DNA of 34,851 nucleotides, taken from positions 1-34,851 of IMG/VR virus record IMGVR_UViG_3300030450_002095. One strand, given 5' to 3'. The stretch comes from a virus. Below are positions 1 to 34,851 of the stretch, in pieces. Below the pieces are notes generated by a model. The model was not told the DNA's origin. It saw nothing but the letters and a program-made list of their open reading frames with translations, and ran no database searches. The translations under genes were made by a program, and so were the position numbers. Every line of letters starts with the position of its first letter. The stretch's first letter is position 1.

Positions 1-254
1 AAACTCTTTCCCCTGAGACTCCTTAACTTTTTCAGCTCTTCGCATATACGCATATATGAGAGATTCTTTAATGATATATATTTATAAAATGCACAAAAAA
101 AAAGGGGGGAGGGTTTTGCAGGGGGGTGCATCGGACGTTGGTTACATTTGTGCGTATGTATTTAGACCCCCACCAACTTTTAAAAAATTTGACTTGTAAA
201 AAATATTTAATTATTTTTCTTTACTTATATTACCTACAGAGTTATAAGCAATTA
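1..254. other. Non-coding left end with G-tracts
   Basis: No convincing gene before the terminase small subunit candidate at 255. The stretch holds two CGCATATA units near 43-57, an A-run and then three G-tracts (104-109, 111-113, 121-126). These are very unusual in so AT-rich a genome. A frame is open upstream of 255 (from a GTG near 126), but it lacks a ribosome binding site and encodes a hydrophobic segment unlike a terminase subunit. The position, directly upstream of the packaging genes, makes a packaging-site role possible; that is inference. Confidence 0.5.
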
Positions 255-611
255 ATGGAAACAACACAATCAGTTTTCTCTAGACTTAAATCAGCAGATA
301 ATAAACAGTTGTGGGCATTTGCACAGGAGTTAGTAGCAGCAAATAAAAAAGTAGAGCGTCTAGAAAAAGTAAAGACCCCAAAAGAAAAGCCTGTAACCAA
401 ACCAGCTATTATAGATTTAGAAGATAAAGAAGGATTGCGGCAAAAAGTATTAGAGCATTTGTTTGTAGAATCAGGTAAGGGTAATGCACAAGCATCAGAT
501 AAACTAGCAAGGTTGGCAGGGTTAGGTGAGGAAACACAAGATATAATTATTGAAATAGTAAACTACGATCCACCCAAGAAAGTGAGAAAAAAATCGAAGC
601 CGACGAAATAA
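255..611 (+). CDS. Probable terminase small subunit
   Basis: 118 residues, highly charged and mostly helical in appearance, with a Lys/Glu-rich middle (about residues 30-55) and a very basic C-terminus ending PKKVRKKSKPTK. It lies two small genes ahead of the large terminase, the usual place for the DNA-recognising small subunit. The ATG at 255 was chosen because the charged body starts there; no clear Shine-Dalgarno precedes it. The open frame extends upstream to 126, but that extension is hydrophobic and non-coding in appearance. I see no diagnostic motif, so the call rests on position, size and composition. Confidence 0.55.
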   Translation: METTQSVFSRLKSADNKQLWAFAQELVAANKKVERLEKVKTPKEKPVTKPAIIDLEDKEGLRQKVLEHLFVESGKGNAQASDKLARLAGLGEETQDIIIEIVNYDPPKKVRKKSKPTK

Positions 612-631
612 TTAGACTTATACCACACCTG

Positions 632-751
632 ATGTATATGGAGTGTGGGAATTGTAAGAATTATTTTTTTACTGTGGATATAGAAGGATACAATGACCCA
701 AGCTATTGTCCTTATTGTGGAATGGAGTTTGAATTTGAGATAGAAGTATGA
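632..751 (+). CDS. Tiny zinc-ribbon protein
   Basis: 39 codons plus stop. Two Cys pairs, C-G-N-C at residues 5-8 and C-P-Y-C at residues 26-29, form a rubredoxin-like zinc knuckle, followed by an acidic tail (EFEFEIEV). Its TGA overlaps the ATG of the next small ORF (ATGA, 748-751), which argues that both are translated. A similar double-CxxC protein is encoded at 26023-26166. Function unknown; zinc binding is inferred from the Cys spacing. Confidence 0.6.
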   Translation: MYMECGNCKNYFFTVDIEGYNDPSYCPYCGMEFEFEIEV

Positions 752-900
752 GAAATAAAAGTTGCGAAGAATGTTGCTGTGTAGAAACAGAAGATAATCC
801 TATTATTGAAGAATGGGACAAGCAAGGATTTCTTGTTAAAAGTATGTGTATGCTGTGTTATGCAGAAAGTTTAGATGAAAATAAGAATACCAACGATTGA
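748..900 (+). CDS. Small Cys-rich protein
   Basis: 50 residues with a C-x-x-C-C-C cluster near the N-terminus (residues 6-11) and a second C-M-L-C pair at residues 34-37, so probably also metal-binding. Coupled to the previous ORF by an ATGA overlap and overlapping the start of the large terminase by 26 bases. No family recognised. Gene reality is supported by the coupling and the paired Cys motifs. Confidence 0.5.
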   Translation: MRNKSCEECCCVETEDNPIIEEWDKQGFLVKSMCMLCYAESLDENKNTND

Positions 901-2323
901 GCCTAGAGATTATCAAACACCCTTTTTAAAAGCATTTGATAGTGGTATACAGTATTCAGTTATATCGTGGCATAGACGAGCAGGTAAAGATGTAACTTCT
1001 TTCAATGCTATGATCAAGCGTGCCATACAAACAACAGGTAACTATTACTACCTATTTCCAACCCGAGCTTGGGCACAAAGAGCATTATGGGATAACATCT
1101 GCGAGTGGGCAGGGGGTAAAAAACTAATCGACCTTTTGTGTCCGCCTGAAATAGTACGCAGAAAAAACAATTCAGACTTTTTTCTTGACTTAATCAATGG
1201 CAGTAGGATAAAGATTGACGGCACAGATAACCTGAACTTTGTCGGGCAAGGGGGTTCAGGGTATGTATTAAGTGAGTTCTCACTACACAAAGAAGAAGTA
1301 TCAGGATTCCTTGCACCGATTCTAACAGAGGGTAGTGCATTTGTTATATTTAATGGAACACTACGAGGAAAATCAAATCATTTATGGAGATTATATGAAA
1401 ACAATAAAGAAAATAAAAACTGGTTTACACAATGGTATCAGCTGGGTGATACAAAAACTGCGTATTGGGTTGGTAGCGGTATGGATATTAATCCAGAGCT
1501 TGCTGGTAAAATTAGTCCTTATGATGGAAAAACTTATAAAAATATTCAAGAAGATGTTGACTCGGGTATAATATCTTATGCAATGGCTCGTCAAGAATAT
1601 TTGAATGAAGCCATTTCTCAAGTAGAAAACTCTTACTATGGTCACGAGCTTGAGATTTTAAAAAATGAAGATAGGTATGGTAATATACAAATTAGTTCTT
1701 CTCCTGTATATACTTTTTGGGATTTGGGTACTAGTGATGCTACAGCCATAGTCTTTGCACAAATTATAGATGGTAAACCTATAATTATTGATTATCACGA
1801 GTCTAGTGGTAAAAAAATTGAAGATTATGCGATAGTAGTAAACAGCAAAAACTATAAGTATGGGGGTCACTTTGCACCACACGATGTATCCAAGCGTATG
1901 CTGTTTGGTGATCTAGTATCTACAGCAAAAGAAGTAGGTATAGATTTTAGACGTGTACCCAAAACCAACTCGGTATTACAAGATATAGAAATATGCAGAC
2001 GTAAACTACGAGAAGTATACATACACGAAAGATGTGAAGAATTATTAGAGCATCTAGAGCATTATAGAGAAGGAAGTAGTGGTCGACCTTTACACGATCA
2101 ACACTCTCACGCTGCTGATGCTTTTAGAACTATGGTTATGGGAATACATTTAAATCTTGTACAACCATATCTATCAACAGGACAGCAAATAAAATTACCA
2201 AATAAAGTAGGGAAGGCGGAAAAATATGTCGATTGGGACACCGATACAACTAGCGAAAAGCCGTTATGGAAAAGATTTCGAGAGTCTGATGGCTTTTTAT
2301 TTGACACACGGAGTAGTATATAG
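875..2323 (+). CDS. Terminase large subunit (packaging ATPase/nuclease)
   Basis: 482 residues. The N-terminal ATPase has a Walker A of the terminase type, WHRRAGKD at residues 32-39. A Walker B-like strand ends VLSE at 131-134, and a coupling motif FNGT lies at 159-162. The C-terminal RNase H-like nuclease shows FWDLG (Asp283), APHD (Asp337) and HAADAFR (Asp415), the expected acidic residues. It drives DNA into the prohead through the portal and cuts the concatemer. The length is typical for podovirus TerL. It starts inside the end of the preceding small Cys-rich ORF. Confidence 0.95.
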   Translation: MKIRIPTIEPRDYQTPFLKAFDSGIQYSVISWHRRAGKDVTSFNAMIKRAIQTTGNYYYLFPTRAWAQRALWDNICEWAGGKKLIDLLCPPEIVRRKNNSDFFLDLINGSRIKIDGTDNLNFVGQGGSGYVLSEFSLHKEEVSGFLAPILTEGSAFVIFNGTLRGKSNHLWRLYENNKENKNWFTQWYQLGDTKTAYWVGSGMDINPELAGKISPYDGKTYKNIQEDVDSGIISYAMARQEYLNEAISQVENSYYGHELEILKNEDRYGNIQISSSPVYTFWDLGTSDATAIVFAQIIDGKPIIIDYHESSGKKIEDYAIVVNSKNYKYGGHFAPHDVSKRMLFGDLVSTAKEVGIDFRRVPKTNSVLQDIEICRRKLREVYIHERCEELLEHLEHYREGSSGRPLHDQHSHAADAFRTMVMGIHLNLVQPYLSTGQQIKLPNKVGKAEKYVDWDTDTTSEKPLWKRFRESDGFLFDTRSSI

Positions 2324-2573
2324 TGATGACAGAATTTTTGTTATGGCTATAATGCACAATAAAGATGCGTTATTAAAAAATAGTAAAAAAGAACTTGACA
2401 AACTAGACTGCTGGTATATACATTATGCGGCAGGAGATATATTACGCCTATTTGAAATTGCACCTTATGAAATGGAATGGGCTATATTTGAGCGAGGAGA
2501 GGATAAACCTCTTAAATGTTACAAAATAGATAGGATAAGGAGATTAGTTTATGGGCGGAGGAGGAGGAAGTAG
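2226..2573 (+). CDS. Conserved-looking hypothetical between TerL and head genes
   Basis: 115 residues, overlapping the terminase C-terminus by 98 bases. A purine-rich GGAAGGCGGA lies 6-8 bases before the ATG at 2226, which favours this start. An alternative ATG at 2289 (MAFYLTHGV) would give 94 residues. Aromatic and acidic centre (DCWYIHYAAGD, EMEWAIFERG) and a very basic tail. I recall proteins with this 'MAFYLTHG...' start next to terminase in marine T7-like phages, but no function is known to me. Confidence 0.65.
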   Translation: MSIGTPIQLAKSRYGKDFESLMAFYLTHGVVYSDDRIFVMAIMHNKDALLKNSKKELDKLDCWYIHYAAGDILRLFEIAPYEMEWAIFERGEDKPLKCYKIDRIRRLVYGRRRRK

Positions 2574-3021
2574 ACCAAAACCACCACCAGTGGTTAAACC
2601 ACCACCACCAGTTGAAGAAATTTCTGCAGCAACTATTGCACCAACTATTGTTCAGGAGCAAGCTAGACAGCAAGCAGCAGGAGCGTATACAACTAGAGGT
2701 CAAAAATTAGGTGCTAGTGGTCAAGTACTAGGAGCTGATCCAAAACAATTAGCTAGTGTCGCTCAAGCAACAGGTGGATTTAAAGAACAAAAAACACTTG
2801 ATAAAATGGATTATATAAGAAATGTTGCAGACTTTTCAAGTGTTAAAGGTACTGGTATGAGTCAAGCAGTACTTATAGCATCATTAAAAAGTAAAGATTA
2901 TCAAGGTAAAGGTGCTTTAGGTAAAATGCAAAATAAAGCATATGAAAAATATATTAAAGAAGTAGAAAAAGCAAATAAAGCTAGAAAAAAACTTGGTGAG
3001 TCACCAAGTATGACAATATAA
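2551..3021 (+). CDS. Gly/Pro-rich head-associated protein
   Basis: 156 residues beginning MGGGGGSRPKPPP, then a proline-rich segment (to about residue 24), Ala/Gln-rich helix and a Lys-rich C-terminus. AAGGAG sits 8 bases before the ATG. Overlaps its upstream neighbour by 23 bases and joins the portal gene by TAATG. Proteins with this poly-Gly/Pro beginning occur next to the portal gene of T7-like marine phages and are probably small virion or connector-associated proteins; the precise role is unknown. Confidence 0.65.
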   Translation: MGGGGGSRPKPPPVVKPPPPVEEISAATIAPTIVQEQARQQAAGAYTTRGQKLGASGQVLGADPKQLASVAQATGGFKEQKTLDKMDYIRNVADFSSVKGTGMSQAVLIASLKSKDYQGKGALGKMQNKAYEKYIKEVEKANKARKKLGESPSMTI

Positions 3022-4673
3022 TGGATATATCATCTTTAATTCAAATGTATAAACGAGAAAAGTCTAGTTCTGAACGAGCTAACTTTGAAAACCTTTATGA
3101 ATCAGCAGCAGATTTTTGTAATCCTAGTGCAGATAATATTCAAAATAAACGATCTAAAGGACAACGAGATGATGTTGAAAGAATTACAGATATAGGTATA
3201 AAAGCAAGACGTATGTTTACTGCTGGAATGATGTCCCATTTATTTCCACAAGGACAAAATTGGATTCGGATTGTACCTACAGATAGAGATTTAATGTTAA
3301 ATGATAATGTTGTTCGTGCATTATCAAGCACAACTAAAAAATTTATAAGAGCTATAGAAGATTCTAACTTTTATGAAGAAATGGGTCAATGTATAGATCA
3401 TTGTGGATATATAGGCACAACAGCATTATATTGCGAGCCATCTCCAAAACGTATGCTTAACTTTCGTTCACACTATATTAATCAATTTTATTTTTGTGAA
3501 AACTATTTAGGAGAAGTAGATACAGTTATTCGTGAGTTTAAACTTACAGCAAGACAAGCAGTACAACAATTTGGAGAAGATTGTCCACAAGATATATTTG
3601 ATTTAGCACAAAACCCATCTACATCATCAAGAGAATTTTCTTTTATACATATAGTAATGCCAAGAAGTGACTTTAAATTAGGGTCTACAGATAAAAAAGA
3701 AAAACCTATCGCTTCCTATTACATATCACTTACTGGTAATAAGTTAGTTATGGAGTCAGGATTTGACGAAATGCCTTATTCTGTAGCAAGATTTTATAAA
3801 ACAAACTATGAAAAGTATGGTCGAAGTCCAGCATTAGAAGTATTTTCTACATTACCATTAATTAATCGTATGGAAGTATCTCGTATTCGTGGTGCAGAAA
3901 GAGTATCTAACCCCCCGTGGTTAGCTCCTAATGATGGAAGTGTAAGACGTATATCTAATAATTCAGGCTCAATAATATATTATAATGCAGGTAATCCATT
4001 ATCTAAACCTGAACAGTTAAGACCTATGGATAATGTAATAGTTAATGATCAAATGATACAAAAAAAAGAGCAAGAAATATTAGATGCGTTTTATGTACCA
4101 TTATTTAATCCATTAATGAATAAACAAAATATGACCGCTTTTGAATCACAAGAAAGATTAAACTTATCATTACAGTTTCTTACTCCTGCGGTTAATCGTG
4201 TTAATAAATATTTTGTAACACCAATACTAGAACGTGCTTTTGGTATTATGTTAAGAGCTAATATGTTTCCTGAATTAGAAATAGATGAATTATCATCAGC
4301 AAGCCTTGAGTTTGATTTAGTTGGTAAAGCATCTATAGCATCAAGACAAATGGAATTATTTGGTACTATGACTGCTATACAACAAATGTCACAGATAGCA
4401 CAAATTAATCCTGAAATATTTGATAATGTAAATATTGATAAGACTGCTAGATTTATTCAAGAAGTAAATATGATGCCAATAGATTTACAGTTACCTGAAG
4501 AACAAGTACAAGAAATAAGAAATGGTAGAGCTGAAGCTGCTGCTGCACAACAACAAGCAATGCAAGCACAAGCATTAAGTGATGCTTATGTGAAAACAAC
4601 TAAAGCACCTGAACAAGGTAGTGGTGCAGAATTTATTCAACAAATAGTTAATCAAGGAGCAGAAGAAAGTTAA
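3021..4673 (+). CDS. Portal (head-to-tail connector) protein, T7 gp8-like
   Basis: 550 residues, the size of T7-type connector proteins. Recognisable features are the N-terminal region with RRMFTAGMMSHLFPQ around residues 62-76, the WIRIVPTD strand, the central V-S-R-I-R-G-A-E segment, and a Gln/Ala-rich C-terminus (about residues 510-535) typical of the portal crown. It forms the dodecameric channel for DNA entry and the attachment point of the tail. Start overlaps the preceding stop (TAATG) and its own stop overlaps the next start the same way. Confidence 0.92.
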   Translation: MDISSLIQMYKREKSSSERANFENLYESAADFCNPSADNIQNKRSKGQRDDVERITDIGIKARRMFTAGMMSHLFPQGQNWIRIVPTDRDLMLNDNVVRALSSTTKKFIRAIEDSNFYEEMGQCIDHCGYIGTTALYCEPSPKRMLNFRSHYINQFYFCENYLGEVDTVIREFKLTARQAVQQFGEDCPQDIFDLAQNPSTSSREFSFIHIVMPRSDFKLGSTDKKEKPIASYYISLTGNKLVMESGFDEMPYSVARFYKTNYEKYGRSPALEVFSTLPLINRMEVSRIRGAERVSNPPWLAPNDGSVRRISNNSGSIIYYNAGNPLSKPEQLRPMDNVIVNDQMIQKKEQEILDAFYVPLFNPLMNKQNMTAFESQERLNLSLQFLTPAVNRVNKYFVTPILERAFGIMLRANMFPELEIDELSSASLEFDLVGKASIASRQMELFGTMTAIQQMSQIAQINPEIFDNVNIDKTARFIQEVNMMPIDLQLPEEQVQEIRNGRAEAAAAQQQAMQAQALSDAYVKTTKAPEQGSGAEFIQQIVNQGAEES

Positions 4674-4948
4674 TGGATATAATTGATAAAGTTACCTACG
4701 ATTTTGAGTGGGATAATGAGAAGGATTTATCAGAAGAAACTAGACGAGCTTTTGTAAACCTTTTTGACACATCAAATAACGACGCATTATTAGTAGTAAA
4801 TTTTTTAATAGGCATTTGTAAATGGCAAGATCAAACAGAATATAATGATCCTGTTATAGAAGCTAAAATGAATGCTTTACGAAATGTAATATTAAGTATT
4901 AAAAAACAAATAAATATGAAACCCATAGAGGAGGTCACTAATGAGTGA
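4673..4948 (+). CDS. Small acidic hypothetical between portal and scaffold
   Basis: 91 residues, acidic N-terminal half (YDFEWDNEKDLSEE) and a hydrophobic helix (ALLVVNFLIGICKW). Coupled to the portal stop and overlapping the scaffold start by 8 bases, so expressed with the head operon. No motif recognised. Position suggests a head-assembly accessory protein, but this is inference only. Confidence 0.6.
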   Translation: MDIIDKVTYDFEWDNEKDLSEETRRAFVNLFDTSNNDALLVVNFLIGICKWQDQTEYNDPVIEAKMNALRNVILSIKKQINMKPIEEVTNE

Positions 4949-5807
4949 AGAAGAAGTAGTAGAGTCTACTGAAGAAGTAGCAGAAGAAGTTGTTGAAGAA
5001 GCACCTGTAGAAGAATCATCGACATCATTTGTTGATAATATGTTATCTCAAATTGATAATGAAGATATTAAATCTGCAGGGTTTTGGAAAAATTTAGAAG
5101 GTAAAGATGCTAACGAAGTTGGAAAATATATTAAAGAACTTCAAAGTTTTGCTGGTAAAAAAGGTGATATTCCGAAGTCAGATGCTACGGAGGAGGAATG
5201 GTCTGCATTTTATCAAAAACTTGGTCGTCCTGAAAATATTGAAGGATATGATTTTACCATTGGTGACGAGTTTGCAGAAATTGTTGGAGAAGATTCAGCA
5301 CCTTTTTTTGAAAAAGCAGTAGAAGGATTTAAAGAAAAAGCATTTGAATTAGGTGCTAGTGCGGAAAAAGCAGAAGAACTAGTTAATTGGTATCTTGGTA
5401 TGGTAGCAGAAGAACTAGAACAATCATCTGTAGCTGTAAAAGAAGCTGATGAAGAAATGGATAAAGAGCTTCGTTCACAGTGGGGTGATGAATACGATGG
5501 TATGATGAATGGTGTTATATCATTACTTAAAAATAATGGTATGCCTGAAGAAAATTTAAAGTTTGCTATTGATACAGGATTACTTAAAGACCCAGCATTA
5601 GCTATGACATTAGGTAATATTGCTAGTAAATTTTCAGATGACCCTGAAATAGGACATCATCAAACTAATACTATGGCTGGTATTCGTGATCAATTAGCAG
5701 AAGTTAATATGGATATATCAGAATATATTAAAACAGGTACTAAAGTGCCACCACATATAGCACAAAAACGTCAAGACTTAATGAATAAGTTAGGTGATAA
5801 TTTATAA
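4941..5807 (+). CDS. Capsid assembly scaffolding protein, T7 gp9-like
   Basis: 288 residues, very acidic, with an extreme Glu/Val-rich N-terminus (about residues 1-25) and largely helical body, ending in a basic KRQDLMNKLG segment. That charge layout (acidic body, short basic C-terminal coat-binding helix) and its place between portal and capsid are those of podovirus scaffolds, which template prohead assembly and then leave. GAGG precedes the ATG by 7 bases. Confidence 0.88.
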   Translation: MSEEEVVESTEEVAEEVVEEAPVEESSTSFVDNMLSQIDNEDIKSAGFWKNLEGKDANEVGKYIKELQSFAGKKGDIPKSDATEEEWSAFYQKLGRPENIEGYDFTIGDEFAEIVGEDSAPFFEKAVEGFKEKAFELGASAEKAEELVNWYLGMVAEELEQSSVAVKEADEEMDKELRSQWGDEYDGMMNGVISLLKNNGMPEENLKFAIDTGLLKDPALAMTLGNIASKFSDDPEIGHHQTNTMAGIRDQLAEVNMDISEYIKTGTKVPPHIAQKRQDLMNKLGDNL

Positions 5808-5817
5808 TATTTTTTGC

Positions 5818-5844
5818 TTGACATATAATACCTACTTATAGTAA
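5818..5844 (+). promoter_or_regulatory. Candidate promoter for the capsid operon
   Basis: A perfect -35 TTGACA (5818-5823) follows the scaffold stop. Possible -10 hexamers are TATAGT (5837-5842, 13-base spacer) or TAGTAA (5839-5844, 15-base spacer). CTTGACAT is shared with the candidate promoter before the tail-fibre gene at 18078. The spacer is shorter than the sigma70 optimum, so the exact -10 is uncertain. Confidence 0.55.
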
Positions 5845-5867
5845 GGATTTATTTAACGAAAGGGACA

Positions 5868-5955
5868 ACCTATTTAGACCCCTGTAAGTTATCGTCAACC
5901 TAGACGTTAAATAGCAGGCAAGACCTCCTTGTGGAGATAATCAGAGCCGATTAGT
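5868..5955 (+). ncRNA. Structured 5' leader of the major capsid mRNA
   Basis: 191 bases separate scaffold and capsid, exceptional for this genome. The transcript can fold as CTATTTA 5870-5876 with TAAATAG 5908-5914, enclosing a CGTC/GACG hairpin (5893-5896 with 5903-5906). CCTG 5881-5884 in the loop can pair with CAGG 5915-5918 directly after the stem, making an H-type pseudoknot. Two more hairpins follow: CTCC-TTGT-GGAG (5925-5936) and TAATC/GATTA (5938-5953). I do not recognise a known riboswitch or ribozyme. A stability or translation element for the most abundant mRNA is the simplest reading. Confidence 0.5.
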
Positions 5956-5998
5956 CGTGTAAATTAATTAGCCAAAATTAAAACAAGGAGATAATAAA

Positions 5999-6949
5999 AT
6001 GGCTTCTACAAGTATTACTACTGCGTTTGTTAAGCAGTATGGTTCAACTTTAGACTTACTATCTCAAACTATGGGTGGAAAATTCAGAGGTACTTGCCTT
6101 GAAGAATCCATTGAAGGCGAAGAAAAGTACTATGATCAATTAGGTTCAGTTATTGCTAATGAAGTTAATGATCGTTATGCTGATTCTCCTGAAAACGACA
6201 TAACTCACGCTAGACGTAGAGTTGTCGCTACATCTTATGATGTTGGTTTGATGTTAGATAAGTTCGATAAAGTTCAAATGTTGGTCAATCCTGAATCTGA
6301 ATATGTACAACAACAGGTTCACGCATTGAATCGTAAAAGAGATATTGAGTTCATCAAAGGTGCTTTAGGTACTGCACAAACTGGTAAAACTGGTTCTGTT
6401 GCTGTTGATCTTGGTGCTGGTAATAAAGTTGGTGCTGCAGGTGCAACTATGACTTTATCTTTATTAGGTGATATTAAAGAAACATTCCAATCTAATGGAG
6501 TTGATTTAGATGACCCAATGAACAAAGCATATATTGCAATTAGTCCTAAAGTTCTTAACGATATGTTACAAATTGATAAATTAACAAGTTCTGACTTTAA
6601 CTCTATTAAAGCTCTAGTGGGTGGAGATATTAACTCTTTCTATGGCTTTGAGTTTATTGTTACTAACTTGCTACCATTTATTAATTCAGCAGATAGCGTT
6701 GCTAACCTATCTTGGTCTGCAACTACAGACTTACCAAATGCTGTAGGTTCAGGAACTGCTGACTTAAGAGCTTGTATTGCTTATGTTAAATCAGGTGTGC
6801 GTCAGGTTACTAATCCTGCTATTATGACAGAAATTAGTAAGCGAGATGATAAACGCTTTAACTATTATGCTTACTCTTGTATGAGAACAGGTGCTGTTCG
6901 TATGGAAGAAGACAAAGTAGTTCAAGTATTATGTGACGAAAGTCCGTAA
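5999..6949 (+). CDS. Major capsid protein
   Basis: 316 residues, beginning MASTSITTAFVKQYGS. The charged segment with EEKYYDQLGS near residues 41-50, the 'YADSPENDITHARRRV' region near 60-75 and the 'YIAISPKVLNDML' strand match the podovirus HK97-fold capsid type found with T7-like marine phages. It is the prohead shell subunit. An AAGGAG Shine-Dalgarno lies 8 bases before the ATG, and the gene has its own promoter and structured leader, consistent with high expression. Codon use is somewhat less AT-extreme than in its neighbours. Confidence 0.88.
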   Translation: MASTSITTAFVKQYGSTLDLLSQTMGGKFRGTCLEESIEGEEKYYDQLGSVIANEVNDRYADSPENDITHARRRVVATSYDVGLMLDKFDKVQMLVNPESEYVQQQVHALNRKRDIEFIKGALGTAQTGKTGSVAVDLGAGNKVGAAGATMTLSLLGDIKETFQSNGVDLDDPMNKAYIAISPKVLNDMLQIDKLTSSDFNSIKALVGGDINSFYGFEFIVTNLLPFINSADSVANLSWSATTDLPNAVGSGTADLRACIAYVKSGVRQVTNPAIMTEISKRDDKRFNYYAYSCMRTGAVRMEEDKVVQVLCDESP

Positions 6950-6967
6950 CTATAAGGAGATTATACA

Positions 6968-7420
6968 ATGGCTTCAACAACAAGAAATAGTAATGAAGTA
7001 CAAGTTGTTTTTGGTACTGATGCTACATTAGCTACTAAAGTTTCAGGTGCAGCTTTTGATGCAAGAGATAACTCTGCAAATGTTAAAGTTGCTCCATATA
7101 CTTTTACTTCAACAGCTAAATCAGCAGACGGAACTCCTGATGTAGAAAACCTAGCAGTTCTTCCTAATAATGCAAAAGTATTATTTGCAACAATGGATAT
7201 TGGAGGAGCGTTACAAGCATCAAGTGGTGAAGTTACAATCAAGATTGATGGAAGTGCAGTAGGAGATGTTATGGCTTCTACAGGTGCAGCTAACTTAACT
7301 ACAGGATTAGGAAACTCTCCTGTACAAGGTTCAGCAGGCGTTGTAACACTTACATACAGCAATCACGATGTAAATGCAGTCGCTGTTAAAGGTTCAATCT
7401 ATTACACAATAGATGGATAA
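6968..7420 (+). CDS. Probable head decoration (cement) protein
   Basis: 150 residues, rich in Ala, Gly, Thr, Val and Ser and predicted beta-rich, with no Cys or Trp. It directly follows the capsid gene (18-base gap, AAGGAG Shine-Dalgarno) and precedes a hairpin with a T-tract, so it shares the high-expression capsid transcript. Position and composition fit a capsid-stabilising decoration protein; no signature motif is visible, so a minor head protein is also possible. Confidence 0.6.
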   Translation: MASTTRNSNEVQVVFGTDATLATKVSGAAFDARDNSANVKVAPYTFTSTAKSADGTPDVENLAVLPNNAKVLFATMDIGGALQASSGEVTIKIDGSAVGDVMASTGAANLTTGLGNSPVQGSAGVVTLTYSNHDVNAVAVKGSIYYTIDG

Positions 7421-7431
7421 CAAGTAATTCA

Positions 7432-7479
7432 GTAGGCATCTAACTACCTTCTCTGTTAGTGTAAGTCCTACATTTTTTT
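7432..7479 (+). terminator. Hairpin with T7 tract after the capsid operon
   Basis: GTAGG (7432-7436) pairs with CCTAC (7467-7471). Inside it CTAAC (7440-7444) pairs with GTTAG (7455-7459). One A and seven T residues follow (7473-7479). This is an intrinsic-terminator layout, although the stem is interrupted. It would lower read-through into the tail genes relative to capsid. The following Shine-Dalgarno (AAGGAG, 7480-7485) begins right at the end of the T-tract. Confidence 0.6.
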
Positions 7480-7489
7480 AAGGAGCAAT

Positions 7490-8104
7490 ATGACAAAGAT
7501 TGATATATGTAATCACGCTTTGCTTAAAATTGGAGCGAGTAATATTGCTTCTCTTGACGTAGATCAAAATACAGATAATGCAACAGTACAAAGTGCAAAG
7601 CTTTGTAATATTCTTTTTGATCAAGCACTAGAAGAAGTATTAAGAACTTATCGTTGGAATAGTGCATTAAAAAGAGCAACTCTCTCTAGACTTACAGAAA
7701 CACCAGCTTTTAAATGGAAATTTAAATATCAACTTCCAAATGATTGTGTACGAGTATTAAATGTATATGATGAAGAAGAAGCATTTGATGATAGAACAGA
7801 ATATGTTGTAGAGGGTAGAACTATTCTTTGTGACTATGATCAAGTATTTTTATGTTATGTTTCTAAAGTAGAAGATGTAAATATATTAGATGCTTTTGTA
7901 ACACAATGCGTTATACAAAATTTAGCAATAAAACTTTCTGTTCCTATGCAACTTGACCAAGTTATGCAAAATAATTTAATCAAAGAATATAATGATGTGA
8001 TTCTTCCTATGGCTAGAAGTGTTGATACATTAGAAAATAAATATTGGGAAATGGAAGAAAGTGATTTTATTTTATCAAGATATAATGAAGAACCAATAAT
8101 CTAA
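7490..8104 (+). CDS. Tail tubular protein A / head-tail adaptor, T7 gp11-like
   Basis: 204 residues. The N-terminus (ICNHALLKIGA), the 'LRTYRWNSALKRATL' segment near 58-72 and 'KYQLPNDCVRVLNVY' near 86-100 are characteristic of T7-type gp11 adaptors, which form a ring beneath the portal. Length equals the family norm (about 200). Joined to tail tubular protein B by TAATG. Confidence 0.92.
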   Translation: MTKIDICNHALLKIGASNIASLDVDQNTDNATVQSAKLCNILFDQALEEVLRTYRWNSALKRATLSRLTETPAFKWKFKYQLPNDCVRVLNVYDEEEAFDDRTEYVVEGRTILCDYDQVFLCYVSKVEDVNILDAFVTQCVIQNLAIKLSVPMQLDQVMQNNLIKEYNDVILPMARSVDTLENKYWEMEESDFILSRYNEEPII

Positions 8105-11100
8105 TGGCTATTAATTACACACAAGCTTTTAATGCAGGAGAAGTATCTAGAAAATTAGATGGTCGTAATGATTTAGAAGCATATAAAACTGGTTGCAGAG
8201 ATTTAGATAATTTTTTTGTATTACCACAAGGCGGTGTAGAGCGTAGAGCGGGATCAGAGTTTATTCAGTTTACAGGAACAGATGGGTCAAATCCAGCTAG
8301 AATAATAGAGTTTGATTTTTCTAGTGATGTATCTTATGTCATAGAGTTAGGTACAGATTATGCTAAAGTACATTATACACAAAGTGGAACTGACCTTGTA
8401 GTTAATGTTACAGAAATAGATAATATTGATTATACTACTACAGAACTTCGTCAAATACAATTTAATCGTAGATTTGATACATTAATACTTACTTGTCCTA
8501 CAAAAGAAACAATGGTATTTAAACGTACAACTATTGCTCCTACATTTACTATAGAAAAAATTTCATATACATATCCACCATTAAGGGAAGAAAACATTAC
8601 TTCTACTACTATTGATGCTAGTGCTGCATCAACAAGTGCTTTTACAGGAACTAATACTTTATTAGCTAGTAGTGCAATATTTTTTAAAGGTCACGAAGAT
8701 TCAACGTGGGGATTAGAGCATATAAGAGATGCAAATAAAAAAGAAATAGCTGATACAAGAACAGCTGGTGCTGAAGATGCTAACAGTAGTAATTTAGATG
8801 TTAGTTTTTCTAATTGGTCTTTTACAACAGATGGAACTTGGAAAGGTAGTTTAGTTATTCAAAGAAGTATTGCTGGTGCAACTTTTGAAAATTATGTAGT
8901 TATAGCAGATACTACAGGAGGTGTAGCAAGAAACTTTACATATGCTTCAACAACACCTGAAGATGGTAATACTAGAATAAGAGCAAAGTGGGTATTAGAT
9001 AGTGGTACGCAAGATTTTAAATTTAGTTTAGAAACAGATAATATTTATCATAAAGGATTAGTAAAAATTACTTCAGTTGCAGGAGCAGATGTTGTTATAG
9101 GAACTGCTGCTTTAAGTTCTAATACTGTTACTATAGATACTTCATCTGCTCACGGATTGTCTACAAATGATTTTGTGTTAATTAGTGGATTAGGATTTTC
9201 AACAACAGACCCTAATGGTATACACCAAATAACTGTATCAGATTCAGATACATTTACATATGCTTTAACAGGTGCAAATGAATCATATACAGAATCTTCA
9301 AGCTCTATAATAGAAGCTACATCAAGAGCAAGTGCAACTATAGTTTCAATGATAGCTGGTATAGATGATACGTCTGCAAATCCTGCAGCAACTATACATT
9401 GGGCAGAAGCATCTTTTTCTACTTATCGTGGATTTTCTCCAGCATCAGAATTTTTTGAAAATAGATTATGGCTTGCAGGTTCTAAAGATGAACCAGCAGA
9501 TTTATTTGGAAGTAAGTTTAATGAAATATTTAGTTTTCTTGTAGGTACACTTTCTACAGATGCTATTAAACGAACAATAGATTCTCCTGAAGAACCAAAA
9601 TGGTTAGAGGGTAAAAGATATTTATTTTTAGGAACAGCAGGAACAGCAGTATCAATTCGTTCAGCTAATAAAGATGCTTTAATTACACAAAGTAATATTA
9701 CTACATTAACTGAAAATGCTTATGGATCAGCAGCATTACAAGCAGAAATAGCAAATGATGTTATTATTTATGTACAACGAGATAAATTAAAAATTAGAGA
9801 ATTAGTATATGCACAAGGAGAAGATACATTTGTAGGTAATGATTTAAATTTAATTAGTGAAGATGTAACAGATTCAGGTGTTGCAGAAATGTTTGTTCAA
9901 AAAGAACCTAATCAATTAATATGGTGTATTAAAGAAAATGGCGATGCTTGTGTTATGACATATGAAAGAGGTCAACAAGTTAGAGGTTGGGCAAGAATTA
10001 CAACAGATGGAGAATATTATAGTGCTGCAGCTATAAATGATTCAGGAGAAGATATAGTATGGGCTTGTGTAAAAAGAGATACAAAATACTGTATTGAAAA
10101 ATTTCATTTGCGTAAAGATTTAAATTGGTATGTAGATTCAGGAAAAGAATTTACAAGCACAAGTAAATCAATAACTGCTTCTTCTATATCAGCGGATATT
10201 ACTATTACTGCTAATAGTCACGGATACTCTAATGGAGATTTTGTTAGAATAAAAGGTACAATATCAGATCAAATTAATGGAAATGTATTTAAAGTTTCTG
10301 ATTCTGCAACAAATACATTTAAAATAAAAAACACAGATGCTTCTGCTTACATATTTTATAATAATACAAATAATATAATAGTATCAGGAGCAGTAGAAAA
10401 CTCTGATTTTAATGGTACTTGGGAATTAACAAGTGATAATGTGTGGACAAAAGGTAATTTATTTATTGAAGTAGATCAACCTAATGAAACTCAATTTCGT
10501 TGGAGTTTAAAAGGAGGAGATGAAGGAGAAATAGAATTTAGTTTAGGAGCTGATCATACTACATTAGCTTCTTTATTAAATACACAATGGTGGGCAGTTA
10601 ATTATGATAATAGTAATGTAGATCAACGAGCATTTAGAAGTGCAACATTTAGTTTTGGTACAGGAGCAACTGTTCAACGAGTATATAATGAAGTTACAGG
10701 TTTAAATCATTTAGAAGGCAAAACAGTACAAGTTATAGGTGATGGTAGTTTTATAAAAGAAAATACAGTATCTAGCAATAAAGTAACTACAGATGAATAT
10801 TATGGTACTTTATTAGCAGGATTAAAATTTACATCAACATTACGACCTATGCCTATAGAGCCAGTATTAGCGGGTAGGTTATCACAATCAAGAGTAAAAG
10901 CAGCATCTAAAATTATAGTTAGATTTTTTAAAACAAAAGGTGCAAAGGTTGGGGAAGCTGGCAGACAACTAACTACTTATAATGTAGTAGACACACAAGA
11001 CCCTGCTGGACAATCAATAGAACTTAAAACAGAACAACAAAGATTTTTTGTTGCATCAGACTATGAAAGAGAAAAACTTATTGAAGTAAGTCAAGATTTA

Positions 11101-11157
11101 CCCTATTCTATGACTGTGTTAAGTATTGCATCAATCGTAAATGTGGAGGGAATGTAA
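8104..11157 (+). CDS. Tail tubular protein B / tail nozzle, T7 gp12-like
   Basis: 1017 residues, longer than T7 gp12 (about 790). The N-terminus has the family hallmark: FNAGEVSRKLDGR, then L-D-N-F-F-V-L-P-Q-G-G-V-E-R-R-A-G near residues 34-50. The C-terminal part carries the RPMPIEPVL segment. The extra length comes from Thr/Ser-rich beta domains around residues 170-400 and 680-830, probably surface insertions. Hexamers make the tail nozzle through which DNA leaves. Coupled to both neighbours by TAATG overlaps. Confidence 0.93.
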   Translation: MAINYTQAFNAGEVSRKLDGRNDLEAYKTGCRDLDNFFVLPQGGVERRAGSEFIQFTGTDGSNPARIIEFDFSSDVSYVIELGTDYAKVHYTQSGTDLVVNVTEIDNIDYTTTELRQIQFNRRFDTLILTCPTKETMVFKRTTIAPTFTIEKISYTYPPLREENITSTTIDASAASTSAFTGTNTLLASSAIFFKGHEDSTWGLEHIRDANKKEIADTRTAGAEDANSSNLDVSFSNWSFTTDGTWKGSLVIQRSIAGATFENYVVIADTTGGVARNFTYASTTPEDGNTRIRAKWVLDSGTQDFKFSLETDNIYHKGLVKITSVAGADVVIGTAALSSNTVTIDTSSAHGLSTNDFVLISGLGFSTTDPNGIHQITVSDSDTFTYALTGANESYTESSSSIIEATSRASATIVSMIAGIDDTSANPAATIHWAEASFSTYRGFSPASEFFENRLWLAGSKDEPADLFGSKFNEIFSFLVGTLSTDAIKRTIDSPEEPKWLEGKRYLFLGTAGTAVSIRSANKDALITQSNITTLTENAYGSAALQAEIANDVIIYVQRDKLKIRELVYAQGEDTFVGNDLNLISEDVTDSGVAEMFVQKEPNQLIWCIKENGDACVMTYERGQQVRGWARITTDGEYYSAAAINDSGEDIVWACVKRDTKYCIEKFHLRKDLNWYVDSGKEFTSTSKSITASSISADITITANSHGYSNGDFVRIKGTISDQINGNVFKVSDSATNTFKIKNTDASAYIFYNNTNNIIVSGAVENSDFNGTWELTSDNVWTKGNLFIEVDQPNETQFRWSLKGGDEGEIEFSLGADHTTLASLLNTQWWAVNYDNSNVDQRAFRSATFSFGTGATVQRVYNEVTGLNHLEGKTVQVIGDGSFIKENTVSSNKVTTDEYYGTLLAGLKFTSTLRPMPIEPVLAGRLSQSRVKAASKIIVRFFKTKGAKVGEAGRQLTTYNVVDTQDPAGQSIELKTEQQRFFVASDYEREKLIEVSQDLPYSMTVLSIASIVNVEGM

Positions 11158-11795
11158 TGGCTTTACCAGCAGTAGCAGTAGGAATACAAGCAGGAGCATC
11201 AATACTTGGTGGTATTTTTGGAAGACGTTCAGCTAAAAAGAAAGCAAGAGCTGCAAGAGCTATGGCACAATATAATGCTAATGTTGCAAGAATGAACGCA
11301 GAGTCTGAAGCACAAGCTATAGAATTTAGTGCTAAACGTTTAACTAAACAACAACGTGAACTACAAGCACAACAAGAAATGAGTGTAGCAGGTAGAGGTG
11401 GAGTTTTAGCAGGTGGAGATTTACTTTCATTTTTAAATCAAGCACAAGAAATGCAATTAGATAAATTAGAACTTATAAGACAAAGAGATTTAGCAACCAT
11501 AGGTGGTGAAAATAGAGCTAGAAGTATTATTTATCAAGGAGAACAACAAGCAGCTGCAGCTAAAGCAGAAGGTCAAGCAGCTATGGCTAAAGGTATATTA
11601 GGTGCAGCAGGTTCTATAGCAGGTGGGTTTGCTTCAGGAGCTTTAAAGTTTCCAACTAAACCACTTACGGGTAGTACAACTAATATATTAAGACAATATG
11701 GAAGCTCTAACATACAACAAAGTTTTGGTTATCAAGATTTTGCATCTAAATATTTTACAAATCAACCACAATTCCCAAGTGTATTTAATCAATAG
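11157..11795 (+). CDS. Internal virion protein, T7 gp14-like
   Basis: 212 residues. The N-terminal glycine-rich hydrophobic stretch AVGIQAGASILGGIFG precedes a basic patch (GRRSAKKKARAARA), then an Ala/Gln/Glu coiled coil. A second Gly/Ala hydrophobic stretch (GILGAAGSIAGGFASG) lies near residues 145-160. This arrangement is typical of gp14-type ejection proteins that leave the head first and insert in the outer membrane. It is the first of three consecutive internal-core genes. Confidence 0.85.
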   Translation: MALPAVAVGIQAGASILGGIFGRRSAKKKARAARAMAQYNANVARMNAESEAQAIEFSAKRLTKQQRELQAQQEMSVAGRGGVLAGGDLLSFLNQAQEMQLDKLELIRQRDLATIGGENRARSIIYQGEQQAAAAKAEGQAAMAKGILGAAGSIAGGFASGALKFPTKPLTGSTTNILRQYGSSNIQQSFGYQDFASKYFTNQPQFPSVFNQ

Positions 11796-11804
11796 GAAAT
11801 AATT

Positions 11805-13286
11805 ATGGCAATACCACTACCAAAATATAAACAACAAGTAAGAGTATCAGGCGAAAGTGTAGCACAAACTATTGATCCAAGTGCAACTATTCGTGCTGCT
11901 GGTGCTGGTGATGAATTAATGGCACAAATTATAACAGATGCTGGAGGAGTTGCATCAGATTATTTTAAAAAGAAACAAGAAATACAAGATGATGTTGATA
12001 GAGCAAATTATACTAAAGATTTTTTAAAATTTCAAACAGAGTTAGTTGAAAAAACTAATCAAGCATTAATGAATGAAGAAAATCCTTTGAAAAAAAGTGA
12101 TATTGTAAAATTTCAATCTAATGAACTTAATAATTTTAAAAACAATTATTTTAATGATCCTGAAAAAAATATTAGTCCTTTAGTAAAAAAAGAATTAGAA
12201 TTTAATTTTAATACAGATTCAAGTAAACTTTTATTAAATGCTACAACAACAACGCAAAGATTTATATTAAATGATTATTTAATTTCATTAAGAGATTCTA
12301 TGTGGGCAGCAGGTGCTACAGGAAATACAGAGCAAGAAGATTTATTTTTTAATAGAATTGTAGATATAGCTGGTGCAGAAAAAGCAAGTGAATTTAAAAA
12401 TGAAGGATTTTTAAAAACAGAACAATTAAAAATTAAAAATATGAATTTAGATGAAGTAAAGGAATATGATACTTCTAAAATAATAAATCCTAGTACACTA
12501 GCAAATATAGAAGTAAGTCTTTTTAATAGAGAAAAAGAAATAGTAAAAGAAGAAACTGATGCTTATTTAGGAACATCTTCACAAATACAAAGCGACGCTG
12601 AAGATGGTTTTGTTAATTATTTTGCTTTAGAAGCAGCAAGACAATTAGACTCTGATGCACCACGAGTAAAACAAAGTGATTTTTTTGCTGCATTTATTGG
12701 CTCTTCTATTGATAAACCTAAAGAAGTTAAAGAAGAAGAAGATCAAATAGATTTATATAGAGAAGGTAAAATACCTTTTCAAAAAGCGTTTAATGGGATT
12801 ATTAAAAATACAAGTATAAGTGTTCCAACAAAAGGTAAGTTAATTGCAGAGTTAAATGATGTAGCAGAAATTGTTGGGGTTACTTCAATACGAACAGTTA
12901 CTAGTGATGGAAGTGGATATAGAAATAATTTAGAAAAAAAATTATTTACTGATCTAAAAAACAATTATGAAGTAGCATTTTCATTAGCTCCATCAGAAGA
13001 ATCATTAAATGAACTATATAAAAATTATAATGAAGATAGACAAGCATTAGTTAATTTTTTATCTCCTTTGCGACCTAGTAAATTTAGTCAAGTAGATAAA
13101 GTTGCTGGTATTGACGAAGAAACTTATTTAAAAAATAAAGATCGTTTTTTAGAAAGGTCACAAAATTTTGCATTAAGATCAGATGCTATTTTTAATCCAC
13201 AAAAAGAACCTACACAAGAAGACATAGATAATTTAAAATCAGGAGAAACAATAATTATTAATGGTCAATTATATAGGAAACCATAA
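11805..13286 (+). CDS. Internal virion (ejectosome) protein, gp15-position
   Basis: 493 residues, Lys/Asn/Glu-rich and helical throughout, with no recognised enzyme motif. Position between the gp14-like and the giant gp16-like genes makes it the gp15 analogue of the DNA-ejection complex, although shorter than T7 gp15 (about 750). The ATG is 9 bases after the previous stop with a weak GGAAAT upstream. The stop overlaps the next start (TAATG). Confidence 0.7.
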   Translation: MAIPLPKYKQQVRVSGESVAQTIDPSATIRAAGAGDELMAQIITDAGGVASDYFKKKQEIQDDVDRANYTKDFLKFQTELVEKTNQALMNEENPLKKSDIVKFQSNELNNFKNNYFNDPEKNISPLVKKELEFNFNTDSSKLLLNATTTTQRFILNDYLISLRDSMWAAGATGNTEQEDLFFNRIVDIAGAEKASEFKNEGFLKTEQLKIKNMNLDEVKEYDTSKIINPSTLANIEVSLFNREKEIVKEETDAYLGTSSQIQSDAEDGFVNYFALEAARQLDSDAPRVKQSDFFAAFIGSSIDKPKEVKEEEDQIDLYREGKIPFQKAFNGIIKNTSISVPTKGKLIAELNDVAEIVGVTSIRTVTSDGSGYRNNLEKKLFTDLKNNYEVAFSLAPSEESLNELYKNYNEDRQALVNFLSPLRPSKFSQVDKVAGIDEETYLKNKDRFLERSQNFALRSDAIFNPQKEPTQEDIDNLKSGETIIINGQLYRKP

Positions 13287-16200
13287 TGACAGAATTAAAT
13301 CTTTCTAGCCTAGAACCTGTAAATAATACAGAATTAAATATATCATCATTACAACCTGTAAAAAATGACAATTATAATGAAGCATTAATTAATACTCCAT
13401 TTCAAACTCAACAACAACAAAGTGTTTTAGAGCCACAACTTTCTAATGAAGAAATGGAAAAATTAAAATTTAAAAAATATAATGAAGAAAAGTTTGGACA
13501 AATTTTTACAGACTCTCAATTAGAAGAACAAAAGAATGCAGAGTATGGAAATATTACTTTTAAAGAAGCAAATGAAATAAATAGTAGTGCATTAAAACAT
13601 ACTAGAAAAAAATCTATTGGAGCTAATGTAATAGATGGATTAGCAGGTACATATACATTTTTAACTAGAATAGGTGAATTTGATCCATTTGGTTTAAAAG
13701 AATTAGAACAAAAAAGATTTATGAAAACATCTCCTAATCTTTATGGAGATAATTGGTATGCAGATAAAGAATTAGGTGCAACTGATGATGAAATTAATTT
13801 AAGATATGAGCAACTTAAAAAAGAAAAAAGAAGTTATGCTATAGAAGTTTCTGATTCTATAAAAAAACAAGTACCTAAAGAATATAGAGAAGCACAAAAT
13901 ATTATTGCTCAAAGAGCATTAAAACCTATAGAAGGAAATGCTTTACAACAAACTATGGGTTTTTTTGATAGAGGTCTTAATATTTTAACACAACAAGCTG
14001 ATTTTATTGCTGCAGGTGCAGGTGGAGGAATAGTTCAATTTTCATATGTAGCTGGTAAAACAAGAGATGAAATGTTTGGTCAACTTGATGGTTTAGTTGA
14101 TAATGATATTGTAGATATAGCATCTGATACTTATATGTTAGCTGCAGGTATAGTAGAATATAGTGAAAATATTGGTCGTGTATCATCAGCATTTGGCACA
14201 GATAAACTTCAAAAATTTGTTCGTAATACTGTATTAAGAAAATTATTTAGAGCAGGTGTTAATGTTACAGAAGAAATGTTACAAAAATTATTTGAAGATT
14301 TAATATACAATGAAGCTGTTTCTTTACAAAATGAAAGATATGGAACTAATTTAGAGTTAAGAGAAATTGTTGATAAAGATGGTTATACAACAACAGCAGT
14401 AAATTCATTAGCCTTATCAACTATATTAGAAGCATTTGGTTTAGGAACTAAAGGTTTAAAAAAAACATATAATAAACTATCTAACAGAAAAGCTACTAAT
14501 CCAACTATTACTAAAGGAGATGCAAAATTAGCATCAGAAAGTATTAATACAGAACAAGAGTTAATTGATAATGTAAATGCAAAAGAATCTACAGATGAAG
14601 GTCGTGCAAAATTAACCAAAGCTATTACAGAACAAACAGATGAAGCTATAGATGATTACAATAATTTTGTTTCTCCAACACCTGATAATGATATTCTTGG
14701 AGATTTAGGACAGCAATATGATAAGAATATATCTAATAATATTGTAGTAGGAGAAAAAGGTAATCAGTTTTTTGCTATTGAATATGATGATAAAGGAAAT
14801 GTAATAGAAACAACTTCTTTTGATTTTACACAAGAAAATAAAAGAAAAAAATTAAATGAATTTGATGATTATGTAGATAATTTAGAGTTAAAAGAAAATC
14901 AAAAAATTATTCGTTATGAAGAACAAGATGGTAGTTTTTTATTATCAGAAGAACAAATTGATCCTATTAAAGAGCAAGATGTTCAGCTTGAAGAAGTTAC
15001 ACCTAAAACAGAAGAAATAGTAGTAAAAGATAATGATGATCAACAAATATTAGATGAACAATTAAATATTATAGAACAAGAAACAAATCCAGTAGCTCGT
15101 GACTTACAAAGTATAAATGCTATTGATGATAAAAGAGGTGACCAACAAGAAAGCAAAGAACTTACTCCTCCTGATACAAATTTATCAATAGATAATTATG
15201 AAACACAATCTATTATATTTTTTAGTCGTTTAAGAGATATGGGATTAATTACTAATAAAAAAGATTATAATGATTATTTAGATCAAATAGAACAAAAAAA
15301 TGAAATAGATTATGATATTATTTATAACGAGTCTGTAAAAGCATATCGCTCTATAAAGAAAAAAATAGAATCTGCAAATAGTTTAGGTAGAGCTAAAGTT
15401 AGAAGAACTGTATACGATAAAAGTTTTCGACCAACAACTAAAGTAATTATAGATGAATTAAATTTATTAAATAGAGAACTGCGTTTAACAGTAAAAAATA
15501 TAGCTAAAGGAAAACAGTTAGGTAAAAAACAACAAAAAGAAGCTCAAAAACAATTAGAATTAAAAAGAAAATTATTAAAAGAAAGAGCTAAAAGAATATT
15601 AGATATATATGTTCAAGATAGAAAAACAAAAAATGAATTTGCAAATCGTATTAATAATTTAAGAACAGAAAAGGGATTAGATATTTTATTTAATCAAATA
15701 AGAGATAAGGTTCAAGCTCAAAGAAAAAGAGATTCAGAATTATTATTAATAAAAACTTTAAAAAAAGCTCAATCAATAAAAGAATGGATTCCAAGATTAG
15801 AAGAAAAATATAATATAACAACATCTAAATTATTAAAAAATTCTTTATCTGAAGAAAAAATAAAAACATTAGAAAGTAGAAAAGAATTTATTGAAGGTAA
15901 TCCAATAAATTATATACCTTTAAAACAATTAAAACAATTAGATCAACTTACAGCTACATCAATAAAAGATTTAGATGCTGATAAAATAGATAGAATTACA
16001 AAACAATTACAAACATTAGTAACATTAAATAATAATTTTATTAAACATAAAAAAGCTGTAGATAAATTATCTGCTGAAAATCAAATTAAAGAATTAGTAA
16101 ATCATTTAAAAACAGAACAATCACAAAAAGGAACTTCTAAAAATATACTTAATAATAAGTTTTTAAATAATTTAAGAAAAGCACCTTTTATTATTGAAGA

Positions 16201-18076
16201 ATTAGATGGAGGACAAAATCAAGGAGTAACAGATACATTACTACGATTTCCTATGCAAAAATCAGCAGAAAAAGAATATGATTTACAAGTCCCAACATAT
16301 GATCGTCTTGCAGAAATATACAAAATATTACCTAAAAATTGGTTTAATAAAAATGGAAGAAGTTCAGAAGAAATAACTATAAATGATAAAACACTTACTG
16401 TTGATGAAATTATGGGATTATATGCTAATTCAAAAAATTCTGATAACAGAAAAGCAGTAAGAAAAAATAATAAATTTAAAAATCAAAAACAAATAAATGA
16501 TTTTATAAATAAATTAACAGATGCAGAAAAATCTGTTGTAGATCAAATAATGATTTTAATGGACAATCAATATGTTCCTATGGCTGATATTGCAGTAAAA
16601 TTAACAAATAAAAAACCACCTCGTGTTACAAATTATTATCCATTAATTTTTAAATCTAAAACTCAACAGCAATATAATGATGATAATGATTTATTAAAAG
16701 ATACATCAACAGATTATTTAAATCCTTATGTAGATAGTGGATTTACACAAGAACGTGTAGGTAGTAATAGAGAAGTAAATTTAAGTTTTGTTCATACTTC
16801 TGAAAGACATTTAAGGAGAGTAAATCATTATATAGCATATGCTGAAACAGCTAATAACATTAAAAAAATATTAAGAAGTAAAAATGTTAGAAATCAAATA
16901 GAAAGAATAGTAGGAAAACAAGGATTAAAAGAAATAGATAGTTGGTTTATAAACTCTGTAAATCCTTCAAGAAGTAATATTATAGAAAATAATGGAATAG
17001 AAGATATTGCAAAAGCATTAAGATTAAGATTATCTGTTGTTTATTTAGGATTAAATTTTGTATCAGGATTAGCACAGTTTTCTTCATTTGGATTAACAGC
17101 AAGACGTATTGGATTTAAAAATGCTATAAGTGGTTTAGTTGAATATTTATCTGTAAAAGATGGTATAAATCCAATGAAAAGATATAAAGAAATAAATGAA
17201 CGATCATCTATGATGGCTATGCGAACAAAATCATTTGATAGAGAATATCGTGATTATATGGCAGATCAAAGATATAAAAGATTATTTAAAAAAACACCAA
17301 AGTTACAAGATGCTTTTTTTATCTTTTTAAGAACAATAGACTCTATTACTGCTTACTCATCTTGGTTAGGTGCATATAATAAAGGATACTCAATTTACAA
17401 AGATGATGCTGCTGCTATAAGATATGCAGATGATGTAGTATCAAAAACGCAACCTATGTCTGATGTTACTAATTTAGCTAGTATACAAAGAGGTAGTGAA
17501 TTACAAAAATTATTTACTCCATTTTATACAGCTTTAGGTCACGTTTATAATGAAATGGATACACAAACAAGAGGTGCTATTAAAAAGAACATTAGTTTTA
17601 CTGAATATATGGCATCTATGTTTTGGATAGTACTAGTACCAGCTATATATAATACTATTATTAGAAATCCTGAAGAAATGAAAAAGTTAGTAACTGGAGA
17701 AGGTGATGAAGAAACTATAAAAGTTTTTGGACAAGGGCTAACTGGTTATCTTGCTGGTACTGTTCCTATAGTTGGTGGTGCAATAGGATCATTTTTTAAT
17801 GAATATCCATATACTCCTGTTCCTGCTTTTGATGCTGTTAAGTATGGAGATAGATTATTAAAAGCTATAGGCAAAGGAGATGTTGGAAAAGCTACAGAAA
17901 ATGCAATTATTACTGGAGGTTTCTTTTTTAAATATCCATCTAAACAAGCAGCTAGAACATTAACAGGTGCATATGATTTAATTACAGATGAAACAGATGA
18001 TTTAAGAAGATTAATATATTCAGAGTATGTATTAGAGGGTGATAAAAAGAAAAGAAAAAAGAAGTTTAATTTTTAA
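13286..18076 (+). CDS. Giant internal virion protein, gp16-like
   Basis: 1596 residues, the largest gene. It opens with two copies of a short repeat, T-E-L-N-L/I-S-S-L-E/Q-P-V (about residues 2-12 and 15-25). Highly charged helical and coiled-coil regions run from about 700 to 1050. The C-terminal third holds 'YYPLIF', 'SGLAQFSSFGLTARR' and a hydrophobic 'YMASMFWIVLVPAIYNTII', like the membrane-tunnel part of gp16-type proteins. I do not see the N-terminal lytic transglycosylase of T7 gp16; here the only SLT-like domain is a separate gene at 32521. It should span the periplasm during ejection. Confidence 0.8.
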   Translation: MTELNLSSLEPVNNTELNISSLQPVKNDNYNEALINTPFQTQQQQSVLEPQLSNEEMEKLKFKKYNEEKFGQIFTDSQLEEQKNAEYGNITFKEANEINSSALKHTRKKSIGANVIDGLAGTYTFLTRIGEFDPFGLKELEQKRFMKTSPNLYGDNWYADKELGATDDEINLRYEQLKKEKRSYAIEVSDSIKKQVPKEYREAQNIIAQRALKPIEGNALQQTMGFFDRGLNILTQQADFIAAGAGGGIVQFSYVAGKTRDEMFGQLDGLVDNDIVDIASDTYMLAAGIVEYSENIGRVSSAFGTDKLQKFVRNTVLRKLFRAGVNVTEEMLQKLFEDLIYNEAVSLQNERYGTNLELREIVDKDGYTTTAVNSLALSTILEAFGLGTKGLKKTYNKLSNRKATNPTITKGDAKLASESINTEQELIDNVNAKESTDEGRAKLTKAITEQTDEAIDDYNNFVSPTPDNDILGDLGQQYDKNISNNIVVGEKGNQFFAIEYDDKGNVIETTSFDFTQENKRKKLNEFDDYVDNLELKENQKIIRYEEQDGSFLLSEEQIDPIKEQDVQLEEVTPKTEEIVVKDNDDQQILDEQLNIIEQETNPVARDLQSINAIDDKRGDQQESKELTPPDTNLSIDNYETQSIIFFSRLRDMGLITNKKDYNDYLDQIEQKNEIDYDIIYNESVKAYRSIKKKIESANSLGRAKVRRTVYDKSFRPTTKVIIDELNLLNRELRLTVKNIAKGKQLGKKQQKEAQKQLELKRKLLKERAKRILDIYVQDRKTKNEFANRINNLRTEKGLDILFNQIRDKVQAQRKRDSELLLIKTLKKAQSIKEWIPRLEEKYNITTSKLLKNSLSEEKIKTLESRKEFIEGNPINYIPLKQLKQLDQLTATSIKDLDADKIDRITKQLQTLVTLNNNFIKHKKAVDKLSAENQIKELVNHLKTEQSQKGTSKNILNNKFLNNLRKAPFIIEELDGGQNQGVTDTLLRFPMQKSAEKEYDLQVPTYDRLAEIYKILPKNWFNKNGRSSEEITINDKTLTVDEIMGLYANSKNSDNRKAVRKNNKFKNQKQINDFINKLTDAEKSVVDQIMILMDNQYVPMADIAVKLTNKKPPRVTNYYPLIFKSKTQQQYNDDNDLLKDTSTDYLNPYVDSGFTQERVGSNREVNLSFVHTSERHLRRVNHYIAYAETANNIKKILRSKNVRNQIERIVGKQGLKEIDSWFINSVNPSRSNIIENNGIEDIAKALRLRLSVVYLGLNFVSGLAQFSSFGLTARRIGFKNAISGLVEYLSVKDGINPMKRYKEINERSSMMAMRTKSFDREYRDYMADQRYKRLFKKTPKLQDAFFIFLRTIDSITAYSSWLGAYNKGYSIYKDDAAAIRYADDVVSKTQPMSDVTNLASIQRGSELQKLFTPFYTALGHVYNEMDTQTRGAIKKNISFTEYMASMFWIVLVPAIYNTIIRNPEEMKKLVTGEGDEETIKVFGQGLTGYLAGTVPIVGGAIGSFFNEYPYTPVPAFDAVKYGDRLLKAIGKGDVGKATENAIITGGFFFKYPSKQAARTLTGAYDLITDETDDLRRLIYSEYVLEGDKKKRKKKFNF

Positions 18077-18077
18077 C

Positions 18078-18104
18078 TTGACATTGCAATATAAGGTGTA
18101 ATAC
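18078..18104 (+). promoter_or_regulatory. Candidate promoter for the tail-fibre operon
   Basis: TTGACA (18078-18083) begins right after the stop of the giant virion gene. A -10 candidate TAATAC (18099-18104) lies after a 15-base spacer. The ACTTGACAT context matches the GCTTGACAT of the capsid promoter at 5818. A GGAGG Shine-Dalgarno (18115-18119) follows ahead of the fibre ATG. Confidence 0.55.
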
Positions 18105-18125
18105 AACAATTAACGGAGGTTCGGT

Positions 18126-19538
18126 ATGGCGTTATCAGGTACAGAGAATAAAACAAGTTTTACGGCTACAGCTAGTCAAACAACATTTACATTTACTATT
18201 CCTTTTTTTGATGCAACTACAATAGATGTATCAGCTAAAAAATTTGGTGATATTAAAGTAACTAGAGAAGCAGCATCAGATGGAACATTAACAGAGTTAA
18301 CTCCTAATGCTAGTCCATCAACAGTAGATCAATTTAAAATTGCAGCTACAAATAATGACCCAAGTCAAGGGTGTACAGTAACTATAGGTGCAGGAGCAAC
18401 TGCAAATGATATATATACTGTAGAACGTGATGTAAAAACAACACAACAATATGATTTACAAGAGGGTTCAACCATAGACCCTACAGCATTAAATAAAGCA
18501 TTCGATAGAATCGTTGCACAAAACCAACAACAAAATGATAAATTAAATAATAGTATTACATTTCCTGCTACTGATGCTTCAACTATAACATATAATGTAG
18601 ATTCATCTGCTTCTAGTCGTGCTAATAAAGCACTAGGATTTGATAGTAGTGGAAACATTACAGAGTTATCTTTAGTTTCTGCGGGTTCGGTAGCTGGTAA
18701 TACAAATGCAGGGATTAGTGTAACAGATAATACTATAAGTGCAACTATAGATACAAATCATATGGAATTTAATGGTGGTAATATAAGTATTAAGGCTGAT
18801 GGTATTACAGGAACTGAAATTGCAGGGTCATCAATAACTTTTGATTTATTAGCAAGTAATGCGGTAACAACTGCTAAAATTAAAGACTCTACAAGTAAAA
18901 CAGATGGGGTTACTCTTGATAAATTACAACATATATCTACAGATAAAGTATTAGGTAAATTAAGTGCAGGTGAAGGAGATGTAGAAGAAGTATCAGTAAT
19001 TGAAGATTTATCAAGTACAGTATCCGCACATACTTCATTAGCAACTGCTAAAGCTATTAGAGAAACTTTATCAGGTCTTCGTGTTGGTAGAGTAATACAT
19101 ATTCAAGGTACTGCTCAAAGTAATTTAACTGATCGTATACCTAGTGATGATACTATTCCTTTAATTACAGAAGGAGCAGAAGTATGTACTGTTGATTATA
19201 CTCCTACATCTACTAGTAATCTTATACGAATGAGTTTTGAAGGAAGGGTATTTAATAATAACAGCGGTCAAGTTATGACGGTAGCATTTTTTGAAGGATC
19301 AACTTGTAAACAAGCATTTGTTTTTACTCAACCTACAAGTGGATTTATTCATCAAAGTTTTTCTTTTGAATTTAATCCTGCTGCTACAAGTTCTACAACT
19401 TATTCTGTAAGAGTAGGAAGGGAGTCAACTACTACTTCTGGTTCTACAAATAGATGGGGATATACTGCAGCAAGTGATCCTAATTATAATGGTTTAAAAG
19501 CAAGTCCAACTTTATTAATTGAAGAATGGAATACATAA
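18126..19538 (+). CDS. Tail fibre protein with T7 gp17-type N-terminus
   Basis: 470 residues. The N-terminal part, about residues 1-150 (TFTFTIPFFDATTIDV, then YTVERDVKTTQQYDLQEGS and FDRIVAQNQQ), is the tail-attachment domain of T7-type fibres. A Ser/Thr/Asn-rich repetitive beta stem follows (about 150-300). A C-terminal beta-rich domain from about 310 (GRVIHIQGTAQ) to the end is a likely receptor-binding jelly roll. It docks on the tail and contacts the host surface. Start set by GGAGG 6 bases upstream. Confidence 0.85.
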   Translation: MALSGTENKTSFTATASQTTFTFTIPFFDATTIDVSAKKFGDIKVTREAASDGTLTELTPNASPSTVDQFKIAATNNDPSQGCTVTIGAGATANDIYTVERDVKTTQQYDLQEGSTIDPTALNKAFDRIVAQNQQQNDKLNNSITFPATDASTITYNVDSSASSRANKALGFDSSGNITELSLVSAGSVAGNTNAGISVTDNTISATIDTNHMEFNGGNISIKADGITGTEIAGSSITFDLLASNAVTTAKIKDSTSKTDGVTLDKLQHISTDKVLGKLSAGEGDVEEVSVIEDLSSTVSAHTSLATAKAIRETLSGLRVGRVIHIQGTAQSNLTDRIPSDDTIPLITEGAEVCTVDYTPTSTSNLIRMSFEGRVFNNNSGQVMTVAFFEGSTCKQAFVFTQPTSGFIHQSFSFEFNPAATSSTTYSVRVGRESTTTSGSTNRWGYTAASDPNYNGLKASPTLLIEEWNT

Positions 19539-19563
19539 AATAAAAGAAAGGTAAGGTAAGGTT

Positions 19564-19908
19564 ATGGCAGCAGTAAAAATAGCAGAAGATTTGTATCAAA
19601 ATAAACTTCAGTTTACTCATATAAATTGTGTAGGAACAGGCGGTAGAGGTGCAACTAATTTGTCAGCTTCTACTGTATGGGATACAAATTCAGATAAACA
19701 AATAGTAATAACTCCAATAAGTACAGATGCTTATATTAATATAACAGCTAATGGTGTAACAACTGTAGCAGGAAGCGATACTTCTACAGCAGGTGATGCG
19801 ACAGGTAAGTTTGTTCCATTTGGAAGTTCTTACACTACAATCATTAGAAAGAATGAACGTATATCTGCGTCAGCAACAGTTAATGTAGTTGAACTTGGCG
19901 AAATATAA
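19564..19908 (+). CDS. Small fibre-associated structural protein
   Basis: 114 residues, beta-rich (INITANGVTTV, FVPFGSSYTTIIRKNERISASA). Sits between two fibre genes, after an AGGTAAGGTAAGG purine tract that provides the Shine-Dalgarno. Its stop overlaps the next start (TAATG). I recall similar small proteins beside fibre genes in marine phages; a small virion or fibre-tip protein is the likely role, without direct proof. Confidence 0.6.
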   Translation: MAAVKIAEDLYQNKLQFTHINCVGTGGRGATNLSASTVWDTNSDKQIVITPISTDAYINITANGVTTVAGSDTSTAGDATGKFVPFGSSYTTIIRKNERISASATVNVVELGEI

Positions 19909-22004
19909 TGCACGGTATATCAACAGGTGCAGGGTTTGGTTCTTTTGGAAGCATTAGAAATACTTTAATGCCTAGCCAAAACAACTTAAACACTTGGTTA
20001 AAAAGTGCAACTACTGATGGTAAAACATTAACTAATGTTGAGGGTACAAATGCTACTTTTACAGGAACTAACTCTTTAATAGTAGGTGATGGTAACAAGG
20101 TAATATCAGCTAATAATACAGGATTAGGTGCAGGTAATTTTTATTATGAAGTAATATGTAAATTTACTTTTGTAGCTAGTTCGTATATTTTTGGAGATGG
20201 AGATACATCCACTAATAATAGATGGTTTGCTTTACAACATAAATCATCAACAGGAGGATTAAATCTTGTTATAGATGGAGATGGTGTAAAATCAACCCAC
20301 GAAGTGTTTAGTTCTAGTGAAGTAAGTGATAATGATATAGTAAAAATTGTAGTAAAAAGAGAGGGGTCTACAGTTACATCTATAGGTACTAATCTTACGC
20401 AAGATGCAGTTGAAACTAATGTCTATTCAAATTCAAATAATTTTTCAGGTGGTAATGCATTGACTATAGGTGGTATATCAGATGGGTCAGGAATTTTTGG
20501 TTTTACAAATATAGAAATGTTTTCATTTAAAGCAGGTACAAGTGAAACAGATTTAGTTACTCATTATGTTTTTGCAGAAGGAAGTGGAGAAAAAGTATTT
20601 GATATAAGTGGACAAGGTAATCACGGTTTAAAAAATGCTAGTTATGCTTTTCCTGCTAGAGGTACAGAAACTAGTAGTTTAATAACTTCACACAATAATT
20701 TAAATGGATTTGATAAAGATATATTTTTAGGTTATGAGGGTTATTGGGATTTAGTTGCCGCAGGGTCAGGTACTTTTCAAGCTAATGCAAATAATCTAAC
20801 TCTTACAGGTAACACAGGTGTATCAGGAAAATTAAGACAACACGTTAATGGACTTGTATCAGGAGATACATTAGTAGTATCAGGAACTGTAGTACAAACA
20901 GGTGCAACAGGTGGCTCTAATCAAGACCTAGCTATATCATCAGCGTCAGCAGGTTGGACTCAAGGTAGTGTATTTTTAGGTGGAGAAATAGGAACATATA
21001 ATTTTTCTACAACTCTTAATGCAAATTCAAGTACTTGTGATATTCAATTTGTTGTTCTTAATGCTGCTAACATTACTATAAGTGATTTAAAATTTGTAGT
21101 TGTTAAAAAAATACCTTCATTAATAAACAAAACAAAACAAGCAGTTACATTTGATGGTGCTGATGCACGAATAAGTTATGGACTTGGCTCATTTAATACA
21201 TCTGCTTGGACAGTTAAATTTAATATAACAACTGATACAGCATTATCTAATGAGGGAAATATATTAGGACAAGAAGCAGGAACAGGTACAGCTAGATTGT
21301 GGTTAAGAATATTTGGTGTTGGTAGTGGTAAATTAGGCAGAGTGGTTACCTTTTTAGGTGGTTCAGGAGAAACTCAATTAGCACCTGATGGTACAATAGT
21401 AGCAAATACAAACTATGATTTTGAATTAATATATAATGGTTCAGGATCATTACAATTAAAAACAACAACAGGTGGTACAACAACAACTCACCCTGCTGTT
21501 AGTAGAACTGTAGAAGCTGCAAGTGGTAATTTAATTTTTGGAGATTCTCACGTTGGAGGTCAAGCAGGTATTATTGTAACAGCTAGGTCTTTTGAAGTAG
21601 AGGGTTTAACTAAATCTGATTTTGAACAAGGTATAGGAACAACTACTATTACTGATATAAGTGGACAAGGTAATAATGGTACTGTTGCTAACGCTACATT
21701 ATCATCATTTTGGGGTAAAAGATATGTTGATTCTGATGGTAGTATAGTAGGTGCAGATTATGCAGTAGGTAATATTTCTGTATCTAATCCTAGTGGATAT
21801 GTACATAATGGTAGCGAATGTGGATTAGATTTAATTACTACAGACGTAAGTGCATCAGATATAGCAAGTATTAATAATGCAAGTGCTACACAAACTTTTG
21901 CAAAACGAGATGCAACAAATTCAGAATTAGTTACACAACTTTTACAATATAGTTCCACTATAAGTGGAGGAGATTTAGTAAGGACAAGAAGATATGTCAG
22001 TTAA
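19908..22004 (+). CDS. Large receptor-binding fibre with LamG-like domains
   Basis: 698 residues. Two concanavalin/LamG-type modules are suggested by the repeated D-I-S-G-Q-G-N-H/N-G signature (about residues 229-237 and 584-592), each after a long beta-sandwich stretch. The second module includes AVTFDGADARISYG near residue 414 and 'DFELIYNGSGSLQL' near 505. Such modules bind glycans, so this is a probable adhesin at the distal tail. The gene is translationally coupled to the preceding small protein. Confidence 0.72.
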   Translation: MHGISTGAGFGSFGSIRNTLMPSQNNLNTWLKSATTDGKTLTNVEGTNATFTGTNSLIVGDGNKVISANNTGLGAGNFYYEVICKFTFVASSYIFGDGDTSTNNRWFALQHKSSTGGLNLVIDGDGVKSTHEVFSSSEVSDNDIVKIVVKREGSTVTSIGTNLTQDAVETNVYSNSNNFSGGNALTIGGISDGSGIFGFTNIEMFSFKAGTSETDLVTHYVFAEGSGEKVFDISGQGNHGLKNASYAFPARGTETSSLITSHNNLNGFDKDIFLGYEGYWDLVAAGSGTFQANANNLTLTGNTGVSGKLRQHVNGLVSGDTLVVSGTVVQTGATGGSNQDLAISSASAGWTQGSVFLGGEIGTYNFSTTLNANSSTCDIQFVVLNAANITISDLKFVVVKKIPSLINKTKQAVTFDGADARISYGLGSFNTSAWTVKFNITTDTALSNEGNILGQEAGTGTARLWLRIFGVGSGKLGRVVTFLGGSGETQLAPDGTIVANTNYDFELIYNGSGSLQLKTTTGGTTTTHPAVSRTVEAASGNLIFGDSHVGGQAGIIVTARSFEVEGLTKSDFEQGIGTTTITDISGQGNNGTVANATLSSFWGKRYVDSDGSIVGADYAVGNISVSNPSGYVHNGSECGLDLITTDVSASDIASINNASATQTFAKRDATNSELVTQLLQYSSTISGGDLVRTRRYVS

Positions 22005-22398
22005 TGAAGAAGATATAGTTGCAGTTCCACACAAGTACGATAAATTTGTACATAGTAATGGTGTGCCTTATGCTTATTTAGAAGCACCGATAACATTTTT
22101 ATCTGAAGAATTACCAATAGATGCAACTTGGTCAGCGAGTGAAGTAGATGATAATGGTAATTCTACTAAACAAAAAACCATAGAAGAATATGTTATATGG
22201 AAACAAAAATCTAATAATGAAACTAAAGCTGTTATAGGATTAATGGCTACAGTAAATCCAACTTATCGTATACCTAAATTTACTAAAGATGATTTGCAAG
22301 ATTGGGAAACTTGGTTGGATACAAAAGGATATAGTATAGATAATTTTCTTACTATAGAAGAACGTAATACCTTATTGGAATCAGGTGACTATGAGTAA
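21994..22398 (+). CDS. Hypothetical protein after the fibre gene (possible fibre chaperone)
   Basis: 134 residues overlapping the fibre gene by 11 bases. Mixed alpha/beta composition with several Trp (ATWSASE, EYVIWKQK, QDWETWLDTKG). Proteins of this size placed directly after phage fibre genes are often fibre-assembly chaperones; here that is inference from location only. GGAGG lies about 20 bases upstream with AGGA nearer. Confidence 0.55.
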   Translation: MSVNEEDIVAVPHKYDKFVHSNGVPYAYLEAPITFLSEELPIDATWSASEVDDNGNSTKQKTIEEYVIWKQKSNNETKAVIGLMATVNPTYRIPKFTKDDLQDWETWLDTKGYSIDNFLTIEERNTLLESGDYE

Positions 22399-22927
22399 GA
22401 AAGGTAAAAATGTAACTATTAAAGGTGTGCTGTATGAAGATGGTACTGTAGAAACTAAAGATGATGACATCTATAAATCTAAAGGTGGTAAAGAAGCAGT
22501 AGAATCTACAGTTACTGAAACAGCTACAACAGAAGTAGTAAGTCAAGCAACTCAAAGTGGTATACAAGCTGTAGTTACACAAGTACAAACACAGGTAGCT
22601 AATCTGGGTGCATCAGGATTGATAGCAGTAGGTAGTGCAGGTGCATTTCAAGTAGAACATATGCACGACCATACAACACAAGCAGTAGAGAAAGCTACAC
22701 CTATGATACAAGAGTTAGTAGAGACAGGTACAATACAAGATACGATACCTGAAGGACACAGTAAGTATGGACAAGAGATACCTGTAGTTAAAACATTCTT
22801 TGGTGTTAAAGTTGGAGAAGAAAGAACTAAAACAGATGAACAAAGACAAGCTGAAGAAACTATGGTAAGATCAGCAAGAAGTCCTGACGTAAATGACTTT
22901 GGTGAACAAGAAGCGAGTATGGAATGA
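22391..22927 (+). CDS. Hypothetical protein with Thr/Val/Gln helix and hydrophobic segment
   Basis: 178 residues from the ATG at 22391; a GTG two codons earlier is in frame. Lys-rich N-terminus, then a Thr/Val/Gln/Ala segment that could be a coiled coil. A short hydrophobic glycine-rich stretch (LGASGLIAVGSAGAF, about residues 72-86), a His cluster (EHMHDH) and an acidic tail follow. It overlaps its neighbours at both ends. No family recognised; possibly a small virion protein. Confidence 0.6.
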   Translation: MSKKGKNVTIKGVLYEDGTVETKDDDIYKSKGGKEAVESTVTETATTEVVSQATQSGIQAVVTQVQTQVANLGASGLIAVGSAGAFQVEHMHDHTTQAVEKATPMIQELVETGTIQDTIPEGHSKYGQEIPVVKTFFGVKVGEERTKTDEQRQAEETMVRSARSPDVNDFGEQEASME

Positions 22928-23073
22928 TACACTTCGATATAATTTTAGAACATATAAAACCTCATATTACAGGTATCTGTATTGGATTAGGTGGATTTAT
23001 ATGTACGTTAAGTATGTTTATGCCAAGACATTGGAAGATATTTAAGCTTATAAAATGGATAAAAAAGAAATGA
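22924..23073 (+). CDS. 49-residue single-pass membrane protein, holin-like
   Basis: Starts by ATGA overlap with the previous gene. One hydrophobic segment (ITGICIGLGGFICTL, about residues 15-29) is followed by a strongly cationic amphipathic tail (PRHWKIFKLIKWIKKK). That is the topology of very small holins or membrane-active peptides. Its stop overlaps the start of the PEP-CTERM gene. An alternative is a small membrane anchor unrelated to lysis. Confidence 0.55.
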   Translation: MIHFDIILEHIKPHITGICIGLGGFICTLSMFMPRHWKIFKLIKWIKKK

Positions 23074-23675
23074 ATACAAGAGAAAAATTATTAAGAAAAT
23101 TATGGCATCGTATAGAAGTTATATGGATTGTTCTTATATTTATAATTTTATTTTTAGCATCAGCTATGAAATCAGAAGCAGATTTGTATGTATATGATTT
23201 AGAAGCTACACTTACAGAAAGTAATGTTACCTATGTAGACCAAGAGCCATTCTATTATGATATATTTCATATACAAGCAGATGGATATGCAACTTTAGCA
23301 TTCGATAATTATGACGCTGATTTAGGTAGCAGTAATCCTAACTATGATTTCAATGACCCTTATCTTTATTTGTATGAGATAGAACAACATACATTAAATG
23401 GATTTAGTGGCGGGTCAGTACAGCTTACATTGTTTGATGAAGATGATGATAGTAATGAAGATAGTCCTGAAGGATTATTTTTTTATTTAGATGACGTACA
23501 GATACATAATCAATTAGTAGCAGTTATATCTAGTTATGATCCATACGTTGTAGGTACAGTAGATTTTACAGTAACAAGTAATCAACCTTTAAGTATTATT
23601 CCAGAGCCACAAGCTATAAGTTTAATATTAATAGGTGGTGCAACATTATTAATAGCTAAAAGGAAGATGTCGTGA
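23070..23675 (+). CDS. Secreted protein with C-terminal PEP-CTERM sorting signal
   Basis: 201 residues from the ATG at 23070, chosen for its ATGA overlap with the upstream gene; an in-frame ATG lies 15 bases earlier. N-terminal signal peptide: basic n-region, hydrophobic core about 15-31 (VIWIVLIFIILFLA), likely signal peptidase cut near SEA/DLY (about 37). The body is acidic and beta-rich with many Asp/Asn/Tyr. The C-terminus has the PEP-CTERM tripartite pattern: PEP at about 178-180, a hydrophobic helix (ISLILIGGATLLIA) and a terminal KRK cluster. In bacteria this tag is processed by exosortase for surface display. I recognise no homologue of the body. Confidence 0.75.
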   Translation: MNTREKLLRKLWHRIEVIWIVLIFIILFLASAMKSEADLYVYDLEATLTESNVTYVDQEPFYYDIFHIQADGYATLAFDNYDADLGSSNPNYDFNDPYLYLYEIEQHTLNGFSGGSVQLTLFDEDDDSNEDSPEGLFFYLDDVQIHNQLVAVISSYDPYVVGTVDFTVTSNQPLSIIPEPQAISLILIGGATLLIAKRKMS

Positions 23676-23824
23676 ATGATTGTATTGAAAAGAGTTTGGT
23701 AGGAGCAGTAGGGTTTATAAGTAGTTGGAATCTACAAGCAATTAATCCTCTGTTATCGTTTGTAATATCTATATTAACTATAGTATATTTAGTAATAAAC
23801 ATTAAACAAAAGCTAGGTAAGTAA
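23672..23824 (+). CDS. 50-residue holin candidate
   Basis: GTG start overlapping the previous stop (GTGA) with AGGAAG 5 bases upstream. Short polar N-terminus, then one transmembrane helix (PLLSFVISILTIVYLVINI, about residues 25-43) and a short basic end (KQKLGK). Size and charge pattern match small class II/III phage holins, which control lysis timing. The neighbouring 49-residue protein could instead be the holin or its antiholin partner. Confidence 0.6.
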   Translation: MNDCIEKSLVGAVGFISSWNLQAINPLLSFVISILTIVYLVINIKQKLGK

Positions 23825-23997
23825 TGGCAAAGTCAAGAGTAAATGAAGCTGGCAACTATACTAAACCTACTATGCGTAAAAATTTATTTAATCGTATTAA
23901 GGCTGGTACAAAGGGTGGAAAAGCAGGACAGTGGTCTGCTCGTAAAGCACAGATGTTAGCTAGAATGTATAAAGCTAAAGGTGGAGGATATAGATAG
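23824..23997 (+). CDS. Small basic conserved marine-phage protein (KPTMRKNLFNRIKAG type)
   Basis: 57 residues, TAATG-coupled to the holin candidate. Contains KPTMRKNLFNRIKAGTKGG and QWSARKAQMLARMY, a pattern I recall in many marine phage proteins of this size where residues W-S-A-R-K-A-Q are strongly conserved. Function is unknown; basic charge and position suggest a DNA- or virion-associated role. Confidence 0.7.
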   Translation: MAKSRVNEAGNYTKPTMRKNLFNRIKAGTKGGKAGQWSARKAQMLARMYKAKGGGYR

Positions 23998-24272
23998 TGG
24001 CTGATCCTCGTATAGGTACAGGTAAAAAGCCTAAAGGAAGTGGTAGGCGTTTGTATACTGACGAGAATCCAAAAGATACTGTTCGTATTAAGTACGCTAC
24101 TATAGCTGATGCACAAAGAACAGCAGCTAAAGTAAAAAAAATTAATAAGCCATATGCAAGAAAGATACAGATACTAACTGTTATGGAGCAACGAGCAAAA
24201 GTACAGGGTAAGAATGAACAAGCATCGATAGCAAAGAAAGCAAAGAACTATTTAAAAAGGACTCGTAAGTGA
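23997..24272 (+). CDS. Small basic conserved protein (SGRRLYTDENP type)
   Basis: 91 residues, GTG start overlapping the previous stop (TAGTG). The core SGRRLYTDENPKDTVRIKYA and NKPYARKIQILTVMEQR is a pattern I remember as conserved across phages and some large eukaryotic viruses. Very Lys/Arg-rich with no enzyme motif. Role unknown. Confidence 0.7.
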   Translation: MADPRIGTGKKPKGSGRRLYTDENPKDTVRIKYATIADAQRTAAKVKKINKPYARKIQILTVMEQRAKVQGKNEQASIAKKAKNYLKRTRK

Positions 24273-24502
24273 AGAAGTCGCAATTATCATTAAAGAAGTG
24301 GACAAAACAAAAGTGGCGTACCAAGTCAGGTAAGAAGTCATCTGAAACAGGTGAAAGATATTTACCTGAAGCTGCTATTAAAGCTTTGTCTAGTGCTGAA
24401 TATGCAGCGACAAGTAAAGCAAAACGAGAGGGTACAAAAAAAGGAAAGCAGTTTGTTAAACAACCAAAAAGAATAGCGAAAAAAACTGCGAGGTTTAGAT
24501 GA
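24269..24502 (+). CDS. Small basic conserved protein, DUF5872-like
   Basis: 77 residues with a GTGA overlap start. The motif W-T-K-Q-K-W-R-T-K-S-G-K followed by ETGERYLPEAAIKALS and 'EYAATSKAKREGT' matches my memory of the DUF5872 family, found in marine phages and giant viruses. No function is established. Basic and probably nucleic-acid-binding by charge. Confidence 0.7.
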   Translation: MKKSQLSLKKWTKQKWRTKSGKKSSETGERYLPEAAIKALSSAEYAATSKAKREGTKKGKQFVKQPKRIAKKTARFR

Positions 24503-24786
24503 GTAAGAAAGACCCAAGATTAGCAAGAGCAGGTGTTAGTGGTTTTAATAAACCAAAACGTACCCCTAACCACCCAAAGAAATCTCATATAGTTGTTGCT
24601 AAAGAGGGTAATAAAATAAAGACAATTCGATTTGGTCAACAGGGTGCTTCTACAGCAGGCAAACCAAAAGCTGGTGAGTCTAGACGTATGAAGATGAAAC
24701 GTAAATCATTCAAGGCTCGACATAGACGCAACATTGCTAAAGGAAAAATGAGTGCAGCTTTTTGGGCTAATAAGGTAAAATGGTAA
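24499..24786 (+). CDS. Small basic conserved protein (SGFNKPKRTP type)
   Basis: 95 residues, ATGA-coupled. SGFNKPKRTPNHPKKSHIVV, then KTIRFGQQGAS and 'KSFKARHRRNIAKGKMSAAFWANKVKW' at the end. This C-terminal K-x-R-H-x-x-N-I-A-K-G-K-x-S-A-A-x-W pattern recurs in marine viral proteins. Strongly cationic; possibly binds DNA in the virion, unproven. Confidence 0.7.
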   Translation: MSKKDPRLARAGVSGFNKPKRTPNHPKKSHIVVAKEGNKIKTIRFGQQGASTAGKPKAGESRRMKMKRKSFKARHRRNIAKGKMSAAFWANKVKW

Positions 24787-24959
24787 TGAAAAAGAAAACA
24801 AAATTTACAAAAAAATTAACCAAACGTCAGCAAGATACTATGAAAAAACATTCAAAGCATCATAGCAAAAAACATATGGATATGATGACTAAAGAAATGT
24901 TAGCTGGTAAGACGTTTACACAAGCACATAAAAAAGCACAAAAGAAAGTAGGTACATAA
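24786..24959 (+). CDS. Lys/His-rich small protein
   Basis: 57 residues, TAATG start; an in-frame ATG six bases earlier is also possible. Contains L-T-K-R-Q-Q-D-T-M-K-K-H-S and HHSKKHMDMM, followed by MLAGKTFTQAHKKA. Net charge is extremely positive. Similar proteins accompany the preceding three in other marine phages by my recollection. Function unknown. Confidence 0.6.
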   Translation: MKKKTKFTKKLTKRQQDTMKKHSKHHSKKHMDMMTKEMLAGKTFTQAHKKAQKKVGT

Positions 24960-25057
24960 TGGATATGAAAAAAGGTAAAAAGAAGTTTACTAAAAAAAAG
25001 AAGCCTGTAAAGAAACCTATGGGTGGTAAAAAATCCTATGGTTATGGAGGTATGTAA
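24959..25057 (+). CDS. 32-residue Lys/Gly-rich peptide
   Basis: TAATG overlap at both ends. Sequence is KKGKKKFTKKKKPVKKP followed by a glycine/tyrosine tail (YGYGGM). It has no folded-domain look; a polycationic peptide that could neutralise DNA or act as an assembly factor. Reality supported by coupling on both sides. Confidence 0.5.
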   Translation: MDMKKGKKKFTKKKKPVKKPMGGKKSYGYGGM

Positions 25058-25188
25058 TGCCAAACTTAACACCAAAACAAATGAAGATAGCAAGAGTTGC
25101 AGGTGATCCAAACAAGATTGATGCTGCTGATTTTGCAAAACTTAAAAAGAAAAAGAAAAAGTTTACCAAGAAAAAAGGTATGGCGTGA
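25057..25188 (+). CDS. 43-residue basic protein (TPKQMKIARVAGDP type)
   Basis: Starts by TAATG overlap. LTPKQMKIARVAGDPNKIDA then FAKLKKKKKKFTKKKG: a small helix-turn segment and a poly-Lys tail. The first half resembles a short conserved motif I recall from marine phages and phycodnaviruses. Ends overlapping the GTG start of the next gene. Confidence 0.55.
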   Translation: MPNLTPKQMKIARVAGDPNKIDAADFAKLKKKKKKFTKKKGMA

Positions 25189-25613
25189 GCGTAGAATTAT
25201 TAGCTATGTTAGGTGGTAGTTTGTCGGGTTTTGTAATGAAGCTGATAGCCGCACAAGCACAATCACAATCAGCACAACTTGAAGCTATGTTGAAGAAACA
25301 AGGTATGGCAGATGATAGTGCAGACAGAGCAGCAAAAAGAACAGGACAAGCAGGTGCTATAGTAAGACGAGTAATAGCTATATGTACATTGTTCGCAGTA
25401 ATTTTTGCACCTTTTATTCTTGCTTTCTTTAATGAGCCAGTTACTATAGAAGCGAATAAAGGTAGTGGATTATTACATATGTTTATTGGCGATATGTTTT
25501 CCAAAAGTAATGGCTGGATAGAATTAAATGGATACGTTTTATTACCTGAAGTTAGACAAACAATGTTAGCTTTAGTAGGATTTTACTTCGGTAGTTCCCA
25601 AGTCAAAAGTTAG
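25185..25613 (+). CDS. Membrane protein, possible 3-TM holin
   Basis: 142 residues, GTG start overlapping the previous stop. A moderately hydrophobic N-terminal helix (about 5-23), a clear transmembrane helix (VIAICTLFAVIFAPFILAFF, about 62-81) and a C-terminal helix ending LALVGFYFGSSQ. That ending resembles the 3-TM holin family of gene transfer agents. Two smaller one-TM candidates exist in the same operon, so which one is the true holin is open. Last member of the tightly coupled late run. Confidence 0.55.
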   Translation: MSVELLAMLGGSLSGFVMKLIAAQAQSQSAQLEAMLKKQGMADDSADRAAKRTGQAGAIVRRVIAICTLFAVIFAPFILAFFNEPVTIEANKGSGLLHMFIGDMFSKSNGWIELNGYVLLPEVRQTMLALVGFYFGSSQVKS

Positions 25614-25675
25614 GAAGTAACCTTGAGGGTATCATTTCCCTATTCTCTGTAGTGTGGCTCTACAGTAAAACTTCC
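25613..25675 (+). promoter_or_regulatory. Three-way-junction RNA element before the last plus-strand gene
   Basis: GGAAGT (25613-25618) pairs with ACTTCC (25670-25675), enclosing AGGG/CCCT (25626-25629 with 25638-25641) and CTGTAG/CTACAG (25647-25652 with 25660-25665). The gap to the next ATG is about 100 bases, large for this genome. It starts at the stop codon of the membrane-protein gene. No T-tract follows the closing stem, so it is more like a leader or processing element than a terminator. Known class not recognised. Confidence 0.4.
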
Positions 25676-25715
25676 ATAGTCACATCTTATTCACATTTAA
25701 AATTATAAAGGAGTT

Positions 25716-25874
25716 ATGTCTATGTATCGTATTGTTCACAAAGAGTCAGGTAAAGAAGCAACAGTTGAAGTAAAAGGTTTTGATAGATCAGAAATGATAA
25801 GACAGGCGAGTGAGCAAATCGGTATAGAGATAAGTCCCACCGAAGTGGGACATATACGCATACTACCTCTTTAG
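25716..25874 (+). CDS. 52-residue hypothetical protein at the end of the late operon
   Basis: AAAGGAG lies right upstream (25707-25713), a strong Shine-Dalgarno, followed by MSMYRIVHKESGKEATVEV and ending GHIRILPL. A compact alpha/beta protein is likely. The 3' part is antisense to a terminator-like hairpin on the other strand (25834-25851), and the last 12 bases overlap the minus-strand peptide ORF tail to tail. Function unknown. Confidence 0.6.
   Translation: MSMYRIVHKESGKEATVEVKGFDRSEMIRQASEQIGIEISPTEVGHIRILPL
25834..25851 (-). terminator. UUCG-tetraloop hairpin ending the riboswitch transcript
   Basis: Read on the minus strand: GTCCCAC, loop TTCG, GTGGGAC, then TTATCTCTAT. A perfect 7-bp stem with the very stable C(UUCG)G loop, starting 12 bases past the peptide stop at 25863. 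The T-tract is imperfect, so termination may be partial. On the plus strand the loop is CGAA and no T-run follows, so it fits the minus-strand transcript best. Confidence 0.6.
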
Positions 25875-25919
25875 GATTTTCTTGTATGCTACTCCTCGAT
25901 AATAAAGGATAACTTCCAT
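25863..25919 (-). CDS. 18-residue 'downstream peptide' with YRGV-x-Y motif
   Basis: Encodes M-E-V-I-L-Y-Y-R-G-V-A-Y-K-K-I-L-K-R. A strong GGAGG Shine-Dalgarno (25930-25926) lies 6 bases before the ATG. It follows the glutamine aptamer at once, as in the Downstream-peptide RNA class, whose members are followed by short ORFs. The YRGV-x-Y core is like that of small cyanobacterial DUF4278 proteins. Function of such peptides is not settled. The ORF is too short to be called by size alone; the riboswitch and ribosome site make it credible. Confidence 0.75.
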   Translation of the reverse strand: MEVILYYRGVAYKKILKR

Positions 25920-25938
25920 TGACGACCTCCAATGTTAG

Positions 25939-25985
25939 CGTTCCTTCGGTCACTGTGACCTACTTCCGACCATATAGGTTGAACG
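25939..25985 (-). promoter_or_regulatory. Glutamine riboswitch aptamer (glnA / Downstream-peptide class)
   Basis: Minus strand. P1: CGTTC (25985-25981) pairs with GAACG (25943-25939). P2: ACC (25979-25977) pairs with GGT (25971-25969). Then the conserved CGGAAGTA (25968-25961). P3: GGTC (25960-25957) pairs with GACC (25951-25948), followed by GAAG and the P1 strand. Order, paired lengths and the invariant CGGAAGTAGG...CCGAAGGAACGC words match the glutamine-binding RNA class described from cyanobacteria, cyanophages and marine metagenomes. It should gate the 18-residue peptide according to free glutamine. Confidence 0.85.
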
Positions 25986-25989
25986 AGTT

Positions 25990-26016
25990 ATAATACGTCT
26001 TTACAGGAATTGTAAA
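25990..26016 (-). promoter_or_regulatory. Candidate promoter for the riboswitch-peptide unit
   Basis: Minus strand TTTACA (26016-26011), 15-base spacer, TATTAT (25995-25990); an overlapping TATAAC (25992-25987) gives an 18-base spacer. The first choice would start RNA near 25984, at the 5' edge of the aptamer. Spacer length matches the 15 bases of the two plus-strand candidates. Read-through from the early operon is an alternative source of the transcript. Confidence 0.45.
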
Positions 26017-26022
26017 AGATTG

Positions 26023-26166
26023 TCAAGAAAATTTGTGATAAACTTCTATATGTGTTTCACAGTTTGGACACGATAGATTTGTAACAATATCAAAGTCCTC
26101 TGATTCTTTTGTTATATCGTGGTCAGCACCCCATATTAGTTCTGTATTACAATGCCAACAATTCAT
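26023..26166 (-). CDS. 47-residue zinc-ribbon protein
   Basis: M-N-C-W-H-C at the start and C-P-N-C near residues 33-36, with an acidic middle (DHDITKESEDFD) and EVYHKF end: a two-knuckle zinc ribbon. Start overlaps the upstream stop (TAATG). I recall very similar small C-W-H-C proteins in marine phages. Probably nucleic-acid or protein binding. The last gene of the early operon before the riboswitch unit. Confidence 0.7.
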   Translation of the reverse strand: MNCWHCNTELIWGADHDITKESEDFDIVTNLSCPNCETHIEVYHKFS

Positions 26167-26360
26167 TACATTCCCTCTGCTTCTAATACAGGTACTTCAG
26201 TAGTAGATTTTTGTTTAGCTTTAACAGATACTTCAACTTCAGAACCAAAGAATTTATTCAGTGCATTTTCAAATACATTAACTGTATCTTCTAATGTCCA
26301 ACTATGTTTATCTTTAACACCTACTATTTCTTGTTCATCTTCTATTGTAATTTTAATCAC
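26166..26360 (-). CDS. Small acidic hypothetical protein
   Basis: 64 residues, GTG start 8 bases inside the upstream gene with AGGAG 5-6 bases before it. One predicted amphipathic helix (LEDTVNVFENALNKFFG) between beta-like ends. The TAA overlaps the zinc-ribbon ATG. No family recognised. Confidence 0.6.
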   Translation of the reverse strand: MIKITIEDEQEIVGVKDKHSWTLEDTVNVFENALNKFFGSEVEVSVKAKQKSTTEVPVLEAEGM

Positions 26361-26775
26361 TTGTTTCTCCTATTTTTATTTGTTTTGATTTACTTATGTG
26401 CATATATCCAACTTCTTTTTCTATCCATTTTGTTTTATTAAACTCTGTGGTAGCAGGCAAGTTTCTTTTCTCCCATTTAAAGTCATATCCCTCATCAACC
26501 ATTTTTGAAATATTATGTACATAGCATATACCTTGATACTCTGATAGATATAAAAATTGTTTTCTTATTTCTTTACTTATCTTTAAATTATTTCGTGCTT
26601 TTAGTTTTTCAATTAACCACTCATTATAATATTTATCTCTAGCTTTTACTTCTATTATATAATAATTACATTCAAAATCATATGAGCAATAAGGATCATT
26701 GGGAATGATAACAGATTTAAGCATTGGGTGTAATGCAAAAAATCTAAAACCTATTCTTAATTCTTTATCCTTCAT
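26353..26775 (-). CDS. Possible PD-(D/E)XK-fold nuclease
   Basis: 140 residues from the ATG at 26775; a TTG six codons upstream extends the frame. KDKELRIGFRFFALHPML opens the protein. The segment Y-D-F-E (Asp33) followed nine residues later by I-I-E-V-K (Glu42, Lys44) has the D...E-x-K spacing of the PD-(D/E)XK nucleases, with a Lys-rich helix after it. Catalytic function is inferred from that motif alone. Overlaps the upstream gene by 11 bases. Confidence 0.5.
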   Translation of the reverse strand: MKDKELRIGFRFFALHPMLKSVIIPNDPYCSYDFECNYYIIEVKARDKYYNEWLIEKLKARNNLKISKEIRKQFLYLSEYQGICYVHNISKMVDEGYDFKWEKRNLPATTEFNKTKWIEKEVGYMHISKSKQIKIGETSD

Positions 26776-27034
26776 CTTCCAGTTTCTTCTCAAGATTAGC
26801 TAAAGCCCGCCACGCAACTGCGTCCCATTCTTCATCTAGGATATGTCGCATCATAGAGTCTAGTTCATTCTTTGATTTGTTTCTATCCCAATGCATTGGC
26901 TCGTCGGGGTGTAGCTGTTTACTGCCTGCCGCTGAACGTAATGCTACTGCACATAACGCTCTTGGAAAGTATTTGATAACACCCGAATAGATGTTTATCT
27001 TTTTTCTTTCATTGTCATCTTGGGGTAATATCAC
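26765..27034 (-). CDS. MazZ/DUF5664-like nucleotide diphosphohydrolase
   Basis: 89 residues, GTG start with GGAGA 6 bases upstream. Signature pieces: IKYFPRALCAVA, then P-M-H-W-D-R-N-K-S near 46-54, M-M-R-H-I-L-D near 61-67, and D-A-V-A-W-R-A-L-A-N-L-E near 71-82. I recall this W-x-R-x-K-S ... RH ... AWRALA-LE pattern from the dATP/dGTP diphosphohydrolase family that includes MazZ of 2-aminoadenine phages. No PurZ or DpoZ is present here, so general dNTP pool control or another substrate is likely. Slightly shorter than family members. Confidence 0.55.
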   Translation of the reverse strand: MILPQDDNERKKINIYSGVIKYFPRALCAVALRSAAGSKQLHPDEPMHWDRNKSKNELDSMMRHILDEEWDAVAWRALANLEKKLEDEG

Positions 27035-27116
27035 TTATCATCTCCATCAGTCCAACAAATATTAATGCACCCATAATCATTATCATACCATAGTATAGCA
27101 TTGTTTCATCATTCAT
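27015..27116 (-). CDS. 33-residue single-pass membrane peptide
   Basis: Start overlaps the upstream stop (ATGA) with AAAGGAA about 8 bases before. One hydrophobic helix (MIMIMGALIFVGLME) with acidic N-terminus and short polar C-terminus. Overlaps the next gene by 20 bases. Could be a membrane effector; no family recognised. Confidence 0.45.
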   Translation of the reverse strand: MNDETMLYYGMIMIMGALIFVGLMEMISDITPR

Positions 27117-27379
27117 CTATAAAATTCCTTTCTCATTTCTCTAGTTAATCTTTGTGTTAAATCTATTCCTCCCTCTCCAAAAATACTTAAAAGCAAAAGA
27201 ATATAAGGTGTATTATAAATATCTTCATAAATAAGATTTACTATATTGTTTTTTAAATTTCTTTTTTCTTTTTTTTCTCTTTCTATATCTTTTTTTCTTT
27301 GCATTTTACAATAAAAGTCATAATACTTTAATCGAAAATTATGTAGTTCTGAATCATATTCTTCGTGTATAATTATCAT
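27113..27379 (-). CDS. Basic coiled-coil hypothetical protein
   Basis: 88 residues: tyrosine-rich N-terminus (LKYYDFYCKM), a strongly basic and acidic helix (QRKKDIEREKKEKRNLKN), a hydrophobic centre (YILLLLSIFG) and basic end. ATG overlaps the NinG-like stop by 4 bases. Function unknown. Confidence 0.6.
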   Translation of the reverse strand: MIIIHEEYDSELHNFRLKYYDFYCKMQRKKDIEREKKEKRNLKNNIVNLIYEDIYNTPYILLLLSIFGEGGIDLTQRLTREMRKEFYR

Positions 27380-27798
27380 TTTATTAATTCCTTTACAATC
27401 TCATAATACTTTTCTGCATAGTCTGACCCATCAGCTTTTGTATTCTCGTGTAGTTCAGCAAGGGTTGGTGTAGGTATCTTCCATTTAAGTTTACTCGCTT
27501 CCATAAGATAATGATATCTTTCTGGAAACTTTTCTTTAAACCATTCTGTTGCGTGTAGTACGTCTTTGTGCCACCAATGTAAATGATAGTAGCTAGATAA
27601 TACTTTCATATTAGTAGGGTCAAGTTCAAATGCTTTGTGTGTACCTACATTTAAAACGTGAGAAGCGTGACAATCAGACCCCGAACATTCTTTACCCGAA
27701 TATTGACAAGTATAATTATCACGCTTTTTAACACACAACTTTGCTTTAGCCACTAATTTTTTAATATACCAAGTTCGGTTGTGTGGTAGTTTAGGCAT
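27376..27798 (-). CDS. NinG/HNH-type recombination nuclease
   Basis: 140 residues. Cys-rich zinc site C31 and C38/C43 in CQYSGKECSGSDCH, then the catalytic-type H-A-S-H (44-47), N63 and a H-L-H-W-W-H segment (72-77), matching the lambda NinG/Rap family layout (C-x-x-C ... HAGH ... N ... C/H). That family cuts recombination intermediates. It sits immediately downstream of the SSB-like gene (shared A), so an annealing/recombination module is plausible. Confidence 0.72.
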   Translation of the reverse strand: MPKLPHNRTWYIKKLVAKAKLCVKKRDNYTCQYSGKECSGSDCHASHVLNVGTHKAFELDPTNMKVLSSYYHLHWWHKDVLHATEWFKEKFPERYHYLMEASKLKWKIPTPTLAELHENTKADGSDYAEKYYEIVKELIK

Positions 27799-28373
27799 TA
27801 GAAAGGCATATCCTCTTTGGATTCTTCACCCGAAAAGTCCATAGCCACTTCATACAGGAAGTTTTCTTGTTCTTCCCAAGTCCAATCCTTTTTACCTCTT
27901 ATAGTTTTTTGTACTGGTGGTGGCATACCATTAGGATTTTCTTTTGTGTAATATGTCGATACCTTATCACCATTTTGTTTTGCATATAAGAAGTGACGTT
28001 CTCTTTCTCTGTCATATCCTATACCCAAAAACAAAGGTTTGCTCTTATCAATATTAGGCATACGCTTTGCATACTGACTAAAGAACTGTGATTTAAATGA
28101 TATTTGAAGTTTAAACCTTGCCCCTTCATCATCTTCTAATTCAGTTACAAAGTTTGTACCGAAGTTTGAATCCTCAAAGTATGATGATTTTATAAGACCC
28201 TCGATACCTGTGTATTGTAATTCTTTGATTACCTTACCTGCATTAGCACCTTTTTCAAGTGTGCGTTCTACTGCGTTAGGATCATCTGCTCCTTCAGGTA
28301 ACCTGATTGTGAATCTTCCTCTTACTATTGTTACTATCTTGCTTGTTCTATTTGATGTGTTTGTTAATCCCAT
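27798..28373 (-). CDS. Single-stranded DNA-binding protein (phage type)
   Basis: 191 residues: beta-rich core with basic/aromatic positions (KIVTIVRGRFTIRL, FKLQISFKSQFFSQY) and an acidic C-terminal tail ending SGEESKEDMPF. That ending is like the D-D-x-P-F hook by which bacterial and phage SSBs recruit partners. Encoded next to helicase and nuclease genes. AAGGAG 6-7 bases upstream; own promoter predicted at 28398-28425. Confidence 0.75.
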   Translation of the reverse strand: MGLTNTSNRTSKIVTIVRGRFTIRLPEGADDPNAVERTLEKGANAGKVIKELQYTGIEGLIKSSYFEDSNFGTNFVTELEDDEGARFKLQISFKSQFFSQYAKRMPNIDKSKPLFLGIGYDRERERHFLYAKQNGDKVSTYYTKENPNGMPPPVQKTIRGKKDWTWEEQENFLYEVAMDFSGEESKEDMPF

Positions 28374-28397
28374 CTGTTTCTCCTTATGTTTTTTATA

Positions 28398-28425
28398 ATA
28401 TTACATTTATGTTTGTTTATGTCAA
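28398..28425 (-). promoter_or_regulatory. sigma70-type promoter upstream of SSB
   Basis: Minus strand TTGACA (28425-28420), 16-base spacer, TAATAT (28403-28398), close to the bacterial consensus. It starts at the very end of the helicase gene, in the only gap of 50 bases in this part of the operon. It would boost SSB, NinG and the downstream genes. Confidence 0.7.
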
Positions 28426-28428
28426 CAC

Positions 28429-29688
28429 TTACTCCCAACGCAAGTGTTTAAATGTTTGTGTTATCTTATCAAATTCAAGACTAGCTACTGGAGAAAGACC
28501 TTGTCTGTTCTTTTGAAACTTGGCTATAACGTGGTCGCCCGCTATGTTACTGTCTTTACTTATTCTTTTGCCGCTTACATTTATATCATCTATAACTGTT
28601 TCAAGATAAAGAATTACGTCAGCAAAGTTTTCAACGTCACGACTCCACGCAACTTGTCCCTCACTATTTGGGTGTGCAAGTATTATTATAGGTACTCTTA
28701 AATCATCTCGTAAATCTCTTAATCTACGAATGAAGTGATCATACATAATAGTTTTTGAATCATATCTTTTGCCGCCGTCGTTAATAGAAAGTAAGTTATC
28801 AATAAAGATTGCATCAACACCACTTCTTGACTCTGATATAGCCCACGCTCTTATGTCATCAATACTCATACCTTTATCTCTTACACATAAATCAAGAGTT
28901 TTGATATGTTGTACTGCTTCTTTTGATTTGTTTACTTCTTCGACGTTGGCGTGACCTCTGACCCTCATCATATATGTATTGATTTTGCCAAGATAAGCTA
29001 TCATTCTTGGAAGAAGTTCGGGTTTAAGCATCTCTATACTAGCTAATGGTGTTCGTTTAGTTTTTATATGTGAATCTAATATCCATTGTAGCATCAATGC
29101 GGTTTTACCAGTTGATCTTGGTGCGTGAAATATCATAAGTTCACTACTCATTTTACCAAGATGTTTTGTCCACTCATCACACCACCAATCAAACTCACCA
29201 ACCTTTCCATCAATACAATCTTGAATAAACTTCTCGCCCATTTCTTCAAATGATAAGTCTGTATTTATATTAGCTAAACTTAATTCACTTATAACTTTAT
29301 CAGCATTACTTTCACCCTCGTATGTTTTATCCAACGCTTCTGATAATATTTTTATCTCTCGGCGTAGATTGGATTTATCCAACACAATACTTTGATAATG
29401 CTTTGAATGACTAGGAACAACAGCAACTCCTTGTAAATTAAGTAAATAGTTTTCACCACCTACTTTATCTAATAAGTTATTGTCATCTAAATAATTTCTA
29501 ATTGTAATCATATCTAGTGTAAGATTATCAACGTACATATTTCTTAATGCTTCAAACAACACCTTATGTTTGTGTTCATAGAAGTCATCTCTAGATAATG
29601 TAATTTTAGGAAAGGTTTCTGTTGGGTCTAAAAGAATAGAGCCTAACACACCTTTTTCTGCTTTGATGTCGTTAGGTAATTCTCTCAT
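28429..29688 (-). CDS. DnaB-like replicative helicase
   Basis: 419 residues. N-terminal DnaB domain (LPNDIKAEKGVLGSILLD, about 4-21, then YLLNL and VVPSHSKHY near 81-98). RecA-like C-terminal domain with Walker A APRSTGKT (189-196), Walker B IFIDN (294-298) and a sensor His in IILAHP (about 336-340). Hexameric 5'-3' helicase that unwinds the fork. Translation overlaps the winged-helix initiator gene by 4 bases. As no DNA polymerase gene is seen, it probably recruits host polymerase III. Confidence 0.92.
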   Translation of the reverse strand: MRELPNDIKAEKGVLGSILLDPTETFPKITLSRDDFYEHKHKVLFEALRNMYVDNLTLDMITIRNYLDDNNLLDKVGGENYLLNLQGVAVVPSHSKHYQSIVLDKSNLRREIKILSEALDKTYEGESNADKVISELSLANINTDLSFEEMGEKFIQDCIDGKVGEFDWWCDEWTKHLGKMSSELMIFHAPRSTGKTALMLQWILDSHIKTKRTPLASIEMLKPELLPRMIAYLGKINTYMMRVRGHANVEEVNKSKEAVQHIKTLDLCVRDKGMSIDDIRAWAISESRSGVDAIFIDNLLSINDGGKRYDSKTIMYDHFIRRLRDLRDDLRVPIIILAHPNSEGQVAWSRDVENFADVILYLETVIDDINVSGKRISKDSNIAGDHVIAKFQKNRQGLSPVASLEFDKITQTFKHLRWE

Positions 29689-30290
29689 ATACTCCTTATC
29701 TCCTTTCTTTCAATCTCATCTGCAAAAATTTTGTTAGTAGGATTAATCCAGCCTTGAAAGTCTTTTCTATATTGATACTCTCTACTACTTTTATAGCTAT
29801 GAATATTGTCGTGAACTAACTGCTGATCTTCAGTAGATAGTTTTTTCCAATAACGTAATGCTATTTGTTTGTTACCTTTACGCTCATAATCTACCCAACA
29901 TTTTTCAAACAACTCTATGTTATAATTCTTTTGATTCTCTTTCTTATGGTTAGTGTCCAATTTTTGAACGTAGTCTTGTTCAATATCTGAACGTAGTCTA
30001 CTGCCTTTAATGAACACTTTGTATTGATTACGAAGATAACCACCTCGACCATTGTCTGCTTTATCTTTGAATATATAACCCAAATTTTCTAACTCGTTAA
30101 GTGTTTGTATCATTGTTGTTCTTGACTTAATACCTGTTTCTTTGCACAACGTATTATGACTAGGGAAACAAGCACCTGTCTTACTATTAGTATGATAGAT
30201 CAACCAACTTAAAACCACTTGTTGATTAGGTGTCATACCCTCTATTAGTTTAGCTGGAAATATTCCAAACTCTCCTCTTTCATATATCAT
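29685..30290 (-). CDS. Winged-helix replication initiator / helicase-loader type protein
   Basis: 201 residues from the ATG at 30290, chosen because GGAG lies 6 bases upstream; the frame is open 11 codons further. The N-terminal winged helix includes TPNQQVVLSWLIYH, then PSHNTLCKETGIKSRTTM and LENLGYI with RGGYLRNQY wing (about residues 18-95). The C-terminal DnaD-like helical part (ALRYWKKLS...FQGWINP) follows. Phage replication proteins of this form bind the origin and load DnaB, encoded next here. Confidence 0.78.
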   Translation of the reverse strand: MIYERGEFGIFPAKLIEGMTPNQQVVLSWLIYHTNSKTGACFPSHNTLCKETGIKSRTTMIQTLNELENLGYIFKDKADNGRGGYLRNQYKVFIKGSRLRSDIEQDYVQKLDTNHKKENQKNYNIELFEKCWVDYERKGNKQIALRYWKKLSTEDQQLVHDNIHSYKSSREYQYRKDFQGWINPTNKIFADEIERKEIRSI

Positions 30291-30291
30291 T

Positions 30292-30732
30292 TTATTCTCC
30301 TTTATTATTTTTATTTTTATCAAATATAACTAACGCACTTGGAAATGGTGCAACATTTTTACTTCCACCAAATTTAATTCTCCCTTTGATAAAAGTTATA
30401 TCACCTTTCATAACATAATCGTGCCACCATTTTGTGTCTGTTCGACTAGGTATTAAACAATAAACTGTGCATCCTTTTTGAGATTCTTCATACGCTTTTT
30501 TAATCCACTTACCTATCTCTCTACCATACGGAGGATTCATCCATACATTACCAAACCAATTTTTAGATAACCCATCATCTTCTTTGGTATAGAATACACT
30601 TGCCTTTGCATTTTCTTTTGAAGCACAAACATCTAATTCAAACCAACCTAATCCATAAGATTCGCAAACATCATCAATTATGTATTGTGGTGTATACCAA
30701 TCATCTGTTTTGCTACTAAAATGTACATTCAT
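30292..30732 (-). CDS. Phage N6-adenine methyltransferase (Dam family)
   Basis: 146 residues. Catalytic N-P-P-Y at 66-69, preceded by D-D-W-Y-T-P near 10-15 and F-E-L-D-V-C-A near 31-37, the SAM-binding strand. This is the short phage Dam form. Adenine methylation may protect phage DNA or mark newly made strands. The target site cannot be read from the protein. One base separates it from the winged-helix gene. Confidence 0.88.
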   Translation of the reverse strand: MNVHFSSKTDDWYTPQYIIDDVCESYGLGWFELDVCASKENAKASVFYTKEDDGLSKNWFGNVWMNPPYGREIGKWIKKAYEESQKGCTVYCLIPSRTDTKWWHDYVMKGDITFIKGRIKFGGSKNVAPFPSALVIFDKNKNNKGE

Positions 30733-30742
30733 TTTATTCTCC

Positions 30743-31696
30743 TTAATAATAATTACTTATATAACAACCAACGCATTCCATAGCTTTCTTGATATGTAAA
30801 CACCCTTGATAGTTACTCTCTATTTGTTCTCTTGTTACCCACTTGGTAGCAAATCCTTGTTTGTTATCAGTACCAAACGCAACAACCATTGCACCCTCAA
30901 TATCTTGGTCATCAACCTTACTGTTCATTGCATAGATACTAATTTGCATTTCGTGTTTTTTGCTTGGCTTTCTACTAGACTTCCAATCCAGCAAACAAGG
31001 GACACGTTTGCCTTTGTATTCTATGTATCCCGCAAAGTCGGGTTGTCCCGTAACCATAAGGTTATTGTCATAGAATCTTTCTTCACCCCAAACAAATTCG
31101 GGTTGATATTTTTCTACAAAGTTATCCCAACCTTTTGGCAAGTGGATAGCTATATCAGTTAAGAAATCTTTATCATAATCTTCTTCACGAAAAGAACATT
31201 CAATCGCTTCGTGCATAAATGTGCCATTCTCTGCAGCGAGATTGAGTGCTTCTTCGTATGCTTCGTATGTATCGCCTTGACCAAACGCCCACTTAATCAA
31301 ACCCTCACTACTTCCATATGGATCAAAGTATTTAAGGAACTGTGTACAACGAAGATACTGACCGCCAATGATTCTACCATTGTCTAGTTCAACGTCACCT
31401 ATCTGAAATGTCATAGCTTGGAACTCACCAATGTGTTGCTCGTTCCACTTTATGTCGTTGTCATAATAAGCATAGTCAATGATAGTAGCTGTGCCATATT
31501 CAAGTGCATACTTCTGTGCTTCCTCTGATTTAGGAACATAACCTATGTGCTTGTCCTTATACATAACCTTTACTGCGTTTGGGTCGTGTTCGTTATCAGG
31601 CTCTGCTTCAAAAGAAACTACACCACTAGGACGTAGCTTCTTAATACTTGGGTCATAGTTACTAGCAAAGGTAACTCCAACTAATCGTAGTTTCAT
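30743..31696 (-). CDS. HIRAN domain fused to a RecB/Cas4-like PD-(D/E)XK exonuclease
   Basis: 317 residues. HIRAN domain about 1-65: D-P-N-A-V-K-V (38-44) and H-I-G-Y-V-P (50-55). The C-terminal nuclease has the RecB-family motifs: H162 in G-T-F-M-H-E-A-I-E, D220 in G-Q-P-D, D237-x-K239 in L-L-D-W-K, and Q251-x-x-x-Y255. HIRAN domains grip 3' DNA ends or stalled forks, so this should be a DNA-end or fork-processing exonuclease. It takes the place of the gp6-type exonuclease of T7. Confidence 0.85.
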   Translation of the reverse strand: MKLRLVGVTFASNYDPSIKKLRPSGVVSFEAEPDNEHDPNAVKVMYKDKHIGYVPKSEEAQKYALEYGTATIIDYAYYDNDIKWNEQHIGEFQAMTFQIGDVELDNGRIIGGQYLRCTQFLKYFDPYGSSEGLIKWAFGQGDTYEAYEEALNLAAENGTFMHEAIECSFREEDYDKDFLTDIAIHLPKGWDNFVEKYQPEFVWGEERFYDNNLMVTGQPDFAGYIEYKGKRVPCLLDWKSSRKPSKKHEMQISIYAMNSKVDDQDIEGAMVVAFGTDNKQGFATKWVTREQIESNYQGCLHIKKAMECVGCYISNYY

Positions 31697-31857
31697 CTAA
31701 CCACCTCATCTTCCATAACTTGCTTGGTAAGTTTGATTCTATTCTCTACCATTTCTAACTCAAGTTCTGATTTAGCAAGTGATTCTTTTGCCCATTGAAC
31801 ATCTCTTAATTTAGATTTTTGTATATCTTCCAGTCTTTTTAATTCATCTTGCATCAT
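31693..31857 (-). CDS. Small coiled-coil protein
   Basis: 54 residues from the ATG at 31857 (GAGG 8 bases upstream). The open frame extends 31 codons further upstream but that part overlaps the neighbouring gene. A single heptad-patterned helix (LKRLEDIQKSKLRDVQWAKE, then LELEMVENRIKL). Overlaps the HIRAN-nuclease start by 4 bases. Function unknown. Confidence 0.55.
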   Translation of the reverse strand: MMQDELKRLEDIQKSKLRDVQWAKESLAKSELELEMVENRIKLTKQVMEDEVVR

Positions 31858-31858
31858 T

Positions 31859-32044
31859 TTATTGTCCTCTTTTATAGTTAATTTCTTGTTGTGCGTCATC
31901 ACGATCCACATCTTGTTGTGTGTAATGTTTATCTTGTTCCATAGTTTCAATGAAGAAAGCTATATTTTTAGCTTCCTCAACTGAATACTTTAGACCACTA
32001 ATGTTGTACTGTTTTGTTGCTTGAATGTATTCTAATTCTAACAT
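31859..32044 (-). CDS. Hypothetical small protein
   Basis: 61 residues: short beta start (MLELEYIQATKQYNISG), an amphipathic helix (SVEEAKNIAFFIETME) and an Asp/Gln-rich tail (QQDVDRDDAQQE). AAGGGA about 7 bases upstream. Neighbours on both sides lie 0-1 bases away, so one polycistronic message. No family seen. Confidence 0.55.
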   Translation of the reverse strand: MLELEYIQATKQYNISGLKYSVEEAKNIAFFIETMEQDKHYTQQDVDRDDAQQEINYKRGQ

Positions 32045-32167
32045 TTATTTATCCCTTTCTTCTAATTGTTTAATTCTTTTTTCTAATTTTTCAATGCTAT
32101 GGAAAAGAACTTCGATTGATATATTAAAATATTGATTTAATTCTTTTTGTGTTTGTGGTTTTGGCAT
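32045..32167 (-). CDS. 40-residue coiled-coil peptide
   Basis: Starts with TAATG overlap to the upstream gene and stops one codon before the next ATG. Polar start (PKPQTQKELNQYF) and a heptad helix (HSIEKLEKRIKQLEERDK). Similar in style to the other two coiled-coil peptides of this run. Function unknown. Confidence 0.5.
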   Translation of the reverse strand: MPKPQTQKELNQYFNISIEVLFHSIEKLEKRIKQLEERDK

Positions 32168-32484
32168 TACTTACCTCTTTCTTCTAATTGGTCTGCTACA
32201 TAATTATCATAAAGGTAATCTTCTTTGCCACCCTCATACTCTCTAGCTTCTCTATCTTCGTCGTATTCTTCTTCTTCTTTTTCTTCAAGATATTCATTAA
32301 GATATTCTTGTAAATCTTTAAGTTGTTCAATACTCCAAACATCTCTGATAAGATATTTTGTTCTTCTAGTATTTGCTTCGTGTGTTTCAATAGAGATTAA
32401 TTCGTTATAATCAAGATGCTTATGCACCTTTGTATCATAGATGAATCCCTCTCCCATTTCTTCATTGGTTATCCAATATTTCAT
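32167..32484 (-). CDS. Very acidic hypothetical protein
   Basis: 105 residues. Beta-rich N-terminal half (YWITNEEMGEGFIYDTK), then a helix (SIEQLKDLQEYLNEYL) and an extreme Glu/Asp stretch (EEKEEEEYDEDREAREYEGG). Such DNA-mimic charge is seen in several phage inhibitors of DNA-binding enzymes, but nothing here proves that. Good AAGGAG upstream. Confidence 0.6.
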   Translation of the reverse strand: MKYWITNEEMGEGFIYDTKVHKHLDYNELISIETHEANTRRTKYLIRDVWSIEQLKDLQEYLNEYLEEKEEEEYDEDREAREYEGGKEDYLYDNYVADQLEERGK

Positions 32485-32520
32485 TTGTTTCTCCTTTATA
32501 TTTATTCTTTAAGTAAGCTA

Positions 32521-32880
32521 TCATCTAATGGACATATTGTCTATTAGTTTTTTACATTTATTCCAATATGCTTCTGTCTTGTGTGGTTTAAATATCCAAC
32601 CGCTACCACCATTATGAAATCTACAAATGTTTTCAGCGGTCAATGGTAGGTTTCGCCGCTCGCACCAATACGTTGTGTAAAGCATTACTATTTGTTCCGC
32701 TTTCTCTACATCAAACGCATCTTGGTGTGTGAAGTTTGTATCTTGCGTTCTGTTTACGTCATCAATATATATTTCCCATAATTGATATTGTCCATAAGCC
32801 TTGCCATTATCTCCTATTGCATCTGGATCAAGACCACTTTCTATTGTTCCTATAACTAATAATAATTTAGCCCACGTCAT
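32521..32880 (-). CDS. SLT-type lysozyme / endolysin
   Basis: 119 residues. Catalytic Glu14 in G-T-I-E-S-G-L-D-P, then the diagnostic K-A-Y-G-Q-Y-Q-L-W (27-35) and C-R-F-H-N-G-G (86-92), the three motifs of the lytic transglycosylase/lysozyme superfamily. Cleaves the glycan strands of peptidoglycan. No signal peptide, so holin-dependent release or use as an internal muralytic. GGGAG lies 7 bases before the ATG. It is encoded in the early strand, away from the holin candidates. Confidence 0.85.
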   Translation of the reverse strand: MTWAKLLLVIGTIESGLDPDAIGDNGKAYGQYQLWEIYIDDVNRTQDTNFTHQDAFDVEKAEQIVMLYTTYWCERRNLPLTAENICRFHNGGSGWIFKPHKTEAYWNKCKKLIDNMSIR

Positions 32881-32895
32881 TTGATAATATCTCCC

Positions 32896-33096
32896 TCATT
32901 TTATCTCCTTTATTTCTAAAAAATCATAATCCCAATTTCCTTGTTCTGTCCATTTGAGTGTATCTTCTGATACCCAATCTGATACAGAAAACTGATTTCC
33001 TAATTGTTCATATGTTTCTTTATCAACAATTACTTCGTGTTGTTCTGTTTCTGTTTTATATATTTCTACTGTTAATTTTATTTTTTCGTTACTCAT
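32896..33096 (-). CDS. Hypothetical 66-residue acidic beta protein
   Basis: KIKLTVEIYKTETEQHEVIV followed by a helix and E-Q-G-N-W-D-Y-D-F-L-E-I-K-E-I-K. Its ATG overlaps the preceding stop (ATGA) and the stop lies 15 bases before the lysozyme start. No family recognised; possible small regulator. Confidence 0.55.
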   Translation of the reverse strand: MSNEKIKLTVEIYKTETEQHEVIVDKETYEQLGNQFSVSDWVSEDTLKWTEQGNWDYDFLEIKEIK

Positions 33097-33269
33097 TTTA
33101 TCCTCTTTTCTTTTTTAAGTTCCCTAATTATTTTTGATACGAATATATAATTAAACCTTTGATTTTTTTCGTAACCATATTCTAAAAGATTGTTTACAGT
33201 CCATTTATTTGGATCGGTATTTTTTAAATCTTCTACAATATCTTTTAAACTCATTGTTCCAAAGTACAT
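33093..33269 (-). CDS. Small helical protein
   Basis: 58 residues from the ATG at 33269 (AAGGG 6 bases upstream); an ATG at 33254 overlaps the stop of a mini-ORF and would give 53. LKDIVEDLKNTDPNKWTVNNL then a basic amphipathic tail (IIRELKKEKRIK). Winged-helix-like possibility, not demonstrated. Stop overlaps the next start (ATGA). Confidence 0.5.
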   Translation of the reverse strand: MYFGTMSLKDIVEDLKNTDPNKWTVNNLLEYGYEKNQRFNYIFVSKIIRELKKEKRIK

Positions 33270-33307
33270 TTTTTACCCTTATAATATTTTTTTTCTTCTT
33301 TATTCAT
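33251..33307 (-). CDS. 18-codon mini-ORF (possible leader peptide)
   Basis: GGAG 8 bases upstream of the ATG at 33307, encoding N-K-E-E-K-K-Y-Y-K-G-K-K-C-T-L-E-Q, stop overlapping the ATG at 33254 (ATGA). Could be a coupling leader for the next gene. Weak evidence: length gives no statistical support. Confidence 0.3.
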   Translation of the reverse strand: MNKEEKKYYKGKKCTLEQ

Positions 33308-33310
33308 TTT

Positions 33311-33493
33311 TCATTCTCCTAATTTTATAATTTTATTTACTATTAACAAATCAATTTGTCTAAATTGAAACCCTTTTAAGCAATAATTATTATATAAATT
33401 ATCATTTGATTTTTCTAATTTTTTTAGTTGTTCAATGGTTTTAGCTTTCTTGACTCTTTCAATCATTGCTTGATAATTTTCTTTGTAATTCAT
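33311..33493 (-). CDS. Small helical hypothetical protein downstream of ribozyme A
   Basis: 60 residues: NYKENYQAMIERVKKAKTIE, a coil-prone helix, then hydrophobic end (IDLLIVNKIIKLG). AAAGGAG 7 bases before the ATG. Its mRNA 5' end is expected to be created by ribozyme A cleavage, giving a leader of only about 29 bases. Function unknown. Confidence 0.55.
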   Translation of the reverse strand: MNYKENYQAMIERVKKAKTIEQLKKLEKSNDNLYNNYCLKGFQFRQIDLLIVNKIIKLGE

Positions 33494-33511
33494 TTTAGTT
33501 TCTCCTTTTTA

Positions 33512-33569
33512 GTTTATCTTAAGACACCCCGAAGGGTGTTTCGGATTTTCAATCCTCATCAGTTAAGAT
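33512..33569 (-). repeat. 58-bp direct repeat, copy A (partner 33729-33786)
   Basis: 54 of 58 positions are identical to the copy at 33729-33786. The four differences are two pairs in the ribozyme stem III (A-U to G-C and C-G to A-U on the minus strand), each keeping the pairing. The downstream ribosome-site context (AGATAAAC... AGGAGAAAC... AAAATG) is also similar, so a gene cassette was probably duplicated with its ribozyme. Confidence 0.95.
33516..33569 (-). ncRNA. Hammerhead ribozyme A (type I)
   Basis: Minus strand. Stem I: ATCTTAA (33569-33563) with TTAAGAT (33522-33516). Core CTGATGA (33562-33556). Stem II: GGATT/AATCC with loop GAA (33555-33543). Core GAA (33542-33540). Stem III: ACACCC/GGGTGT with UUCG loop (33539-33524). 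Cleavage-site C at 33523, self-cleavage expected 3' of it. All invariant hammerhead residues are present, including the A15.1-U16.1 pair. The stop codon of the 48-residue gene lies inside stem I. Confidence 0.93.
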
Positions 33570-33709
33570 TTAATTAGTTTAGGTTTAGATACTGTAAAAC
33601 TCACTATCATAGCCCCTTTGTCTTCATTAAGGTATTTTGCTATTGCTTTTTTAGGTGAGCTTGCTTCGACTTCATAAACGTCTTTTACGACTATTCTATA
33701 TGTTTTCAT
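33563..33709 (-). CDS. 48-residue hypothetical protein between two ribozymes
   Basis: KTYRIVVKDVYEVEASSPKK then A-I-A-K-Y-L-N-E-D and a beta C-terminus; compact alpha/beta look with no family recognised. GGAG lies 8 bases upstream. The TAA is the end of the ribozyme A stem I strand, and the upstream leader begins at the ribozyme B cleavage site. After both cuts the mRNA would be about 217 nt with ribozyme halves at its ends. Confidence 0.6.
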   Translation of the reverse strand: MKTYRIVVKDVYEVEASSPKKAIAKYLNEDKGAMIVSFTVSKPKLIKS

Positions 33710-33728
33710 TTTCGTTTCTCCTATTTTT

Positions 33729-33786
33729 GTTTATCTTAAGACGCACCGAAGTGCGTTTCGGATTTTCAATCCTCATCAGTTAAGAT
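33729..33786 (-). repeat. 58-bp direct repeat, copy B (partner 33512-33569)
   Basis: Second copy of the ribozyme-bearing repeat, 217 bases from copy A. Same core, stem I and stem II; only stem III differs by compensated pairs. Confidence 0.95.
33733..33786 (-). ncRNA. Hammerhead ribozyme B (type I)
   Basis: Minus strand. Stem I: ATCTTAA (33786-33780) with TTAAGAT (33739-33733). Core CTGATGA (33779-33773). Stem II: GGATT/AATCC (33772-33760). Core GAA (33759-33757). Stem III: ACGCAC/GTGCGT with UUCG loop (33756-33741). Cleavage-site C at 33740. Complete consensus. The TAA of the 191-residue gene lies in stem I (33782-33780), so ribosomes finishing that gene would invade the ribozyme. Confidence 0.93.
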
Positions 33787-34355
33787 GTATAATATCTCTC
33801 ATCCATTTTAGGATATTTTTCGGTTAATTTTTGATAAGTCAAGGCTTCGGGTAAATCTTTAGTTTGCTTTTCTAATTTCTTTTGAAGCTCTTTTATTTCG
33901 TTGATTGTATCTTCAATTTTATTTAACGTGTAACCAGTTCGAAGAAATAACGCTTTTTTTCTTTGTTCGTTGCGTTCCTTTGAAGCACATAAACACCATT
34001 GATTGTTATGTTTGATTTGTTCAATATCAATAATCGGACATTTCTCACCATTACCGATTCGTAAATGGTTTAACTCAACATCATAACCATATTCTTTTAA
34101 TATGCTTGTTTTAACTACTAGATAAGTTGAACTATAATTATCAGTTATATAAACCATTACTTTTTTATATTTTGGTTTATAGTATTCTTTTTGTAATAAT
34201 AAATGTTCTTTTAATTTATCTATATGTCTTTTAGTTAGTTTCTTTGTGTCGTAATCTTTTAAAAATGATACGACTATTTCCGCTAACTCATTTTGATTTT
34301 TTTCTTCCTCATAATTTAATTTTGTTATTTCTTTAATTGTCATTAATCTTCTCAT
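33780..34355 (-). CDS. 191-residue hypothetical early protein between ribozymes C and B
   Basis: The ATG at 34355 was chosen because GAGG lies 8 bases upstream. The frame is open to an ATG at 34388, but that lies inside the ribozyme C core. Lys/Glu-rich helical N-terminus, a central beta region (KVMVYITDNYSSTYLVV), Q-W-C-L-C-A-S-K-E-R, and a C-terminal coiled coil (TINEIKELQKKLEKQTKD). No catalytic motif recognised. Flanked by self-cleaving ribozymes, it would be released as a separate mRNA. Confidence 0.6.
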   Translation of the reverse strand: MRRLMTIKEITKLNYEEEKNQNELAEIVVSFLKDYDTKKLTKRHIDKLKEHLLLQKEYYKPKYKKVMVYITDNYSSTYLVVKTSILKEYGYDVELNHLRIGNGEKCPIIDIEQIKHNNQWCLCASKERNEQRKKALFLRTGYTLNKIEDTINEIKELQKKLEKQTKDLPEALTYQKLTEKYPKMDERYYTS

Positions 34356-34380
34356 TTGTTTATCCTCGTTTAAATTAACT

Positions 34381-34432
34381 GATCTCATCAGGCAACTAAT
34401 TAAGTTACGACGCCTTTTCAGGCGTTTCGATC
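34381..34432 (-). ncRNA. Hammerhead ribozyme C (type II, permuted)
   Basis: Minus strand order: GATC (34432-34429), core GAA (34428-34426), stem III ACGCC/GGCGT with loop TGAAAA (34425-34410), cleavage-site C at 34409, stem I GTAAC/GTTGC with one G-U pair and loop TTAATTA (34408-34392), core CTGATGA (34391-34385), GATC (34384-34381). Stem II is GATC with GATC, open-ended, and may extend by AAAT/ATTT across an internal loop. All core residues are present. It starts directly after the stop of the 64-residue gene. Confidence 0.85.
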
Positions 34433-34627
34433 TTATTTGAGTAATTCTCTTAATTCGTATTCAACTTCTTCAATAATGTCCATATCGTAACCGATCGTAT
34501 ATAATGAACTTATTAAATCATCATAATCGTATTCAGGATCGGTATTATAAAGATTAGCGTATTTATCTAATTCTAATCTTAATGCTTCTACACTGAATTT
34601 ATTTCTATGTTCGTCTGTACTTCTCAT
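34433..34627 (-). CDS. 64-residue acidic protein, first gene of the early operon
   Basis: Mostly acidic (ALRLELDKYANLYNTDPEYD, then EEVEYELRELLK). GGAAGG about 9 bases before the ATG. The TAA (34435-34433) abuts ribozyme C. As the first early gene with its own ribozyme-bounded 3' end, it may be highly expressed; similar first genes in phages often act on the host. No family recognised. Confidence 0.6.
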   Translation of the reverse strand: MRSTDEHRNKFSVEALRLELDKYANLYNTDPEYDYDDLISSLYTIGYDMDIIEEVEYELRELLK

Positions 34628-34663
34628 TGTTTTATTCCTTCCCTTTTAATTTAATTTAATTAA

Positions 34664-34691
34664 AAATTATCAAACTGTTCAAATAATGCAA
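34664..34691 (-). promoter_or_regulatory. Candidate early promoter
   Basis: Minus strand TTGCAT (34691-34686), 16-base spacer, TAATTT (34669-34664), about 37 bases before the first early ATG. The surrounding DNA is almost pure A/T, so other promoter pairs are possible, such as TTGAAC further upstream. Confidence 0.4.
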
Positions 34692-34851
34692 CAATTATTT
34701 TTAATTATTTTTTAAAATGTTAAAATTTCTTAATGTTTTTACAGTTTTTTAGGGTAAAATAATTTAATATTATGTTCAATTAATGGCTTCTTTTTTGTGT
34801 TAATTATGTAAACAATATATAAAGAAACACCATATACAAAAACAATAAGAA
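34692..34851. other. AT-rich non-coding right end
   Basis: No open frame of note on either strand. Extreme A/T content with several sigma70-like fragments pointing to the minus strand. Together with positions 1-254 it forms the divergent control region if the genome ends join. An origin could lie here, but I see no iteron array. Confidence 0.45.

Follow-up and report, generated by a model that had tools for sequence, protein, structure and literature searches.

Can a phage transcript be divided into single-gene messages by ribozymes that lie at its own gene junctions? The question is raised by an IMG/VR virus record of 34,851 bases (31.7% GC), analyzed here over its whole length and referred to as the window. 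Three hammerhead ribozymes (A, B and C) had been predicted in it, each between two early genes and oriented with the transcript.

Genome context

A near-identical contig (L123) spans the two ends of the window with few bases between them, and the record is thus nearly a whole genome, circularly permuted. No cultured phage matched the window at the nucleotide level (megablast); a head-tail connector encoded at 3021-4673 (+) is ~30% identical to those of pelagiphages, e.g., HTVC010P. Among the products encoded on the minus strand at 26-34.6 kb are a DnaB-like helicase, a replication initiator, a Dam methyltransferase and an exonuclease, and the genes associated with the ribozymes are on the same strand as, and upstream of, the initiator and helicase genes. 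This gene order makes the ‘early’ timing of the ribozyme-associated genes plausible and suggests that they are co-transcribed across the junctions. A glutamine riboswitch (RF01739; 25935-25987, minus strand; 50 bits, cut-off 35) has a TTGACA-like promoter upstream and is followed by a ribosome-binding site, an ORF of 18 amino acids (25863-25919, minus strand; MEVILYYRGVAYKKILKR) and then a terminator-like hairpin. The same arrangement occurs in the related contigs L254, L256 and L257, and the riboswitch may hint at a cyanobacterial host.

Structure and detection of the three ribozymes

A descriptor scan of both strands found exactly three hammerheads in the whole window, all on the minus strand. 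Applied to 300 order-2 Markov windows, the loose descriptor gave 24 hits, or 0.08 per window; three elements within 0.9 kb on one strand are thus far beyond chance. Ribozyme A, a type II hammerhead, occupies 34378..34434 (stem to stem, 34381-34432) and reads GAUC-GAA-ACGCC UGAAAA GGCGU-C17-GUAACU UAAUU AGUUGC-CUGAUGA-GAUC. B and C are type I hammerheads, at 33731..33787 (stem to stem, 33733-33786) and 33514..33570 (33516-33569), respectively. B reads AUCUUAA-CUGAUGA-GGAUU GAA AAUCC-GAA-ACGCAC UUCG GUGCGU-C17-UUAAGAU, and C has the same sequence except in stem III (ACACCC UUCG GGGUGU). Stems I and II are thus common to B and C, with an ordinary 5-bp hairpin as helix II, while the stem III pairs are CGCAC/GUGCG in B and CACCC/GGGUG in C, i.e., every change is compensated. 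As DNA, the two are near-identical 54-bp repeats that flank one gene.

The core of the hammerhead class (CUGANGA, GAA, A15.1-U16.1 and H17 inside three helices) is present in A, B and C, and the pairing stems, positions and cuts after C17 (34409 in A, 33740 in B, 33523 in C) are exactly as the original prediction had them. Cleavage after C17 is established chemistry for the class. Taken as sequence evidence, these features and the model scores below confirm A, B and C as genuine hammerheads, and all three are very probably catalytically active.

The prediction had proposed a covariance search with the Rfam hammerhead models. With Rfam release 15, no hammerhead reached the gathering threshold in the window, and at E values up to 10 over 1.85 kb the sole hammerhead match was RAGATH-1-hammerhead (RF03152) on C, at 29.5 bits against a gathering threshold of 56.3. 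Hammerhead_1 (RF00163), whose topology and core B and C share, left both unmatched even at E up to 10. The RAGATH-1 family resembles the window elements in its core and in the start of stem I (UCUUA/UAAGA); however, this type carries a pseudoknot in place of helix II (PMC11300833), where B and C have a hairpin. Because Rfam misses A, B and C, apart from the weak RAGATH-1 match on C, homologs were collected by pattern. Covariance models built from these relatives alone, with the window sequences left out, do match all three: A scored 61.7 bits (E 1.5e-13) with model R3, while B (62.8 bits, E 4.9e-12) and C (64.8 bits, E 1.7e-12) were found by model R2.

A further Rfam family, freshwater-2, weakly resembles positions 33491-33539 (minus strand; 20.9 bits, cut-off 49.9), which comprise the 3' half of C and its ribosome-binding site; this family might contain the 3' halves of such ribozymes.

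In predictions of secondary structure, with tertiary contacts left out of the energies, the hammerhead fold of C is the minimum free energy (MFE) fold. B differs slightly in fold and energy (MFE -15.4 vs. -14.6 kcal/mol for the hammerhead), and the MFE fold of A (-17.3 kcal/mol) hides the core in a CUGAU/AUCAG hairpin, with the hammerhead fold at -14.3. Fast hammerhead cleavage at low Mg2+ needs a tertiary contact between helices I and II. Type I relatives have a conserved flank A and a UNAN(N) loop, and B and C differ from them there. A pseudoknot between loop I and the tail was considered for type II relatives and dropped, as loop-tail complementarity showed no excess over the control.

Gene junctions

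A, B and C separate the first four minus-strand genes. The operon runs leftward from a small ORF of 64 amino acids (34433..34627; no Pfam match), followed by ORFs of 191 (33780..34355), 48 (33563..33709) and 60 amino acids (33311..33493). The placement originally predicted, at successive junctions between two same-strand ORFs and in the orientation of the transcript, was borne out for all three ribozymes. For the ORF downstream of A, however, the start given in the ORF list (34388) corresponds to the AUG within the ribozyme core; the true start is the AUG at 34355, behind GAGGA.

Stop codons lie close against or inside the ribozymes. The UAA of the 64-aa gene (34435-34433) adjoins stem II of A, while those of the 191-aa gene (33782-33780) and the 48-aa gene (33565-33563) fall within stem I of B and C, respectively, where they form the innermost bases of the 5' strand. 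From the predicted cut to the next AUG, leaders measure 53 nt (A), 30 nt (B) and 29 nt (C), and they contain the ribosome-binding sites GAGGA, AGGAG and AAGGAG, respectively. This geometry is consistent with processing into single-gene messages.

Promoter-like matches were no more numerous than in shuffled sequences, and no terminator-like site was found on the minus strand; a terminator or promoter role was rejected as unsupported on that strand. The plus-strand complements of B and C (33746-33761 and 33529-33544) resemble intrinsic terminators, a likeness that is probably incidental, though it could influence antisense transcription.

Related hammerheads in uncultivated phages

Relatives were sampled from viral contigs with three core-letter patterns, none of which requires full pairing: a type I pattern with GTCTTA, a type I pattern without the stem I constraint, and a type II pattern (at least 120 matches each). 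All stems pair in 88% of the 121 type I matches listed, compared to 1.6% with partners swapped, and in 85% of the 122 type II matches listed, compared to 1.1%. This partner-swap test on letter-chosen matches replaced a covariation count on descriptor-chosen sequences, which was dropped as circular because the descriptor itself demands pairing. Across the relatives, unpaired letters of the core show little or no variation, and 84 of 110 listed matches to the pattern without the stem I constraint are complete type I elements.

The relatives are arranged much as in the window. Among the matches listed, 179 type I hits fall in 100 loci; all 53 multi-ribozyme loci have their elements on one strand, with a median spacing of 620 nt, or about one gene. 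In a set of 212 type I elements from the matches listed, an upstream stop lies at -15..+14 of the core in 204/210, and the start codon follows the cut at a median of 25 nt (IQR 22-29). A UAA directly before the core (180/212) is inflated, since the first pattern required a UUA immediately following the cut; among the matches listed without that constraint it drops to 21/84, while stop placement is kept (-15..+14 in 62/75). In that same listed sample the start lies at a median of 26 nt and 26/26 multi-element loci are on one strand. Listed type II matches have a stop at -20..+5 of the GAA in 81% of cases vs. 20% at random places, mostly 4-12 nt before the GAA, with a start codon at a median of 28 nt after the core; their multi-element loci are also on one strand (17/17). 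Fixed spacing of stop, ribozyme and start over hundreds of elements suggests operon processing rather than relics. The window mixes types I and II, and such joint loci are rare among the relatives listed (a type II hit in 2/100 type I loci; a type I hit in 2/80 type II loci).

The largest array described here, 14 type I hammerheads that all share a strand, is on a 39.8-kb IMG/VR phage contig (L105 / G005); the first 17 kb of transcription order contain 12 of the 14. This contig has genes for a DNA polymerase and a phage-type RNA polymerase, and one hammerhead is directly upstream of the RNA polymerase gene. A 5.8-kb contig labeled as a MAG of Aliivibrio sp. (L126) has eight strong and one weak type I hammerheads between small ORFs, again on one strand; it is probably phage sequence in the bin. 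Single relatives occur in the cultured phages Methylophilales phage MEP301, Pelagibacter phage HTVC019P and Flavobacterium phage elemoC. At locus 7962-8069 of elemoC (L133), the hammerhead is overlain by a hypothetical CDS annotated on the minus strand (phanotate42), which is probably a miscall.

Some relatives score above or just under the cut-off of Hammerhead_1 (RF00163). At gathering thresholds, Rfam recovered just 2 hammerheads in nine loci that hold ~40 type I elements, and none in 14 type II loci.

Distribution among close relatives

The original prediction looked to related phages for ribozymes conserved at the same junctions; their presence is patchy. L123/L254 (99% identical) has A, B and C. 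The ribozymes are absent from L255 (98% in the helicase), L256 (78%), L257 (67%) and L258 (65%), while in L259 (60%) this region has a pair of type I elements, each with a UAA inside stem I, between unrelated genes. The helix changes between the L259 pair are compensated, and these elements share with the window the flank UUARGAUAAAC before the ribosome-binding site. L124 encodes an 85% identical homolog of the 191-aa ORF without the ribozyme, with other genes in place of the 48-aa and 60-aa ORFs; the small genes that the ribozymes bound in the window are thus replaced in L124/L255. The elements are dispensable for the lineage, being absent from L124/L255 and L256-L258, and their absence where small genes are replaced suggests that they come and go with small-gene cassettes.

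Alternative explanations

The position of the stop codons invites a reading in which cleavage is gated by translation: a terminating ribosome would cover the 5' strand and the core, so that only RNA untranslated at that moment would cut, and separation would be tied to translation of the upstream gene. Stem I includes the UAA in B, in C and in both L259 ribozymes, and in most relatives listed the stop reaches into, or directly borders, the 5' half of the element. Such overlap may, however, reflect compact genomes alone; in the sample without the stem I constraint the stop falls at -9..+1 in 41/75 of the matches listed. We consider such gating possible, though rather unlikely. The near-identical 54-bp repeats around one gene, together with the replacement of intervening genes in an otherwise retained region of L124 and L259, could instead point to DNA whose main role, or means of spread, is the exchange of small genes by recombination, with cleavage secondary or selfish. 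Recombination at the DNA level would need neither the RNA pairing nor the single strand nor the stop-to-start geometry that the relatives keep, and the stem III differences between B and C are fully compensated, all of which makes a primary role as cassette boundaries improbable.

The 48-aa gene is bracketed by B and C, and two ribozymes around one gene could excise a fragment whose 5'-OH and cyclic-phosphate ends are then joined to form a circle. Circular or spliced RNA of this kind was sought from other arrays by Perreault et al. and none was found (PMC3088659), and we regard it as very improbable here. That the elements are not ribozymes but hairpins of an ordinary kind between genes, such as terminators, 3'-end protectors or RNase III sites, seems hardly credible: stable hairpins do occur at the junctions, and B and C are terminator-like on the plus strand, but the minus strand offers no such site and the unpaired core letters scarcely vary among relatives.

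Discussion

We conclude from sequence and structure that A, B and C are likely to be self-cleaving intercistronic punctuation of a polycistronic phage transcript. The direct basis of this reading lies in the sequences and their structures, in a family of homologs, and in the strand bias and stop-to-start geometry; cleavage and end chemistry at A, B and C are those expected of the hammerhead class. As RNA polymerase passes a junction, the nascent RNA would fold and cut itself after C17. The upstream message would then end in the ribozyme hairpins and a 2',3'-cyclic phosphate, and the downstream message would open with a 5'-OH, followed by a short leader of 29, 30 or 53 nt bearing its ribosome-binding site. 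A likely use is that small early genes in exchangeable cassettes would be expressed as separate, insulated messages, with host RNases not needed. The benefit to the phage, whether stability, insulation or timing, is the least certain part of this proposal.

Phage T7 provides the best functional analogy, as its polycistronic early RNA is cut to single-gene messages by RNase III at intercistronic structures; in T7 a host enzyme cuts, whereas the window transcript would cleave itself. In synthetic biology, RiboJ-type insulators also place a hammerhead upstream of a ribosome-binding site, where it trims the leader and insulates expression, but they are engineered and follow promoters, while the window elements lie between natural genes.

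The serial use of hammerheads between phage genes had been predicted to be undescribed, and this is mistaken. Clustered hammerheads that flank prophage genes were reported with the proposal that they process RNA into operon- or single-gene mRNAs, and tandem arrays were shown to cleave (Perreault et al. 2011, PMC3088659). The same paper describes, for haloviruses HF1/HF2, an early-region hammerhead variant with its cut site within three nucleotides of a mapped 5' end (PMC3088659). A 2017 review (PMC6155905) repeats the clustered arrangement and calls the role of bacterial and phage hammerheads an open question. The prophage clusters resemble the window in that several hammerhead types flank single genes or short blocks, with the same processing hypothesis, and A, B and C, located close together and flanking single genes of a virus, belong with them. 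Compared with the main text of Perreault et al. (2011), which makes no mention of ribosomes, translation or stop codons, the window differs in having UAA in stem I and its relatives in their fixed stop-ribozyme-start spacing. The kind of ribozyme is already known, as judged from a literature search over open-licence papers; the wider pattern in relatives, the stop-ribozyme-start geometry and the gap in Rfam are what merit specialist attention.

A broader and distinctly tentative view is that self-cleaving punctuation of one gene after another may form a large system in phages, most of it still unannotated, where ribozyme and stop overlap, termination would gate cleavage and the resulting messages would be insulated and independent of host nucleases. 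Curated Rfam models miss nearly all of the relatives scanned, which constitutes an annotation gap; as the related viruses show, hammerheads between phage genes are far commoner than RNA databases register, and their link to gene ends is tighter. The presence of relatives in the cultured phages MEP301, HTVC019P and elemoC makes both cleavage and fitness directly testable.
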